NCBI GenBank assembly: GCA_021646415.1
Contig: SOEU01000002.1
Location: 1-64,000, forward strand
Reading direction: 5' to 3'
Source of the DNA: Candidatus Brocadia sp.
GTDB lineage: Bacteria > Planctomycetota > Brocadiia > Brocadiales > Brocadiaceae
Length of the DNA stretch: 64,000 nt
Positions 1 through 64,000 of this stretch are shown piece by piece. Every line of letters begins with the position of its first letter. Within the stretch, counting starts at the first letter, position 1. Below the pieces are notes generated by a model. It did not search any database. It worked only from the letters and a program-made list of their open reading frames with translations, and was not told where the DNA came from. The translations under genes were made by a program, and so were the position numbers.

Positions 1-95
1 GTGATATCGATAGTCACTTATCATATTATTTCAGCTTGAAACAACTCGCTTTTGAAAAATAGTGCCTGCTAGGGTTTCTTTTTCAAACTTTTTTG

Positions 96-278
96 TCAAA
101 GAACAGTTTCATTTGGCACAGTCTGAACCCTTGTCCGAATGAGTTGCCCGAATCGAAAGCCACCCTCAAACGCCAGGAAGAAAAAAGCGATCGCGCATAC
201 AAAAATTAACCACAGATCAATGCTATTAAGTAACCCACCCATGTCTTTTTCGACCATCGTTAACGAATCCGTTGACAT
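96..278 (-). CDS. Small single-pass membrane protein, possibly truncated
   Basis: A 60-residue reading frame with one clear hydrophobic segment at about residues 20-42, preceded by an acidic N-terminus and followed by an RTR stretch. This fits the first transmembrane helix of a larger membrane protein that stops early, or a stand-alone small membrane protein. I do not recognise the family. It lies alone at the window edge, followed by 74 bp before the stop of the next minus-strand gene. No strong Shine-Dalgarno sequence is evident. Confidence 0.4.
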   Translation of the reverse strand: MSTDSLTMVEKDMGGLLNSIDLWLIFVCAIAFFFLAFEGGFRFGQLIRTRVQTVPNETVL

Positions 279-352
279 GCCTATACAAGTAACAGCCCAC
301 AGCGCAATGTCATTAAATTACGTTGTTTTAAAATTTATATTCTAACATCTCT

Positions 353-1447
353 TTAATTCCCAACAGGAATCGTCACAATCGGAGCGCCTTCTTTACCTGC
401 TGTCTCCGTGAGTGTAAAGACAAACAACAGGGAGGAAAATAATCTCTTGGACGGAAAGTCCTTATCATCAATCCAAAACCAGTAACCCCGGTAGGGAACC
501 GAAATGAAGGCATCCAAAGGTCTTTCCTGAGAACTGTGTATCCGAATCAGAGGCGCAGGAGGGGTGCCGGTAACCGGCTGATCCGTCAGCGTTGGATTCA
601 CGCGCTTCTCTGCCACATGCCCATCGGGCACCTCGATATAAGAAGCCAGATCAGAAATGATTTCTAAAATCGACCGGGTGAGGATAGCGATCTCTTTGTC
701 ACTTGTGGAAAAAGAGCCATAGATTACCCTGAATTCATGTGTGTGGGGGTCGAGACCAAGGACCTCTCGGGTAGCAAGGATATCCGCCTCCATCGCGGGA
801 TCCGCCTTCTCGCGGAAAAAAAGCTCAAGAAATGCCTCTTCTTTGTCTGCTTTTTTTATCCGCATCCCCATAACTCCGACATTCTGAACTCTCCTCATCC
901 TCTCAAGCAAAGGATAGAACTCTGGATCTGCCGGGCGCGCCCTCGCCCCTCCTCCGAAACGGTTCTGTATCCCATTAATGGCGTGTATACAGAGCCTGAA
1001 AACAAGATCGATGGGAAAACCGCTTTGAACCAGGCTGAGGAGAGAAGGGGGTGGAATGGGATTCATCAGGGTCTGGGCAAATTTTTCTCCTGTCATGGGA
1101 CTGTATGTTATGGTGGGACGGTCAAAGTATCTTCCAATGCCTCCTATACCGAAGATATTACCTCCACCAAACCCACTTTTGGGGCTACTCCAGGAACTAT
1201 TCAAACTGATTACGCCATCCAGTGCATACTGACTGATAACAGAGTTCACATCAAGAAAAACAGGGGCATCGGCATAGCGTAGCTTCACCATATTCAGAAG
1301 CATCTGGTCCTTCCAGGAATCAGAAATGGCTGTGGTATAATCAAATCGATCCCGGGACAGGGACCGTGGCCCAATGCCCGTGCAACCAGTAAGACCGGTG
1401 ATCAATATAAGGAACAATGCACAGGGGAATCGACCTGTGCGAATCAT
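353..1447 (-). CDS. Putative outer-envelope lipoprotein, function unknown
   Basis: A 364-residue protein with a lipoprotein signal peptide: a charged start, a hydrophobic core and a lipobox ending at Cys22 (TGLTGC). The mature part begins with a conserved-looking segment (SWKDQMLLNMVKLRYADAP, about residues 47-65) followed by a Gly/Ser-rich stretch and a long mixed alpha/beta region with no transmembrane helix. I believe similar hypothetical lipoproteins occur in other Gram-negative bacteria, but I cannot name a function. Its start overlaps the end of a short doubtful upstream reading frame. Confident as a gene, not as to role. Confidence 0.75.
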   Translation of the reverse strand: MIRTGRFPCALFLILITGLTGCTGIGPRSLSRDRFDYTTAISDSWKDQMLLNMVKLRYADAPVFLDVNSVISQYALDGVISLNSSWSSPKSGFGGGNIFGIGGIGRYFDRPTITYSPMTGEKFAQTLMNPIPPPSLLSLVQSGFPIDLVFRLCIHAINGIQNRFGGGARARPADPEFYPLLERMRRVQNVGVMGMRIKKADKEEAFLELFFREKADPAMEADILATREVLGLDPHTHEFRVIYGSFSTSDKEIAILTRSILEIISDLASYIEVPDGHVAEKRVNPTLTDQPVTGTPPAPLIRIHSSQERPLDAFISVPYRGYWFWIDDKDFPSKRLFSSLLFVFTLTETAGKEGAPIVTIPVGN

Positions 1448-1701
1448 GGGAATTCCCCTTTCCCGTTAAATAGAAAATTGTTCATCTCAAAAACTGTATC
1501 GAATCCGCTGTGATCCACCGTGCCTTTAATCAAATTACTGTATTTTTCTGTTTGAAATAGCTGATATTCCTTGGGTGTTTTAACAAGCGGTAGGGGATCA
1601 AGTGGAGTCTCACCCCTGAGCCCCCTCACAGCTGGGAACTCAGGGGACGGACACAGTGAAGGCGATGGGCGCTCACGACAAAGCCCACTTGAAAAGGACA
1701 C
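1444..1701 (-). other. Doubtful 85-residue reading frame, possible gene remnant
   Basis: The C-terminal half (from about residue 42) reads like normal coding sequence, while the N-terminal half is Pro/Arg-rich and looks like translated intergenic DNA. Its stop overlaps the start codon of the downstream lipoprotein gene by 4 nt, as in a coupled operon. It may be the end of a truncated gene. No function can be assigned. Confidence 0.3.
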
Positions 1702-1711
1702 GAAGCAACAA

Positions 1712-2269
1712 TTATTTATCTATTTTTGTGATTTTTGTGCCCTGCAAGCCGAGTCCTGCCATCAATCCCTTCTGACTGAAAAAAAATGCATAGATCTGTG
1801 ATTGCAAGGTTGTGGTTGTCGCCGCCCCGGCTGCGCCAATATCCACAACTACAATGCTCGGACCAACGCCAAGCTCCCAGCCGGCACTCTTGTCGAGCCA
1901 GGACATCGCAGATTCGCTCATGAAAAACAGCGCGTATCCGTATTTCTGTACACCGGCTTGCAGACCATACGAAAGCTGGACGGTATTATAATATCCGGCA
2001 GTATTTCCATCCTTGAGGAGAGCGCCTTCACCGAATTGTCCACCCACAATAAATCCGCCTTTGACAATGCGCGGAAAGACGAGGATGCCCTTCGCCTTTT
2101 CCCCCAGCGCTTTCGCTGAAGGAGATTTCAAATACAGTTTCTCAAGGGCGCTCCTGGCATCACGGTCAATTTCTTCCGCGGTTGCAGCTCCGGCGGGATT
2201 CACACACATGAATATGCCAGCAGTACATGCAAGCATGAAAAGAATAATTGTCAGATGAACGTATCTCAT
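1712..2269 (-). CDS. SYLF/Ysc84-domain secreted protein
   Basis: A 185-residue protein with a signal peptide at about residues 1-28 and a SYLF (Ysc84-like, lipid-binding) domain filling the rest. The family hallmarks are visible: KAKGILVFPRIVKGGFIVGG, a Gly-rich FGEGALL turn, the YGLQAGVQ segment and a C-terminal GLMAGLGLQGTKI ending. In bacteria such proteins are exported and thought to associate with lipids; the precise role here is unknown. AGGAG lies 8 nt upstream of the ATG (reverse complement of 2270-2284), which supports the start. It is followed at 2294 by another small exported protein gene on the same strand. Confidence 0.88.
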   Translation of the reverse strand: MRYVHLTIILFMLACTAGIFMCVNPAGAATAEEIDRDARSALEKLYLKSPSAKALGEKAKGILVFPRIVKGGFIVGGQFGEGALLKDGNTAGYYNTVQLSYGLQAGVQKYGYALFFMSESAMSWLDKSAGWELGVGPSIVVVDIGAAGAATTTTLQSQIYAFFFSQKGLMAGLGLQGTKITKIDK

Positions 2270-2293
2270 GGTTATATTCTCCTTTTTGAATGA

Positions 2294-2785
2294 TTACTTA
2301 TCCATTTTTATGAGTGGTATGCTTGCACCGATTTCATAAACCAGCGCCGCATGGATCTTGTTCTCGATCTGGTAGTAGCGCATCACCTTGGTCTCTGGCA
2401 ATACTTCGCGGAACTTTGGAAGATAGGCCTTGCGGAGCTTTAGCGCCAGGGCCTCGATCCTCATGTACTCATCAAGCAGCTTCCTGGCAGTATCATTGGT
2501 CATATTTTCATAGGCATCCCTATAGTCATTGATCAATTTCACCGTACGCACGCGAAGAAGGAACAGTTCATCCTGATATTGATTATAGACCGGCCAGAAG
2601 GCCTTTGCTTCAGTCTCCGTGAGCTGCATGTTCTCTGCAACAAGGAGCTTTTTGTCAGCGCGTACCTTCTCGATGACTATTTGCATGTCGTCCGCCGGTT
2701 TGTCCTGCGCGGTTGCAGTGATAGCCCATACCATGATCGCCACGAATCCCACCCCAAAGAGTTTATATTTCCTTTTTGTATTCAT
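2294..2785 (-). CDS. Small exported alpha-helical protein of unknown function
   Basis: A 163-residue protein with an N-terminal signal peptide (residues 1-26, cleavage after ATATA) and a mostly helical mature part. The segment TETEAKAFWPVYNQYQDEL (about 57-75) followed by the LRKAYLPKFREVLPETK stretch resembles periplasmic helical stress or sensor proteins, but I do not assign it to a named family. AGGGAGG 6-7 nt upstream supports the start. A collapsed copy of this gene sits at 49019-49175, keeping only the first codons and the region around LLDEYM..LRKAYLPKFREVLPETK. Confidence 0.75.
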   Translation of the reverse strand: MNTKRKYKLFGVGFVAIMVWAITATAQDKPADDMQIVIEKVRADKKLLVAENMQLTETEAKAFWPVYNQYQDELFLLRVRTVKLINDYRDAYENMTNDTARKLLDEYMRIEALALKLRKAYLPKFREVLPETKVMRYYQIENKIHAALVYEIGASIPLIKMDK

Positions 2786-3068
2786 TGGTTTCCTCCCTTT
2801 GTCATTTCTTTAAATAGAACGTTTCCTGTTCCACCTATACTATTTTTCGTATCGTAACCTCACTGTTCTGCAATACCTAATGGCTTTGCGGCAAGTTTAT
2901 TTGATCCCGTGTCTGACCCGGCAATAGGAAATTGCCTCTTTCCCTTTCGTTTTACCAGTAGAACAAAAATATCTGAAGAATACAAGTTTTTTCAGTATGC
3001 AAGCAAAGATGGTTTTCGTCGCTTATTCGTTCGATAAAACTAAAGCGCGGAACTATGGATAATTTCGC

Positions 3069-3425
3069 TCATGCAATCCAGGCACGCGCCTGGTCGAGTT
3101 GTGAAGGAGTAAAATACTCTATTTTAACCGGGCGGAAAGGTTTCCCGGTAAACGCCAGAGCCAAGTTCCTCCATTTCTCATCTCCAACAACGGCGATTTT
3201 TTCAATATCTCTGTCATGCTCTAATTGGAAATTCACATCTTCCCAATCAGCGCCTCGCTCCCATCCGAGGAAATCCTCAAGGAACACCAGTATCCTTATC
3301 TTTCCTTCTCTCTTAATAAATTCTGTAGCAGATGCTTGCATCCGATCCAATTCTGCCTTTTTTAATTCACCCGATATCTTGATGCTTATAAGATTACCTG
3401 ATGAACTGATAACTTCAAATGACAT
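3069..3425 (-). CDS. STAS/SpoIIAA-like protein
   Basis: A 118-residue soluble protein of the SpoIIAA-like family (a STAS-related fold). It shows alternating beta/alpha segments, with SIKISGELKKAEL, then RILVFLEDFLGW, IEKIAVVGDEKW and PVKIEYFTPSQLDQARAWI, the last being the typical C-terminal helix. Members occur in many bacteria as stand-alone proteins of unclear function, often suspected of regulatory or lipid-binding roles. I chose the ATG at 3425, which follows GGTGG; a GTG three codons earlier is an alternative. There is no obvious operon partner; the next gene downstream ends at 2294. Confidence 0.8.
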   Translation of the reverse strand: MSFEVISSSGNLISIKISGELKKAELDRMQASATEFIKREGKIRILVFLEDFLGWERGADWEDVNFQLEHDRDIEKIAVVGDEKWRNLALAFTGKPFRPVKIEYFTPSQLDQARAWIA

Positions 3426-3495
3426 AGATACCACCTTACTCCTTTACATTAGGATTAGGCCGCCTTCGGCAGCTACTTTTCATCTCCCCTCCGAT

Positions 3496-4251
3496 TCATA
3501 AAACTTTTGAGAGTACCCCCATCTTTATTAAGGCTTGAAGAATTATCTCTATCCCAAGCGCAACCTGCAGCACCCCGAGCACGCTGCCAAGGATTAGCAG
3601 GGTTATAACGCCAATAAACTTTAATATTGTATGAGCAAACAGCATCGTTAGGAGATTCAACATCATTATCACGAACAGTATACAAATAATCCCGATCTGC
3701 CGTTCGGCTTCCTGTGCTGCCGCCATGAGTATGATAAGAATTGCAATTCCGTATGGGGTGACAATCATAGGAAAAGAGAGTGGAAAAGCTGCCATAGCGA
3801 GCGTTGGGGTGGGTGGTGGTGTTTCATTCCCGGGGGTGTACGAATACACCTGCATGACCATTCGTAAAGCTACCAGGAAAAGAATTATTCCCCCCGCAAG
3901 CATCAGGGCGGAAAGTGAAATATGATAGGATTTCATAGCCCTTTGACCCATAAAAGCTGCTACAAGACAGCCAATGGTAGAGATGAGGGCAGACATGAGC
4001 GCAAGTTTACGCCGAAACCTTGTATCAGTATCTTTCGTCATCTTTACAAACGGAACCAAAATCTTGATAGGACCCAGCATAAGGAAGAAAAAGGTAAATA
4101 TCCCCGCAAAACTCAGGAGATAAGGCGTCTGTTGATCACCTAAAACTGTTGCCTGGGACTGATTGACGGAGGTTGTTTGCGCAATTGATGGAAGCATCAA
4201 GCTGAGAAAAAGGATACTAACTGCAGCCAGAAAGAACCCAATTCTTTTCAT
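3496..4251 (-). CDS. MarC-family integral membrane protein
   Basis: A 251-residue protein with a signal-like N-terminal helix and about six further membrane segments, of the MarC/UPF0056 family. Typical features are GPIKILVPFVKMTKD after the first core helix, the LAGGIILFLVALRMV helix, and the AFPLSFPMIVTPYGIAILI motif containing the conserved Pro-Gly turns. MarC proteins are of unresolved function. An additional N-terminal hydrophobic segment (residues 1-24) is longer than in the basic family. A paralogue at 42377-43138 carries an internal stop. The two genes also share about 95 bp of upstream DNA, so the duplication included the promoter region. Confidence 0.85.
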   Translation of the reverse strand: MKRIGFFLAAVSILFLSLMLPSIAQTTSVNQSQATVLGDQQTPYLLSFAGIFTFFFLMLGPIKILVPFVKMTKDTDTRFRRKLALMSALISTIGCLVAAFMGQRAMKSYHISLSALMLAGGIILFLVALRMVMQVYSYTPGNETPPPTPTLAMAAFPLSFPMIVTPYGIAILIILMAAAQEAERQIGIICILFVIMMLNLLTMLFAHTILKFIGVITLLILGSVLGVLQVALGIEIILQALIKMGVLSKVL

Positions 4252-4387
4252 AGAGAATATCTCTCTTTGTTATTCAGAGCAAGCCGATCGTCTTGCATTC
4301 TGAACCAATTATGTGCGATTATTTCCATTTTGTTTTAATCCGAAAAATGATATTACCATTTTTTATCATTTTTTACTGAAAAAATCA

Positions 4388-4463
4388 AAAAAACTTGCAA
4401 TCTTCTTCATTTTTTGCTTTTATACATTACAACCTCAAAATAAAAAAGCAATTTCCTATCATC
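4388..4463 (+). promoter_or_regulatory. Conserved promoter-like element A
   Basis: About 70 bp here align closely with 9619-9694: both start AACTTGCAATCTT, run through a T-rich tract and end TCCTATCATC. A -35-like TTGCAA (4395-4400) is followed after 17 bp by TTTTAT. It lies about 100 bp upstream of the transketolase remnant; its partner lies about 110 bp upstream of the acetate kinase fusion. The same TTGCAA core recurs at 26055 ahead of the efflux operon. The promoter role is inferred from position and duplication. Confidence 0.5.
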
Positions 4464-4569
4464 CACCCGGCGTGTAATTGGCCCTGCGCTCTAACCCCAA
4501 TTCCGGGCAGCACATGGCGCGTGAGCGAGCATCCAGGAGTCAGAAAAATGACGAGAGGATATCGAAACG

Positions 4570-5126
4570 ATGAATAACACAATGGACGAGTTGTGCGTGA
4601 ACACCATCCGCACTCTGTCGATGGATGCCGTGCAACAGGCAAACTCCGGCCACCCGGGAACACCGATGGCGCTGGCTCCGGTGGTCTATTGTCTGTGGCA
4701 ACGTTTTTTACGCTTCGATCCCGGCCATCCAATCTGGCCCAACCGTGACCGTTTCGCGTTGTCGGCAGGACATGCTTCTATGCTGCTCTATGCCATGCTG
4801 CACTTGACCAGCGTGAAAGCGGTCAATCCCGACTATGAAACGCTCGGACATTTATCCGTAACGCTGGAGGATATTAAGCGCTTACGGCGCGCCGAACAAA
4901 CAGGATACGAGCGCGGCGCATGGGGAACCGTTGGGCAAGGAAGAAATTAAGCTGGCCAAACGCCATTACGGCTGGCCGGAAGATGCTGAGTTCCTCGTCC
5001 CCAAAGGGGTGTGTGAGCATTTCCAGGCGGGCATCGGCGCCGCTGAAAGAATTGCAGAAGAAGTTCGGATTTATTCCAGAAAATATCATAGTGGCAGCCA
5101 GGGAGCAGATCGCTAAAGCGAGGTAA
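4570..5126 (+). pseudogene. tkt: Transketolase remnant with internal deletions
   Basis: The first 105 or so residues are a normal transketolase N-terminus, including the [13 protein letters not shown] thiamine-diphosphate region and [16 protein letters not shown]. At about 4915 the frame jumps to a piece reading [19 protein letters not shown], which belongs near the middle of transketolase. At about 5037 it jumps again to the extreme C-terminus (APLKELQKKFGFIPEN..). The three pieces lie in three different frames and total about 185 codons against roughly 670 expected, so at least two internal deletions have occurred. The remnant ends 3 bp before the RpiB-Tal-Pgi gene, so the original order was tkt followed by that fusion. 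It cannot encode active transketolase. Confidence 0.88.
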
Positions 5127-5129
5127 TCA

Positions 5130-8100
5130 ATGCGCATCGTGATAGGTTCAGATCATGCCGGATTCGAGCTGAAGGAGGCGGTGAAAGCCTTTTTGGTCGA
5201 GGAGAACCGCGATGTCCTTGATGTGGGTACCTACAGCAAAGATCCCGTGGACTATCCGGACTATGCTGAAGCTATCGGCACAGCCCTGCGCGAACACCGG
5301 GCCGAACGCGGCATCCTCCTCTGCGGCAGCGGCGTCGGAGCATCGATGGCCGCGAACAGGATTCCCGGTATTCGCGCCGGCCTCTGCCATGACACCTACT
5401 CGGCACACCAGGGCGTGGAGCATGATGGCATGAACGTGCTGGTGCTCGGAGGTCGTGTCGTCGGCATTGAACTCGCCCGCGAGCTGATTCGCGCGTTCTT
5501 AAACGCAAGCTTCACCGGTGAGGGACGTCATCTGCGGCGGCTCGCCAAGATGACGGCACTGGAGAACCGGCTGCGCGCGTTGCAGGTCTTCGGCCAGTCG
5601 GTTTGGCTCGATTACATACGCCGCAGTTTAATCACCAGTGGTGAGCTGCGCCGACTGATTGACGAAGATGGCCTGCGGGGCGTGATTTCTAATCCAGCGA
5701 CTTTCGAAAAGGCCATCGCCGGGAGTTCCGATTACAAGGAGATTCTTGAGGCGCCGGAGGCGCGGACGACGGATGCGAAGACGCTCTATGAAAAAATCGC
5801 AGTCCGCGATATTCAGGACGCTGCCGATGCGCTGCGCCCCGTGTACGAGGAGACGGTAATGCGTGACGGATACGTTAGTCTCGAAGTCTCGCCGTTGCTC
5901 GCACATGACACAGCGGGTACGATGGAAGAAGCCCGGCGGTTATGGCAAGCGGTGAGGCGCGATAATCTGATGATCAAAATTCCGGCTACGCCCCCTGGCA
6001 TTCCTGCCATCCATCAACTCATCAGCGAAGGCATCAATGTCAATGTAACGTTGCTCTTCGCACACGATATTTACGAGCAGGTGGCGGAAGCATATATTGC
6101 GGGGTTGGAGAAATTTGCCGCCAGCGGCGGCGACCTGAAGCGGGTGGCCAGCGTTGCCAGTTTCTTTATCAGCAGAATCGATAGCGCGATCGACGGGCTT
6201 ATTACGGTACGGTTGCAGGGAACAACAAATGCGAGAGAGGAAAAACTTCTGCGCGGCCTTACTGGTAAGGTGGCGATCGCCAGCGCCAAGCTCACCTACC
6301 TGCGTTATCAGGAACTCTTCAGCGGACAGCGATGGCAGACACTGGCAGGACAGGGTGCTCAAACGCAACGCTTGCTATGGGCCAGCACGGGTACGAAGAA
6401 TCCCCGCTACCGCGACGTTGTCTACATAGAGGAACTCATTGGGCCCGATACCGTTAATGCGATTCCTCCCACGACCTTCGAGGCGTTTCGTGACCACGGG
6501 CGGCCACGCTCAAGCCTCATGGAAGATATCGAGTCCTCTTACGACACCATGACCGCGCTCGCCGAAGCCGGGATTTCAATGAAAGACGTGACCGATACAT
6601 TGCTTGACGAGGGCGTACGGCTTTTCTCCGGCGCCTTCGGAAAGCTGCTGAAGGCAGTGGAGAAGCAAAGCAAGGAAGCGGGGGCTGGAATAATCAACTT
6701 GCCGACTTACCATCTACCCGAGCCCCTGACCGGTGCGGTGCAAGATTCATTGGCAGAGTGGCGTGCGCAGGGCAAGGTCAGAAGGCTGTGGGGCCGGGAT
6801 GCGTCGCTGTGGACCGGCAAGGATGAGGCGCAATGGCTTGGCTGGCTCGGCATTGCAAACGATCAGTTGGCCCATATCCAGCGTTTAACCCATATTACCG
6901 AAATGGCAAAGAGCGCGGGTTTCTCGCATGTCCTGTTGCTGGGTATGGGAGGGGCGAGTCTCACTCCCGAAGTGATAAAGATGACCTTTGGCACGATCCG
7001 CGGTTTTCCGGAACTTTATGTTCTCGATTCCACTGAGCCGGCCCAGGTGAAGGCTTTTGAGAACAAAGTCGATCTGAAACACACGCTCTTCATCGTATCG
7101 AGCAAATCGGGCTCGACGCTTGAGCCCAACATTTTAAAACAGTATTTCTTTGACCGTGTCGCGCAGATCGTTGGCCTGAAAGAGGCCGGCAGTCGTTTCA
7201 TCGCCATCACCGATCCCGGTACAAAGATCCAGCAGATTGCTGAAATCGATGGCTTTCGGCATGTCTTTTTCGGCTGGGCGAATATCGGCGGGCGCTACTC
7301 GGCGCTCTCTGATTTCGGGCTGGTCCCCGCAGCTATCATGGGTGTGGATGTTGAGAAGTTTTTGGATCGGGCTGAAAAGATGGTCTATGCCTGCATGCCA
7401 TCGGTTCCGGTTGAAGAAAACCCTGGTGTCATGCTCGGTACCATCCTCGGAATAGCTGCGAATCAATTCGGTCACAATAAGGTGACGATCATTACTTCGC
7501 CGGGCATTTACGGTCTTGGTGCCTGGATCGAGCAGATGATCGCCGCATCAACAGGCAAAGAGGGCAAGGGGTTGATTCCCATCGATCGCGAAGCGCTCGG
7601 CAAGCCTGAGGTGTATGCTCGTGACCGCATATTTGTCTATCTGAGATTACGTTCGGCTCCGGACACCGCTCAGGACAAATCCATGGAATGGCTTGAACAA
7701 GCCAGTTACCCGGTCGTGCGTATTGAGGTAAACGATCCTTACGATCTGGGTGAGGAATTTTTCCGCTGGGAAATCGCAGCAGCAACGGCCGGTTCCATCC
7801 TTGGCATTAACCCGTTTAATCAGCCGGATGTAGAAGCGAGCAAGACCTCGACGCGGAAGCTGACCGCCGAGTATGAAAGAAACGGGACGTTGCCCAAAGA
7901 GATTCCGATTTTCACCGCAGAGAGGGTTCAGCTATTCACGGATGAGAAAAATGCGGGCGCATTAACGAAGATGGTAAGCGATCACCCGACGCTGGCGGGA
8001 TATCTCAAGGCACACCTGAACCGTCTCAGCACCGGTGACTATTTTGCGCTTCTCGCCTATATAGAGATGAACGAGGCGCACGAGCGGGTATTACAGACAA

Positions 8101-8420
8101 TACGACATGGCGTTCGCGATACCAGGCGCGTAGCTACGTGTCTGCAATTCGGACCGCGCTTCCTCCACTCAACAGGACAGGTTTACAAGGGCGGGCCAAA
8201 CACGGGCGTATTCCTGCAGATCACATGCAATGACGCTGTCGATCTTCCCGTGCCGGGACAAAAGTACACCTTTGGTGTGGTCAAGGCGGCCCAGGCCCGA
8301 GGTGATTTTCAGGTCCTGCTGGAGCGGGGCCGCCGCGCCTTACGCGTTCATCTTGAAGAAGATGTCGGTGCCGGACTTGCTACGCTGCAAAAAGCCATTA
8401 CTGAGGCGCTCGTGTTGTAG
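5130..8420 (+). CDS. RpiB-transaldolase-phosphoglucose isomerase trifunctional fusion
   Basis: A 1096-residue cytosolic protein made of three sugar-phosphate enzymes. Residues 1-145 are ribose-5-phosphate isomerase B ([10 protein letters not shown] start, catalytic Cys65 in LLCGSGVG, His87 and His98). Residues about 146-515 are transaldolase, with [10 protein letters not shown] at 188-197 and the Schiff-base lysine expected at Lys283 in MIKIPAT. Residues about 525-1096 are a phosphoglucose isomerase-like domain with the sugar-binding [10 protein letters not shown] at 657-666 and [11 protein letters not shown] further on. Tal-Pgi two-domain proteins are known; an N-terminal RpiB makes this copy unusual. 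It would link ribose-5-P/ribulose-5-P, sedoheptulose-7-P/fructose-6-P and fructose-6-P/glucose-6-P. The gene follows the tkt remnant by 3 bp. No inactivating lesion is seen. Confidence 0.92.
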
Positions 8421-8498
8421 CGCGGAAGAGGCGGCGAAGGAAAGACCGGGGGCAATACCAACAAGTATAGCGTTTCAGTAAATTTATACGCAAAAATT

Positions 8499-8579
8499 GT
8501 CATTGCGCGGAGTGGAGCGACGAAGCAATCTCCTGTTCCCGAAAGACTTAAGATTGCTTCGCTGTCGCTCGCAATGACA
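8499..8579. repeat. Dispersed 'CATTGCG...GCAATGAC' hairpin repeat
   Basis: An imperfect inverted repeat with arms GTCATTGCG..AGCAATCTC and AGATTGCTTCG..CGCAATGAC. The same family occurs at 21630-21890 and in one arm near 40685-40725. It lies between the fusion gene and the LOG gene and could act as an RNA hairpin at the end of the transcript. Confidence 0.7.
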
Positions 8580-8683
8580 CGTACATAATATACTTATTTG
8601 CTACTTTTATCGTAACGAGGAGGTAATAGTTGCCGAACACACCCAGGGTGTGCTCAGCTCGGCTTTATTTAAGGAGCAGAACG

Positions 8684-9406
8684 ATGAACACGAATGATTC
8701 GATGATGCAAAAACCGGATGTAGTCAGTCTGGCCGACGAGGAAGGAGTGAAGCAAGTTATCGTGAACTCAGTCCTCGGCCTTTGGGACGTGGTCAACAAT
8801 CTTACACGGCTCAGGCCGTCCCGGCGCGACTGTTACCGCGTGACCATCTTCGGCTCAGCGCGGGCGAAGGCGGGAACGTTCGGTTACGAAGAGACCAAGC
8901 GGGCGGCCGCCGCTCTGGCCGAGATGGGCTGCGATATCATCACCGGCGGCGGCCCAGGGTTGATGCAGGCCGCTAACGAAGGAGCTGCTACCTCTCCGGA
9001 ACGTGCCCGGTCCGTTGGAATCCGGGTTGATTTACCCTTTGAACAGGAGGTCAATGCGTTTGTTACCCAGGCGTTCGAGCATCGGACCTTTTTTACGCGC
9101 CTGCACCAGTTCGTGCTTGCCTCCGACGCTTTCATCGTTGCGCCCGGAGGAATCGGTACGGTACTGGAAACGATGATGATTTGGCAGTTGCTGCAGGTAC
9201 GTCACCTTGAGAACACGCCCCTGATTCTCGTGGGAAAAATGTGGCCGGGACTTATCGGGTGGGCACGCAGCTCCATGCTCTCTGTCGACCCACCTTTGGC
9301 TAACGCCGGGGACATAACGATACCGCACTGCGTGGCAAATGCCGATGAAGCGATTGCACTCATCCGGGAGCATCGTCAGATTTGGCTGTCTGGACACCAT
9401 GGGTGA
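8684..9406 (+). CDS. LOG-family (TIGR00730-like) protein
   Basis: A 240-residue Rossmann-like protein of the LOG family, often misannotated as lysine decarboxylase. Motifs seen are FGSARAKAG, GGGPGLMQAANEGA (about residues 86-99) and the PGGIGTVLE signature (about 163-171) that forms the nucleotide/phosphoribosyl site. Characterised members release cytokinin-type bases by hydrolysing nucleoside monophosphates; others are nucleotide 5'-monophosphate nucleosidases, so the substrate is open. I chose the ATG at 8684 because AAGGAG lies about 8 nt upstream; a TTG 54 nt earlier has no such site. Its last 30 codons are echoed in the chimeric scar at 25832-25966. Confidence 0.88.
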   Translation: MNTNDSMMQKPDVVSLADEEGVKQVIVNSVLGLWDVVNNLTRLRPSRRDCYRVTIFGSARAKAGTFGYEETKRAAAALAEMGCDIITGGGPGLMQAANEGAATSPERARSVGIRVDLPFEQEVNAFVTQAFEHRTFFTRLHQFVLASDAFIVAPGGIGTVLETMMIWQLLQVRHLENTPLILVGKMWPGLIGWARSSMLSVDPPLANAGDITIPHCVANADEAIALIREHRQIWLSGHHG

Positions 9407-9442
9407 TAAGAAATCTACGCCTAACCTGCGAAGGATAACCTT

Positions 9443-9487
9443 GTGGCAAACGCTGCTCCCGCCGATGCCTTCATTTTTTTCGGCGCC
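9443..9487 (+). pseudogene. zwf: Probable start of a glucose-6-phosphate dehydrogenase gene, truncated
   Basis: GTG at 9443, with GGA about 8 nt upstream, opens a peptide reading VANAAPADAFIFFGA. This matches the N-terminus of glucose-6-phosphate dehydrogenase, whose FFGATGDLA motif is the start of the NADP-binding fold. After GGCGCC the similarity stops and the frame ends at a TAG 13 codons later. The gene body is therefore gone. The match is only 15 residues, so the identification is tentative, but a zwf gene would fit this pentose-phosphate cluster. Confidence 0.45.
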
Positions 9488-9618
9488 AATGAAACCCTTC
9501 TTTATTTCCTTAGTCAGAACGAGTAGGAAGAGTATTTTTTGATAGGAGATGCTGAAATAAATTCAGCATGACATTTTGCGTTTTGTCATTCCGAACTTGT
9601 TTCGGAATCTCCTGTATT

Positions 9619-9694
9619 ATAACTTGCAATCTTTTTCGTTTTTTGGTTTTAATGAACAGTAACCTTAAAGTGAAAAGTCAATATCCTATCATCA
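9619..9694 (+). promoter_or_regulatory. Conserved promoter-like element B
   Basis: The partner of the element at 4388-4463. TTGCAA at 9624-9629 is followed after 17 bp by TTTTAA, then the shared A-rich part and TCCTATCATC. It lies about 110 bp upstream of the cNMP/AckA/PduL fusion gene and is preceded by a dispersed hairpin (GTCATTCCGAACTTG..TTCGGAATCTCC, about 9576-9612). Confidence 0.5.
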
Positions 9695-9695
9695 G

Positions 9696-9803
9696 GACGG
9701 ATTGGTCGCGCGTTTGATCCATGTGTTTGTGAAAACCACGTCCGATCAAGTTCTCGAACTCGGCAAGATTGCCGCGATTACCGAAACAGACAAGCAGGCA
9801 TAG
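9696..9803 (+). other. Open 3' tail of an unidentified gene
   Basis: A reading frame without a start codon encodes about 35 residues (..LIHVFVKTTSDQVLELGKI..) and stops 2 bp before the next gene. It reads like the end of a real protein whose upstream part was deleted up to element B. I do not recognise it. Confidence 0.3.
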
Positions 9804-9805
9804 TC

Positions 9806-12100
9806 ATGATCAAAGCCAAACCAGAAATAATCCGGCGCCTGAAATCCGACATCCCGTTGTTTGCCGGATTTACGGAGGAACTGTTGGACAAACTCGTGAA
9901 CAGCTCGCGTGTCGTGTCATTCGAGCCGAACGAGGCCATCGTGCATTACGGCGCGGAGGCTACTCACTTCGGCGTGATTTTGGCCGGTACGGTAACGGCA
10001 TCGGTAATTGCCGACGGTGGCACGCGGCTGGAGTTAGGACGGCTCGAAGCGGGCAGCACATTTGGAGAACTGGCGTTGATGACGGGCGAGAAGACGCTGG
10101 CCGAACTCATCGCCGAGACGCGGTGCGAGGTGCTGTTCATCCCGGTCTCGGTGTTTCAATCGATCATCGTTGCCGAACCGCAGGCCGTGCAGCACATTTC
10201 ACGGACAATTTCCGAACGGTTCAAGACGCTGATGGCCGACCCGGCGAAAGCCGCCGCGGCGCTTCGGCAAGGCGACGATCCCTACGGTTTCAAGCTCAGG
10301 GGAGAACGGCCGGAACACATTCTCGTAATTAACTGCGGTTCGTCGTCGCTGAAATACACTTACTACGACACCGAAGACGCCCGGCACGTGCGTGGCCAGG
10401 TCGAGCGAATCGGGCTGGACGGCACGCGCCATGTTCATCGCGGTTCAAAGGGTGAAGTAACGCGCGGGTTGCCCAGATCCGGATTTGCCGAGGCAATGGC
10501 GGCGATGGTGGAGGCATTGCGGGACGAACCTGAAGTTAGCGTTGTCGCGCATCGTGTGGTGCATGGCGGAGAGCGCTTCACTGAAGCGACGCTTATCACG
10601 GACGACGTGCTTGCGCGGCTCGATGCGCTGAGTCCGCTCGCACCGTTGCACAATCCTGTCAATATCGCCGGCATCCGAGAGATGCGCCGACTGTTGCCGG
10701 CTGTGCCGCACGTAGCGGTGTTCGACACCGCATTTCATCATACGTTGCCGTCATATGCGTATCTGTACGGACTGCCGTACGAGTACTACGAGAAGCAGGG
10801 CGTGCGCCGGTACGGTTTTCATGGCATGTCGCACTCGTACGTCTGCCTCCGTGCGGCGCAGTTCATGGGGCGGAGACCAAACGAACTCGAAATCGTAAGC
10901 TGTCATCTCGGCAATGGTTCTTCATTGTGTGCCGTGGACCATGGACGCTCGGTGGATACCACGATGGGGTTTACGCCAGTTGAGGGGCTGATTATGGGGA
11001 CGCGCTGCGGGGATGTGGATGCGGGTGTGATCACCTTTCTCGAACGGACAGCGGGCCTGACCGTCCAGCAGATTGATGAACTGATCAACAAAAAGAGCGG
11101 CCTGCTCGGTCTGTCCGGCATTTCCAGCGACATGCGTGAAATCCTCAAGGCATCCGAGGCAGGCGAACCGCGCGCGTTGGTGGCGCTGAAGACTTACTGC
11201 TATCGCGTCCGCAAATATATTGGTGCATACGTCGCCGCCATGGGCGGATTGGATGCCGTAGTTTTTACCGGAGGCGTCGGACAAGGCAGTGCCATGGTGC
11301 GTGCGCTTGCCTTGCAGGGGTTGGATTGCATGGGCATCCGTCTCGATGAACAACTCAACCGCGACGCACGCGGGTTCGATGAAGTATGCCGCATCTCAAC
11401 GGACGACTCGAAGGTGACGGTGCTGGTCGTACCGACCGACGAAGAACGGATGATGGCACGCGAGGCGTTGCGGGCGTTAAGCCGGTCACACGTCACGGGC
11501 GTGCTCAAAGCGAGGCGGCAAGAACCAATCATGATCGAGGTGCTAGCCCATCACATTCACCTTACCCAGGAACACGTCGAGGCGTTGTTCGGCAAGGGAC
11601 ATCAGCTCACACCGCACACAGACCTTTCGCAGCCCGGTCAGTTCGCCTGCAAAGAGCATGTCACCCTCGTCGGGCCAAAAGGCCGCATCGAACGGGTCCG
11701 CGTATTCGGCCCCGTTCGCAAGTTTACGCAGGTCGAAATCGCGATGACCGAACAATTCAAACTCGGCGTGCATCCACCGATTCGCGAGAGCGGCGACATC
11801 AAGGACACGCCTGGCTGCACGCTTGAAGGCACGGCCGGCAGTGTGAAACTGGAGCGAGGCGTCATCTGCGCCTGGCGACATATACACATGACACCCGATG
11901 ATGCGCTCCGCTATGGCGTACGCGACAAGTCGGTCGTGTGCGTGCGCATGGCCGGCGACCGTGAGTTGGAGTTCGGCGACGTGTTGGTTCGGGTTTCGCC
12001 GGGTTACCGGCTTGCGATGCACATTGACACCGACGAAGCCAACGCCACCAACATCCAGACCGGAGCGCAGGGATTCATCGCGGAAATTCAGAGCCAATGA
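9806..12100 (+). CDS. cNMP-binding domain / acetate kinase / PduL phosphotransacylase fusion
   Basis: A 764-residue protein. Residues 1-145 are a Crp/cNMP-type beta-roll (GTVTASVIADGG, STFGELALMTGEK) with no helix-turn-helix. Residues about 171-560 are acetate kinase: NCGSSSLK at 176-183, HRVVHGGERF, catalytic Asp307 in FDTAFH, GFHGMSHSYV, HLGNGSS and FTGGVG. Residues about 575-764 are a PduL-type phosphotransacylase with metal-ligand motifs HHIHL (582-586), RHIHM (691-695) and His739. It would convert acetyl-phosphate to acetate plus ATP, or to acetyl-CoA. The sensory domain is odd: where Crp-like domains have Arg-Ser/Thr for the cyclic phosphate, this has Thr98-Leu99, so cAMP binding is doubtful. 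It follows element B and an unidentified gene tail. Confidence 0.92.
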   Translation: MIKAKPEIIRRLKSDIPLFAGFTEELLDKLVNSSRVVSFEPNEAIVHYGAEATHFGVILAGTVTASVIADGGTRLELGRLEAGSTFGELALMTGEKTLAELIAETRCEVLFIPVSVFQSIIVAEPQAVQHISRTISERFKTLMADPAKAAAALRQGDDPYGFKLRGERPEHILVINCGSSSLKYTYYDTEDARHVRGQVERIGLDGTRHVHRGSKGEVTRGLPRSGFAEAMAAMVEALRDEPEVSVVAHRVVHGGERFTEATLITDDVLARLDALSPLAPLHNPVNIAGIREMRRLLPAVPHVAVFDTAFHHTLPSYAYLYGLPYEYYEKQGVRRYGFHGMSHSYVCLRAAQFMGRRPNELEIVSCHLGNGSSLCAVDHGRSVDTTMGFTPVEGLIMGTRCGDVDAGVITFLERTAGLTVQQIDELINKKSGLLGLSGISSDMREILKASEAGEPRALVALKTYCYRVRKYIGAYVAAMGGLDAVVFTGGVGQGSAMVRALALQGLDCMGIRLDEQLNRDARGFDEVCRISTDDSKVTVLVVPTDEERMMAREALRALSRSHVTGVLKARRQEPIMIEVLAHHIHLTQEHVEALFGKGHQLTPHTDLSQPGQFACKEHVTLVGPKGRIERVRVFGPVRKFTQVEIAMTEQFKLGVHPPIRESGDIKDTPGCTLEGTAGSVKLERGVICAWRHIHMTPDDALRYGVRDKSVVCVRMAGDRELEFGDVLVRVSPGYRLAMHIDTDEANATNIQTGAQGFIAEIQSQ

Positions 12101-12114
12101 AGAAAGGATACGTC

Positions 12115-12192
12115 ATGAAAGCGCAAATCCGTGAGACATCCCTGTCAGGGTTTAAAACCCTGACAGGGTTAATCGTTTTAGGAATATCCTAA
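12115..12192 (+). other. Short reading frame opened by a lost gene and closed through a palindromic repeat
   Basis: An ATG with an AAAGGA site 7 nt upstream begins MKAQIRE, then the frame runs straight into the CCCTGTCAGGG palindrome (peptide SLSGFKTLTG) and stops after 25 codons. The proper start signal suggests the beginning of a gene that once followed the AckA fusion, now cut by the repeat. It is unlikely to make a useful protein. Confidence 0.35.
12140..12168. repeat. Palindromic repeat CCCTGTCAGGG..CCCTGACAGGG
   Basis: A 29-bp inverted repeat with 11-bp arms (CCCTGTCAGGG / CCCTGACAGGG) around TTTAAAA. Further copies lie at 14691-14722, 42302-42331, 45684-45714 and 57399-57432, with partial copies inside the elements at 39236-39377 and 54998-55119. 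It sits between two convergent genes here. Confidence 0.85.
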
Positions 12193-12200
12193 ACCTCAAG

Positions 12201-14276
12201 TTAGTCGTTAGATGTATTTCTCCATAGTACGACCACAGAGTGCGGTGCGGCCCGATAGGGATGATCTGGAATCAGCGGTGATGTTTGCCATTCGGAGATA
12301 TCATTTGGGGAATCGAGGGCAGTGTCGATCCATCGATGCCAGGGGTATTTTCCCCCGTTCTCTGCCGGCGGCAGTTCAAAGTCGAGCGGCTCCCAGTATG
12401 CATTCAAGATCATGTGGAGGAGCATCCTTTGTGTTTTTATCTCCGCAGTGAATGCTATGCTGTGCGAATGATGCCCCCAGTCCGGCTGACCAAGTTTTGT
12501 CCCGTGCCATAATTTATTGGCGTCACGAAGCAACTGGTTCAGGGTTACGCGCCGGTATTCGTGCTCCACCTCCCTCAGTCTCCTCCGTGCACTAAGCAAT
12601 TTCACAAACCGGTGCAGACCGGCATGCTTTGTGATCAGAGTCCAGTCGAACCAACTGATCTCGTTGTCTAAGCAATAGGCGTTATTATTGCCATTCTGGG
12701 TACGCCGTACTTCGTCGCCCATCAGAATCATGGGTACACCAAGCGACAGCATCGTGACAGTCAAAAAGTTTTTTATCTGGCGGTTTCGCAGTTTTTCCAC
12801 CGCCGGATCATCCGCCGGTCCCTCGACGCCACAGTTCCAGCTCAGATTGTCATTCGTGCCGTCACGATTGTCTTCCCCGTTGGCTTCGTTGTGTTTGTTG
12901 TTATAGGAAACGAGGTCATTGAGCGTAAAACCATCGTGACAGGTCACAAAGTTGACACTTTGTTCCGCCTCGCGGTTCTCATGACCATATATTTGTGGAC
13001 TCCCCATCAGCCGGTCGGCAAAGTGCTTTATGGAACCATCCTGGCCGAGAAAGAAGCTGCGAACATCATCGCGAAATCGTCCATTCCACTCTTTCCAGCT
13101 ATCTCCAACAAAAGTGCCCACCTGATACAGGCCGGCAGCATCCCATGCCTCGGCGATGATCTTTGTGCCTGCAAGAACCGGATCCGACTCAATATCCCAG
13201 AGCACCGGCGGGTTTGGCATCAGGTGTCCTGATATGTCGCGTGCGAGGATCGATGCGAGGTCAAAGCGGAAGCCGTCTACGTGCATCTCTTCGACCCAAT
13301 AGCGGAGACTATCCATAATCATGCGGCGCACGATAGGATGGTTGGCGTTGAGTGTGTTTCCCGTGCCGCTGTAATTGGCGTAACGAGAACAATCTTGTTC
13401 GAGGATGTAGTATATGCTGTTGTCCAATCCACGGAAACTCAGCGTTGGCCCGGACTGGTCGCCTTCGGCGGTATGATTGAACACGACATCGAGAATGACC
13501 TCAATGTCTGCCCGGTGCAGCGCCTTGACCATATCGCGAAATTCGTCCACGGGGCCGAGCGGATCCTGCCGCGAACTGTATGCCTGATGCGGGGCAAAGA
13601 AAGATATCGGTGCATAGCCCCAGTAGTTGACAAGTCCCGGCGGGCAATCCTGTGCATCGAACTGGAAAACCGGCAGCAATTCGACCGCGGTAACACCGAG
13701 CTCCTGAAGATACGGAATCTTCTCAATCAACCCGGCGTAAGTGCCGCGTGCCTTTTCGGAGACGCCTGAACTGGGGTGTCGGGTAAAACCTCGTACGTGC
13801 ATCTCATAAATAATCGTGCGCGATGACGGCCTTTTAATCGGCGTGTCGCCTTCCCAATTATACTTACGAGTATCGACCACTAAGCTTTTCATCGCCACAG
13901 CGGCGTTATTGCCCTCTCGGCTGGCAGCGCTACGACTGTAATTCCTGGGAACAACTACACCGCGGCCATAGGGATCGAGAAGAACTTTGGATGGATCGAA
14001 TCTCATCCCCTTGTCGGGTTCATACGGTCCGCGTACCCGATAACCGTAAAGTTGTCCGTCCCGTACGCCTGGTACAAAGACATGCCAGTAATGATAGGTT
14101 CGCCCGGCCCAGGGATCAATTTGAATAATGCGTGCCGGCATGTCGTTGTCCTCGTGGTCAAAGAACAACAGATCTACACCTGTGGCGTTACGGGAAAAAA
14201 CGCTGAAGTTAACGCCGTCTTCGTAAACGGTTGCGCCGAGTGGCGAGCTTCGACCCTTTGTGTCAACATGAGTCAT
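12201..14276 (-). CDS. glgX: Glycogen debranching enzyme (GlgX type)
   Basis: A 691-residue GH13 enzyme that hydrolyses alpha-1,6 branches of phosphorylase-trimmed glycogen. An N-terminal CBM48-like domain (about 12-130, SPLGATVYEDGVNFSVFS) precedes the catalytic barrel with all four GH13 regions: DVVFNH (263-268), GFRFDL with nucleophile Asp339, AEAWD with acid/base Glu376, and CHDG with Asp448. The length matches GlgX/TreX. I chose the ATG at 14276 because GGAG lies about 5 nt upstream and homology begins there; an upstream in-frame start 44 codons earlier would translate AT-rich promoter DNA. It is divergent from the riboswitch and glgP genes, forming a glycogen-breakdown locus. Confidence 0.93.
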   Translation of the reverse strand: MTHVDTKGRSSPLGATVYEDGVNFSVFSRNATGVDLLFFDHEDNDMPARIIQIDPWAGRTYHYWHVFVPGVRDGQLYGYRVRGPYEPDKGMRFDPSKVLLDPYGRGVVVPRNYSRSAASREGNNAAVAMKSLVVDTRKYNWEGDTPIKRPSSRTIIYEMHVRGFTRHPSSGVSEKARGTYAGLIEKIPYLQELGVTAVELLPVFQFDAQDCPPGLVNYWGYAPISFFAPHQAYSSRQDPLGPVDEFRDMVKALHRADIEVILDVVFNHTAEGDQSGPTLSFRGLDNSIYYILEQDCSRYANYSGTGNTLNANHPIVRRMIMDSLRYWVEEMHVDGFRFDLASILARDISGHLMPNPPVLWDIESDPVLAGTKIIAEAWDAAGLYQVGTFVGDSWKEWNGRFRDDVRSFFLGQDGSIKHFADRLMGSPQIYGHENREAEQSVNFVTCHDGFTLNDLVSYNNKHNEANGEDNRDGTNDNLSWNCGVEGPADDPAVEKLRNRQIKNFLTVTMLSLGVPMILMGDEVRRTQNGNNNAYCLDNEISWFDWTLITKHAGLHRFVKLLSARRRLREVEHEYRRVTLNQLLRDANKLWHGTKLGQPDWGHHSHSIAFTAEIKTQRMLLHMILNAYWEPLDFELPPAENGGKYPWHRWIDTALDSPNDISEWQTSPLIPDHPYRAAPHSVVVLWRNTSND

Positions 14277-14450
14277 GTGTTCTCCTTTCTCCGGTATGCC
14301 ATGGCTCTTAGGTACCATATTTCCTTCGAAAGTATAAGGAAAAGCCTTATAGTGACATTTTTTTATTATACAATTTTCAATAGTGATTGCAAACCCTCTT
14401 TGACACATTATTTCTGCGAGAATATATTCTTATGTACTGTTATTTTTTGC

Positions 14451-14480
14451 TTGACAAAAATTATTTATTAATGTTACTAA
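14451..14480 (+). promoter_or_regulatory. Putative promoter for the riboswitch leader
   Basis: A perfect -35 TTGACA at 14451-14456 is followed 17-18 bp later by TTACTA/TACTAA (14474-14480), a weak -10. The AT-rich spacing region and the riboswitch aptamer starting about 50 bp downstream support a start of transcription near 14487. Confidence 0.45.
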
Positions 14481-14527
14481 TATTATTAATCGAAATTGCC
14501 TAAATAGACACACAAAATTCAAAATAT

Positions 14528-14620
14528 CCCGATAAAGGCAGACCCTGAGCAATCAGGGCGCGCAAAGTAAAGGGTCTTGCTAAGCCGTTGAAACTGTTCC
14601 AACGGCTTAAGCGCTTTTTT
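14528..14620 (+). ncRNA. c-di-GMP-I (GEMM-type) riboswitch aptamer
   Basis: The sequence has the GEMM core order: AAAGGCAGACC, a stem CCCTGA/TCAGGG capped by the GNRA tetraloop GCAA, then GCGCAAAGTAAAGGGTCT (consensus ACGCAAAGC..GG.CY), then a second stem AAGCCGTTG/CAACGGCTT. Aligned with the Vibrio Vc2 aptamer, the first stem and loop have identical lengths. The position equivalent to Vc2 G20 is G, which favours c-di-GMP over cGAMP. A T-run follows the second stem. Downstream plus-strand genes are the histidine phosphatase and glycogen phosphorylase. Ligand identity and the regulated gene are inferred. Confidence 0.8.
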
Positions 14621-14629
14621 CCAAAAGAC

Positions 14630-14682
14630 AGCCTTACTGCCGAAGATATTTAAAGTAAATATCTTTGCAGTAAGGCTTTTTT
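14630..14682 (+). terminator. Strong intrinsic terminator after the riboswitch
   Basis: A nearly perfect hairpin (AGCCTTACTGC..GCAGTAAGGCT, extended by AAGATATTTA/TAAATATCTT) with a 3-nt loop is followed by TTTTTT. Placed directly after the aptamer, it is the likely expression platform. Confidence 0.8.
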
Positions 14683-14690
14683 GTTTATTA

Positions 14691-14722
14691 ACCCTGACAG
14701 GGTTTTAAACCCTGTCAGGGTT
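14691..14722. repeat. Palindromic repeat CCCTGACAGGG..CCCTGTCAGGG
   Basis: Another copy of the dispersed palindrome, here ACCCTGACAGGG/CCCTGTCAGGGT around TTTTAAA. It lies between the riboswitch terminator and the histidine phosphatase gene. Confidence 0.85.
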
Positions 14723-14823
14723 AAGTTGACTTACGAATTCGTGCTTCACCTACCTATCAGGCAGACAGGGATTTTGTCTTTTCAGAGTCGTGGAGCCGTT
14801 TTGAGATAAAGGAGAATGAAATC

Positions 14824-15423
14824 ATGAGTGAAGAGCTTCCTATCGTTTATCTCGCCAGACATGGTGAAACGGCTTGGAGCCTGACAGGGCAGTATACGGG
14901 TCTTACTGATTTGCCGCTGACTGAGCGCGGCGAGCGAAATGCGCGCCGGCTTGGGGAACGTCTGAAAGGTATAACTTTTGCCAGGGTGTTTACCAGTCCG
15001 CTGCAGCGGGCTGTGCGGACATGTGAACTGGCCGGATTTGGGGCTGTGGCTGAGGTTGATCAGGACCTTGTCGAATGGAACTATGGCGAATATGAAGGTC
15101 ACCTCTCCAGCGAGATACATGCCCAACACCCGGATTGGCAGCTCTTCCGTGACGGCTGTCCCGGAGGAGAATCACCAGGTCAGGTTACAGCGCGGGCCGA
15201 TCGGGTAATAGGCAGAGTGCGCAAGGTTAATGGGAATGTGCTGGTTTTTTCGAGCGGGCATTTTATCAGAGTCCTTACGGTCCGATGGCTCGGACTTGAG
15301 CCATCGGTTTCCTGTGCGTATTTCCTGCTAAGCACCGCGAGCCTGAGCGCACTGGGTTATAAACATGATCTTTCACATCCGGTGGTACGGCTGTGGAATG
15401 ATGATCATCACGTCGGTACGTAA
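14824..15423 (+). CDS. Histidine phosphatase (phosphoglycerate mutase-like)
   Basis: A 199-residue member of the histidine phosphatase superfamily. The catalytic RHGET motif is at residues 13-17 (LARHGETAWS), followed by GQYTGLTDLPLTERG, FTSPLQRAVRTCELAG, the acid-base region DLVEWNYGEYEG and the second catalytic histidine in FSSGHFIRVL near residue 146. Its size and the EWNYGEYEG segment fit small broad-specificity phosphatases rather than a glycolytic mutase, so a sugar-phosphate phosphatase role is plausible but not proven. GGAG lies 9-10 nt upstream of the ATG. It is the first gene after the riboswitch and terminator, and glgP follows 58 bp downstream. Confidence 0.87.
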   Translation: MSEELPIVYLARHGETAWSLTGQYTGLTDLPLTERGERNARRLGERLKGITFARVFTSPLQRAVRTCELAGFGAVAEVDQDLVEWNYGEYEGHLSSEIHAQHPDWQLFRDGCPGGESPGQVTARADRVIGRVRKVNGNVLVFSSGHFIRVLTVRWLGLEPSVSCAYFLLSTASLSALGYKHDLSHPVVRLWNDDHHVGT

Positions 15424-15481
15424 TATATCCGGTTGCGGGTGTCCAGTGGTAAAAAAAGGTAACTTCAGAAAGGATATTGAG

Positions 15482-18007
15482 ATGAGTACAAAAAGTACGG
15501 CAGCGTCCACAAAGGTGTCGGCGGGGCAGATTGCCAAATCGGAACTCCTCAAACAATATGGGTGCGGGCCGGTTCAATTTTCAGGTACTGACAATGCGTT
15601 CTATGAGCGGCACCTTATCTTTGATAACATTATAGACCTGAAGACTTCCGGCGCACGGGAACAATTTGAAGCCTTTGCCCGTTCGGTGCGTGATATTCTT
15701 TCGCAACGATGGATACGCACGGAGGATACGTATCATCGTGTGAATCCGAAGCGCATCTATTATCTTTCCATGGAATTTCTCATTGGCCGTTCTCTGGCCA
15801 ACAATGTTACGAATCTCCTGCTCGATAATCTTGCCAAACAAGCCGTCGAGCAGAAGCATATTGATTTGCCCGGCTTACTCGAACAGGAACCTGATGCAGG
15901 ACTGGGGAATGGAGGTCTTGGACGCCTGGCGGCGTGTTTCCTCGATTCTATGGCCACGATGCAGTTGCCGGCCATGGGCTACGGCCTTCGTTATGAGTAC
16001 GGCATTTTCAAGCAGTCCATCAGGGATGGCTGGCAGTACGAACAGCCGGACAACTGGCTTCGCCGGCCCGACCCATGGGAAGTCGCCCGGCCGCAGGATA
16101 TGGTTGAGGTCAGGCTGAACTGCTCGTTTGAGATACGTGGCGGTTCGCTGCGTGCGATTGCCGGTCAGCCTTCCAGGCTGCTCGGTATCCCGTTTGACCG
16201 CCCCGTAGTAGGATATGGCGGCAAGACGATCAATACGCTACGGCTCTGGGCTGCTGCTGCCCCGGATTATTTTGATTTTCAGCGATTTAGCAGCGGCGAC
16301 TTTGTCGGCGCCCTGGCTGAGACGCTGACGGCCGAATCGCTCACACGGGTACTTTATCCCGACGACACCACCAGTATGGGACAGGGGTTGCGTTTTATAC
16401 AGGAGTATTTTCTTGTTGCCTGCTCGCTGGCTGATCTTGTGCGTCGATTCCAGCGCAGCAATGCCGATTGGAATACGCTTCCCGAGAAAGTTGCCATACA
16501 GCTTAACGATACGCATCCCTCGATGGCGGTACCTGAACTGATGCGGATTCTGCTTGATGAGGTGCATCTCGGATGGGACCAGGCGTGGAATATCACCCAA
16601 AAGACCCTGGCGTATACGAACCACACGCTGTTGCCGGAAGCCCTTGAAAAATGGCCGCTTGTGTGGTTTGAAATGTTGTTTCCTCGCCTGCTGGAAATCA
16701 TTCTTGAAATAAATCGCCGCCTGCTCGATAACGTTCGTGCTCAATTTGCCGGCGATGAGGAACGTATTGCCCGTATGAGTATTGTTGAGGAAGGCAGCGT
16801 GCGCAAAATTCGCATGGCCAATCTGGCCATAGTCGGCTCGCATAGCACCAACGGTGTGGCCGCGATTCACTCCAGGCTCTTGCGCACGATGACGGTTAAG
16901 GATTTTGCCGAAATGTTTCCAGAGCGTTTCAATAACAAAACGAACGGCGTTACGCCGCGGCGGTGGCTACTGCTGGCTAATCCGATACTGGCCAATACGA
17001 TTACCAGGGCTATCGGCAATGGCTGGATCACTAACCTTGATCAACTGGTCAAACTAAGACCGCTTGCCGATGACAAGGGTTTTTGCGATGCCTTCCTCAA
17101 GGCCAAACGTGCGGCCAAGGCGCAGTTTGCCGACTGGCTCAAATCGACCAGCGGTCAGACGGTGGATCCGGACAGCATCTTTGATTGCCAGGTCAAGCGT
17201 ATCCACGAATACAAACGGCAATTGCTCAATGCGCTGCGCATCGTGGTACTTTACAACAGGCTGCGCGCAAATCCTGGATTGGACATGGAACCGCGAACGT
17301 TTTTCTTCGCTGGCAAAGCGGCGCCTGCCTACCGCCTGGCAAAGGTCATTATCAAGTTCATTAACAACCTTGCCAGTACCATCGATGGCGACCCTGCGAT
17401 GCGCGGACGACTTAAAGTCCTGTTCCTGCCGGAATATTGCGTTTCACTTGCGGAGCGACTCATACCTGCCAGTGATGTTTCTAACCAAATCTCAACGGCA
17501 GGCTATGAAGCCAGCGGCACGAGCAACATGAAGTTTATGATGAACGGTGCGCTGACAATCGGTACTCGCGACGGCGCGACTATTGAAATGGCAGAGGAGG
17601 CGGGCGAGGAAAACTTTTTCCTGTTTGGTCTGACTGCTCAGCAGGTAGCTGACAGCCGCGGCTGGTACAATCCACACTGGCACTATGATAACGATGCAGA
17701 AACACGAGCTGCTTTGGATTTGATTTTTTCTGACCATTTCAGCCGATATGAGCCGGGCGTTTTTGCGCCGCTGCGCGATACCCTTTTGACCCGGGGTGAC
17801 TATTATATGCATTTGGCGGACCTCAGGTCCTATCTTGAGGCGGATCAGCGGCTGTGTGATTTGTATGCCGACCGTCATGGATGGGCGCGCAAGGCCATTC
17901 TGAATGTGGCTGGTTCAGGAAAATTTTCCAGTGACCGCACGATTGCTGACTATGCCAGTGATATCTGGCAGGTGAAGCCGTGTCCGGTGCTGTGTCCGGT
18001 ACTATAG
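15482..18007 (+). CDS. glgP: Glycogen phosphorylase
   Basis: An 841-residue GT35 phosphorylase that releases glucose-1-phosphate from glycogen or maltodextrin using phosphate. Seen in order: YYLSMEFLIGRSL, the EPDAGLGNGGLGRLAACFLDS glycine loop, IQLNDTHPS, KRIHEYKRQLLN, the FFAGKAAPAY phosphate-binding region and the pyridoxal-phosphate lysine at about residue 684 in GTSNMKFMMNG. Full length for the family. I chose the ATG at 15482, six nt after an AGGATATT stretch; an upstream in-frame start would overlap the previous gene by 59 bp. The C-terminus ends with a short Pro/Cys repeat (CPVLCPVL). Likely co-transcribed with the phosphatase upstream and pgm downstream. Confidence 0.95.
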   Translation: MSTKSTAASTKVSAGQIAKSELLKQYGCGPVQFSGTDNAFYERHLIFDNIIDLKTSGAREQFEAFARSVRDILSQRWIRTEDTYHRVNPKRIYYLSMEFLIGRSLANNVTNLLLDNLAKQAVEQKHIDLPGLLEQEPDAGLGNGGLGRLAACFLDSMATMQLPAMGYGLRYEYGIFKQSIRDGWQYEQPDNWLRRPDPWEVARPQDMVEVRLNCSFEIRGGSLRAIAGQPSRLLGIPFDRPVVGYGGKTINTLRLWAAAAPDYFDFQRFSSGDFVGALAETLTAESLTRVLYPDDTTSMGQGLRFIQEYFLVACSLADLVRRFQRSNADWNTLPEKVAIQLNDTHPSMAVPELMRILLDEVHLGWDQAWNITQKTLAYTNHTLLPEALEKWPLVWFEMLFPRLLEIILEINRRLLDNVRAQFAGDEERIARMSIVEEGSVRKIRMANLAIVGSHSTNGVAAIHSRLLRTMTVKDFAEMFPERFNNKTNGVTPRRWLLLANPILANTITRAIGNGWITNLDQLVKLRPLADDKGFCDAFLKAKRAAKAQFADWLKSTSGQTVDPDSIFDCQVKRIHEYKRQLLNALRIVVLYNRLRANPGLDMEPRTFFFAGKAAPAYRLAKVIIKFINNLASTIDGDPAMRGRLKVLFLPEYCVSLAERLIPASDVSNQISTAGYEASGTSNMKFMMNGALTIGTRDGATIEMAEEAGEENFFLFGLTAQQVADSRGWYNPHWHYDNDAETRAALDLIFSDHFSRYEPGVFAPLRDTLLTRGDYYMHLADLRSYLEADQRLCDLYADRHGWARKAILNVAGSGKFSSDRTIADYASDIWQVKPCPVLCPVL

Positions 18008-18079
18008 ATCAAAGACAGGATAAGGATGGAATAACCTGGCACGGTTTTGCCGCAACCAAAACACATGGTTAAAGTAACA

Positions 18080-18175
18080 ACCCCCTAAGTCCCCCTTTAC
18101 TAAGGGGGATTTCGGAGTTCCCCTTAAACTTCGTCGTGAGCACTCAGTCGAACGAAAAGGGAGTAAAGGTGGTTG
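18080..18175. repeat. Dispersed C/G-tract repeat (CCCCCTTTACTAAGGGGGA)
   Basis: An inverted repeat of C-tracts and G-tracts (CCCCCTAAGTCCCCCTTTAC then TAAGGGGGATTTCGG) in the gap between glgP and pgm. Related copies are at 33291-33323 and 39484-39533. Noncoding. Confidence 0.6.
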
Positions 18176-18234
18176 TAAAAAAATTACTTAAAAAGGAAGA
18201 TTTTACTCAGTAATCCTATTTTCGTACCAATATT

Positions 18235-19893
18235 ATGATTATGTCGACTTCTCCACTTGCAGGCAAGCTGGCGCCGAAGGAGATGCTGGTTGATGTGGCG
18301 CAGCTCATAGAGGAGTATTATAAGCGTCGCCCTGATATGCAGGACCACAGTCAACTGGTCAGTTTTGGCACCAGCGGACATCGAGGGTCGCCACTGAACG
18401 GCACTTTCACCGAGTCACATATTCTGGCTATTACGCAAGCTATCTGTGACTATCGGCACAGTAAAGGTACCGATGGGCTGCTTTACATGGGCAAGGATAC
18501 ACACGCCGTATCCGGGCCGGCACAGCGAACAGCGCTGGAAGTGTTGGCGGCCAACAATGTGGAGGTTGTCATCCAGCAAAATGACGGTGTCACGCCAACG
18601 CCGGTTATTTCATGGGCTATCCTCGTTTACAATCTCAGGCGCAAGGAGCATCTGGCTGACGGTATCGTTGTCACACCGTCACATAATCCGCCTGAGGATG
18701 GAGGGTTTAAGTACAACCCGGCCAATGGCGGCCCGGCTGATACGGATGTGACCAAGTGGATACAAAATCGAGCCAATGATCTACTCCGAAAGAATAACGT
18801 TGATGTAAAACGCGTGCCGTTCACTTCAGCAATCAAAGCCAGGAGTACCCATCAGGAAGATCTAATCCTGCCCTATGTCAATGACCTGCAGAGCGTCATT
18901 GATATGGACGCCATCCGCACGGCCGGCCTCAAGTTGGGCGTTGACCCGCTCGGCGGAGCATCGGGACCCTACTGGGAACGGATCAATTCCATCTATCAAT
19001 TGAACATCACCGTGGTAAATCAGAATGTCGATCCGACTTTCTCGTTTATGACAGTCGATCACGACGGCAGGATACGTATGGACTGCTCAAGTGCCTACGC
19101 GATGACGCGTCTTGTCAGCCTCAAGGATAAATACCGACTTGCCTTTGCCAACGACCCGGATGCAGATCGCCATGGAGTCGTTACGCCATCGGCTGGTTTG
19201 ATGAATCCCAACCATTACTTAGCCGTGGCCATCCGCTATCTGCTCACACATCGCCCCAGCTGGCCTGCGCACGCTGTGGTTGGAAAGACGCTGGTGAGCA
19301 GCAGTATGATAGACCGGGTGGTGCAAAAGCTGGGCCGCAGGCTGTCCGAAGTGCCAGTGGGATTCAAGTGGTTTACACCGGGACTGTTCGATGGCTCATA
19401 CTGCTTTGGCGGCGAAGAAAGCGCCGGCGCAAGCTTTTTGCGACGGGACGGCACGGTATGGACGACCGATAAGGATGGGCCGATTATGGCTCTTCTTGCG
19501 GCCGAGATCACCGCCCGCACTGACAAGGACCCGGGCGAGCATTACAGCGAGCTTACTGCTGAGTTTGGCACACCCTACTACACACGCATCGATGCGCCCG
19601 CTACGCCTGAGCAAAAAGAAAAACTGCAGAGACTGTCGCCAGCCAACGTAAAAGAGTCGAAACTGGCCGGTGAGCCAATTACCGCAAAATTGACATCTGC
19701 ACCCGGCAACGGAGCACCGATCGGCGGCTTAAAGGTCGTTGCCGCCAGCGGCTGGTTCGCGGCACGGCCATCCGGTACCGAGAACATTTATAAAATTTAC
19801 GCAGAGAGCTTTAAGGATCAAATGCATCTGGACATCATTGTAGATGAGGCTCAACAGATTGTGAACGATGCGTTGGGAGTCTCGTCGAAATAG
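18235..19893 (+). CDS. pgm: Phosphoglucomutase (alpha-D-glucose phosphate-specific)
   Basis: A 552-residue enzyme interconverting glucose-1-P and glucose-6-P, matching the E. coli Pgm length. The four active-site elements are present: phosphoserine loop TPSHNPP with Ser149, metal loop NDPDADRHG near residue 307, sugar-specificity loop GGEESAGAS, and phosphate-binding loop [20 protein letters not shown] near residue 44 is the family start motif. The ribosome-binding site is weak; the ATG at 18241 is an equally possible start. It sits between glgP and pgi, 21 bp ahead of the latter, so the three form a direct route from glycogen to fructose-6-P. Confidence 0.94.
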
Positions 19894-19914
19894 AATATTA
19901 AAAGCAAACGGGGA

Positions 19915-21558
19915 ATGAATATGACAAGACACATTAAGCCGCTCAGCAAACGTGCGGCATGGAAAGCACTGAACACCCACTACAAAAAAGTTCAATCCCT
20001 GCATCTTCGCACGCTTTTCGCCGACGACCCAAAACGCGGCGAGCGTATGGTCGCCGAGGCAGCAGGCATTTACCTGGATTACTCGAAAAATCGCATTACC
20101 GATGAAACTCTCAAACTCCTTGTTCAATTGGCTGAGGAATCCGGCCTGCGCGAGCAAATTGACGCCATGTTTCGCGGGGAGAAGATAAACATCACGGAGA
20201 ACCGGGCCGTTTTGCATGTGGCACTTCGAGCCCCACGGGGGATAACTATTCTCTCTGATGGCAAAAATGTGGTACCTGAGGTCCATGCAGTACTCGACAA
20301 GATGACTGACTTTTCCAACCGCGTCAGGCAAGGCACATGGAGAGGCCATACGGGGAAATCCATACGTAACATCGTCAATATCGGCATCGGGGGCTCGGAC
20401 CTTGGGCCGGTAATGGCCTATGAGGCGCTCAGGCATTACAGCGACCGCCGCATGACCTTCCGGTTTGTTTCAAACATCGACGGCACTGATTTCGCAGAAG
20501 CAGTTCAAGACCTCGACCCCGAACAGACTCTTTTTATCGTCTCTTCAAAAACATTTACCACATTAGAGACCATGACGAATGCCCAAACCGCCCGTGTGTG
20601 GTTGCTGAAAGGGCTTGATGGAGATGAAAAGGCCATAGCGAAGCACTTTGTCGCTGTTTCGACGAACGAGGCCGAGGTGGCGAAGTTTGGCATCGATACG
20701 GCTAATATGTTCGGATTCTGGGATTGGGTCGGCGGGCGGTATTCGATGGACTCTGCGATCGGCCTTTCGACGATGCTTGCCATCGGTCCGGACAACTTCA
20801 GCGCGATGCTGGACGGATTCCATCAGATGGATGAGCATTTTCGTAACACGCCGTTTGATCGCAACCTGCCTGTGCTTATGGCTTTGCTGACCATCTGGTA
20901 TACCGATTTTTTTGATGCCCATACTATTGCAGTTTTGCCCTACGAGCAGTACCTCAACCGTTTTCCGGCATATCTTCAACAATTGACCATGGAGAGTAAT
21001 GGCAAATATATTACGCTTGATGGAGTCAAGGTTGACTATCAGACCAGCCCGGTCTACTGGGGCGAACCGGGCACCAACGGCCAGCACTCTTTCTATCAGT
21101 TGATTCATCAGGGGACTCGGCTTATTCCCTGTGATTTTATAGCATTCGATACATCGCTTAACCCTCTTGGCCGCCACCACGATCTGTTGATGGCGAATGT
21201 TTTTGCTCAGGCCGAGGCGCTGGCCTTCGGCAAGACGGCGGAACAGGTAAAGGCCGAAGGAACACCGAACTGGCTCGTGCCGCATCGGGTTTTTGAGGGT
21301 AACCGGACGTCGAACATAATCATGGCAGACCGGCTTTCGCCAGAAATACTGGGCAAACTCGTTGCCCTCTATGAACATTGTGTCTTCACCCAGGGTGTTA
21401 TCTGGCAGATTGACTCATTCGACCAGTGGGGTGTCGAACTGGGCAAGGTGCTGGCTCAGCGCATCATCCCCGAACTTGAGAGCAAATCGGAACCTGAGCT
21501 TGCCCATGACAGTTCGACAAACAATCTGATACGTCGCTATCGCAGGAACAAATCATGA
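19915..21558 (+). CDS. pgi: Glucose-6-phosphate isomerase (stand-alone)
   Basis: A 547-residue GPI-family enzyme converting glucose-6-P to fructose-6-P. Signature segments include [18 protein letters not shown] (about 146-163), [15 protein letters not shown] for the sugar phosphate, [13 protein letters not shown] with the catalytic region, MESNGKYI with the catalytic Glu, and the [14 protein letters not shown] histidine motif. It is a full-length classical GPI, distinct from the shorter archaeal/transaldolase-linked Pgi domain in the fusion at 5130-8420, so the island carries two isomerases of different lineage. GGGG lies 7-8 nt before the first ATG; an ATG two codons later (19921) is an alternative start. 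Confidence 0.95.
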
Positions 21559-21629
21559 CTAAGAGAGAGAAGGTTGGAATGCTTGTAAGAGATAGGGTCT
21601 GAATGAAAACAACCAAAACGGTCATTTCG

Positions 21630-21890
21630 AGCAAGGCGAATGTGCTCGCAATGACGATCTATAGTATTACTGTGTAAAAACTTCTTTTTTTATAAGTTTT
21701 TTCACAACCCTATTTATCCCTTATCAGGACGTACAGTTTGTTTATGAGAGAAAGATTGCTTCGCTTCGCTCGCAATGACAACGCACACTATGTCATCAAA
21801 GGCATAGCCAGTGTCATTGCGAGGGTATTTTCCGAAGCAATCTCCCGCTTTCACAACGGAGAATTGGTTGCGGCTTCGCTGCGCTAGGTA
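21630..21890. repeat. Gap between pgi and fba with dispersed 'GCAATGAC' repeats
   Basis: This 380-bp gap holds several arms of the CATTGCGAG/CTCGCAATGAC family: one at about 21620-21660, and a hairpin from AAGATTGCTTCGC (about 21750) to GAAGCAATCTCCC (about 21845). No gene is seen. AAAGGAG lies 6 nt before the downstream aldolase start. Confidence 0.6.
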
Positions 21891-21940
21891 TATGTATTTA
21901 AGATGTTGACTATAGATACGGTTTAAGGAAAGGAGTTTCT

Positions 21941-22891
21941 ATGGCGCTTGTTTCATCAAAGAAAATGTTTCAGATGGCTTACAAGAACGGCTACGCCATT
22001 GGCGCGTTCAATGTCAACAATATGGAGATTATTCAGGGTATCATAGCTGCCGTTCGGGAAGAAAAGGCGCCTGTTATTCTCCAGATTTCAAAAGGGGCGC
22101 GTGAATACGCAAGCATAAGTTATCTGAGAGCTATTATTGATGTTGCTGTGAAGGAAAACCCTGATATTCCTGTCTGCATACACCTTGACCACGGCGATAC
22201 CTTTGAACTTTGCAAGCAGTGTATTGATGATGGTTATACTTCCGTCATGATTGACGCCTCCCATTTCCCTTTTGAGGAGAATGTCAGGCTTACCAGGAAA
22301 GTCGTTGAATATGCACACGCCCGCGGAGTGGTCGTTGAGGCCGAATTAGGTCAGCTCGGCGGTATCGAAGAGCATGTTGTCGGCGTAAGCGCTGATGATG
22401 TATTAAAGCACCTGACCGACCCAAACCAGGCTGTCGAGTTTGTTGAAAAGACCGGCTGCGATTCGCTTGCCATTGCCTGTGGTACCAGTCATGGTGCGTA
22501 CAAGTTCAAAACCGAACCGAAAATCGCTTTTGACGTAATTGAGGCTGTCGGCAAAAAGCTTCCCGGTTTTCCGCTGGTGATGCATGGGGCAAGCAGTGTT
22601 CTGCCTGAGTTCAGGGAATTGATCAACAAGTACGGAGGGAAGATGCCTGATGCAATGGGTGTGCCTGAGAGCGCTATCTCCAGGGCGGCAAAAATGGCGG
22701 TCTGCAAGGTCAATATCGATACAGATCTGCGTATGGCGATGACTGCCAGTATACGGCAGGTTTTTGCCGAAAGGCCCGACGAGTTCGACCCTCGCAAGTA
22801 TCTTGGCCCTGCCAGGGAGGCTATTGCGGGCATGGTAAAGCATAAACTCACTGTTTTGTGTTGTGCAGGAAAAGCCGCCGAGTGCTGTTAA
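21941..22891 (+). CDS. fba: Class II fructose-bisphosphate aldolase
   Basis: A 316-residue zinc-dependent aldolase cleaving fructose-1,6-bisphosphate to dihydroxyacetone phosphate and glyceraldehyde-3-P. Motifs: GAFNVNNMEI near residue 21, HLDHGD at 81-86 with a metal-binding His, VEAELGQLGG (131-140) with the conserved Glu, GTSHGAYK, VMHGASSV with another metal His, and the phosphate-binding VNIDTDLRMAMT. The strong AAAGGAG ribosome site supports the start. It ends in an unusual AAECC tail. It lies between pgi and the phosphoketolase gene in the same orientation but with long spacers on both sides, so it may be separately transcribed. Confidence 0.94.
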   Translation: MALVSSKKMFQMAYKNGYAIGAFNVNNMEIIQGIIAAVREEKAPVILQISKGAREYASISYLRAIIDVAVKENPDIPVCIHLDHGDTFELCKQCIDDGYTSVMIDASHFPFEENVRLTRKVVEYAHARGVVVEAELGQLGGIEEHVVGVSADDVLKHLTDPNQAVEFVEKTGCDSLAIACGTSHGAYKFKTEPKIAFDVIEAVGKKLPGFPLVMHGASSVLPEFRELINKYGGKMPDAMGVPESAISRAAKMAVCKVNIDTDLRMAMTASIRQVFAERPDEFDPRKYLGPAREAIAGMVKHKLTVLCCAGKAAECC

Positions 22892-23244
22892 ACTCAAAAC
22901 CCAGGATAGGATATTGGGACGAGAGATGAGCGAGAAAATTTGTATCGATTTTCAGTAACATAGGTTAAAAAAAATAATGGTTACCTGTGATAGCGATCTG
23001 CCTCATACCGACCACCAAGTCGCAAACAAATCCACCTTAAAAAAGGGCGGGGGTTGTATAATTTTACTAAAAATGTCTGGTATGGGAACGATTATGATAA
23101 GCAATTACACCTGATATGAGTAACTATTCAGCTACGCTGAATAGTTACTGATATGAGTGAATTTTAAAGCAATACATGGCGTGAATATGACTATTTTCAA
23201 CGCTTTTCAATCCTTGCAGACACTCAAGAAAAAGGGGAGGTACA
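22892..23244. other. Intergenic region upstream of phosphoketolase
   Basis: About 350 bp without a supportable gene. A small inverted repeat (TAACTATTCAG CTACG CTGAATAGTTA, 23119-23145) is the only clear structure; it may be a terminator-like or dispersed hairpin. The ribosome site GGGGAGG for the next gene lies at 23234-23240. Confidence 0.5.
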
Positions 23245-25611
23245 ATGGAAAATCCATTAACGAACAAAGAGCTGGAACTGATGAACGCCTATTGGCGGGC
23301 GTGTAATTATCTTTCCGTGGGCATGATCTATCTCAAAGACAACCCTCTGCTCAGGGAGCCCCTGAAGCCGGAGCATGTGAAGCACCGGCTGCTCGGCCAC
23401 TGGGGCGCGAGTCCTGCGCTATCTTTCGTTTGGGTGCATCTCAACCGGATGATCGTCAAGCATGATCTCAACGTGATCTTTGTGGCCGGGCCTGGCCACG
23501 GCGCGCCCGGAGTGCTGGGGCCGGCATATCTCGAAGGCACCTACTCCGAGATCTATCCGGACAAGAGCGAGGATGCGGATGGGATGCAGAAGTTCTTTAA
23601 GCAATTCTCCTTCCCCGGCCATATCGGAAGCCACGTCACTCCGGAAACCCCTGGTTCCATCCACGAGGGCGGAGAACTTGGCTACAGTCTCTCGCACGCT
23701 TACGGCATGGCGCTCGACAACCCGGATCTCATCGTCGCCTGCGTGGTGGGTGACGGCGAGGCGGAAACCGGACCACTCGCTACCGCGTGGCATTCCAACA
23801 AGTTTATCAATCCGGTGCGCGACGGCGCAGTGCTGCCAATCCTGAACCTCAATGGCTATAAGATCGCAAACCCAACGATCCTTGCACGGATTAGCCACGA
23901 GGAGTTGGAAGCATTGTTTGTCGGCTACGGCTACAAGCCCTATTTCGTTGAAGGGAGCGACCCTGCTGAGATGCATAAAAAGATGGCGGTTACGCTGGAA
24001 GAGACAATCGGCGAGATCCGTGCCCAGCAGAAAACGGCACGGGAATCGAATAACCCCTTCCGCCCGCACTGGCCCATGATCGTGCTGCGTTCCCCTAAGG
24101 GCTGGACCGGACCGAAGGAGATAAAAGGACACAAAGTGGAAGGTTTCTGGCGCTCGCATCAGGTGCCCTTTGCCGACGTGCGCGACAATCCGGAGAATTT
24201 AAAGCTTCTGGAAGACTGGATGCGCAGCTACAAGCCCGAGGAACTGTTCGATGCGGGCGGCAAGCTCGCGCCAGAACTCAAGGCTCTGGCGCCCAGGGGG
24301 AATCGGCGCATGAGCGCCAACCCGCATGCCAACGGCGGACTCCTGCGCAAAGAACTCAAGCTTCCTGATTTTCGCAAATACGCTGTAGAAGTGTCTTCCC
24401 GCGGTACAGTGCAATACGAGAACACCAAACCCCTCGGCGAGTACCTGCGCGACGTGATGAAGAACAACATGACAAGCTTCCGCGTCTTTGGCCCGGACGA
24501 GACAGCATCTAACCGGCTCCAGGCTATCTACGAGGTGAGCAAGAAGACCTGGATGGCGGATATGTTGCCGGAGGATGCCGACGGCGGCGAGCTCGCTCGT
24601 GATGGCCGCGTTATGGAGATGCTTTCCGAGCACACACTCATCGGCTGGCTGGAAGGATATCTGCTTACGGGGCGCCACGGATTTTTTCATACCTATGAAG
24701 CCTTTGCCCACGTTATCGATTCCATGTTCAATCAGCACGCCAAATGGCTGGACATCTGCAAAAACCACGTGCCGTGGCGGGCATCGGTCGCTTCCGAGAA
24801 TATCCTGCTGTCGTCCACGGTCTGGCGCCAGGACCACAACGGATTTTCTCATCAGGACCCTGGATTCATTGACCTTGTAACCAACAAGAGCCCGTCGGTC
24901 ACGCGTATCTATCTGCCGCCCGACGCCAATACGCTCTTGGCTGTCGCCGATCACTGCCTGCGCAGCACCGACTATATCAACGTCATCGTTGCCGACAAGC
25001 AGAAGCATCTGCAGTTTACTGCTATAGACGAGGCGATCGTTCACTGCGCCAAAGGCCTCGGTATCTGGGGACGGGCGAGCACTGATGCGGGCGAGGAGCC
25101 GGATGTAGTTTTAGCTTCCTGCGGCGACGTTGCCACCATGGAGGCGTTAGCCGCAGCCGCCATCTTGCGCGAGCGGGTGCCGGATTTGAAGCTGCGCTTC
25201 GTCAACGTGGTGGATCTGTTCAAGCTGCAGCCAGCATCTGAGCATCCGCACGGATCAACGGAGCGCGAGTTCGATAGCCTGTTCACCACGGACAAGCCCA
25301 TCATCTTTAATTTCCACGGCTATCCGTGGCTCATCCATAAGCTCTCGTACCGTTTCAGGGGACATGATAACCTGCACGTGCGTGGTTACAAGGAAAAGGG
25401 CAACATCAATACTCCGCTCGAACTGGCGATGCTGAATGAAACATCACGTTTCCATCTGGTCATCGACATCATTGACCGGGTGCCGAAGCTGCGCACGAAG
25501 GCAGCGCATTTAAAGGAGCAAATGAAGAATGCCATCATAGATAACCTGCGCTACGCGCACGAGCAGGGCACAGACCGGCCGGAGATCGCCAATTGGACCT
25601 GGCCGTATTAG
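23245..25611 (+). CDS. xfp: Phosphoketolase (xylulose-5-P / fructose-6-P)
   Basis: A 788-residue thiamine-diphosphate enzyme that splits xylulose-5-P or fructose-6-P with phosphate to acetyl-phosphate plus glyceraldehyde-3-P or erythrose-4-P. Family features: [45 protein letters not shown], the ThDP motif [11 protein letters not shown], and DDNGFSHQ-like [12 protein letters not shown] in the pyrimidine domain. Length is normal for Xfp. The strong GGGGAGG site confirms the start. Its product acetyl-phosphate is the substrate of the AckA-PduL fusion at 9806-12100. Whether it accepts fructose-6-P, xylulose-5-P or both cannot be told from the sequence. Confidence 0.95.
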
Positions 25612-25677
25612 TCAAAGGACGTGGGCAATCTATCGAACAGGTGAATTAGGTATTCGGCACCTTTTTCATTGTTATGT

Positions 25678-25701
25678 AGAGGCAATTCATGAATTGCCTC
25701 T
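25678..25701. repeat. Perfect 24-bp palindrome AGAGGCAATTCA..
   Basis: AGAGGCAATTCA/TGAATTGCCTCT forms a perfect hairpin 66 bp after the phosphoketolase stop. There is no T-run after it, so it is not a canonical terminator; related GGCAATTTATTGCC hairpins occur at 44754-44775 and 44881-44902. Confidence 0.6.
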
Positions 25702-25831
25702 GCAAAGATTGAAAATTTCGTAACTATTTATCGAAAACTGAAAAACCGGAAAAGAGTGCGCTCCGGTCACAGCATGGCTTGCGGTCAGAGTGCCCCAATC
25801 TGGACGATATGATTGAAATTTGAGGTGAGAC

Positions 25832-25966
25832 ATGCGTATTGCAATAGGTTCAGATCATGCCGGATTCGACATGACGATCCCGCGCTGCGTGGCGAATGCC
25901 GATGAAGCGATCGCGCTCATACATGAGCGCCACACGACATGGCACAACAAGAAGGAGAAAACGTAA
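25832..25966 (+). pseudogene. Deletion scar: RpiB start joined to LOG-protein tail
   Basis: A 44-codon frame begins [13 protein letters not shown], the start of RpiB, and continues in frame as MTIPRCVANADEAIALIHE, the tail of the LOG protein (compare 9316-9375). The same two genes stand in this order at 5130-9406. A deletion of roughly 4 kb in a second copy of that segment explains the join. GAGGTGAGAC precedes the ATG, so the original ribosome site survives. The peptide has neither RpiB nor LOG active-site residues. It lies 220 bp after xfp, implying a former xfp-rpiB..LOG arrangement. Confidence 0.85.
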
Positions 25967-26047
25967 AGAACTTTGCAGGCAGACAGGCTTCAAGCTTATA
26001 TAAAAAAGGCGAGAGTAACAATTTGTTTTTTTGCGGTTACTACAGGT

Positions 26048-26085
26048 AAAAAACTTGCAACCCTTTTTATTTCAGGATTAAAATA
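26048..26085 (+). promoter_or_regulatory. Promoter-like element C before the efflux operon
   Basis: AAAAAACTTGCAA matches the start of element A; TTGCAA (26055-26060) is followed after 18 bp by TAAAAT (26079-26084), a good -10. Beyond this core the similarity to elements A and B fades. It lies about 110 bp upstream of the HlyD-family gene. Confidence 0.45.
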
Positions 26086-26191
26086 ATTTGTTGCAAAAAT
26101 GCAGCGTTATCATGAGGAAACGCATTGAATTAAAAATAAAAACAGTTACTGAAAAGAAAAAAATAGAACAGTAAAATCACAGGAGTCTTCT

Positions 26192-27226
26192 ATGTCCAAA
26201 ATTATCTCCAAAAAGTCTTTGATGTGGATCATTCCGGTAGTCGTTGTCGCGGGCGCTGCGTTCTTCGGTTATCAGTATTGGAAGTCAAAGAAATACGCGC
26301 TGCCGGAGGGGATCGCCTCGGGTAACGGCCGGATCGAGAGCAAACTGGTCGATGTCGCCGCCAAGGAACCGCTCAGGGTCAAGGAAATCCTCGTCGATGA
26401 GGGCGATCGTGTCGAACCTGGTCAGGTGCTGGTAAGGCTGGACACTATCACGCTGGATGCCGAGCTGGCTCAGGCCAAGGCAAACGTCGCCGCCACGCAG
26501 GAGCGCCTGGCGATCGCCAACGCCGCCATCGCCAGGGCAAAAAGCGAGATTGAACTTGCCAGGATAGAGGTCGAACGCACCCGAAAACTCGTCGAAGAAC
26601 GCGCCGGCTCGCAGCGTGAGTACGATGTCCGCAGGACGGCATTGGAAACAACCACGGCCGCACTCGCGGAAGAGGAAGCGAGGCTGCAAACCGCCAGGCA
26701 AGAGGTCGAAGTCGCGCAGGCAAACGTATTGACGATCCAGACCCGCATCGACGATGCGACGCTCAGGTCCCCAGTCCGCGGAAGAGTACTTTATCGCCTG
26801 GCCGAGGTTGGCGAGGTCCTGGCTCCCGGCGGGAAAGCACTGACGTTAGTGAACTTGAAAGACATCTATATGGAGATATTCCTTCCCGCACAACAGGCCG
26901 CCAAGTTGAAGATTGGCGTCGAAGGGCGGATTACCCTTGACCATGCTCCCGGCCTCGCAGCGGCCGGGTATGTGAGCTTCGTGTCCCCGGAGGCGCAATT
27001 CACTCCCAAGCAGGTCGAGACACGCAGCGAGCGTGAGAAGCTGATGTTCCGCGTCAAGATACAGGTGCCTGAAGAGCTGGCCGTCGCTTACATGGATTAC
27101 GTCAAGACGGGCGTCCGGGGTGTCGGATATGTCAAGGTGGATGAATCCGCTGTCTGGCCGCACTGGCTGCAGAATCTCTTGACGCTGCCCTCAAAGGCGA
27201 TTGAACACCCCAGGGAGGTGCCTTGA
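26192..27226 (+). CDS. HlyD-family periplasmic adaptor (YhiI-like)
   Basis: A 344-residue membrane-fusion protein: one N-terminal transmembrane helix (about 10-27), a lipoyl/barrel-sandwich half (VDVAAKEPLRVKEILVDEGDRVEPGQVLVRLD, about 51-83 overall), a long coiled-coil hairpin (about 88-190, rich in A/E/R), the second lipoyl half with TLRSPVRGRVLY, and a beta-barrel. It would bridge an inner-membrane exporter to an outer-membrane channel. It begins a four-gene set with an OMF, an RbbA-like ABC protein and an ABC-2 permease, the order seen in yhiI-rbbA-yhhJ loci plus an outer-membrane factor. Its stop overlaps the next ATG by one base (TGATG). Confidence 0.9.
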   Translation: MSKIISKKSLMWIIPVVVVAGAAFFGYQYWKSKKYALPEGIASGNGRIESKLVDVAAKEPLRVKEILVDEGDRVEPGQVLVRLDTITLDAELAQAKANVAATQERLAIANAAIARAKSEIELARIEVERTRKLVEERAGSQREYDVRRTALETTTAALAEEEARLQTARQEVEVAQANVLTIQTRIDDATLRSPVRGRVLYRLAEVGEVLAPGGKALTLVNLKDIYMEIFLPAQQAAKLKIGVEGRITLDHAPGLAAAGYVSFVSPEAQFTPKQVETRSEREKLMFRVKIQVPEELAVAYMDYVKTGVRGVGYVKVDESAVWPHWLQNLLTLPSKAIEHPREVP

Positions 27227-28860
27227 TGTGCAATAACGATGCAAAGCCAACGATATACGGAAGGCATTGGGCCATTGCGGGTACGGCTTCACTCCTGAGC
27301 ATGGTATTGGCGCTGAGCGGGTGTGCGGTAGGACCCGACTTTGTGAAACCTGAAGCCAAAATTCAGGAAAACTGGAGCGAGAAAGGTGACTCACGGGTCG
27401 CAACTCAGGCTGCCGTTGCCAGCCAGTGGTGGAGAGCATTCAATGACCTGACATTAGATCAATTAATCAAACTCGCTTATCAGCAAAACCTTCCGTTGCA
27501 GATTACTGGTCTGAGAATTCTGGAAGCCCGTGCCCGGTTAGGTATTGCCATCGGCCAGCAGTTTCCCCAGCAGCAAGAGGTATTTGGCAGTGCAACCAGG
27601 GAGGGTATTAGTGAAAATGCGCCCAATAGTTCTTTTAGGGACCGAAATTATTGGGATTATCAGGTTGGTTTTGATGCGGTCTGGGAATTGGATTTCTGGG
27701 GCAAGTTTCGGCGGGACGTGCAAGCAGCCCACGCCAGTTTGATTGCCTCGGAGGCTGACTACGATGACGCGCTTGTCTCGCTCACTGCGGAAGTCGCCCG
27801 CACCTATACGGTGATTCGAACCTTTGAGGTACTCATTGAACTAACCCGTGAAAACGTCAAACTTCAGGAGGAAGGGCTAAAGATTGCCGAGTCTCGTTTC
27901 CGCCACGGTGTCGTCACGGAACTGGATGTAGCGCAGGCCCGCACGTTATTAGAAAGTACCCGGGCTTCCATACCCCAGCTACAAAGCGGGCTGCGGCAGG
28001 CGCAAAACGCCTTGAGCACGCTGTTAGGGCAACCGCCGGGCGCAATTCAGACATTCCTGAACGGCCAGAAAGGGATTCCAACGGCGCCTGCGGAAGTGGC
28101 CGTCAGCGTACCGGCTGAATTGCTGCGGCGGCGTCCGGATATCCGGAGCGCGGAGCTTTCTGCCGCTGCACAGTGTGCCCGTATTGGCATTGCCAAAGCG
28201 GATCTCTATCCCAGTTTTTCGCTTTTTGGTGAGATCGGGTTTCAGAGCAGCAGCCAGGGTGGGGTGCAGTCCAACAATACGCACTTTGATAATATCTTTG
28301 ACTCAGGCAGCTTCTTCTATTCCTTTGGCCCGGCGGTTCAGTGGCCCTTTTTCAATTACGGACGTATAGAGAACAATGTACGCGTCCAGGACGCACGGTT
28401 TCAGCAATTGCTCGTCAACTACAAAAACACTGTGCTTAGGGCAGCCCAGGAATCGGAAGACGCCTTGATTGGCTTTCTCAAAGCCCAGGAAGCCACAGCT
28501 TTTGTGCAAAACTCCGTAAATGCTGCCCAGAGATCGGTGGAGATAGCCTTGGTGCAATATCGGGAAGGCGCCGTGGATTATCAGCGCGTGTTAGATACGC
28601 AACGCATTTTATTACAGGAGGATGTCCGCTTGACCGAGACGCGCTCATCCATTGCCACGAATTTGATTGCCCTTTACAAGGCGTTGGGCGGGGGCTGGGA
28701 ATTGCGCCAGGGCCAACCAGTTATTGCAGAAAGTGCGCTAACCGAGATGCAAAAACGGACCAACTGGGGCCGTTTGTTGCCGCCGCCGTCACCGAAACCG
28801 GAGGATTTAAAACCGCTGCCAACCCGGGATGTACCGGTTATAAAAAAGCCTTACTGGTAA
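27226..28860 (+). CDS. Outer-membrane efflux lipoprotein (NodT/OprM type)
   Basis: A 544-residue TolC-like channel subunit. The lipobox ends at Cys33 (LALSGC) and is followed by AVGPDFVKP, the standard start of NodT-family proteins. Two OEP repeats follow, with RILEARARLGIAIGQQFPQQ, the LDFWGKFRRDVQAA segment and RRRPDIRSAELSAAAQCARIG (RRPDI is diagnostic). The ATG at 27226 overlaps the adaptor stop; a TTG one codon earlier is less likely. It would form the outer-membrane exit for the adaptor and ABC exporter in this operon. The C-terminal tail is Pro/Lys-rich. Confidence 0.92.
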   Translation: MCNNDAKPTIYGRHWAIAGTASLLSMVLALSGCAVGPDFVKPEAKIQENWSEKGDSRVATQAAVASQWWRAFNDLTLDQLIKLAYQQNLPLQITGLRILEARARLGIAIGQQFPQQQEVFGSATREGISENAPNSSFRDRNYWDYQVGFDAVWELDFWGKFRRDVQAAHASLIASEADYDDALVSLTAEVARTYTVIRTFEVLIELTRENVKLQEEGLKIAESRFRHGVVTELDVAQARTLLESTRASIPQLQSGLRQAQNALSTLLGQPPGAIQTFLNGQKGIPTAPAEVAVSVPAELLRRRPDIRSAELSAAAQCARIGIAKADLYPSFSLFGEIGFQSSSQGGVQSNNTHFDNIFDSGSFFYSFGPAVQWPFFNYGRIENNVRVQDARFQQLLVNYKNTVLRAAQESEDALIGFLKAQEATAFVQNSVNAAQRSVEIALVQYREGAVDYQRVLDTQRILLQEDVRLTETRSSIATNLIALYKALGGGWELRQGQPVIAESALTEMQKRTNWGRLLPPPSPKPEDLKPLPTRDVPVIKKPYW

Positions 28861-28979
28861 AGACTTCCGTAGCTGAACCGTTTGATAAGCCTGGCGATGG
28901 AAAGGCTATAAAAACAGTGTGATGTGTAAAACTATGCTAAACGTGTTCATTCATTGTGATTTATTCAAAATATGAAGAC

Positions 28980-29170
28980 AAGAACCCCGAAGGGGTAAAA
29001 TGATTCATAGATGAAAAAACCGAAAACAACACCCAATCCCAAGGGGATGACATAATGAACGCGCCGGGCATTTCACGGAAAAACGATTATATCACCCCTT
29101 TGGGGTTTATCGCCGGGTTTTTATGCTATCGTCTATAATCATTTCATCCCTACGGGATTCATAGCGCTTT
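28980..29170. repeat. Intergenic region with divergent hairpin repeats
   Basis: The 418-bp gap between the OMF gene and rbbA carries inverted repeats of the CCCGAAGGG/CCCTACGGG family (AACCCCGAAGGGGT, CACCCCTTTGGGGTT, CATCCCTACGGGATT). It is a diverged relative of the long repeats at 38883-39110 and 43240-43462. No gene is seen. The strong AGGAGGAGA site of rbbA lies at 29261-29269. Confidence 0.55.
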
Positions 29171-29278
29171 CATTGAATAGTATTAAATCTATCATTAGAA
29201 ATTTCAAAATAAAATCACAACTATGAACCTTCTCAGTATACATTTGATACTCTATAAACAGGAGGAGATCTAAAATAT

Positions 29279-32074
29279 ATGTTGCCCCCCGCGTCTCAAT
29301 CTGCTGGCACGCCGGTGGTCTCCATTAAGGACGTCACCCATCGCTATGGAAGCGTTGTGGCGCTCGATGGCATTTCCCTCGATATTCCAGGCGGCCTCAT
29401 GGTTGGCATCATCGGGCCTGACGGCGTCGGCAAGTCCACGCTTATGGCCCTCGTCGCCGGATCCAAGAAACTGCAGGAAGGGAAAGTAACTGTCCTGGGC
29501 GGGGACATCGCTGATGTCCGGCACCGAAATACCGTGTGCCCGCGGATCGCCTACATGCCCCAGGGCCTGGGCAAGAATCTCTACCTGGAGCTCAGCGTTC
29601 ATGAGAACGTTGACTTCATGGCGAGGCTCTTCGGACTATCCGCTGCGGAGCGTCCGAGCCGCGTCAAAGAACTACTCGATGCCACCGGACTCGGCCCGTT
29701 TCCCGACCGTCCTGCCGGCAAGCTCTCGGGCGGAATGAAACAAAAGGTGGGACTCTGCGGCGCATTGGTCCACGAACCGGACCTTCTCATCCTCGATGAG
29801 CCCACCACCGGCGTCGATCCGCTCTCCCGCCGGCAGTTTTGGAAGCTCATTGATGATATCCGTGAAGGCCGCCCCAGCATGAGCGTCGTCATTTCCACCG
29901 CTTACATGGATGAGGCGCAACGGTGGGACTGGATCGTTGCGATGGATGCCGGACGTGTGCTGGCGACAGGAACACCGGCGGAGTTGATGGAGCGGACAAG
30001 CACTAAAGATTTGGAGCAATGCTTCATCGCCCTGTTGCCGGAGGAGAAACGCACCGGTCACAAAGAGGTAACCATCCCGCCTCGGGTAGAAACCAAATCG
30101 GAAATCGTCATCGAGGCCAAGGACCTGACGCGCCGCTTTGGCAATTTCACTGCGGTTGACCACGTCAGTCTGTCTATCGAACGCAGCGAGATCTTCGGCT
30201 TCCTGGGCTCCAACGGCTGTGGTAAATCCACGACCATGAAGATGTTGACGGGGCTGCTGCCCCCCACCGAAGGTACCGCGACGCTCTTCGGCGGCCAGTC
30301 TGTCGAAGCCGGAAGCATCGAGGTGCGTAATCACATCGGCTACATGACGCAGGCATTCTCACTTTACGGCGAACTGACCGTGCGCCAGAACCTGGTACTT
30401 GATGCACGCCTGTATCACATCCCACCTGAAAAGGCCAAAGCACGCATCGGGCAGTTGGTGGAGAAATTCGGTCTGGGCCCATATCTCGATTCGTTGGCCG
30501 AGGACCTGCCTCTGGGCATGCGTCAGCGGCTTTCACTGGCGGTCGCCGTTCTGCACGAGCCGGAATTGTTGATTCTGGATGAGCCCACATCGGGGGTTGA
30601 CCCGGTGGCCCGGGACAGCTTCTGGGAACTCCTGATCGATCTTTCACGGAAACAGGGCGTGACGATCTTCGTCACCACGCATTTCATGAATGAAGCGATG
30701 CGCTGTGACCGAATTTCGCTGATGCATGCGGGTAAGGTGCTGGCGTGCGACGCCCCTCAGAAACTCATAGAGGAGCGCGGCACCGATACCCTCGAGGATG
30801 CCTTCATTGGCTATATGGAGGATGCCATTGGCGACGCCGCGGTCAAAGGTGAAAATAAGAACAAGGACGAGGACAAGACGTCAATCAGCGTATCCTCTGG
30901 CAAGCAGCCTGCGACCAAACCAACAGTGCCGGATCACCGCGCAGGCTGGTTCAGCCTTGTTCGGATGCTCGCCTACACGAACAATGAAACTATGCAGATC
31001 CGCCGTGACCCGGTGCGACTGGCCTTCGCCTTTATTGGTTCGTTATTACTGATGATCGTCTTTGGCTTCGGAATCACCTCCGACGTCGAACACATTCGCT
31101 ATGCCTCTTTCGATCTTGATCAGTCACCGGAAAGCCGTTTGTATCTGGAACAGTTCACGGGGTCTCAGCGTTACTTCAGTCTTACGCCGCCAATCAGATC
31201 TGCCGAGGAGGCGCTGGAAAGGCTGCAATCGAATGACATCTCGCTGGTTGTTGAAGTTCCGCCGGATTTCGGCAGGGATTTCCGCAGAGGCTCCCAACCG
31301 GATGTATCGGTGGCGGTGGACGGGGCCGACCCATACCGTGGGGAGACAATCGCACAGTATGCGAAAGGGGTGCACGATACGTTGCTGCGCGACCCCGCCA
31401 GCGAATTGTCCTCTGGTCATGAGAAGTACACTGCCAATTTCCAGACACGTTTTATGTACAATCCCACGTTCGAAAGCATTTACTCGATCGTACCGAGTGT
31501 TCCTTCCCTGCTGCTGGTATTGATACCGGCGGTGCTCATGGCGGTTAGCGTCGTGCGCGAAAAGGAGCTTGGCTCAATCATCAACTTCTATGTCACGCCA
31601 ACAGGCAGGCTGGAGTACCTCGTGGGAAAGCAACTCCCCTACATTGTGATCGGCATGATGAACTACTTTATCCTGGTCGCCATGGCGCTGGTCATCTTCG
31701 GCGTCCCCATCAAGGGAAGTTTCCTCATGCTGACTCTGTGCACGCTGTTGTACCTTATTGTGACAACCGGCATCGGCATGTTAATTTCGACGTTCACGAG
31801 CAGCCAGGTCGCGGCCGTCTTTGTTACTGCAATTCTGACTATTTTGCCGACTACACAATTTTCCGGTTTGTTACAGCCGGTCTCGACACTTGAGGGTCGA
31901 GCCCGGTTCATCGGCTCGATCTGGCCGACATCTTACTACATGCATGCCAGCGTAGGCGCGTACACCAAGGGGCTCGGGGTTGACTTTCTGATGCAGGACG
32001 TTATTTTTCTTGCCTGTTGCATCCCGATTCTCCTGACGGTGAGCGTCATAAGTATGAGAAAACAGGAGAAATAG
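29279..32074 (+). CDS. rbbA: RbbA-like ABC transporter: two ATPase domains plus ABC-2 membrane domain
   Basis: A 931-residue protein. The first ABC domain (about 13-240) has Walker A GPDGVGKST, signature LSGGMKQK and Walker B LLILDEPTTGVDP. The second (about 278-500) has Walker A GSNGCGKST and Walker B LLILDEPTSGVDP, but its signature is degenerate (LPLGMRQR instead of LSGG). A charged linker with a Lys/Glu/Asp tract leads to an ABC-2 permease domain from about residue 560, with one helix, a large extracytoplasmic loop and a cluster of five or so helices. The architecture matches E. coli RbbA (911 residues), once called ribosome-associated ATPase. Context points to drug/solute export with YhiI- and YhhJ-like partners. 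Confidence 0.9.
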   Translation: MLPPASQSAGTPVVSIKDVTHRYGSVVALDGISLDIPGGLMVGIIGPDGVGKSTLMALVAGSKKLQEGKVTVLGGDIADVRHRNTVCPRIAYMPQGLGKNLYLELSVHENVDFMARLFGLSAAERPSRVKELLDATGLGPFPDRPAGKLSGGMKQKVGLCGALVHEPDLLILDEPTTGVDPLSRRQFWKLIDDIREGRPSMSVVISTAYMDEAQRWDWIVAMDAGRVLATGTPAELMERTSTKDLEQCFIALLPEEKRTGHKEVTIPPRVETKSEIVIEAKDLTRRFGNFTAVDHVSLSIERSEIFGFLGSNGCGKSTTMKMLTGLLPPTEGTATLFGGQSVEAGSIEVRNHIGYMTQAFSLYGELTVRQNLVLDARLYHIPPEKAKARIGQLVEKFGLGPYLDSLAEDLPLGMRQRLSLAVAVLHEPELLILDEPTSGVDPVARDSFWELLIDLSRKQGVTIFVTTHFMNEAMRCDRISLMHAGKVLACDAPQKLIEERGTDTLEDAFIGYMEDAIGDAAVKGENKNKDEDKTSISVSSGKQPATKPTVPDHRAGWFSLVRMLAYTNNETMQIRRDPVRLAFAFIGSLLLMIVFGFGITSDVEHIRYASFDLDQSPESRLYLEQFTGSQRYFSLTPPIRSAEEALERLQSNDISLVVEVPPDFGRDFRRGSQPDVSVAVDGADPYRGETIAQYAKGVHDTLLRDPASELSSGHEKYTANFQTRFMYNPTFESIYSIVPSVPSLLLVLIPAVLMAVSVVREKELGSIINFYVTPTGRLEYLVGKQLPYIVIGMMNYFILVAMALVIFGVPIKGSFLMLTLCTLLYLIVTTGIGMLISTFTSSQVAAVFVTAILTILPTTQFSGLLQPVSTLEGRARFIGSIWPTSYYMHASVGAYTKGLGVDFLMQDVIFLACCIPILLTVSVISMRKQEK

Positions 32075-32076
32075 AG

Positions 32077-33201
32077 ATGAGGTCACTCCTGAACATTCTC
32101 TGGCTTGGGCTCAAGGAAATTGTCAGTCTGTTGAGCGACGTGGTAATGGTGCTCTTCCTCTGCTATGCATTCACTATGGCTATCTACGTCCAGGCGACGG
32201 GCACTTCGACGCAGGTCAACAACGCATCTATCGCCTTCGTTGATGAGGACGGTTCGGCCTTGTCCAAGGAGCTGTTCAATGCCTTCCTGCCGCCATATTT
32301 TCAGAACCCTCAGTATGTTGAGGCCAGGGAGGTCGAAAACGCAATGGACAGAGGCCAGTTCATGTTCGTGGTCGTGATCCCGACCATGTTCGAATTGGAT
32401 CTTCGCGCCGGCCGGAATCCGGATATTCAGGTGAACATAGACGCGACCGCGATGAAGCAGGCCGGCATAGGCGCGGACTACATTAAGAACATCATCAATC
32501 AGCGCATCGCATCCTTTCTCAAACGCACGGACGAAAAGGAACAGGAGCCTGTCAATCTGATCGTTCGCCGGATGTTCAACCCGAATGGAATATCCTCCTG
32601 GTTTACCAGCATAGTGGCCATCATCAATCAGGTGACCCTTTTAACGGTAGTCCTGACGGGCGCCGCGGTAATCCGAGAACGCGAGCATGGTACGCTGGAA
32701 CACCTGCTGGTGATGCCGCTTTCTGCGTTCGAAATCGCGATGGCGAAGGTGTGGGCCAACGGCCTGATGATTCTCGTCGCCACAGGTTTCTCACTCTTTC
32801 TGATAGTAAAGGCGGTGCTGCAGGTGCCGTTCGCCGGCTCGATTCCGCTGTGGTTCTGTGGCGTCGTGCTCTATCTGTTTTACACGACGGCGCTGGGAAT
32901 ATTCCTGGGCACAATTTCTCGATCCATGGCGCAGTTTGCGCTCCTCATCGTTCTGGTGGTCGTCCTGATGCAGCTTCTTTCGGGTGGCAATACGCCTATC
33001 GAGAGCCAGCCCAGGTGGTTGCAGTACATAACGTTCTTCCTGCCTACACGGCATTTCGTCAGCTTCTCGCAGGTGATCATCTATCGTGGCGGCGGCTTAG
33101 GTGCGGTGTGGTTGCAGTTCCTCATGGTAACTGCCATCGGTCTGGGGTTTTTTGCATATAGCCTGGCGCTCTTCAGGAAATCAATCGCGGTGACGAAGTA
33201 G
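32077..33201 (+). CDS. ABC-2 type permease (YhhJ-like)
   Basis: A 374-residue permease with an N-terminal helix (about 20-37), a large periplasmic loop (about 40-180) and five to six C-terminal helices; the segment REREHGTLEHLLVMPLSAFEI is the hallmark coupling helix region of ABC-2 permeases. The ATG at 32077 follows the rbbA stop by 2 bp with GGAGAAATAGAG as ribosome site; an upstream in-frame start would overlap rbbA by 58 bp. It probably pairs with the membrane domain of RbbA to form one exporter with the adaptor and OMF encoded upstream. Confidence 0.9.
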   Translation: MRSLLNILWLGLKEIVSLLSDVVMVLFLCYAFTMAIYVQATGTSTQVNNASIAFVDEDGSALSKELFNAFLPPYFQNPQYVEAREVENAMDRGQFMFVVVIPTMFELDLRAGRNPDIQVNIDATAMKQAGIGADYIKNIINQRIASFLKRTDEKEQEPVNLIVRRMFNPNGISSWFTSIVAIINQVTLLTVVLTGAAVIREREHGTLEHLLVMPLSAFEIAMAKVWANGLMILVATGFSLFLIVKAVLQVPFAGSIPLWFCGVVLYLFYTTALGIFLGTISRSMAQFALLIVLVVVLMQLLSGGNTPIESQPRWLQYITFFLPTRHFVSFSQVIIYRGGGLGAVWLQFLMVTAIGLGFFAYSLALFRKSIAVTK

Positions 33202-33321
33202 GTCACAGACAATTCTCCGCAGTACCGTGATTACGAAAATAAAATCCAAGAGTTATTGAATAAGGTTTGAAAAATATGGAAACAAAACACAACCCCCCCT
33301 GAATCCCCCTTTCTTAAGGGG

Positions 33322-33519
33322 GAGATATCAAGAATCAACGGCCTGCTTGGTCAATTAGAACATACCGCTACCCACGTAAGAAGGGAGGCAGACAGTATTG
33401 TTGCCAAGCTGTTTCGCGCCGGCGCTCTTTTGATAGTGATCTTTTTTGCGGGAGTGGTCAGTTCCCTGGTAGTATACCGTCTGATATCCCGGCGGATGAT
33501 GCCTGCTTCAAAACAATAA
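33322..33519 (+). pseudogene. C-terminal fragment of a membrane protein, start lost
   Basis: An open frame of about 65 codons with no start codon encodes a helix (INGLLGQLEHTATHVRREAD) and one transmembrane segment (ALLIVIFFAGVVSSLVVYRL) followed by basic residues. Its upstream end coincides with a C/G-tract repeat (33291-33323), suggesting the 5' part was lost at the repeat. Family not recognised. Confidence 0.5.
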
Positions 33520-33617
33520 ATTTATTTACAGGACTGAAAAATAATGAAAGTACGTTGTGCGTAGCCATTACTTGATTAAATATTTGCTGGCTGCACGACT
33601 ACAACGATCCTCCCGAT

Positions 33618-34774
33618 CTACTGTTCCATCGATTCCACGATGCGGCGCTCCATATAAGAAAAGAACGGGTTATAGCGAAGACGCATAAACTGATCGACCG
33701 GGACTTGCAAAACGTCTTTTTCCCCCCGCGGTTCAACCATCCCCAAAACGAAACGGCCTTTCTTTTTCAAGTCCTCCCGGTCACCATAGAGAGGATCTTC
33801 AGGGGAAAAGGGTACCGCTACATGTGAAAGAGAATAAATCCCCCGTGGCCATTCAAGATTCAGGGGTTCACGGGTCACAGAATCTGAACCGGCATGGCGC
33901 GTCTCGGCAACGACCTGCAAGGTGTCTGGTTCCTGGTTTGTGATGAGCGTCCATGCATAAGGAAGAGCAGATGTCCCTTTAAGACTGTTTAAAAAAGCTT
34001 CATGGCGGTCTTTGATAAATGGCTCTAACGCGGAAAAACGATTTATATCAAAAAGAATCAGTTCGTGCCCGTTTGGTTTGAGATGATCATAAAGATGTGT
34101 CACCAGCGAAGGGGTGAGCACCGTGGAATCTACCACGGAAGAAAACGTTTGAACGGGAGGAAGCTGTTCCAGTTTTCCGTTCTTCTTCAGTTGCTCAATC
34201 TTTTTTTGCGTCACCCGTGTCAACTGATACAGTTGATGACCGGCGATTTTGGGAAACGAATTGTACTTGAATGGGTCATACTCCGGTTCGATGGACTGCC
34301 ACGCAATTTTTTCAAAGTATGGAATAAAGCTTAGCGCCCGATGCCATCCCGAAAACGCTGCAAACCGGGTAATGCCAATGGACGGTGAGAAAAGGAATAG
34401 TTTTTGTGGCTTTATCTTCGATCCGTCATTGACACAATTGAGTGTATAATACGTGGCGATCAACCCTCCATTGGAATAACCGCCGAGGAAAAAGGGTGCA
34501 TCCGGACCTGTCACAGCACGGACATGCTGCGCTGCTAAATCTGCAGCCGCCACCCAATCCTTCCAGGTAACCCCCTTCAACATAGCGGGAATGGTTCCAT
34601 GTCACTGGCCCTGAATTCAGGATACAGGCGTGCCGTATGCCAGATCTTTAAATCCGGCATGTGCCTGGCGTCAAAACCGCGAATCAGGATAATTGTGAAA
34701 ATAACTGCCACCAGGCATACTACAAGCGTCGCTATCCATCTAAGAATTCGCTTACCAAACATAATGATGTTCAT
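33618..34774 (-). pseudogene. Alpha/beta-hydrolase (esterase-like) gene broken by an internal deletion
   Basis: The N-terminal part (34577-34774) encodes a membrane anchor and FDARHMPDLKIWHTA, then stops by frameshift at PLC*. The rest (33618-34583) restarts in another frame as MLKGVTWKDWVAAADLA and continues through the nucleophile motif GGYSNGG and the C-terminal domain. At the junction the second frame read upstream gives IPAMLKG, the expected 'HGT(I/V)PAxLK' region, so about 100 residues including the oxyanion HG motif are missing. The gene is therefore inactive as annotated. A fragment of a second copy lies at 38104-38173. Confidence 0.82.
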
Positions 34775-34879
34775 TGCTCATCCTCCAAAAAATTGCCTGG
34801 ATCATGTTTTCGTCTTTTTATTTTGGTGCTTATAAGTTTACTTAATGACTCGATAAATCCTTTTAAAAACACAAATTGT

Positions 34880-35530
34880 CTACTCGATTGCCATAGGATA
34901 AGTAAACAAAACTCCAAGAGCAGCACAGAGGATTAACGCGCCAATGACTAACATCGCAATTCTGAAATTTCTGTTTTTAAATTGCGTTGAGACACCACCA
35001 AAGAACATGGCTGATGCAAAGAGCACCGTGAGCATGATGTAATTGTCAGAATTCTGGTTTGCCTGTCTTGCCTCCTCAAACTTCTGATCTGATTCTTCGC
35101 GCAGGCGTTTTGCTTCCTGTTCAAGTTCAAGGCGATATTCCTCCGTAACAAAAGGATGCAGCGGCGCCTGGGAATTCTGGAATGGTTTTGTGGCAAGCCA
35201 TGCATCGGTTGCCCGCTTTAATTCCGGTCTGAAGCGGTTGTAAAAAAAATCCGCAAGAGAATCATTGTGTTGTTGTTTGCCTTTGAGGTACTCAATAAAA
35301 AGCATCGAATCCATCCCGCGCATTTGTCCAGCGCGTATGGTATTTTCCGAACTCTTGCGCTCCAGGGTATTCACCGTACTGAGCTGAAATGCCTGAATCC
35401 CACTCCATCGTGTGGCCTGGTACGCGCACCATGCTGAAGATATCGTTGCCAGTGCAATAATAATGGTTGTTGCTAATTCCATGAAATGTTTTAAGCGTTC
35501 ATTTTCTTCGGGTGTGTCTTCTTTTGCCAT
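34880..35530 (-). CDS. Membrane protein of unknown function (DUF4337-like)
   Basis: A 216-residue protein with one N-terminal helix (about 18-38, ELATTIIIALATISSAWCAY), a long soluble helical stretch containing a charged coiled coil (about 130-160), and two C-terminal helices (about 163-180 and 190-212). This layout and the AWCAYQATRW segment resemble DUF4337-type proteins. No function is known to me. The ATG at 35530 is chosen; a GTG two codons earlier is possible. Confidence 0.7.
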   Translation of the reverse strand: MAKEDTPEENERLKHFMELATTIIIALATISSAWCAYQATRWSGIQAFQLSTVNTLERKSSENTIRAGQMRGMDSMLFIEYLKGKQQHNDSLADFFYNRFRPELKRATDAWLATKPFQNSQAPLHPFVTEEYRLELEQEAKRLREESDQKFEEARQANQNSDNYIMLTVLFASAMFFGGVSTQFKNRNFRIAMLVIGALILCAALGVLFTYPMAIE

Positions 35531-35648
35531 AATCACCCATCCTCAACTATTCAGTTCCAAGAAACGCCAAACGAAGTTGACTCCTCTTATACCCAGTGTT
35601 TCCTTTTTGACGGTTTCATCGCGGATCCCATCGAAGTATTGGGCAGTT

Positions 35649-36665
35649 TTAATGGCTCGGCATTTCGTGATGCCCACCGAATTGAAAGCGCATGGCCGAC
35701 AGCAGCTTGTCGGCGTAATCCGCTTCGCCGCGCGAGGTAAAACGTGCATACAACGCGCTGCTCAAGACCGGCACGGGTGCACCCTCATCGACAGCGGCGA
35801 GGATGGTCCAGCGGCCTTCGCCAGAATCGGACACGTGGCCCGCAAATTGTTCGAGAGTCGGGTCGTCCGCCAGGGCAATCGCGGTAAGATCGAGCAGCCA
35901 CGACGCGATGACGCTGCCGCGCCGCCACACTTCGGCAACGTCGGCCAGATTTATATCGTATTGATAGTGTTCGGGATGGCGAAGCGGTGTCATTTCGGCG
36001 CTGGCTTGTTGATTCTGTTTGCCCACGTTGGCATGCTTGAGAATATTCATGCCTTCAGCATAGGCAGCCATGATGCCGTACTCAATGCCGTTGTGGACCA
36101 TCTTGACGAAGTGTCCCGCGCCGTTCGGCCCGCAGTGCAGGTAGCCGTCTTCCGCAGTGCCGCCGAGTTTTTCGCGGCCCGGCGTTCGATCGATCGTGCC
36201 TCGTCCCGGCGCCAGCGTCTTGAAGATCGGGTCGAGGTGCTGGACAGCATCAGTCGGCCCGCCGATCATCATGCAATAGCCGCGATCCAGCCCCCACACG
36301 CCTCCGCTCGTGCCGACATCCACGTACTTGATGCCCCTGGCCGCCAATTCCCTGGAGCGGCGAATATCGTCTATGTAGTACGAGTTGCCGCCGTCGATCA
36401 CGATATCCCCAGGTTGCAGGCGCGCGCCCAAATCCTTGAGCGATGCATCGACCAACGCCGCCGGCAACATCAACCACACGACCTTAGGCGTTTTCAATTT
36501 TCCGATGAATTCATCCATCGACGATGCGGCAATCGCGCCTTCGCCCGCCAATTCATTGACGGCGTCCGCACTGCGATCATAAACGACACACGTGTGCCCC
36601 CCGCGCATCAAGCGGCGCACCATGTTTCCCCCCATCCTTCCAAGACCGATCATTCCGAGCTGCAT
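35649..36665 (-). CDS. gnd: 6-phosphogluconate dehydrogenase, decarboxylating (short form)
   Basis: A 338-residue enzyme that oxidises 6-phosphogluconate to ribulose-5-P and CO2. GMIGLGRMGGNMVRRL is the nucleotide-binding loop, DGGNSYYIDD and VGTSGGVWGLDRGYCMMIGG surround the substrate site, and GAGHFVKMVHNGIEYGIM carries the catalytic Lys. The short length and sequence are of the GntZ/GndA-like type, often NAD-preferring, unlike the about 470-residue classical form. AAAGGAG lies 7-8 nt before the ATG. It follows rpe on the same strand, and both are more GC-rich than the flanking genes. No intact G6PD gene is in the window. Confidence 0.93.
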   Translation of the reverse strand: MQLGMIGLGRMGGNMVRRLMRGGHTCVVYDRSADAVNELAGEGAIAASSMDEFIGKLKTPKVVWLMLPAALVDASLKDLGARLQPGDIVIDGGNSYYIDDIRRSRELAARGIKYVDVGTSGGVWGLDRGYCMMIGGPTDAVQHLDPIFKTLAPGRGTIDRTPGREKLGGTAEDGYLHCGPNGAGHFVKMVHNGIEYGIMAAYAEGMNILKHANVGKQNQQASAEMTPLRHPEHYQYDINLADVAEVWRRGSVIASWLLDLTAIALADDPTLEQFAGHVSDSGEGRWTILAAVDEGAPVPVLSSALYARFTSRGEADYADKLLSAMRFQFGGHHEMPSH

Positions 36666-36738
36666 AGGCTTTCTCCTTTCTTGCCTCTAAATTCCTTTTG
36701 TCAGAAGACTGGGCTCTGTCTAGTGACAACCCGCCCCG

Positions 36739-37407
36739 TCAGTCCTGCTGGGCCGCTTTCATCAGACTCTGCACACCGGCGCCTGGCCCCGCGGCATTGT
36801 GAAACACCGACGTACCCGCGACGAAGACGCGTGCGCCGGCCTGATACGCCGCGCGAATGGTGTGCAAGTCGATGCCGCCGTCCACTTCCACCTCACACTG
36901 CGGATTACGCGCATCCAGCATCTCGCGCACTTGCCGGATTTTTCTCAGGGTATAGTCGATGAACGCTTGCCCCCCAAAGCCCGGATTGACCGTCATCACC
37001 AACACCAGATCCAGTTCTTCGGCAATTTCGTTCAGCGTGTGCACGGGCGTGGCCGGACAGAGGGCGACCCCCGCTTTCTTGCCCAGATGCCTGATGTGTT
37101 GAATCGAACGGTCGAGGTGAACGGTGGCTTCCTGGTGCACGATGATCAAATCCGCACCCGCCTTTGCAAAATCGTCGAGATAACGGTCGGGGTTAACGAT
37201 CATCAAATGCGCTTCGAGCATGAGTGTCGTGGCACGGCGCATCGCTTCGACGAGGGGAAGCCCGAAACTGATATTCGGCACGAACACGCCGTCCATCACA
37301 TCCACCTGAAAGCGATCCGCGCCACCCCGCTCGGCCGCCTGCACTTGCTCGTGCAGTTTCAAGAAATCGGCGGCCAGAATCGAGGGAGCAATTTTGGGCA
37401 GAGACAT
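36739..37407 (-). CDS. rpe: Ribulose-phosphate 3-epimerase
   Basis: A 222-residue TIM-barrel enzyme interconverting ribulose-5-P and xylulose-5-P, the phosphoketolase substrate. Visible motifs: KIAPSILAADFLKLHEQV at the start, VDVMDGVFVPNISFG with a metal-binding Asp, HLMIVNPDRYLDDFA, MTVNPGFGGQAFI and EVDGGIDLHTI with the second catalytic Asp. I chose the ATG at 37407 because homology starts there and GGAGGG lies 9 nt upstream, inside the end of the rpiA remnant; an upstream in-frame start adds 28 unrelated residues. It forms a rpiA-rpe-gnd set of which rpiA is now broken. Confidence 0.94.
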   Translation of the reverse strand: MSLPKIAPSILAADFLKLHEQVQAAERGGADRFQVDVMDGVFVPNISFGLPLVEAMRRATTLMLEAHLMIVNPDRYLDDFAKAGADLIIVHQEATVHLDRSIQHIRHLGKKAGVALCPATPVHTLNEIAEELDLVLVMTVNPGFGGQAFIDYTLRKIRQVREMLDARNPQCEVEVDGGIDLHTIRAAYQAGARVFVAGTSVFHNAAGPGAGVQSLMKAAQQD

Positions 37408-37411
37408 AGTC

Positions 37412-37660
37412 TTAAGCCCTCCGCGTGCAATAATGAACGCCACTCGCACCAGCAACAATCGAATCAATGGCGAGACCGATGAACAAACCATGCCCGACGA
37501 TGCCCGCGCGTGAATTCAAAGGGGCTATCAGCTGTCGCGCCTCAGCGATGGGGCCAAAGTGGCAGTCAAGGATAATGTTGCCCGACTCGGTGACGAACGG
37601 TGTGCCGTCGCGATTTTGGCGAAGCGTGTATTTCGCAACCATCGATTCGAGATCACGCGC
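37412..37660 (-). pseudogene. rpiA: C-terminal fragment of ribose-5-phosphate isomerase A
   Basis: About 82 codons match the end of RpiA: FVTESGNIILDCHFGPI followed by GIVGHGLFIGLAIDSIVAGASG, the typical last strands. The N-terminal two thirds, including the catalytic Asp/Lys region, are absent. Upstream the sequence runs into a fragment of an unrelated GlsB/YeaQ-like gene in a different frame, so a deletion joined the two. It stops 4 bp before rpe. Confidence 0.85.
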
Positions 37661-37788
37661 CAGCAACAAGCCCTCCCAACAATCCAACAATGAGATCTCC
37701 TTTAATTCCAAAACCTCTTCCCCGGACCACCAATCCCGTCAACCAACCTGGGATAATACCACTGATAATCCAAATTACAAAATTCATC
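37660..37788 (-). pseudogene. 5' fragment of a GlsB/YeaQ/YmgE-family gene, frameshifted
   Basis: An ATG with AGGAG about 8 nt upstream encodes MNFVIWIISGIIPGWL, the first helix of small GlsB/YeaQ-type membrane proteins. One extra base then shifts the frame; in the shifted frame TGLVVRGRGFGIKGDLIVGL continues the family pattern. About 40 codons in, the sequence changes to rpiA. Both a frameshift and a 3' loss are present, so it is dead. Confidence 0.65.
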
Positions 37789-37803
37789 AAATTTTCTCCT
37801 TTT

Positions 37804-38025
37804 CTATTTTGCATACTTTTTTAGCAATTTTTCTTTTGCATTTTTGTATTCTTTTTCCGTTATTATCTTTTTCTGATACGCTGTATCAAGATCTTGTAAT
37901 TCTTGTCCAAGACTGGTATGAGTTGTTGTCTGTTTGATTTCTGCTCCACCACCTCCACAGCCAACAAGCTGAATACAACATGCACAATAGGCTATCATAC
38001 AGCACAGGACTAAATGTCTTTTCAT
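37804..38025 (-). CDS. Small lipoprotein with SHOCT-like C-terminus
   Basis: A 73-residue protein: lipoprotein signal with Cys-rich hydrophobic core and lipobox ending at Cys23 (QLVGC), a Gly-rich linker, and a C-terminal SHOCT-like helix pair (LQDLDTAYQKKIITEKEYKNA). SHOCT motifs are short oligomerisation-type modules; the role here is unknown. AGGAG lies 9 nt before the ATG at 38025, which decides the start over an upstream in-frame ATG. Confidence 0.75.
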   Translation of the reverse strand: MKRHLVLCCMIAYCACCIQLVGCGGGGAEIKQTTTHTSLGQELQDLDTAYQKKIITEKEYKNAKEKLLKKYAK

Positions 38026-38103
38026 AAATAACACTCCTTTTATCAAATGTTTCAGTGATTCTTCTCACTGTAACAAGAATTAAATCTCAGCACTCAATAC
38101 CAA

Positions 38104-38173
38104 CCCGAGAACGCTGCAAACCTGGAAAACCAATGGCCGGTGAGAAAAGAAATAGTTTTTGTAGATTTATCTT
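38104..38173 (-). pseudogene. Fragment of a second hydrolase gene copy
   Basis: About 70 bp (GAGAACGCTGCAAACC.. to ..GATTTATCTT) align with 34350-34419 inside the broken hydrolase gene, covering the region around FSPSIGITRFAAFSG. The match has several small differences and nothing of the gene remains on either side. Confidence 0.7.
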
Positions 38174-38256
38174 TAATTCTCCCAAAAACTGTTTTTTATC
38201 ATGAACGAAGAACGTTCGAGTCTTTTTGTGCCAAACAAACAGAATTCGGACAGGGG

Positions 38257-38820
38257 CTATTTGCCCATCATCCCCTGTTTGAGCGAATTATCCACTGGCT
38301 TTTCCCCCAACCAGATGGCAAACAGGGCCTTTTTAAAATCAAGCCCAGTGATGGTTCCCATCAGTTTTCCTTTAATCGATACGTTCACCCCTTCTCCCGG
38401 AGTATAAATCATATCATAGATGTCCCCTTTTCTGGCATCTTCTGTGAAGAAGGAATTAAACGTATCGGCTCTTTCCTTAATAGGCCCGGGGTTTCCCATG
38501 GTGGCATTGGCAAATCCTTCGTTCCACCCTTCAACCAGTTGTTTAAAGGAAACCCCGTCATAGATAAACTGTAACCGGATTGCCATCGGTTCATCAGCAT
38601 CGACAATCTTTTGCGCATCACTCTCTCTTGTTCTGAGATAGAGTCCCCCTGCATAAGCCTTGACGAAAAATTTTTTGCGCAGTCCTGCCCCATTCAACAC
38701 GAGCTGTTCCTTACCTGACATGATCGTGTCAGACAGGTTCACGCCACCGATTTCCTTAGCCTGTGCCGGCGTTATGATTGTTAATGCCAAAAATATTATG
38801 ATAAGTATTTTTCTGATCAT
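38257..38820 (-). CDS. Exported chalcone isomerase-like protein
   Basis: A 187-residue protein with a signal peptide (about 1-21, cleavage after AQA) and a chalcone-isomerase-like domain (Chalcone_3 type). Family features are the opening EIGGVNLSDTI, LVLNGAGLRKKFFVKAYAGGLYL (about 41-63), the helix SFKQLVEGWNEGFAN and the end GTITGLDFKKALFAIWLGEKPVD. Bacterial members are exported and of unknown, probably non-catalytic, function. The ATG at 38820 is preceded by AAGGAG. Its neighbours are a SHOCT lipoprotein and a repeat-rich gap. Confidence 0.87.
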   Translation of the reverse strand: MIRKILIIIFLALTIITPAQAKEIGGVNLSDTIMSGKEQLVLNGAGLRKKFFVKAYAGGLYLRTRESDAQKIVDADEPMAIRLQFIYDGVSFKQLVEGWNEGFANATMGNPGPIKERADTFNSFFTEDARKGDIYDMIYTPGEGVNVSIKGKLMGTITGLDFKKALFAIWLGEKPVDNSLKQGMMGK

Positions 38821-38882
38821 TATTAACTCCTTAACCAAAAGAATTTAACCACGAAGAAGACGAAGAAAAATTTATAAAAAAA

Positions 38883-39110
38883 TAACTAATCAGCGTACTT
38901 TTGCCCACAATCAATATGAGTGAACAAAATGTTGATTCGGTAATCCCGAAGGGATGACATGATTATAGCATATTGTTATGCAATTACAATTAACCCCGTA
39001 GGGGTGGCATGGTATCATTACTTCCCCGATATTTCACCCCTACGGGGTTTAATTTGGTGGTGTGCATTTTTTTATAATCATGTCATCCCTTCGGGATTTT
39101 CCGGTCTTTC
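38883..39110. repeat. Long inverted-repeat element, copy 1
   Basis: The core (38942-39104) has perfect 26-bp terminal arms (AATCCCGAAGGGATGACATG.. and its reverse complement) and a second inner pair (AACCCCGTAGGGGT / CACCCCTACGGGGTT). It and a further 60 bp on the left side match 43240-43462. The 770-bp gap 38839-39610 holds only this and the repeats below; no gene is seen. Confidence 0.8.
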
Positions 39111-39156
39111 AGTTATCGATGAATAGTTACATAAAAATTGCTTTTTGCAAAGTAAT

Positions 39157-39412
39157 CCTATACGGGTGGCACGGGCAAGCTCCTTGCTTGTCCGTGATTC
39201 GGCAATATTGCCTATTGTTTAATTCACAATAGTGTGGGAGCATTCCCGATCTTTTGTAACAGTTCATAGGGGTCAGGGCAAAACAACCCTGACAGGATTT
39301 CTAACTCTGTCAGGGTTAACACTACTGTACGTTTCGTTAAAACGTGGCAGAAGCCACAAAAAGTCGGGAATGCTCCCGGACAAACGGCGTTTGTCCGTGC
39401 CACCCTGTATAC
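39157..39412. repeat. Nested inverted repeats around a MITE-like element
   Basis: An outer pair (CTATACGGGTGGCACGG at about 39159-39175 and CCGTGCCACCCTGTATAC at about 39395-39412) encloses hairpins CAAGCTCCTTGCTTG and GGACAAACGGCGTTTGTCC, with the MITE-like element between them. A C/G-tract repeat (CCTTCATCCCCTCCTTACGAAGGAGGGG) follows at 39484-39530. Confidence 0.65.
39236..39377. mobile_element. MITE-like element family 2, copy 1
   Basis: A 142-bp element bounded by imperfect inverted repeats of about 24 bp (GGGAGCATTCCCGATCTTTT.. and the reverse complement of ..AAAAAGTCGGGAATGCTCCC). It matches the element at 54998-55119 in inverted orientation over most of its length, including an internal CCTGACAGG repeat. 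It has no coding capacity. No clear target duplication is seen. Confidence 0.7.
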
Positions 39413-39610
39413 AATTCAAATTTTATAAGCATCTTGAGTATAGAGTATTAGTCTGTAAAAACTTCTTTTTAGGAAGATTTTTTACCTCCCCCTTCATCCC
39501 CTCCTTACGAAGGAGGGGAAAGAGGGGTGGTTAGCTTTGGTTGCGGCAGTGCTGCATTATGTAGTTATTCCACCGCATTTTTGCCGTAAAACTTCCCTGC
39601 TTTCCAGGTA

Positions 39611-40387
39611 TTACCACGGCTTTAAGGTAAACGATCCGCGTTCCTTCACCTGATAGTCCTTTGGTGTCTTGGCGAGTTCCACACACTCGTTTGCCCAGTC
39701 TTTGATAATATCTTTTGCATGCCCCCACCAGGTGACGGCCTTCAGGTCAATGATACGCATTTGGGCCTCTTTGCGGTCGGCAAATATAAAGATCTCCTCC
39801 CCGGTTATGCTATCTTTCAGCCGTCCTTCGATTGCCACGCTTGGTCTCCCTCCTGCAGCAGCCGCTCCGCCTCCAACTGCTATTCCAGCAGGACCAAAGG
39901 CAGGGGCAGCCAGCCTGAGCGCTCCCAAAGTGGCCTTGCTTGGCACCAGTTCCACGATAGCCAGTTCAAGCACTACCGTTCGGGGACCCGATGAGCTAAC
40001 TAATTTCCATCCTGGTCTCTCGTCTTTTTGAAATGCCTCGCTAAATTTTTCTTCCGTATACTGAGCTAGTTTAAGTGCATTTTCCTCAAGGTTCGTGTTA
40101 CCTGGATTGGCGGCCTTCCAGCCGGTATTTTCCATGAGATACTCTGTGTTGACCGGAGCGATTACAATGTAGTCATAATCTTCCTTTTGAACGTCCGGCT
40201 TCACCCAGACCCTGTCAAAAGGGAATCGCTCTTTCTGCGGGGCCATACGTTCAGGCTCCTCTAAATATCCGGTATCCGGCGCAGGTGCAGTTTTGCAGCC
40301 CAACGGGATACCTAAAAGTGTTGCCCCCAACAAAATACATCCGCAGCTCGCGGTAATGCGTCTAACCATGGTTTCCCTTCTACCCAT
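39611..40387 (-). CDS. DUF3313-type lipoprotein
   Basis: A 258-residue lipoprotein: lipobox ending at Cys31 (GIPLGC), then a mature domain with VWVKPDVQKEDYDYIVIAPVN, a central strand-rich region (RTVVLELAIVELVPSKATLG), a Gly/Ala-rich segment (AGIAVGGGAAAAGG) and the closing DIIKDWANECVELA. This pattern fits DUF3313 lipoproteins, which are of unknown function. AGGAG lies about 9 nt before the ATG at 40387; a second ATG six codons on is possible. Confidence 0.78.
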   Translation of the reverse strand: MGRRETMVRRITASCGCILLGATLLGIPLGCKTAPAPDTGYLEEPERMAPQKERFPFDRVWVKPDVQKEDYDYIVIAPVNTEYLMENTGWKAANPGNTNLEENALKLAQYTEEKFSEAFQKDERPGWKLVSSSGPRTVVLELAIVELVPSKATLGALRLAAPAFGPAGIAVGGGAAAAGGRPSVAIEGRLKDSITGEEIFIFADRKEAQMRIIDLKAVTWWGHAKDIIKDWANECVELAKTPKDYQVKERGSFTLKPW

Positions 40388-40841
40388 ACTACTATTCTCC
40401 TTTCTTTTTTAATTAGGCCTTCGGCGACTTCCCCCCTGTTTCCCCCCGTTTACGAGGGGATTATGGGGGGTAATTGAAATTCCTTGGCATTAAATTAAAC
40501 TTCAAAAATTATTCACACAATCCGTAGAGAATCAAGATTGAGATCCCCCCTGTTATTTAGTATTTTGGAAAACCCATTGCCATGCCATTGTGAGAAGTAG
40601 AGTGGTTGCAAAACGAAAATGAAGCAAACCCGGAGGGTTTCTCGCTGATACACTCAGAACAGAGACTCAATCCCTTGCTCGCAGAAAAACTTAAGATTGC
40701 TTCGTCGTTCCTCCTCGCAATGACAGTTGTATGCTCACTCATTTAAAGGACATGCTTGCGTGAAATCGGTATATAAAACGTTCATTCATGAGTTTAAACT
40801 GCTTGCGTCAAAAACTTTCATATGCGTGGCGCCATAAACCT
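40388..40841. other. Repeat-rich gap upstream of the DUF3313 gene
   Basis: About 450 bp without a supportable gene. It carries a C/G-tract inverted repeat (CCCCCCTGTTTCCCCCCG..GGGGGG, 40429-40471) and an arm of the GCAATGAC family (AGATTGCTTCGTCG..CTCGCAATGACAG, 40690-40727). Confidence 0.5.
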
Positions 40842-42239
40842 TTATTTTAACTCTGCTAAAAGCTGCTGGAATTCCTCTGACCCGGCAAGTATACGATGGG
40901 CGGCATCACGCAGATCATCGACCTGTTTATCCGATAATTTGAACGATGTGGGCATACCTTTAAAGTAATGGCGTTCAGTCTCATCTCGTAATGCGTCAAA
41001 CTTGACCTCAACGAGATAAAATTTGATGTCGCCGCATCCGCCCGGCTCCGTTGATATCAAACCGTCCCCACACCTGTTTTTCTGGACTTCTTCAGTCCAT
41101 CGGCGGAAACTCTCCCTCAGCAACATAACAGTCTCGTAATTATATCTCGTAACCGATACGGAAGAATATGCGCCAAACATTGCGGATATGGTAGGAGCTT
41201 TCCCAAAAAGATTCCAATGGCTGCTTACTTCAGTCTCTGCATTCACCACAATAAAAACCACCTTATGGGTATTTTCGAGTTTCAGATATTTCAGCGTATT
41301 CCATACACTTCCGAAGGCAAGCACCCTATCAAGGGCTGCTCTCAGACCAAGGTTATCAGAGACTCCACCATCAACAAGATGGATGTATTTATGCTTCGCA
41401 GCATCCTGATAGACCTCTACATTACTCACCTGATGAAATGACCGTGACGAAATATCATGCTCCCTCCGCACCCTCTCTGCTTCTTCCGGGAGGGTAAAAC
41501 CACAATCGTTGGAGTAATTACGAAGGGTGATGGGGGTGAGGACAACAGGCACGGCAGATGATGCCGTTACTGCACGTGCAACAGGATAACTGGACAAATC
41601 AGAACAGATTATATCAAAGGCGTCCTGATGAAATGTAACTCGTATACCCGTTACCATATCCGTTGCGTTAATATGGACCATAGGGCCTTTCCTTGCTGCC
41701 ATATCCTGAAAGGTTTTTTTCTCAAAAAGGATCTTATCGTAATATTCCGCAGCAAGGTCGCTCCGTTGAAAAAATGGAGAGGAGAGGCGTACCCAGTTGT
41801 CTGGTCGTATCAAAATCCTTCGGGTAAGGCCGCCCTGCACGTTCTTTTTCAGGAATTTTTGATCGAAATCCTCAAAGATACGGTCACCAAAGAGGCCGTA
41901 GTACGCAGCCGTGAAACTACCTCCCGATACACCAGAAATACCATCAACTTCATGGAGAAGCATCCGTTTTTCTCCGTTTATGGTTACTTCTGTATTTCTC
42001 AGTTCTTCAAGGACACCATAGGAAAAGGCAGAGGCCCGTGTACCGCCACCTGAGAAGCTGACAAGCAAGAGCAATTCGTCTGAATTTCCAGGCTGGCTCA
42101 TGAACTTTCCACGATAACCACTGTTTGGATCAACCGTTGCGAGGGGTTTATTGACGGGATAATGCATACAACCTGAAATTAAAAAAACGATGATAAGAAT
42201 ACTGACACACATGCGGAAAGGCTGAAACATTTTACCCAT
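40842..42239 (-). CDS. Patatin-like phospholipase lipoprotein
   Basis: A 465-residue protein with lipobox ending at Cys24 (LISGC) and a patatin domain. The oxyanion loop SFSGGGTRASAFS is at 61-73, the nucleophile elbow GVSGG puts the catalytic Ser at 105, and the dyad Asp lies in LVDGGVSDNLG. It would be an outer-membrane-anchored lipid acyl hydrolase facing the periplasm or surface. I chose the ATG at 42239 because GGAG lies about 9 nt upstream; a start 35 codons earlier would translate the palindromic repeat. It lies 2.7 kb downstream of the lipid-transport operon on the same strand. A fragment of a second copy is at 48755-48841. Confidence 0.9.
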   Translation of the reverse strand: MGKMFQPFRMCVSILIIVFLISGCMHYPVNKPLATVDPNSGYRGKFMSQPGNSDELLLLVSFSGGGTRASAFSYGVLEELRNTEVTINGEKRMLLHEVDGISGVSGGSFTAAYYGLFGDRIFEDFDQKFLKKNVQGGLTRRILIRPDNWVRLSSPFFQRSDLAAEYYDKILFEKKTFQDMAARKGPMVHINATDMVTGIRVTFHQDAFDIICSDLSSYPVARAVTASSAVPVVLTPITLRNYSNDCGFTLPEEAERVRREHDISSRSFHQVSNVEVYQDAAKHKYIHLVDGGVSDNLGLRAALDRVLAFGSVWNTLKYLKLENTHKVVFIVVNAETEVSSHWNLFGKAPTISAMFGAYSSVSVTRYNYETVMLLRESFRRWTEEVQKNRCGDGLISTEPGGCGDIKFYLVEVKFDALRDETERHYFKGMPTSFKLSDKQVDDLRDAAHRILAGSEEFQQLLAELK

Positions 42240-42301
42240 TGCTATTCTCCGATGATTAATAATATTCCTTTGTTCAACACTATTGTTTATGTGTGAGTTA
42301 T

Positions 42302-42331
42302 CCCTGTCAGGGTTTAAAACCCTGACAGGGT
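42302..42331. repeat. Palindromic repeat CCCTGTCAGGG..CCCTGACAGGG
   Basis: A copy of the dispersed palindrome between the patatin gene and the broken marC, with arms CCCTGTCAGGG and CCCTGACAGGG around TTTAAAA. Confidence 0.85.
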
Positions 42332-42376
42332 TAGTTTTATTCATATTTTTGCTACTTTTACATTATCCTCCTTTCT

Positions 42377-43138
42377 CTATAAAACATTTGTCATTACCCC
42401 CATCGATATTAAGGCTTGAAGAATCATCTGTATTCCCAGCGCAACCTGCAGCACCCCGAGCACACTGTCAAGGATTTGCAGTGCCCTTCTAATACCAATA
42501 AACTTTAATATTTTATGAGCAAACAGCATTGCAAATAAGTTTAAAAGCATAATCGCCAGCAGTATACCAATAATCCCAATCTGCCGTGCAGCATCCCCCT
42601 ATGCTGTTGTCATGACTATAATAAGAATTGCAATTCCATATGGGGTGACAATCGTGGGAAAAGAAAGTGGAGAAAATGCCATAGAGAGCGTTGGCGCGGA
42701 TGATAGTGTTCCATTCCGGTGTAGGGATGAATACATCCGCATGACCATTTGTAACGCCACCAGGAAAAGAATTATTCCCCCCGCAATCAATATGGCAGAG
42801 ATTGAAATATGCAGGTGTTGCATAACTCTTTGACCTATAAAAGCGGCTGCAAGACAACCAATGGTAGAGATGAGGGTAGCAATGAGCGCACGTCTACGCC
42901 GAAACCTTGCATCAGCATCCCTGGTCATCTTAACAAACGGACCCAAAACTTCGATAGGCCCCAGCATGTGTAAAAAAAAGATAAATATCCCCGACAGATT
43001 TAAGAGATAGCGCGTCTGTTGACCACTTAAAGCGGTTGTCTGGGGCTGATTGACGGAAGTTGTTTGTGCCGTTGCCGAAAACATAACGATGAGAAAAAAT
43101 ATAATAATTGCAACCAGAAAAAAACCCACTCTTTTCAT
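42377..43138 (-). pseudogene. Second marC-family gene with an in-frame amber stop
   Basis: This gene is closely similar to the intact MarC-family gene at 3496-4251 over its whole length. It reads MKRVGFFLVA.. through YGIAILIIVMTTA, then TAG at about 42600, where the paralogue continues with QEAERQIGI. After the stop the same frame goes on as GDAARQIGIIGILLAIM and ends at the expected place (..ALISMGVMTNVL). A single nonsense codon therefore splits an otherwise intact gene. The 180-residue first part would lack the last membrane helices. Confidence 0.88.
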
Positions 43139-43239
43139 AGAGAATTCCTTTCTTTGTTATTCAGAGCAAACCGATCATCATGCATTCTGAACCCGGTCAC
43201 GTGCGATTATTTCCATTCTGTTTTAATCCGATAATTTTG

Positions 43240-43462
43240 TAACTATTCAGCGTATTTTCGCCCACAATCACTACGGGTAAACAAAATATTGATTAGTAAT
43301 CCCGAAGGGATGTCATTATTATAGCATATCGTTATACAATTATTGTTAACCCCGTAAGGGTGGTATGGCATCATTATTTTCTCGATATTTCACCCCTGCG
43401 GGGTTGAATCTTGTGGTGTGTGTATTTTTCTATAATCAAGTCATCCCTTCGGGATTTTCCCG
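43240..43462. repeat. Long inverted-repeat element, copy 2
   Basis: This copy matches 38883-39110: TAATCCCGAAGGGATGTCAT arm at 43298, inner AACCCCGTAAGGGT / CACCCCTGCGGGGTT pair, and right arm ending CATCCCTTCGGGATT. It is more diverged, and its arms carry a few mismatches. It lies between the broken marC and the next gene's end. Confidence 0.8.
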
Positions 43463-43477
43463 TCTGTTTGAGGGCTT

Positions 43478-43912
43478 TTAGCGGGGCAGACAGGCGCCGA
43501 AAATGACAAAACCCACATCATCGCCTGATGCCGTTACTACAGCCCTGCCCGTGTCCTCTGAAATTGCCGCCGTCCAGCCAACGCCATCCCGTACATTCTC
43601 TATACCATCATCTGCCCCTTGCAGGATTAATTTCCCATCGATATGTTCCAGGCGTTTGATTACGGTATCACGTCTCCCTTTAATCGGAGGTAATGGGCTA
43701 ATGGTCATTTTCTTGCAATCAATTATGAGAAACTGAGGCATCTCCATCTCCTCTGCCGTTACTATGTGGGATTCACCGTTTGGCGCGCACTCAAGAACGG
43801 TTTTTACAGAAAAGAGTAATGGTTTGGAACCGTCATAATCGCCCGCATGTAAAACATGTGAAGCAAGGCATGCAAATAAAAAAGGTATCATCATTAATTT
43901 TATCGCTTTCAT
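43478..43912 (-). CDS. Small exported protein of unknown function
   Basis: A 144-residue protein with a signal peptide (about 1-23, ..SHVLHA) and a beta-rich mature part containing CAPNGESHIVTAEEM, FLIIDCKKMTI and GWTAAISEDTGRAVVTASGDD. The last part resembles small proteins measuring or binding something at the cell surface, but I do not recognise a family. GGAG lies 7-8 nt before the ATG at 43912. It is 16 bp downstream of the glycine-zipper gene, so the two are probably co-transcribed. Confidence 0.65.
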   Translation of the reverse strand: MKAIKLMMIPFLFACLASHVLHAGDYDGSKPLLFSVKTVLECAPNGESHIVTAEEMEMPQFLIIDCKKMTISPLPPIKGRRDTVIKRLEHIDGKLILQGADDGIENVRDGVGWTAAISEDTGRAVVTASGDDVGFVIFGACLPR

Positions 43913-43928
43913 AAGTTTTCTCCATTCT

Positions 43929-44405
43929 CTATTTAACTGTATATCCTTTGGCCTCAAGACATGCGCTGTATGCGCGGTTATACTCGTTGATTTTCTGATT
44001 CGTTTGGGATACCTGCTGCCTTTGTATCTGCTCTGCCTGTTTTCTCTGACTTCGGCTCCTTAAGCCACCAAAGGCGCCACCAGAAACTGCGCCAATCGCA
44101 GCGCCCTTGCCTGCATCTCCCGCAATAGCGCCAATACCTACACCAACCAGTGCGCCTTTCGCCGCTCCTTTTACTGCCCCACCACCGGTACTACCCTGAC
44201 TCGCAGGTGTTTGCTGGGTGGATACAACCATAGGGTCAAACCCCGTCTGTTGTTTTGCCCAGGAATAGCACTCAAACTTATCCTTTTCCATCTGCTCCGG
44301 GCTCTGGCCCTTTGCAGGGTAGATAATCAGGTTCTGGGCCAGCACTGAACTCATGGTGCATGTCGCTACGAATAGCACGCTCCATACATAGATTATTTTC
44401 TTCAT
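43929..44405 (-). CDS. Exported glycine-zipper protein
   Basis: A 158-residue protein with a signal peptide (1-23), a Cys-containing first part (KDKFECYSWAKQQTGFDP), a central glycine-zipper (about 75-113, AAKGALVGVGIGAIAGDAG with repeated GxxxG) and a Gln-rich helical tail ending in YSACLEAKGYTVK. The pattern is typical of YMGG-like/glycine-zipper envelope proteins that associate with membranes. GGAG lies about 7 nt upstream. A MITE-like element sits 43 bp upstream of the start codon, between the gene and any distant promoter. Confidence 0.8.
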   Translation of the reverse strand: MKKIIYVWSVLFVATCTMSSVLAQNLIIYPAKGQSPEQMEKDKFECYSWAKQQTGFDPMVVSTQQTPASQGSTGGGAVKGAAKGALVGVGIGAIAGDAGKGAAIGAVSGGAFGGLRSRSQRKQAEQIQRQQVSQTNQKINEYNRAYSACLEAKGYTVK

Positions 44406-44448
44406 GTTGTTCTCCTTTCAGGAAGCCTTTTAGATTAATATAAAAAGT

Positions 44449-44615
44449 CAGCGTTGTCCGGTTAGAAATTTGCATGTCCTGTTTTATTGCACTCGAGATG
44501 TCATTCCCGCATGTTTTTAGCGGGAATCCAGGAGGTTTAGGGTTCACTGGATACCCGATAAAAACGTTCGGGTATGACAAAACCGTACATGCAAATTTCT
44601 AACCGGACAACGCTG
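44449..44615. mobile_element. MITE-like element with 29-bp perfect TIRs and 9-bp target duplication
   Basis: A 167-bp noncoding element. The left end starts CAGCGTTGTCCGGTTAG and the first 29 bp are the exact reverse complement of the last 29 bp; similarity continues imperfectly for about 10 bp more. It is flanked by the identical 9-mer ATAAAAAGT at 44440-44448 and 44616-44624. The inside carries a dispersed repeat (TCATTCCCGCATG..GCGGGAATCC and ACCCGATAAAAACGTTCGGGT). This is the mark of transposition by a transposase in trans. Confidence 0.88.
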
Positions 44616-44699
44616 ATAAAAAGTATACTATTTACTCATTTAAGAATTTTTCATTAATACCCGTGATGAAAAATCGTAACACTTTAGTTTTTTGAAAAA

Positions 44700-44940
44700 C
44701 TATCAAGGCAAAGCCTTGTGCTGATTTCGCCCCGGAGGGGCAAATTGCTCATAGGCAGGCAATTTATTGCCTGTGTTAATAGAAAGATAAAAATAAGCCC
44801 TGTAGGGGCGAATGAAGATTATGGATACAAAATCGTCTCAATCGTCCCTACGGGACTGTATTTCTCTTTGATAAAAATACAGGCAATAAATTGCCTGCCT
44901 ATTGCCTCACGTCCCTATAGGGACTTAAAAAGCACAACTC
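44700..44940. repeat. Cluster of short hairpin repeats
   Basis: Several inverted pairs occur here: CAAGGCAAAGCCTTG, CCCCGGAGGGG, CAGGCAATTTATTGCCTG (44754-44775 area) and its partner CAGGCAATAAATTGCCTG (44881-44902), CCTGTAGGGG and TCCCTACGGGA, GTCCCTATAGGGAC. Together with the MITE this fills the 567-bp gap; no gene is seen. Confidence 0.6.
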
Positions 44941-44972
44941 ATCTTTCAAAAAACTAAACTGTTTCGAAAAAT

Positions 44973-45584
44973 CTATTTCACCTTCTCAATCTCTAAAGCA
45001 ATTTCGCGACTCAATTTTTCAAATGTCCGGCTCATGGCCTCTACCATCATACAATAACTATTTTCGCTTGCTTTTTCTGTAAATTCTGAGGCACGTGTTA
45101 TAAATTCTTTTTTTCCATGATCGTCTGATATTGTCCAACGCGACTTCATGGTAACAGCATCACCAGGTATGACGTCTAAACGGATTATTTCAACATGGAT
45201 CCAGTAATTGACAGAATCATCAGGAATCCAGGGATGGGCAAAAACACGGTCGGTCGAAAGCAGGAGAGAGAGGTTTTCAGCGAGAACCAAAGATATATTT
45301 TCTCTGAGAGAGCCTGCCCACCGGTTAAATTCGTCAACCTTCAGTTCGCTGCGGCTGCCTCGGGTTACCAATTGCGACCTGTCTAAATAGTCAGGGATTT
45401 CAATGGAACCTATTCCTATTGTAACATGCCGCATCGCATCTGAACCCTTCTGTTGTGCCTCCTGCTTTTCCATGGAATTCAGGATATAAAACCTTGATGG
45501 CGGAGTACTCGCGCATCCGATAATGACTGCGAGAGCTCCCATAATGATGAAACGGGGAAAAAATGAAACTGCATAATTTTTCAT
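44973..45584 (-). CDS. ABC-transport auxiliary lipoprotein (PqiC-like)
   Basis: A 203-residue lipoprotein, lipobox ending at Cys24 (AVIIGC), followed by ASTPPSRFYILNS, the standard opening of the ABC_trans_aux/PqiC family. The core contains IGIGSIEIPDYLDRSQLVTR and a domain ending in a helical tail. PqiC-type proteins sit in the outer membrane and complete lipid-transport bridges built on MCE proteins. It is the last gene of the minus-strand set mlaE-like, mlaF-like, mlaD-like, with a 168-bp gap that contains a palindromic repeat. AGGGAGG lies about 9 nt upstream of the ATG. Confidence 0.88.
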   Translation of the reverse strand: MKNYAVSFFPRFIIMGALAVIIGCASTPPSRFYILNSMEKQEAQQKGSDAMRHVTIGIGSIEIPDYLDRSQLVTRGSRSELKVDEFNRWAGSLRENISLVLAENLSLLLSTDRVFAHPWIPDDSVNYWIHVEIIRLDVIPGDAVTMKSRWTISDDHGKKEFITRASEFTEKASENSYCMMVEAMSRTFEKLSREIALEIEKVK

Positions 45585-45683
45585 TGAGAAACGCCTCCCT
45601 ATAAAACCAGTATTGTCAAATATTATTACCTGACCCGGCCGTTTCGGAAAAGATACAATCCGAAGCGCGAAATTCTCGAGTCA

Positions 45684-45714
45684 GCCCAGTCAGGGTTTTA
45701 AATCCTGACTGGGT
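45684..45714. repeat. Diverged palindromic repeat CCCAGTCAGGG..CCTGACTGGG
   Basis: A variant of the dispersed palindrome (AGCCCAGTCAGGGTTTT / AAATCCTGACTGGGTT). The preceding 25 bp (ATCCGAAGCGCGAAATTC..GAGTCA) also match the DNA before the copy at 57399, so the mobile unit is longer than the palindrome. Confidence 0.8.
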
Positions 45715-45752
45715 TCATTTTATCGGTATTACCCGTTTATAAAACCTTGACA

Positions 45753-46538
45753 CTATCGTCGGGGCTTTCCTTTGAGAATGGAATCGGGGTGCTGCTGGAG
45801 ATACTCTGTTAAGGACTTCATAGAGCGGCCTGCCTCGGAAAAAGTAGTAAGGGTTTTTTCTGTTTGCCTTAAAGTCGCTTGCATATTCTCAAGTGTGTTC
45901 TGGGTAATCTCGGACGTCTTTGTGACATTCGTTATAAGTGGATCCATCTTTTTATCGATGTGCTGGATGAGTTTTCTTACCGAATTCAGGGTAAGATTTA
46001 GTTTCGTAACAATTTCCTTAATAGGAAGATCATGGATTGTCTTTCTAAATTCCTCGAGAGGAGTGGAAACTGTTGGAATTTCGGGATATTCTTTTATGAA
46101 ACTAACAAATCTGGCAGGCTTATCAGGGAAAAAATCAAACGCGATCATGAGCTGACCGGTAACCATACTCTGCATCTGAAGTTGTGCCCTTAGTCCCCTT
46201 TCTATAAGCAGTTTTAAATTTTTCTCCGGCTGCCGTTCAGCGATGTCAGTTCTTTCGATTTTTTCCGGTTCAAGTTCGATGATCACTGGTATCCGGAGAG
46301 AGTCGTCGGCAGGGTCGTAAATCAAACGGATTTCTTTCACAGCACCTACCTTCACCCCTTTGAAAATAACCGGCGCACCTTCATTGAGGCCCTTAATAGA
46401 ACCCTCAAAGAATACCACGGCATGAAACGTCTTTTTCAGGAATTTGCCAGAGCCAAAAATAAGCACCGCTATAACCAGCAAGGCTATAGCCCCTATTACA
46501 AAGGCGCCAATAAGTGTTTTATTTGCCGGTTTACTCAT
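45753..46538 (-). CDS. MlaD/MCE-family lipid-transport protein
   Basis: A 261-residue protein with one N-terminal transmembrane helix (about 9-29) and an MCE domain (about 38-125): FFEGSIKGLNEGAPVIFKGVKVGAVKEI is the typical first part. It is followed by a helical region with DKMDPLITNVTKTSE.. forming a likely coiled coil up to residue 245. Such proteins form hexameric periplasmic channels for phospholipids or other lipids. The ATG overlaps the ATPase stop codon by 4 nt, indicating translational coupling within the operon. Confidence 0.92.
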   Translation of the reverse strand: MSKPANKTLIGAFVIGAIALLVIAVLIFGSGKFLKKTFHAVVFFEGSIKGLNEGAPVIFKGVKVGAVKEIRLIYDPADDSLRIPVIIELEPEKIERTDIAERQPEKNLKLLIERGLRAQLQMQSMVTGQLMIAFDFFPDKPARFVSFIKEYPEIPTVSTPLEEFRKTIHDLPIKEIVTKLNLTLNSVRKLIQHIDKKMDPLITNVTKTSEITQNTLENMQATLRQTEKTLTTFSEAGRSMKSLTEYLQQHPDSILKGKPRR

Positions 46539-47308
46539 TTTTCCCCCCTTGTTAAAAAACTCATTACTGTCGGATCCTTTGATTCTGCAAGCAGTCTTTT
46601 CGGGTCGCCTGATGCGATGATCGTCTTTGTATCGGGGTCGAGAAAGACCGAGTTGTTCCCGATTGCAAAGATACTTTGCAGTTCATGGGTAACGACTACT
46701 ACGGTAGCGCCAAGACTATCCCGTAGTTCAATGATAAGATCATCAAGAAGCCGGGCGCTCACCGGATCGAGACCTGCAGAAGGTTCATCAAAAAAGAGGA
46801 TATCCGGATCCAGCGCCATTGCCCGTGCAAGTCCTGCCCTCTTTCGCATTCCCCCACTTATTTCCGAGGGATAAAATTCTTCAAACCCTGCGAGTCCTAC
46901 CAGCGCAAGTTTTAACGATGCCAGCTCGAGAATCTGGCTCTTGCTGAGGTTTGTATATTGTTCAAGCGGAAGCGCAACATTTTCTGCCAATGTCATGGAA
47001 CTCCATAATGCACTGCTCTGGTAGAGGACGCCAATCTTTCTCATAATGCGGTCTTTTTGCTGAGGATCCCCTTCCCAGAAATTTTCGCCGTCATAAAATA
47101 CCTGTCCGCGCAAAGGCTCCAGCAGTCCTATGAGCACCTTCATAAGCGTGCTTTTCCCGCAGCCGCTCCCTCCCATAATGATAAAAATATCGCCCTTGCT
47201 AACCGTGAAGTTCATATCGCTTATCAGCACAAAACTGCCGTATCCCATATCGAGGTCGCGCACCACTATCTTTGCTTCCTGTCCCGTACTTCCTCTTTTT
47301 TGGTCCAT
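46535..47308 (-). CDS. ABC transporter ATPase (MlaF-like)
   Basis: A 257-residue ATPase with Walker A GGSGCGKST, Q-loop region GVLYQSSALWSSMT, signature EISGGMRKRAGLARA, Walker B ILFFDEPSAGLDP and the H-loop VVVTHELQSI. The SALWSSMTLAENV segment is characteristic of MlaF-type lipid importers/exporters. I prefer the ATG at 47308, just after the permease stop; a TTG at 47314 overlapping that stop is an alternative. It would energise the MlaE-like permease and MlaD-like protein encoded on either side. Confidence 0.93.
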   Translation of the reverse strand: MDQKRGSTGQEAKIVVRDLDMGYGSFVLISDMNFTVSKGDIFIIMGGSGCGKSTLMKVLIGLLEPLRGQVFYDGENFWEGDPQQKDRIMRKIGVLYQSSALWSSMTLAENVALPLEQYTNLSKSQILELASLKLALVGLAGFEEFYPSEISGGMRKRAGLARAMALDPDILFFDEPSAGLDPVSARLLDDLIIELRDSLGATVVVVTHELQSIFAIGNNSVFLDPDTKTIIASGDPKRLLAESKDPTVMSFLTRGEK

Positions 47309-47310
47309 AT

Positions 47311-48456
47311 TCAAATACCAAGGACTTCACAAACAAGGGTAATGATCGCCGTTGAGACTATGATACTCACAATGCTCGTCACCACTGCTGATGTTGTGGC
47401 AGACCCAACCGCAGACGCGCTCCTTCCGCACTGCATACCTCTCAGACATCCGGAGAGTGCGATGAGCACGCCAAATACCGCACTGTGAAAAAGTCCTACC
47501 CAGAGATGGGTGAGAGCAACTGCCAATTTTGTCTGATTGTAGTATTCCATAAAATTAAGATCGAGCATGAACACGCCCACAATCATCCCGCCTATGATGC
47601 CCATGAGGTCTGCATACAGGCAAAGGAGTGGCATCATGAGAGTCAGGGCAAGCATTCGGGGCAGCACCAGGAATTCCATCGGTGATATACCCAGTGTTTT
47701 GAGCGCATCCACTTCTTCATTCACCTGCATTGTTCCAATCTGTGCGGCAAACGAAGCGCCTGTACGGCCTGCCATGATAATGCCGGTCATAATCGCCCCC
47801 ATAACCCTGACCATGGCTATTCCCACAATGTCCGCAACGTAAATCTGTGCGCCAAACAACTTCAATTGCAAGGCGCCTACAAATGCAAAGATCAAACCTA
47901 CCAGCGCACTGATCAGTGAAACAATGGGGATCGCCTGTGCGCCACTCTCCTGGATGACATTCATAAGGTCCGTGTGGCGGAAATTCGCCCTGCCACAGAG
48001 TAACTTTCCGAAGGCAAGCGCTGCCTCGCCGATGAACGCAAGCATTTCCTTCGATGTCCGTATGAAATCAAATGTTGAATCAGCCACCCTTACGAGAAAA
48101 GATTTCTTTTCTACCTTCCTGGTTATTCCCTTCCGCTGGCGTTTCGGTGACGCAAGATCGAGAAGCTTCTGCACTCCTTGTGGAAGGCCTTCCATCTGGA
48201 TGTGGATATTGTGCTTTGTACAAACATCAAAGACCTTTGATAAGAATATGAGCAGGCTGCTATCCCAGTTGGTAAGATTCTTTGTATCGAAATTGATCGT
48301 ACGGATTGTTGTGAGCGATTTTATTTCATTTTCGAATAATTCAATTACAGGGAGTGATGTTTCCAAAAGCCAGTTCCCACCAATATGAACAACAAGGGTG
48401 TCTTGTGGTGGATGGCTAAAACGTATCTCTGAATTATTCTGCTGTTTTGTATGCAT
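47311..48456 (-). CDS. MlaE-family permease with N-terminal STAS domain
   Basis: A 381-residue protein. Residues about 1-105 form a STAS domain (INFDTKNLTNWDSSLLIFLSK), equivalent to MlaB fused to its permease. Residues about 125-381 are an MlaE permease with five or so helices and the conserved motifs ALVGLIFAFVGALQL, GRTGASFAAQIGTMQVNEEVDAL and ISPMEFLVLPRMLAL. In E. coli MlaB is separate and regulates MlaF; this fused form is known in other bacteria. It is first in the minus-strand operon with the ATPase, MCE protein and PqiC-like lipoprotein. Confidence 0.93.
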   Translation of the reverse strand: MHTKQQNNSEIRFSHPPQDTLVVHIGGNWLLETSLPVIELFENEIKSLTTIRTINFDTKNLTNWDSSLLIFLSKVFDVCTKHNIHIQMEGLPQGVQKLLDLASPKRQRKGITRKVEKKSFLVRVADSTFDFIRTSKEMLAFIGEAALAFGKLLCGRANFRHTDLMNVIQESGAQAIPIVSLISALVGLIFAFVGALQLKLFGAQIYVADIVGIAMVRVMGAIMTGIIMAGRTGASFAAQIGTMQVNEEVDALKTLGISPMEFLVLPRMLALTLMMPLLCLYADLMGIIGGMIVGVFMLDLNFMEYYNQTKLAVALTHLWVGLFHSAVFGVLIALSGCLRGMQCGRSASAVGSATTSAVVTSIVSIIVSTAIITLVCEVLGI

Positions 48457-48754
48457 GAAGAACCTCGAATTTATCCAATATTTTAGATAAACTATTCTAT
48501 ACTCTTGGATTTGTTTTTTCTTTTTAGTCCCCCATCCAATTTCTTTATAATGATTACGGAAAAATCATTTCTCTCAGGATTAAGCACACTTATAGAAATT
48601 CATTTGCCATTAACTTATATACAAATCCAATGCTTATGCTCGTAATTTAAATTATATGCGCAAGAAAAATGCCAATAGATTCAAGTTACCATCAACAACC
48701 TATTTAACCCTTTAATTCTATTAATTTATTGCTAGTGGACGGTGCACTTGCCGA

Positions 48755-48841
48755 TGGGGTCTATTAACGGGATAATGCACACAACCCCATATGAAAAAAA
48801 TAGTTGTAAGCATCCCCGTCCACAGAAAGGAAAGATATGAT
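48755..48841 (-). pseudogene. Fragment of a patatin lipoprotein gene (signal peptide region)
   Basis: Read on the minus strand, the DNA aligns with 42110-42225 of the patatin gene: a hydrophobic stretch, then GGTTGTGTGCATTATCCCGTTAA encoding GCVHYPVN, matching GCMHYPVNKP around the lipobox. Nothing else of the gene follows. The surrounding 48457-48937 gap is AT-rich with no gene. Confidence 0.65.
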
Positions 48842-49018
48842 ACCCCCTTTCCATAACGATATCCTTCTATGACTTAACGTAAGCAAATAGCTTATTTACA
48901 ATACGTAAATATTTGTCATAGGGAACGGAAAGGCATATCAGGATACGCCATTGTGTAGAACAGATTGTGTGAAGGTGTTTGCTGGTGAACCACAGATAAG
49001 GATAAGAATCTTGTAAAA

Positions 49019-49175
49019 TTTATCCATCATGAACTCATGAACCTTATGGTCGTAATAAATAACCGTCTTGGTCTCAGGCAATACCTCACGGAACTTGGGG
49101 AGATAGGCCTTGCGGAGCTTCAGCGTCAGGGCCTCGATCTTCATGTACTCATCAAGTAGTTTTTTTTGTATTCAT
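49019..49175 (-). pseudogene. Collapsed copy of the 163-residue exported protein gene
   Basis: The ATG with the first codons (MNTK) and its ribosome site are fused, out of frame, to the region encoding LLDEYMKIEALTLKLRK followed by AYLPKFREVLPETK of the gene at 2294-2785. About 95 codons between them are missing. The join falls in an AAAAA run, consistent with a microhomology deletion. The C-terminus is also diverged (YYDHKVHEFMMDK). Confidence 0.82.
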
Positions 49176-49226
49176 TGATTTCTCCCCTTTATTATTTGTA
49201 TTGTTGATTGTTTGATTTTCAAAACG

Positions 49227-49550
49227 CTACGACAACATGGCAATGCTACCGATGGCGTAGGGAGGCACAAACACTGCCCAGTGCGGCGGAGGAACGAGAA
49301 AGCAGCGGGCCAACGCGACGAATGCGAGTACAGCTGACACAAACATCAGTTGCCCCGCCTCCACACCCGCGTTGAAGAACAACAGCGCCGCCGGAATGTG
49401 CCCGTGCAGCAACCCGAAGGTAAACGCCACAATCCACGGCGCCTGAGCGGTGATGCCTTCACGGCCCTGACGGGTGCGAAGAATTTCTGCCGCAACGAAT
49501 ACGATGCTCAATGCAATGACCGCCTCAACCGGTGCAGACGGCACATGCAC
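49227..49550 (-). pseudogene. HupE/UreJ-like membrane protein fragment
   Basis: About 107 residues resemble the C-terminal half of HupE/UreJ_2-type membrane proteins: SIVFVAAEILR, PWIVAFTFGLLHG and ALLFFNAGVEAGQLMFV. Between LLHG and HIPAALLF a segment of about 15 residues usual in the family (FGFA..) appears deleted, and the N-terminal half is absent. It lies in a stretch of gene fragments and is probably not functional. Confidence 0.6.
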
Positions 49551-49567
49551 AAAAAGGAAGATATCAA

Positions 49568-49675
49568 ATGGAGAGTATTATTGAAAAAGAGGGCGGAACG
49601 GTGCGTCTTATAAGCCAATCAGGATTTACCGAACCGATTCAGGGAACAGATTACAGCGAAAAGGCACAGCCATGA
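49568..49675 (+). other. Short reading frame (35 codons), first of an overlapping pair
   Basis: ATG with AGGAAG 8 nt upstream encodes MESIIEKEGGTVRLISQSGF.. and ends in ATGA overlap with the next frame. The composition looks coding and the overlap suggests coupling. Family unknown; it may be debris of a larger gene pair. Confidence 0.35.
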
Positions 49676-49752
49676 GCCGTACTCTTGAGATGCTCAGTCA
49701 GGATATTGCCGATGCCGTCACAACTCTTTCGGGCACAAAAACATCAAAGTAA
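49672..49752 (+). other. Short reading frame (26 codons), second of the pair
   Basis: It starts inside the stop of the previous frame (ATGA) and encodes MSRTLEMLSQDIADAVTTLS.. before a TAA. Too short to classify. The pair faces the convergent TPR gene. Confidence 0.3.
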
Positions 49753-49802
49753 AAGCTGCAGGGAAAAATATTTTTGCTGCTATAAAAATAATTCCTTGCC
49801 AT

Positions 49803-51635
49803 TTATTCACCTACAATCTTCTTAAAATCAGCGTCTTCCCTTAACTTTGCAAAATCGGGATTATTCTTTGCTACACTCTTATATCGCGGATTTAACTCGA
49901 TGGCCTTCTTTAAAGAATCCAGACACCCGGACTTATCGGAGAACAGGGCTTGTGCGCAGGCCTTGTTAAACCACGCCGCATCAAATTTAGGTTCTATTTG
50001 CAAAGCCGTATCATAAGACTCGATTGCTTCTTTGTGATTTCCCATTGCATCTAGCAGAAGACCCTTATTATTGAAGGCCACAAAGAAATCCGGTTTATTC
50101 TGGATGGCCTTATTATACGCACCAAGCGCATCTTGTCTTTTTCCCATTTCCTCGAACACATATCCTTGATAATTCCACGCCTCATGTGCATCGCCACTCA
50201 GGGTCGCCGCCTTGTCAAATGCATTCAACGCCTCCGGATATTTTTTTAGTTGCAGAAGGGAAAGTCCTTTGTTTACCCATACAACAAAGTCGTCAGGCTT
50301 TATTTTCAATGCCCTGTCAAATATCTTTATGGCCTCTTCGTAATTCTGAAGTTGTACGAGCGCAAGGCCTTTATTGCTGAGGGCTTCGCTTTTAATCTTT
50401 GCCTGGCGTGGTATACTTGCAGCTTCCTCATCGGTAACTATCTGGGTCACCTTGTCAAAAGATTTTATCGCCTCCATAAACCTTCCTAACCGCAACAAGG
50501 CATTTCCTTTGTTATTCCATACCTGCGGGTAATCGGGCCTCAGCTTTATCGTACTGTCAAAAACTTTGATTGCTTCTTCATATTTTCCCAGTTTAAATAA
50601 CTCACACCCTTTATTTGCCATAGTTTCATATGAATCAGGCTGGATCTGGAGTGCCTTTTCATAGGCGGCAACGGCCTCCGCATGCTTTCCAAGACGAGAT
50701 AAAGCCAATCCCTTATTTGTCCAGGCCCCGTAAGAATCGGGTTGTATTTCAATTGTCTTTTCGTATGCCTCAAGGGCTTCCTCATATCGGCCCAAAGCAT
50801 CCAGGGCAAGCCCTTTCCCGTTCCAGGCTGCATACGAATCGGGTTTCAGTTCAATGGCCTTATTGAAGGCTTTCACCGCCTCCTCATGTTTCCCCAGATC
50901 GGCAAGGGTAAATCCCTTATCAGCCCATGATGCATGTTCAGAGGGTTTTATTTCAATTGCCCTGTCATAGGCATCAACGGCCTCTTTATATCTGCGAAGT
51001 CTGACAAAACAATTCCCCTTATTAATCCACGCCTCATAATATTTGGGATTAATCGCAATAGCCTTGTCGTACGCCTCTAATGCCTCATTTCTCCTCTCAG
51101 GCATCCTTGCCAAGGTCAGTCCTTTGTTATTCCATGCCTCATACGCATCGGGTTTTACCCGGATAATGCGGTCGTAGGTCTTCGCAGCGGCATCGATATC
51201 CCCAATATGGTCCAACACATTTCCCTTATTGTATAAGACCTCAAGAGAATCCGGCTTGATCTCTAATGCCTTATCAAATGCCTTAACCGCTTCATCGTAT
51301 TTCCCCGCATGATCCAGAGCCCGCCCCTTCATATACCACGCTTCATAATAATCCGGCTTGTACTGAATCGCCTTTTCAAACGACTCAACAGACTCAACAT
51401 ATTTGCCCAGGTAATCAAGCACAACTGCCTTATTGTACCAGGCCTCAAAGGCATCGGGTTTTAACTGAATAGCGCTCTCATAGGCACCGAGCGCTTCCTG
51501 ATACATCTGTTTCCGAACAAGGACGTTTCCTTCATGAAGGGCCTTCTCATAACTTTCCGCAGCGATTACTATTCCTTTCAAGCCAACGAACACAACAAGA
51601 ACAATAATCGGTATAAACATCCCTCTTTTCACCAT
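49803..51635 (-). CDS. Exported TPR-repeat protein
   Basis: A 610-residue protein with a signal peptide or anchor (about 1-24, IPIIVLVVFVGLKGIVIAA) followed by about 16 consecutive tetratricopeptide repeats of 34 residues, each with the W/A..NKG..L..LG....A...(Y/F)..A(I/L).(I/L).P pattern. One spacer (VTDEEAASIPRQAKIKSE, near residue 385) interrupts the series. Such repeat arrays are protein-protein scaffolds; nothing indicates the partner. The ATG at 51635 has AGGAGG about 7 nt upstream; an upstream in-frame start overlaps the next gene. It lies 53 bp downstream of the PLD-like gene. Confidence 0.92.
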   Translation of the reverse strand: MVKRGMFIPIIVLVVFVGLKGIVIAAESYEKALHEGNVLVRKQMYQEALGAYESAIQLKPDAFEAWYNKAVVLDYLGKYVESVESFEKAIQYKPDYYEAWYMKGRALDHAGKYDEAVKAFDKALEIKPDSLEVLYNKGNVLDHIGDIDAAAKTYDRIIRVKPDAYEAWNNKGLTLARMPERRNEALEAYDKAIAINPKYYEAWINKGNCFVRLRRYKEAVDAYDRAIEIKPSEHASWADKGFTLADLGKHEEAVKAFNKAIELKPDSYAAWNGKGLALDALGRYEEALEAYEKTIEIQPDSYGAWTNKGLALSRLGKHAEAVAAYEKALQIQPDSYETMANKGCELFKLGKYEEAIKVFDSTIKLRPDYPQVWNNKGNALLRLGRFMEAIKSFDKVTQIVTDEEAASIPRQAKIKSEALSNKGLALVQLQNYEEAIKIFDRALKIKPDDFVVWVNKGLSLLQLKKYPEALNAFDKAATLSGDAHEAWNYQGYVFEEMGKRQDALGAYNKAIQNKPDFFVAFNNKGLLLDAMGNHKEAIESYDTALQIEPKFDAAWFNKACAQALFSDKSGCLDSLKKAIELNPRYKSVAKNNPDFAKLREDADFKKIVGE

Positions 51636-51688
51636 GACTACCTCCTTCTTCCGCTTTCGGCGAAATATGGCGAACAAACCGCACGACA

Positions 51689-53134
51689 TCACATGCCGCC
51701 TGACCCTCTGTTCGACTCTTTCATCGTTATGATATCGCCATCGTCTAAAATATAAGGAGAAAGGCTTCCCCGTCTCTCTACCAATTTCCCCGTATAGAGT
51801 ATGGTTTCACCATCCCGAAATTTCAACACCTTATCTTTTTTTGCCATACCGACCTTTAACTCTACATCCCCGCCTTCCTTTTGCATTATCCCTATTCGCA
51901 AACCTGCCGCAACATTTACATTTTTATACATAATCTGTCCCATCCAGCTGACATATTTCCCCTTATATTTTTCCCATGCCGTATCCTTTTGTGCATCCGA
52001 CAAATTACTCCTCTTACCAAAAATCTTGTCCAGATCCTCAAAAGACTCTACGAGGAATATTTTTTTGGGCCCCTGAGAAACAGGCACTGTGTAAGGGTTT
52101 TCCATCAATTCATTCGGGTTTACCTGCGCCGGAAGGGTATTCTTAATTTCAAGCACGTCGCCGTTTTCCAGTTTATACGGGAATATTCTCGTCACTCGTG
52201 AATCGAGCTTCCCTGTGTAGGTTACGGTGTTTCCATATTTCACGTGAGAAAAATGCTCCTTATGGGCGGAGTTTAACTTTACTTCGACACTGGTATCGCC
52301 ATGAGTCACACTCATCATCCATCCCGTTATCAGTCCCCATCCAATATAAGTCACTTTTCCATTCCACTTGACCTTTTTACCCGCGCATCGACTCCACAAA
52401 CTCTCTTTTTGCTCATCGGATAGCTCACTCGCCATTCCAAAAATATTATTAAACTCTTCAAAACCCATGTTAATATACCCATCAGACGTCTCCGCTATAA
52501 CAACACCAAAATTCGACGCTATAACCCGGTTTCCAGCGCCCGGGGCCGTTGGGATGATCACTGATGGTTCACCTTCAACCTTTTCACCTTTTTTTCCTGC
52601 GGCAGGCACATCCTCTTTTACTCCGGCGGTTATTCCCTCGTGAAACAGACGGTCAAATTCCCTTTGATACTTCACCAACACTCTCGTTTCATCGGTAAAA
52701 ATGGTGTTATAACGATTGAATCTGCCTGCATCTTCATTCCAATAATACGACCCGGTTGCCAGCAGCTTAGAATCAAAGATGGCAAAATTGTTATGCATTC
52801 GCCCTTTTTGAATCAACGCCTTAACTGCAAAATCCTTATTTTTGTAAAGGTTTGACAATGGTCCTTTCGTTAAAGCGCGTTTTCTATCGACCACAATCCT
52901 GACATGAACTCCCCGTTCCTGCGCCTTAATAAGGGCGTTCAATATATCATTTGAGGTAATATCCAAAACCGCAATATCAATGGTCTCTCTGCACCCTTCG
53001 ATCGCATGTAAAATTTGCCTCTTAATCTCCTGTGACGTAAAATACACATCTGACGAAAAGGCCCCATTTTGCATAAAGAACAACGAAACCACGATCCCAA
53101 TTATTAAAGATACAGACATCTTCTTCCAGCCCAT
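51689..53134 (-). CDS. Phospholipase D-like protein with altered HKD motif
   Basis: A 481-residue protein with a signal peptide (about 1-28), a single PLD-like domain (about 30-165) and a C-terminal region of two similar halves. The motif HxKxxxxDxxxxxxGS is present as His114-Asn-Asn116..Asp121..Gly128-Ser129: the usual Lys is Asn. ERGVHVRIVVD and SYYWNEDAGRFNRYNT are typical of small Nuc/PLD6-like members. The two C-terminal halves share FEEFNNIFG..LSDEQKESLW / FEDLDKIFG..LSDAQKDTAW followed by a VTYTGKLDSR/ILYTGKLVER strand, suggesting a duplicated domain. The gene precedes the TPR gene. Confidence 0.85.
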   Translation of the reverse strand: MGWKKMSVSLIIGIVVSLFFMQNGAFSSDVYFTSQEIKRQILHAIEGCRETIDIAVLDITSNDILNALIKAQERGVHVRIVVDRKRALTKGPLSNLYKNKDFAVKALIQKGRMHNNFAIFDSKLLATGSYYWNEDAGRFNRYNTIFTDETRVLVKYQREFDRLFHEGITAGVKEDVPAAGKKGEKVEGEPSVIIPTAPGAGNRVIASNFGVVIAETSDGYINMGFEEFNNIFGMASELSDEQKESLWSRCAGKKVKWNGKVTYIGWGLITGWMMSVTHGDTSVEVKLNSAHKEHFSHVKYGNTVTYTGKLDSRVTRIFPYKLENGDVLEIKNTLPAQVNPNELMENPYTVPVSQGPKKIFLVESFEDLDKIFGKRSNLSDAQKDTAWEKYKGKYVSWMGQIMYKNVNVAAGLRIGIMQKEGGDVELKVGMAKKDKVLKFRDGETILYTGKLVERRGSLSPYILDDGDIITMKESNRGSGGM

Positions 53135-53247
53135 AATCCCCCTCTTCACGAAGTTTCCTTGGAACAAATAGATATTTAATTCCTGTTTATTCTATCAATG
53201 CCAAAGAGAGAATGCAAGCATTATAGAAGTATTATACAACTTTTGAT

Positions 53248-53276
53248 TTGACAAAAAGTTATATCTCGAATAAAAT
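53248..53276 (+). promoter_or_regulatory. Sigma-70-type promoter of the HtrA gene
   Basis: A perfect -35 TTGACA (53248-53253), a 17-bp spacer and TAAAAT (53271-53276) lie 46 bp upstream of the HtrA start codon. GGAGG follows at 53311-53315. Confidence 0.75.
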
Positions 53277-53322
53277 TCGACAAGGCCGTTAAGGATTTAA
53301 ACTTTTTTGAAGGAGGTTCATC

Positions 53323-54873
53323 ATGATTCACAAAGGAGAAAAATTTTATCTTCGTCTTCTTTTCGTTTTTAGCTTTTGTGCCGGAATCGGCATGAGTTTG
53401 CCAAGCGAAACAACGCTCTATGCAGCAAACAAACAGGCAAATGAATCCGATAAAGATGCATTAGCCACGGCCCAGCATTTCGAGCATGTGTTTGAACAGT
53501 TAGTTGAGCAGGTTAAACCTGCCGTTGTATCTATCACGTCTGTAAAGGTTTTTAAACATACCCAGCAAAAAAAGAAGATGCCGGAAGATCGATTTCATCG
53601 CCCGGCACCTGGCCCTGGTCCTGATGAAGAATCCGACCCATTCCGGGACTTTAGAGATTTCTTTGGAGACGAGTTTTTTGACCGGTTTTTTAGACCCCGA
53701 TTCCCCGAAGGTGAATATAAAATACAAGGGCTTGGTTCAGGTGTAATTGTAGACAGTGAAAAAGGTTATATTATAACGAATAACCATGTGGTAGAAGATG
53801 CCGACGAACTCAAGATTACCCTGGGAGATAAACGGGAATTTGATGGAAAGGTCGTTGGCACTGACCCTCAGACAGATATTGCGGTAGTAAAAATAGACGG
53901 AAAAAATTTACCTTCCGCAAAATTGGGAGACTCTGATACTATTCGGGTTGGACAATGGGCAATTGCCATAGGGAGTCCCTTTGGTTTAACACAAACAGTT
54001 TCTGTCGGTATTATTAGCGCCACGGGAAGGGCCAATGTAGGTGTTGCAGCATACGAAGATATGATTCAAACCGATGCAGCCATCAACCCTGGTAACAGCG
54101 GCGGGCCCCTCGTTAATATCAAAGGGGAAATTATTGGCATCAATACCGCTATATTTACCCGGAGCGGCGGTTATCAGGGCATCGGATTCGCCATCCCCAT
54201 AAACATGGTGAAAATTATCATGAAAGACCTTATCGAAAAAGGCAAGGTCACACGCGGCTGGCTCGGGGTGGTCATCCAGGATATCGATCCGGCTTTAGCA
54301 AAGTCATTTAACGTTACGGTTACCGAAGGCGTCCTGGTAAGCGACATTCAGGAAAGTTCCCCGGCAAAAGAAGCCGGCTTTGAACGTGGCGATATTGTGA
54401 TTGAATATGAAGGAAAACCTATCAGGGACGTGAATCATCTTCGTAATACGGTTGCACAAACTGAAGTCGGTAAAAAAGTAAAGGTCAAAGTCCTGAGGGA
54501 CGGTAAAGAAAAAGAGTTAACCGTTAAAATCGGAGAACAACCAGCAGAACTATTCGCTGCCGCACCTGGTGCGGTACCGACCGGGAAAGACCTTGGAATG
54601 ACCGTGCAAAATCTCACAAAAGAACTCGCCAAGAGTCTGGGTATCGAAGAAGATAGCGGGGTAATAGTCTCTGAAGTTCAGCCTGGAAGCCCTGCTGCCA
54701 TGTCAGAGATAAGGGAAGGTGACCTCATTAAAGAGGTTAACAGAAAGAAGGTCGCTAATGTGAGTGAATTCAAAAAGGCATTGACCGAGGGAGATAAGGA
54801 AAAGGGTATCCTTCTCCTTGTAAAACGCGGCGAGTTTTCCCGATATGTTATTATCAAGACAAAGGAAAAATAG
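53323..54873 (+). CDS. degP: Do/HtrA-family periplasmic serine protease
   Basis: A 516-residue protease/chaperone. A signal peptide (about 1-35) is followed by an acidic/proline linker containing DRFHRPAPGPGPDEES, a trypsin-like domain with catalytic His155 (TNNHVVED), Asp185 (TDIAVVKID) and Ser259 (NPGNSGGPL), and two PDZ domains (about 305-400 and 420-510; WLGVVIQDI opens the first). The GNSGGP motif is intact. It has its own sigma-70 promoter and a terminator downstream, so it is monocistronic. It would degrade misfolded envelope proteins; the DegP/DegQ/MucD distinction cannot be made from sequence alone. Confidence 0.95.
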   Translation: MIHKGEKFYLRLLFVFSFCAGIGMSLPSETTLYAANKQANESDKDALATAQHFEHVFEQLVEQVKPAVVSITSVKVFKHTQQKKKMPEDRFHRPAPGPGPDEESDPFRDFRDFFGDEFFDRFFRPRFPEGEYKIQGLGSGVIVDSEKGYIITNNHVVEDADELKITLGDKREFDGKVVGTDPQTDIAVVKIDGKNLPSAKLGDSDTIRVGQWAIAIGSPFGLTQTVSVGIISATGRANVGVAAYEDMIQTDAAINPGNSGGPLVNIKGEIIGINTAIFTRSGGYQGIGFAIPINMVKIIMKDLIEKGKVTRGWLGVVIQDIDPALAKSFNVTVTEGVLVSDIQESSPAKEAGFERGDIVIEYEGKPIRDVNHLRNTVAQTEVGKKVKVKVLRDGKEKELTVKIGEQPAELFAAAPGAVPTGKDLGMTVQNLTKELAKSLGIEEDSGVIVSEVQPGSPAAMSEIREGDLIKEVNRKKVANVSEFKKALTEGDKEKGILLLVKRGEFSRYVIIKTKEK

Positions 54874-54916
54874 TTTTTACGGTTCGACCCGTAACGAAAT
54901 TATTAATTATCTCATA

Positions 54917-54945
54917 GGGGCGATCGCAAGGATCGCCCCTTTTTT
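54917..54945 (+). terminator. Intrinsic terminator after HtrA
   Basis: GGGGCGATC / GATCGCCCC with loop GCAAG followed by six T residues, 44 bp after the stop codon. Confidence 0.9.
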
Positions 54946-54997
54946 ATTCCGATAAAATTTTCACCATACCACAATAAAGCAACCCCGTCCTTTGCAC

Positions 54998-55119
54998 GGG
55001 AGCATTCCCGATTTTTTGTGACTTCCGCTGGTTTTGGTGAAATGTTGCAGAGTGTTAACCCTGTCAGGGTTGTGTCGTCCTGACCCCATGAACAGTTACA
55101 AAAAATCGGGAATGCTCCC
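54998..55119. mobile_element. MITE-like element family 2, copy 2
   Basis: A 122-bp element bounded by GGGAGCATTCCCGATTTTTT and the near-perfect reverse complement AAAAAATCGGGAATGCTCCC. Inverted, it aligns with 39236-39377 over the ends, the GTTCAT.GGGGTCAGG segment and the internal CCCTGTCAGGG piece. No coding capacity. Its right end lies 12 bp from the end of the nifS gene. Confidence 0.72.
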
Positions 55120-55131
55120 CCTTCACACGTA

Positions 55132-56331
55132 CTATGCCCCTGCCGATATCCTGGTGGGTTGCTCCTTTACCTGTGTTTCCCTGCCATACGGGGATATTTC
55201 CCTTAACCTTCTAATAATTGGCGGAAGATGTTCGATTATGAAGTCAACGTCTTCCATTGTGCTATACCGGCTCAAACTTAACCTTACTGAACCATGCACC
55301 GCCGTAAAGGGAACGCCCATAGCCCTTAGTACATGCGATGGTTCTAAAGAACCTGAAGTGCAGGCTGAACCTGACGAAGCACAAATTCCTTTTTCATTCA
55401 GGAGCAACAAAATAGCCTCCCCCTCCACAAACTCAAAGCTCAAATTGGTGGTATTTGGAAGACGGTGTATTTTATGTCCGTTCACTCTGACATCTGGCGC
55501 CTTTTTCAGTATTTCATCCTCCAGCTTATCCCTTAATTGTTTTACCCGGGTCTGTTCTTCACCCATATATTTTTTTGCCAATTCACATGCCCTGCCAAGA
55601 CCGAGAATCGAAGGAACGTTCTCTGTGCCACCACGGCGGTTCCTTTCCTGATGTCCGCCAACGATAAAAGGCGCAAACGTAATTCCCTTCCGTATAAAGA
55701 GGGCCCCCACTCCTTTGGGTGCATGTAATTTATGCCCTGAGAGGGTTAATAAATCTATCGTGCTTTTCGAAAGATTTAGTGGTATCTTGCCTACAGCTTG
55801 CACAGCATCGGTATGGAATATAGAACCCTTCTCCTTCACAATATGGCCAATCTCCTCAATGGGGAAAATCACACCGGTCTCATTGTTTGCATACATAATT
55901 GACACAATTGCCGTATCCTCCCTTACAGCATCGGCCAATTCATTCAAGTCAAGCATCCCATTGCTATCCACACCCAGCTCCGTCACGTGATAACCACTTT
56001 GTGCTAAATATTTACATAAATTATAGACTGCAGGATGCTCTACCCTTGAGGTCACAATGTGCCTCTTGTGAGGATTTGCCCTGAGTATACCCCAAATCGC
56101 AGCATTATTACTTTCCGTACCACAGCTTGTAAAAAGAATTTCTGCGGGGTCAGCGCCAAGAATGTCTGCCACCTGCTGTCTGGCATTATCAATCTTTTTC
56201 GCTACCTGGCCACCAAAGGTATGCATACTTGAAGGATTCCCGTAGTATTCAGTAAAATACGGCAGCATAACTTCTACAACTTCAGGCGCAACCTTTGTTG
56301 TTGCGTTATTATCCGCATATACAACTCTCAT
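55132..56331 (-). CDS. nifS: Cysteine desulfurase (NifS/IscS)
   Basis: A 399-residue pyridoxal-phosphate enzyme that supplies sulfur from cysteine for iron-sulfur clusters. ADNNATTKVAPEV opens the protein; TSCGTESNNAAIWG, ANNETGVIFPIEEI, HTDAVQAVGKIPL, the PLP lysine in SGHKLHAPKG and the persulfide cysteine in SSGSACTSGS are all present. The ATG at 56331 overlaps the nifU stop (ATGA), so the upstream in-frame start inside nifU is rejected. Operon nifU-nifS. A nitrogen-fixation-specific role is not implied, because no nif structural genes are here. Confidence 0.95.
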   Translation of the reverse strand: MRVVYADNNATTKVAPEVVEVMLPYFTEYYGNPSSMHTFGGQVAKKIDNARQQVADILGADPAEILFTSCGTESNNAAIWGILRANPHKRHIVTSRVEHPAVYNLCKYLAQSGYHVTELGVDSNGMLDLNELADAVREDTAIVSIMYANNETGVIFPIEEIGHIVKEKGSIFHTDAVQAVGKIPLNLSKSTIDLLTLSGHKLHAPKGVGALFIRKGITFAPFIVGGHQERNRRGGTENVPSILGLGRACELAKKYMGEEQTRVKQLRDKLEDEILKKAPDVRVNGHKIHRLPNTTNLSFEFVEGEAILLLLNEKGICASSGSACTSGSLEPSHVLRAMGVPFTAVHGSVRLSLSRYSTMEDVDFIIEHLPPIIRRLREISPYGRETQVKEQPTRISAGA

Positions 56332-57182
56332 GAAGCCACCTCCTCGACGATAAGCGTATCCGTCACAAATTCCCTCAGTTTCGCCTCTACCGTGGATTTC
56401 AAAGTAACCTTTGAGCTGGGACACTCCACACAACTCCCCCGAAATGAGACCATAACCCGGTCGCCATCTATGTCAATCAGTTCAATATCACCCCCATCTG
56501 ACTGAAGGGATGGCCGAATATCTCTTTCCAGGGTCTCCTGTATCAACTTCATTTTTTGAATGTTCGTCAACTTCTTGGTCGGTTTCCTAACCTTTTCTAT
56601 CATCGCTTTCTCTTTTTCTTTTTGCCATACCTCGTCTATAATGGCCTGAATCTGGGGATGACATGAACGGCATCCACCACCTGCCTTACAGAAATTTGTC
56701 ACCTGTTCAATAGTAGTTAATTTATGCTCTCTCACCTCATGTGCGATCTTATTGTCCGTTACACCAAAACACTTGCAAACGATCGTTCCCTCGTCAACGG
56801 GTTTCTCTATTTTTTGCCCACGGTAATTTGCGATAGCGGCTTCCAGCGCCTCACGACCCATCACAGAACAATGCATCTTCTGTTCCGGCAATCCATCAAG
56901 GTACTCCGCAATATCATTATCAGTAATCTTACCCGCCTCATCCAACGTCTTCCCTTTAATCATCTCCGTCAATGCGCTCGCAGAAGCAATGGCACTTCCA
57001 CACCCAAACGTCTTGAATTTTACATCCACAATGCGGCCTGATTTATCCAGTTTTAGCATTAATTTTAAAGCATCTCCGCAGGCCAAACTCCCCACTTCGC
57101 CTACTGCGTCCGGATTTTCAATTTCACCCACATTCCTTGGATGAAAGAAATGGTCTTTCACTTTTTCAGAATAATCCCACAC
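56328..57182 (-). CDS. nifU: NifU-type Fe-S cluster scaffold
   Basis: A 284-residue three-domain scaffold. The IscU-like domain (1-125) has ligands Cys35 (LACGD), Cys61 and Cys105. A central [2Fe-2S] BFD-type domain (about 130-185) has Cys136, Cys138, Cys171 and Cys174 (VCKC..GGCRSC). The C-terminal Nfu domain (about 205-284) carries Cys251 and Cys254 (GSCVECPSS). All ligands are intact and the length is typical of Azotobacter-type NifU. It is the first gene of the nifU-nifS operon, next to a 330-bp AT-rich upstream region. Confidence 0.95.
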   Translation of the reverse strand: MWDYSEKVKDHFFHPRNVGEIENPDAVGEVGSLACGDALKLMLKLDKSGRIVDVKFKTFGCGSAIASASALTEMIKGKTLDEAGKITDNDIAEYLDGLPEQKMHCSVMGREALEAAIANYRGQKIEKPVDEGTIVCKCFGVTDNKIAHEVREHKLTTIEQVTNFCKAGGGCRSCHPQIQAIIDEVWQKEKEKAMIEKVRKPTKKLTNIQKMKLIQETLERDIRPSLQSDGGDIELIDIDGDRVMVSFRGSCVECPSSKVTLKSTVEAKLREFVTDTLIVEEVAS

Positions 57183-57398
57183 CCTTATCCCTTTCCTAAA
57201 TAAATGTTTAGGATTTCAATGCCTCAATTCGTCCAGAATCTCAACGAAACTATCCCACGCATTACGTATAATATAGTCAGTATATTAACTTATAATACAA
57301 TATATTCTTTTATCTCCGGAATGTCAAGATTACGTACGTATCAACCTGCCCCGAACGAGTTGGAAAGGCAAAATCCGAAGCACGAAATTTATGAGTCA

Positions 57399-57432
57399 AA
57401 CCCTGTCAGGGTTGAAAACCCTGACAGGGTTA
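57399..57432. repeat. Palindromic repeat in the nifU upstream region
   Basis: AACCCTGTCAGGG / CCCTGACAGGGTTA around TTGAAAA, preceded by the same CCGAAGCACGAAATTT..GAGTCA unit seen before 45684. A different hairpin (TAGTGGCAAG..CTTGCCACTA) follows at 57462-57487. The rest of 57183-57516 is AT-rich, with no gene. Confidence 0.8.
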
Positions 57433-57516
57433 ATGTCACGTATGCTTTCAAACTGCCGATATAGTGGCAAGACGCTCCTTGCCACTACAGTAGTAGCTGA
57501 AATAAAATGAAAATTC

Positions 57517-60297
57517 CTAACGAAGGATTTTTCTTAAAAACCTCCCTGTATATGACCGTTCACCTTTTGCGATCTGTTCGGGAGTACCTGTTGCAACGAC
57601 CTCGCCACCGTTTACGCCACCTTCCGGGCCTAAGTCTATTACATAATCTGCCGTTTTGATGACCTCCAGGTTGTGTTCTATAACCAGCACCGTATTGCCC
57701 AGATCGACCAATCTGTGTAACATTTTTAACAACTGCTGTATGTCTGCAAAATGCAGGCCTGTAGTAGGTTCATCCAGAATATACAGCGTCTTTCCGGTGG
57801 CCTGTCTGGAGAGTTCTGCGGCAAGTTTTATCCTTTGCGATTCTCCGCCGGACAGGGTGGTGCTTGACTGCCCCAATTTAATATATCCCAGTCCGACATC
57901 ATTGAGTGTATTTAAAATACGCTCAAGCTTCGGAATATTTTTGAACAACTGATGAGCCTCTTCGATGCGCATGTCAAGCACATCCGAGATGCTTTTCTCC
58001 TTATAGGTAACTTCCAGCGTCACTTTGTTATACCTTTTTCCCTTGCATTCTTCACAAACAACGTACATATCAGGCAAAAAATGCATTTCTACTTTTTTGG
58101 TACCTTGTCCCTTGCAGGCCTCACACCGTCCACCGCTGATATTGAAACTGTATCTTCCCGCCGTATAACCCCGAACCTTTGCCTCCTGCGTCTGTGCAAA
58201 GAGAGAACGGATCAGATCAAACGCCTTGGTGTATGTTGCAGGATTCGAACGGGGGGTACGTCCAATGGGTGATTGATCGATTTCTATAACTTTATCGATG
58301 TATTCCGTGCCAAGGATTTTCGTATGTTCCCCCGGCGTCTCATAGCTGCCATAAAATAACTTCGCAAGGGCACGATGCAGGATATCATTCACGAGGGTGC
58401 TTTTCCCGGAGCCGGAGACACCGGTGACACAACAAAAGGTTTTTAAAGGAATTTTTACATTGATAGATTTCAGGTTATGGGCACGGGCGCCCTGTATTTC
58501 AAGAGAGTTCTTCAGATGAATATCCCTTCTCCTGGTGGGAAGTTCGATTTTCAGGATTTGGTTGAGGTATTGCCCGGTTAATGAATCGGGGCTATCGGTA
58601 ATTTCTTTCAACGTTCCATGGGTTACAATACTGCCTCCACGTTCACCGGCCCCGGGGCCGAGATCGATGATATAATCCGCATTACGAATGGTATGTTCAT
58701 CATGTTCCACGAGGATGACCGTATTTCCGTTGTCACGAAGTGTCTTTAAAGTCCGCAGAAGCCGTTCGTTATCCCTTGGGTGAAGCCCTATGGTGGGTTC
58801 GTCCAGCACATAACAAACCCCGACAAGACCGGAACCGACCTGTGTAGCAAGCCGGGTTCTCTGCGCCTCACCGCCAGAAAGGGAGTCGCTGCCGCGTCCC
58901 AAAGTTATATAGTGTAGTCCGACATCTATCATAAAACGCAGCCTGTTTTGAATTTCCTTCAGGATTTGTTTGGAAATGACCGCCTGTTGCCCCGCCAATT
59001 TCAGCGTTGTAAAAAATCCGAGGGTCTCTTCTATGGTCAGATCCATGATCTCATGAATTGATTTATAATTGATTTTTACCGAAAGGGAATCCGGTCGCAG
59101 CCTGGCCCCCTTGCAAACAGTACAGGCCCTGTAACTCATGTATCCGGAAAGGCGCTTCAGGATGCGTTCACTGGCCGTTTTTTCGTAGATGCGTTTGAGG
59201 TTGGGAATCACACCTTCAAAATCCTTTGTGCCAAAGAGCAGGGCATCCGCGGTCTCTTTCGGTAATTTTATAAAAGGTGTACTCAGGGAGACGGAAAAGG
59301 TTTTTGAAAACACCTTGACCTGATTGTCATAATGAGTTTGGGTTAATGATCCCCAGCCTCGCCAGGCATCGATGGCTCCCTCTCTGATGCTAATGTGTTT
59401 GTCAGGAACAATCAGGTCCGGATCAAAATCCAGGGTATTTCCCAGGCCATTACAACCAGGACATGCGCCATAAGGGCTGTTAAATGAAAACATGCGTGGC
59501 GTCAATTCTTCATAACCACTCCCGCATTCCGGGCAGGCATATCGTTCACTAAGGATATGGTCCGTCCAGCCCTTTTCGTGTTCCTGGCTTACCAGCATGA
59601 CGCCTTCCCCTAATTTGAGACAGGTTTCAAGGGAATTGTACAGGCGCGTTTGAATATCCTCTTTTATAACCAGACGATCCACGATCACATCGATCTCATG
59701 GGTCTTATATCGTGCCAATTTGGGAATGGTTTTGAGGTCCATAATAACGTTGTCAACACGGGCGCGCACAAAGCCCTTTTGCACTATCGACTGGAATATC
59801 TCCCGGTGTTCACCCTTTTTCCCCTTAATAAGCGGTGCAAGAAGCATAATCCTGGTTCCCTGCGGGATTCCCGTGATCCTCTGTATCATCTGGTCAATGG
59901 TTTGGCGTGAAATGATACATTTGCACCGGTAACAATACGGAGTACCGATCCTTGCATACAACAAACGTAAATAGTCATAGATTTCCGTAACGGTTGCCAC
60001 GGTAGAACGAGGACTCGGCGGACAGGTGCGCTGTTCAATGGCAATCGTGGGAGGGAGACCCTCGATAAGTTCTACGTCTGGTTTTTGTATCTGATCTAAA
60101 AATTGCCGTGCGTACGAGGAAAGACTTTCAATATAGCGGCGTTGTCCTTCTGCATAGACCGTATCAAATGCAAGGGATGATTTTCCTGAACCGCTGATAC
60201 CCGTAATAACCGTAATCCGGTCGCGTGGAATATTGACATTGATCCCCTTGAGGTTATGTTCCCTGGCGCCGCGAATGGCAATGACATTATTATTCAT
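57517..60297 (-). CDS. uvrA: Excinuclease ABC subunit A
   Basis: A 926-residue DNA-damage recognition ATPase of nucleotide excision repair. Two ABC modules are seen: Walker A GISGSGKSS near residue 33 and GVSGSGKST near 630; signature regions SLSGGEAQRTRLA and TLSGGESQRIKLAAEL; Walker B VLDEPTIGLHP and ILDEPTTGLH. Zinc fingers are CYRCKCIIS-associated insert (first), CPECGSGYEELTPRMFSFNSP-region CPGC and the C-terminal CEACKGQG..CEECKGKRYN. All parts of UvrA are present. Its ATG overlaps the last base of the pepA stop codon (TAATG), so the two are translated from one message. Confidence 0.97.
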   Translation of the reverse strand: MNNNVIAIRGAREHNLKGINVNIPRDRITVITGISGSGKSSLAFDTVYAEGQRRYIESLSSYARQFLDQIQKPDVELIEGLPPTIAIEQRTCPPSPRSTVATVTEIYDYLRLLYARIGTPYCYRCKCIISRQTIDQMIQRITGIPQGTRIMLLAPLIKGKKGEHREIFQSIVQKGFVRARVDNVIMDLKTIPKLARYKTHEIDVIVDRLVIKEDIQTRLYNSLETCLKLGEGVMLVSQEHEKGWTDHILSERYACPECGSGYEELTPRMFSFNSPYGACPGCNGLGNTLDFDPDLIVPDKHISIREGAIDAWRGWGSLTQTHYDNQVKVFSKTFSVSLSTPFIKLPKETADALLFGTKDFEGVIPNLKRIYEKTASERILKRLSGYMSYRACTVCKGARLRPDSLSVKINYKSIHEIMDLTIEETLGFFTTLKLAGQQAVISKQILKEIQNRLRFMIDVGLHYITLGRGSDSLSGGEAQRTRLATQVGSGLVGVCYVLDEPTIGLHPRDNERLLRTLKTLRDNGNTVILVEHDEHTIRNADYIIDLGPGAGERGGSIVTHGTLKEITDSPDSLTGQYLNQILKIELPTRRRDIHLKNSLEIQGARAHNLKSINVKIPLKTFCCVTGVSGSGKSTLVNDILHRALAKLFYGSYETPGEHTKILGTEYIDKVIEIDQSPIGRTPRSNPATYTKAFDLIRSLFAQTQEAKVRGYTAGRYSFNISGGRCEACKGQGTKKVEMHFLPDMYVVCEECKGKRYNKVTLEVTYKEKSISDVLDMRIEEAHQLFKNIPKLERILNTLNDVGLGYIKLGQSSTTLSGGESQRIKLAAELSRQATGKTLYILDEPTTGLHFADIQQLLKMLHRLVDLGNTVLVIEHNLEVIKTADYVIDLGPEGGVNGGEVVATGTPEQIAKGERSYTGRFLRKILR

Positions 60298-61802
60298 TAT
60301 GAAAACCGAGTCCAGCTCTGAACTAATTGTACAAGCAATCGAACCCCAACGCCTGACGCCCCTTTCTGGGTATATGCGCTGTTTTTCTCACACCAGGAAG
60401 TGCCTGCAATATCCAGGTGCACCCAGGGATATTTTTCAGTAAACTTGCTTAAAAAACAGGCGGCTGTTATGGCCCCCGCATACGGCCCCCCTACATTTTT
60501 TATATCAGCAATATCACTCTTGATTTGTTCCTGATATTCTTCCCAGAGTGGAAGCTCCCAGACCCTTTCCCACGATTTTTCACCGGCAATTTTAACCCTT
60601 CTTTTCAACTCCTCGTTGTTTCCCAACATCCCCGTAACGACAGTCCCTAAGGCTACCACACAAGACCCTGTCAGCGTCGCAAGATCAATTACGGCGCCGG
60701 GTTTATATTTCTCCGCATACGCCAGGGCGTCCGCCAAAATTAAACGCCCTTCTGCGTCTGTATTTGCGACCTCGGCGGTCTTACCGGAATAAAACTTAAT
60801 AATATCGCCGGGTTTGATCGCCGAACCACTGGGCATATTTTCGGCGCACGGTATGAGACCAACAACATGCAGCGGGAATTTCATTCCGGATATCGCCTTC
60901 ATGGCTCCCATCACAGCAGCTCCTCCGGACATATCACTCTTCATGAGATCCATGTCCTTGGCCTGTTTCAGACAAATTCCGCCTGAGTCAAAGGTAATTC
61001 CCTTTCCAACAAATACAACCGTATCCTGGTTTTTAGCATGTGCATTGTATTCAAGTATGATAAATTTCGGGGGCTGGGCGCTTCCCTGTGCAACACCCAG
61101 TAACCCCCCCATCCCGAGTTTTTTTAGTTCCGGCAGGGATAATATCTTACACCGGATACCAGATTCCCTGCTCAATTTCTTAGCAGTATCAGCCAAAACA
61201 ACAGGGGTCTTATCCTGAGACGGAGTGTTGATAAGGTCACGGGTAAAACAGACGGCATCCGCAATAATTTGCGCGTACTGAACAGCCTCCCGGGCAGGCC
61301 TCAACTCCTCTTTGCCGGATAAAAGAAGCGTAAGCGCCTTGAGTTCCCGCAGCTCTTCGGGTGGAACAGTTTTATATTTTTGGTACCGGTAAAGGGCGAG
61401 CAGGGCGCCTTCACTATAAGCCTGATACCATTCACTTAATGGCAAAGGAATATCAATTGGGTCCATCACGCTAGTACCCTCACCGATACCCATGTCACGT
61501 ATCGTACTGGCAGCAGTACCTCCCGCCTGTCTTATTTTGTCAAGTGTTACGTCCTTTTTCTTTCCCAGGCCCACCAGCATGATGCGTCTTGCCGGAATCT
61601 TTCCATACGTAGGCAGGATAATTGTCTTATTCAGTTTGGCAATAAATCCTTTTTCTTTTATTAATTCAGAAACAATATTATCCAATACCTTATTACAACG
61701 GGCAAGCGATTCACTCAGGGTTTTGACCTCTTCGTATAAATAAAAAACTATCACCTCTGCGGGTTCTTTTTCAACAGTTCCAATTTTGATGTTAATATCC
61801 AT
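60297..61802 (-). CDS. pepA: Leucyl aminopeptidase (M17 family)
   Basis: A 501-residue cytosolic metallopeptidase that removes N-terminal residues from peptides. The C-terminal catalytic domain has VGKGITFDSGGICLK with metal and catalytic Lys residues, DMSGGAAVMGAM, the signature NTDAEGRLILADAL and the LTGSCVVALG segment. The N-terminal domain is a normal macro-like regulatory half. It ends by overlapping uvrA by one base. No ribosome site is strong: the ATG follows AAAAGGATATTT. Confidence 0.95.
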   Translation of the reverse strand: MDINIKIGTVEKEPAEVIVFYLYEEVKTLSESLARCNKVLDNIVSELIKEKGFIAKLNKTIILPTYGKIPARRIMLVGLGKKKDVTLDKIRQAGGTAASTIRDMGIGEGTSVMDPIDIPLPLSEWYQAYSEGALLALYRYQKYKTVPPEELRELKALTLLLSGKEELRPAREAVQYAQIIADAVCFTRDLINTPSQDKTPVVLADTAKKLSRESGIRCKILSLPELKKLGMGGLLGVAQGSAQPPKFIILEYNAHAKNQDTVVFVGKGITFDSGGICLKQAKDMDLMKSDMSGGAAVMGAMKAISGMKFPLHVVGLIPCAENMPSGSAIKPGDIIKFYSGKTAEVANTDAEGRLILADALAYAEKYKPGAVIDLATLTGSCVVALGTVVTGMLGNNEELKRRVKIAGEKSWERVWELPLWEEYQEQIKSDIADIKNVGGPYAGAITAACFLSKFTEKYPWVHLDIAGTSWCEKNSAYTQKGASGVGVRLLVQLVQSWTRFS

Positions 61803-62170
61803 AAATATCCTTTTTTAATAAATCAGGCCTTCGGCAATTTTTGACACCACTGTAGTGGCAAGGCGCGCCTTGCCACTACAGTTGGTTTGAATTTCCTTAA
61901 CATTTAATGGAGAGCGAAGAGTTTCTTCGCTCTCCAACCCTGAAATTTCTATGCATAAATTCAGGTAATACATTGTTCTGATAATAAGGTGTAATGTTAA
62001 TCATTTAATTTAGCATTAACCTGTCAGGTGTGTCAAACTAATAATTAAGGGGGTTTAAAAATTATTCTGCCTTATTTAATGCATAAGGCAGAAGGCAGAA
62101 TAGTACGGGGGAGGATACCAAAAGCTTTCTACGGGGTCAAACTGCAAAATCCGGTGAGTAGGGAGATTTA
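61803..62170. other. Intergenic region with a perfect hairpin
   Basis: A perfect inverted repeat CTGTAGTGGCAAGG / CCTTGCCACTACAG (61850-61881) of the same family as 57462-57487, then the inverted pair GAGAGCGAAGAG/CTCTTCGCTCTC near 61911-61938, then AT-rich DNA. No gene is seen. Confidence 0.55.
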
Positions 62171-62398
62171 CTAAACTTCTTTACATTGAAAGGCTATGAT
62201 GTACTGTACGTATTCTTCCAGGATCTTTGTTTGTTCATCTGTTGATAACAAACGGTAAGGCACAACGGCATCTCTGGTCCAGAAGCACGTATTTTTGATA
62301 ATCATGCTGAGGTGGAGTATGCGAGGGAGGTGTTCCACCGGATATTTTTTCAAATCTATTCCATTAACGCCAATAGATTCCAGAAATTTATTATTCAT
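62171..62398 (-). CDS. Small cytosolic protein of unknown function
   Basis: A 75-residue protein without signal or membrane segments (starts MNNKFLESIGVNGIDLKKY, ends AFQCKEV). AAGGAG lies about 6 nt before the ATG at 62398, which supports translation. I do not recognise the family. It stands alone between repeat-rich gaps. Confidence 0.55.
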   Translation of the reverse strand: MNNKFLESIGVNGIDLKKYPVEHLPRILHLSMIIKNTCFWTRDAVVPYRLLSTDEQTKILEEYVQYIIAFQCKEV

Positions 62399-62709
62399 AA
62401 TTACTCCTTCCTTAGATTCGCCACTATCAATAGCCATTTTCACAATTATGTTTTAACATTCATAATTATCGGCACAAATGATGATTAATTTAATAAAAAG
62501 TGCAGGGGTGAAGTATTTGTTGTGAGACGGGACTATACCAAATGTTTCGGTTCAATCGAGGACGATTGAACCAACAAAGTCGCCGAAGGCATTAAATTTA
62601 TGATAAGGACTTTCAAATACTTTCGAAGGGGTGCTTCATGGGGTTTATCCAGCAGATGAAAAAGATTCTTCACTTCGTTCAGAATGACAAAGAGGGGAAA
62701 GAGGAGAAG
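62399..62709. other. Intergenic region between the small gene and gspE
   Basis: About 310 bp with one hairpin (GGTTCAATCG AGGA CGATTGAACC, 62550-62573) and an arm of the AAGATTCTTCACTTCG..GAATGACAAAG type (62663-62691). No gene is seen. Confidence 0.5.
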
Positions 62710-64000
62710 TTATAAGTCCGATGATACCCGTAATAATTCTTCCAGTGTTGTTTCACCCCTGCGAACTGTTTCAAGTCCATCTTCCCACAAGCTCTTTGTC
62801 CCCCTCTTTTGAGCCTCTTTCATGATCTCACTGGAATCTTTATGGGCAAGGACAAGCCGCCGTATGGCATCGTCCACGCATAAAAACTCGGCAATACACT
62901 TTCGGCCTTTAAATCCAGCATTATTACACTCATCACAGCCCCTGGGTTTATATAAGTATTCCCCCTCTTTCAATCCTACCGTCTTGCGTATATCCTCTCC
63001 GGGCAAATAGGGTTCACGACACTTTCCGCACATCTTTCGCACCAGACGCTGGGCAAGGACGCCAATGATACACGAAGAGATCAGATAGTCCTCCATCCCC
63101 ATATCCATTAATCTGGTAAATGCGGACGCCGAGTCGTTTGTGTGGAGCGTCGACAAAACAAGGTGCCCGGTTAAGGCAGCCTGTATAGCAATTGACGCTG
63201 TTTCCCGGTCTCTGATTTCACCAATAAGAATAATGTCGGGGTCGTGCCGTAAAATGGAACGCAGTCCGGAAGCAAAGGTCAAATCTATCTGAGGATTCAC
63301 CTGGATTTGATTTACTCCATCCATACTATATTCCACAGGGTCTTCTACGGTTACGATCTTTATCTCCGGTGAAACGAGCTCCTTCAGCACTGCGTACAGC
63401 GTGGTCGTTTTTCCGCTTCCCGTGGGCCCTGTTACAAGCAATATACCCTCAGGTTTATTCACCATGCGCCGGAACTTAACTAAAAATTCCTGGCCGAATC
63501 CCAGTTTTTCCAAATCGAGCGTAACCGCAGTCCGATCCAGAATCCTCATCACCACACCCTCACCATGGCTCATGGGAATAATCGAGACCCTCAAATCTAC
63601 CTCCTTGCCTGCCACCTTCATCTTGATCCGGCCATCCTGTGGCAGCCGTTTCTCTGCAATATTCAACTTTGCCATAATCTTGATACGGGAAATAATGCCA
63701 TTATAAAGCTCACGGGGAGGAGGCAAAAGTTCCCGCAAAACCCCATCCACACGATACCGCAACCGCGCATTCCTCTCAAAAACCTCCAGGTGCACATCGC
63801 TTGCCCCTATTTCGATCGCCTTTGTTAACGTACTATTCACCAGGCGTATAACGGGAGCTTCAGACGCCATGTCCCGCAAGTGCTCCACATCTTCCATTAC
63901 TTCAATACTGGATGTCGCCGTATCTTCCTCTTTAACTTCGCCTTCGTAAATAGTTTCAAGAGAGGCCAGAATATCTTTTTCACAGCCAGCAAAAATCCTT
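62710..64000 (-). CDS. GspE/PilB-type secretion or pilus ATPase, 5' end outside window
   Basis: The frame stays open to the window edge, so only the last 430 or so residues are seen. They contain the N2 linker (IGASDVHLE..RLRYRVDG), Walker A GPTGSGKTTTLY, the Asp box EDPVEYSMDGVNQIQVNP, Walker B region ILIGEIRDRETASIA and the His box LSTLHTND. A four-Cys zinc motif (CGKCREPYL..CDECNNAGFKG) follows, marking the GspE/PilB group rather than PilT. It powers assembly of a type II secretion pseudopilus or type IV pilus. The ATG 103 bp inside the edge is not the true start. Confidence 0.93.
   Translation of the reverse strand, partial: RIFAGCEKDILASLETIYEGEVKEEDTATSSIEVMEDVEHLRDMASEAPVIRLVNSTLTKAIEIGASDVHLEVFERNARLRYRVDGVLRELLPPPRELYNGIISRIKIMAKLNIAEKRLPQDGRIKMKVAGKEVDLRVSIIPMSHGEGVVMRILDRTAVTLDLEKLGFGQEFLVKFRRMVNKPEGILLVTGPTGSGKTTTLYAVLKELVSPEIKIVTVEDPVEYSMDGVNQIQVNPQIDLTFASGLRSILRHDPDIILIGEIRDRETASIAIQAALTGHLVLSTLHTNDSASAFTRLMDMGMEDYLISSCIIGVLAQRLVRKMCGKCREPYLPGEDIRKTVGLKEGEYLYKPRGCDECNNAGFKGRKCIAEFLCVDDAIRRLVLAHKDSSEIMKEAQKRGTKSLWEDGLETVRRGETTLEELLRVSSDL

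Follow-up and report, generated by a model that had tools for sequence, protein, structure and literature searches.

The closest known relatives of the protein analyzed here are two-domain AckA-PduL proteins (annotated as 'acetate/propionate family kinase', ~600 aa; Lewinella, Saprospiraceae, Myxococcota, and Polaromonas), which share with it the order of acetate kinase (AckA) and PduL, ~50% identity and the same catalytic residues, but are devoid of the N-terminal cNMP-binding-fold domain (CNBD) found in the Brocadia fusion. Like the AckAs of M. thermophila (1TUU) and T. maritima (2IIR), the fusion carries a full-length kinase with invariant active-site residues, although here it is embedded between two other domains. 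The zinc ligands and Arg of the PduL/EutD phosphate propanoyltransferases (PF06130; 5CUO) are also shared, but the PduL of the fusion is joined to AckA and has no microcompartment link. As for the N-terminal domain, weak profile matches were obtained to the mycobacterial acetyltransferase Pat (NF058543) and to CRP; Pat likewise joins an N-terminal CNBD to an enzyme, though a different one, and the fusion differs from both in lacking the phosphate-binding Arg. An NCBIfam match at residues 8–138 was to the CNBD-like insert of Family 2B encapsulin, a shell protein and not an enzyme, which has a CNBD fold with a divergent pocket and reportedly binds no cyclic nucleotides (PMC12407261). One of the top fold matches, the regulatory subunit of trypanosomatid PKA, has Thr at the Arg position as the fusion does, but carries a ribose-binding Glu311 where the fusion has Ala90, and that PKA is reported to bind nucleosides (PMC10959531). 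No description of a CNBD-AckA-PduL protein or of an AckA-PduL fusion was found in open-access PMC full text, judged partly by titles and abstracts.

In the 64,000-nt stretch of Candidatus Brocadia DNA analyzed here (the window), an open reading frame that starts with ATG and has no internal stop encodes a 764-aa protein with Pfam matches to cNMP_binding (residues 37–121, E 5.2e-17), Acetate_kinase (residues 172–552, E 2.1e-143, 391 of 392 profile positions covered), and PTAC/PduL (residues 576–750, E 4.4e-76, 175 of 176 profile positions covered), all three far beyond chance. NCBIfam named the same protein both ackA and phosphate propanoyltransferase. The order CNBD, AckA, PduL was kept in homologues down to ~50% identity, so that the single chain of a beta-roll, a complete AckA and a complete PduL, proposed in a sequence-only reading of this DNA, is borne out by the Pfam matches and the conserved architecture. 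The fusion thus places both enzymes of the acetyl-phosphate node and a possible sensor in one chain. A full-length AlphaFold model built with 16 sequences was poor over the PduL region, with pLDDT <50 in stretches.

Table 1. Coordinates of the fusion gene, its domains and the neighboring carbohydrate genes in the window.
Feature	Position	Strand	Basis
RpiB-transaldolase-Pgi fusion, 1096 aa (island)	5130..8420	+	profile matches
CNBD-AckA-PduL fusion gene, 764 aa	9806..12100	+	ORF and Pfam; architecture conserved in homologues
cNMP-binding-fold domain with C-helix, residues 1–141 (Pfam core 37–121)	9806..10228	+	Pfam, predicted fold
Linker, residues 142–169 (DDPYG motif retained in most fusions)	10229..10312	+	fusion alignment
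Acetate kinase domain, residues 172–552	10319..11461	+	Pfam and active-site residues
PduL phosphotransacylase domain, residues 576–750	11531..12055	+	Pfam and zinc ligands
GlgX/isoamylase-like debranching enzyme (island)	12201..14408	-	sequence match
Glycogen/carbohydrate phosphorylase (island)	15365..18007	+	Pfam
Phosphoglucomutase (island)	18235..19893	+	Pfam
Phosphoglucose isomerase (island)	19915..21558	+	Pfam
Class II fructose-bisphosphate aldolase (island)	21941..22891	+	Pfam
Phosphoketolase Xfp	23245..25611	+	profile matches

Both enzyme domains look catalytically complete by their profiles and residues. The AckA domain scored 478 bits with PF00871 (cut-off 22) and 474 bits with TIGR00016 (cut-off 293), and its active-site residues N176, R250, H282, D307, H339, R400, and E546, mapped onto the M. 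thermophila enzyme, were invariant in all 16 fusions. Similarly, the PduL domain scored 255 bits with PF06130 (cut-off 25) and 256.6 bits with NF011652 (cut-off 209), and its two-zinc ligands H583, H585, E644, H692, H694, and H739 as well as the phosphate Arg638 were invariant in the 16 fusions. The protein is the sole AckA and the sole PduL of its own genome (G000, 3.8 Mb, 99.96% complete), in which no Pta was found, that is, the only AckA and the only phosphotransacylase found in this Brocadia. BMC shell genes were absent from the same genome and from 11 of the 12 fusion genomes examined, and in one Planctomycetota genome (G160) the BMC genes adjoined a second PduL. A microcompartment-type PduL was rejected on the absence of BMC genes from the own genome, BMC association being typical but not universal.

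The N-terminal domain scored 62 bits with PF00027 (cut-off 27.5). Modeling of it, which the sequence-only reading had suggested, predicted a CNBD fold for residues 1–157 with pLDDT mostly 80–97, and Foldseek matched this model to PKA, PKG, HCN, and CRP at E ~1e-11, with TbPKAR and TcPKAR among the top matches. When nine residues are counted from the conserved Glu88, as between E200 and R209 of PKA, the position of the Arg that holds the cyclic phosphate (CRP R82, PKA R209) falls on Thr97, followed by Leu98; the pocket had been called atypical before, and the replacement of the Arg-Ser/Thr pair stands, but the earlier numbering as Thr98-Leu99 was off by one. Arg was found at position 97 in 0 of the 16 fusions, which carry T, S, V, M, or L instead, while Glu88 (equivalent to CRP E72 and PKA E200) was invariant and position 100 was acidic (Asp or Glu) in every one. 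Among nine comparison CNBDs from related genomes, a set that is whatever the homology search returned and not a designed sample, seven had Arg at position 97 and none had an acid at position 100. Hence, of the two residues taken to mark a cAMP/cGMP receptor, the Glu is present and the Arg is missing, and the loss of Arg renders standard cAMP/cGMP sensing by the fusion CNBD unlikely, in support of the doubt on a canonical ligand raised earlier.

The selection on each domain was compared by pairwise dN/dS, which was 0.12–0.20 for the CNBD, 0.05–0.08 for AckA, and 0.06–0.15 for PduL. These values indicate that the CNBD is kept by purifying selection, though a looser one than AckA, and its role may be to bind a ligand other than a cNMP or to serve the structure. 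The N-terminal CNBD is a real, selected domain that appears to have departed from canonical cNMP recognition, making the fusion a compact system in which to study CNBDs whose evolution has led away from cyclic nucleotides. Most of its pocket was not deeply conserved across the fusions, and such shallow conservation fits a structural role and a new ligand alike.

A purely structural CNBD, in which a degenerate beta-roll and its helix would set the oligomeric state or hold the enzyme domains without any ligand, has to be taken seriously, although we consider it somewhat unlikely. It agrees with the variable residue that replaces the Arg and with the looser constraint relative to the enzyme domains, and the Family 2B encapsulin insert is a precedent for a CNBD fold without cyclic-nucleotide binding (PMC12407261). 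However, neither Glu88 nor the acidic residue at position 100 varies across ~50% divergence, although the Arg position does, and many two-domain AckA-PduL proteins do without a CNBD. Improbable is a conventional enzyme gated by cAMP or cGMP, with the cyclic nucleotide controlling AckA and PduL: the overall fold, the retained Glu88 and two class III nucleotidyl cyclases encoded in the genome would suit it, but the Arg is replaced in every fusion with an extra acid three residues on, whereas most of the compared CNBDs keep it. A sensor of nucleosides, resembling the PKA regulatory subunit of trypanosomatids, was also considered, as T318 of TbPKAR is the equivalent of Thr97 and the trypanosomatid subunits rank so high among the fold matches; nevertheless, the decisive Glu of TbPKAR (E311, at the PKA A202 position) corresponds to Ala90 here and to Ser in four distant fusions, so this nucleoside signature failed and such a sensor is very improbable.

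Close homologues of the fusion are those of Candidatus Brocadia and Jettenia. Brocadia genomes, among them the complete B. pituitae chromosome AP021856.1, contained full-length homologues of 87–94% identity, and one of 89% was found in another genus of the same family (G018). Further, five Planctomycetota genomes contained the full-length fusion (68% identity in G160, 48–51% in the other four), as did six MAGs at 67–76% identity, labeled Verrucomicrobia, Akkermansiaceae, Chthoniobacterales, Schlesneria, delta, and Flavobacteriales, labels that may be wrong; in a seventh such MAG (L043) the fusion is cut by the contig end. The distribution outside Planctomycetota comes from one scan of genome contigs. 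Plasmid and phage records gave partial AckA or AckA-PduL matches only, none covering 80% of the query, and no near match to the fusion was found in E. coli genomes. That separate genes were joined by an assembly error is refuted, as no evidence in its favor was found and the same three-domain order recurs in independent assemblies, including AP021856.1 and the single-contig G160; the gene is real.

In a tree of the AckA-PduL region (a quick search with SH-aLRT support and no bootstrap), the 16 fusions and one CNBD-less protein (L121) formed one branch with an SH-aLRT of 100, apart from 67 two-domain proteins. A single origin of the fusion followed by lateral spread is the simplest reading. Two-domain AckA-PduL proteins lacking a CNBD occur widely in both Myxococcota and Bacteroidota, and judging from these sequences only the addition of the CNBD is unusual, not the AckA-PduL core. 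The B. carolinensis copy (L008 / L035, near 560–720) is split over two frames near residue 52, which is either a sequencing error or a real frameshift.

The G+C content of the window was mostly 50–60% over ~5–33 kb and mostly 40–48% elsewhere, suggesting that the ~5–33 kb part, which holds the carbohydrate genes of Table 1, is an imported island. The NCBIfam model PRK09533 spans only the Tal-Pgi part of the 1096-aa fusion. A truncated transketolase lies at 4570–4950 (+), of which only residues 6–82 match Transketolase_N, while the Jettenia version (L042) has 687 aa.

Among 16 Brocadiaceae genomes tested, full-length Xfp was present in all eight with AckA and in none of the eight without it, one of the latter having a remnant (two-sided Fisher p=1.6e-4, a value that ignores shared ancestry), and the three-part RpiB-Tal-Pgi fusion occurred in exactly the same eight genomes as AckA and Xfp. 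One genome (G010) has Xfp plus a separate Pta-AckA pair in place of the fusion. In G160 and the Schlesneria MAG (L039), xfp adjoins the fusion gene. However, Xfp was not found in three non-anammox fusion genomes (G350, 56% complete; G265; G091), so the link to Xfp is not general. The co-occurrence in Brocadiaceae suggests that the fusion probably processes phosphoketolase-derived acetyl-phosphate, with Xfp as its likely source, but it may partly reflect joint transfer of island genes that travel together. No phosphoketolase carbon route in anammox bacteria was apparent from the titles and abstracts of open-access papers naming both; the present genes point to such a route in some anammox bacteria, organisms that matter for wastewater nitrogen removal.

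Taken together, we lean toward the fusion being a one-chain AckA/phosphotransacylase fed with acetyl-phosphate by phosphoketolase, whose CNBD most likely tunes activity or assembly on a ligand other than cAMP or cGMP. Glycogen and sugar-phosphate breakdown would supply the co-inherited phosphoketolase branch, which would yield acetyl-phosphate, the gene set resembling a bifid shunt or non-oxidative glycolysis. From acetyl-phosphate, the AckA domain would form acetate and ATP and the PduL domain acetyl-CoA, possibly with channeling within the chain, while in the reverse direction the chain could activate acetate. Both fates of acetyl-phosphate had been assigned to one chain before, and the completeness of both domains agrees with this, with the refinement that the activities may also act one after the other (acetate <-> acetyl-P <-> acetyl-CoA). 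Since the CNBD lacks the cAMP-holding residue, a signal other than cAMP may control this branch point of carbon and energy metabolism. More speculatively, and rather doubtfully, a CNBD with Glu88, the acid at position 100 and no Arg could represent a new sensor subclass, which binds a central metabolite other than a cyclic nucleotide and allosterically sets the split of acetyl-phosphate between ATP plus acetate and acetyl-CoA. Against the favored reading, the Jettenia ecosi protein (L042:10001–11683) is a CNBD-AckA that ends before PduL, and neither PduL nor Pta was found in that genome (L042), indicating that the transacylase is dispensable there.

Two minor features flank the fusion gene. 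Its stop codon is followed, between convergent genes, by the near-perfect inverted repeat ccctgtcagggtttaaaaccctgacaggg (~12141–12170), which by eye is terminator-like. On the 5′ side, a short open stretch at 9696–9800 (+) ends just before the fusion ATG and is ~50% similar in L033 and L127, and it is possibly a gene remnant or a leader.
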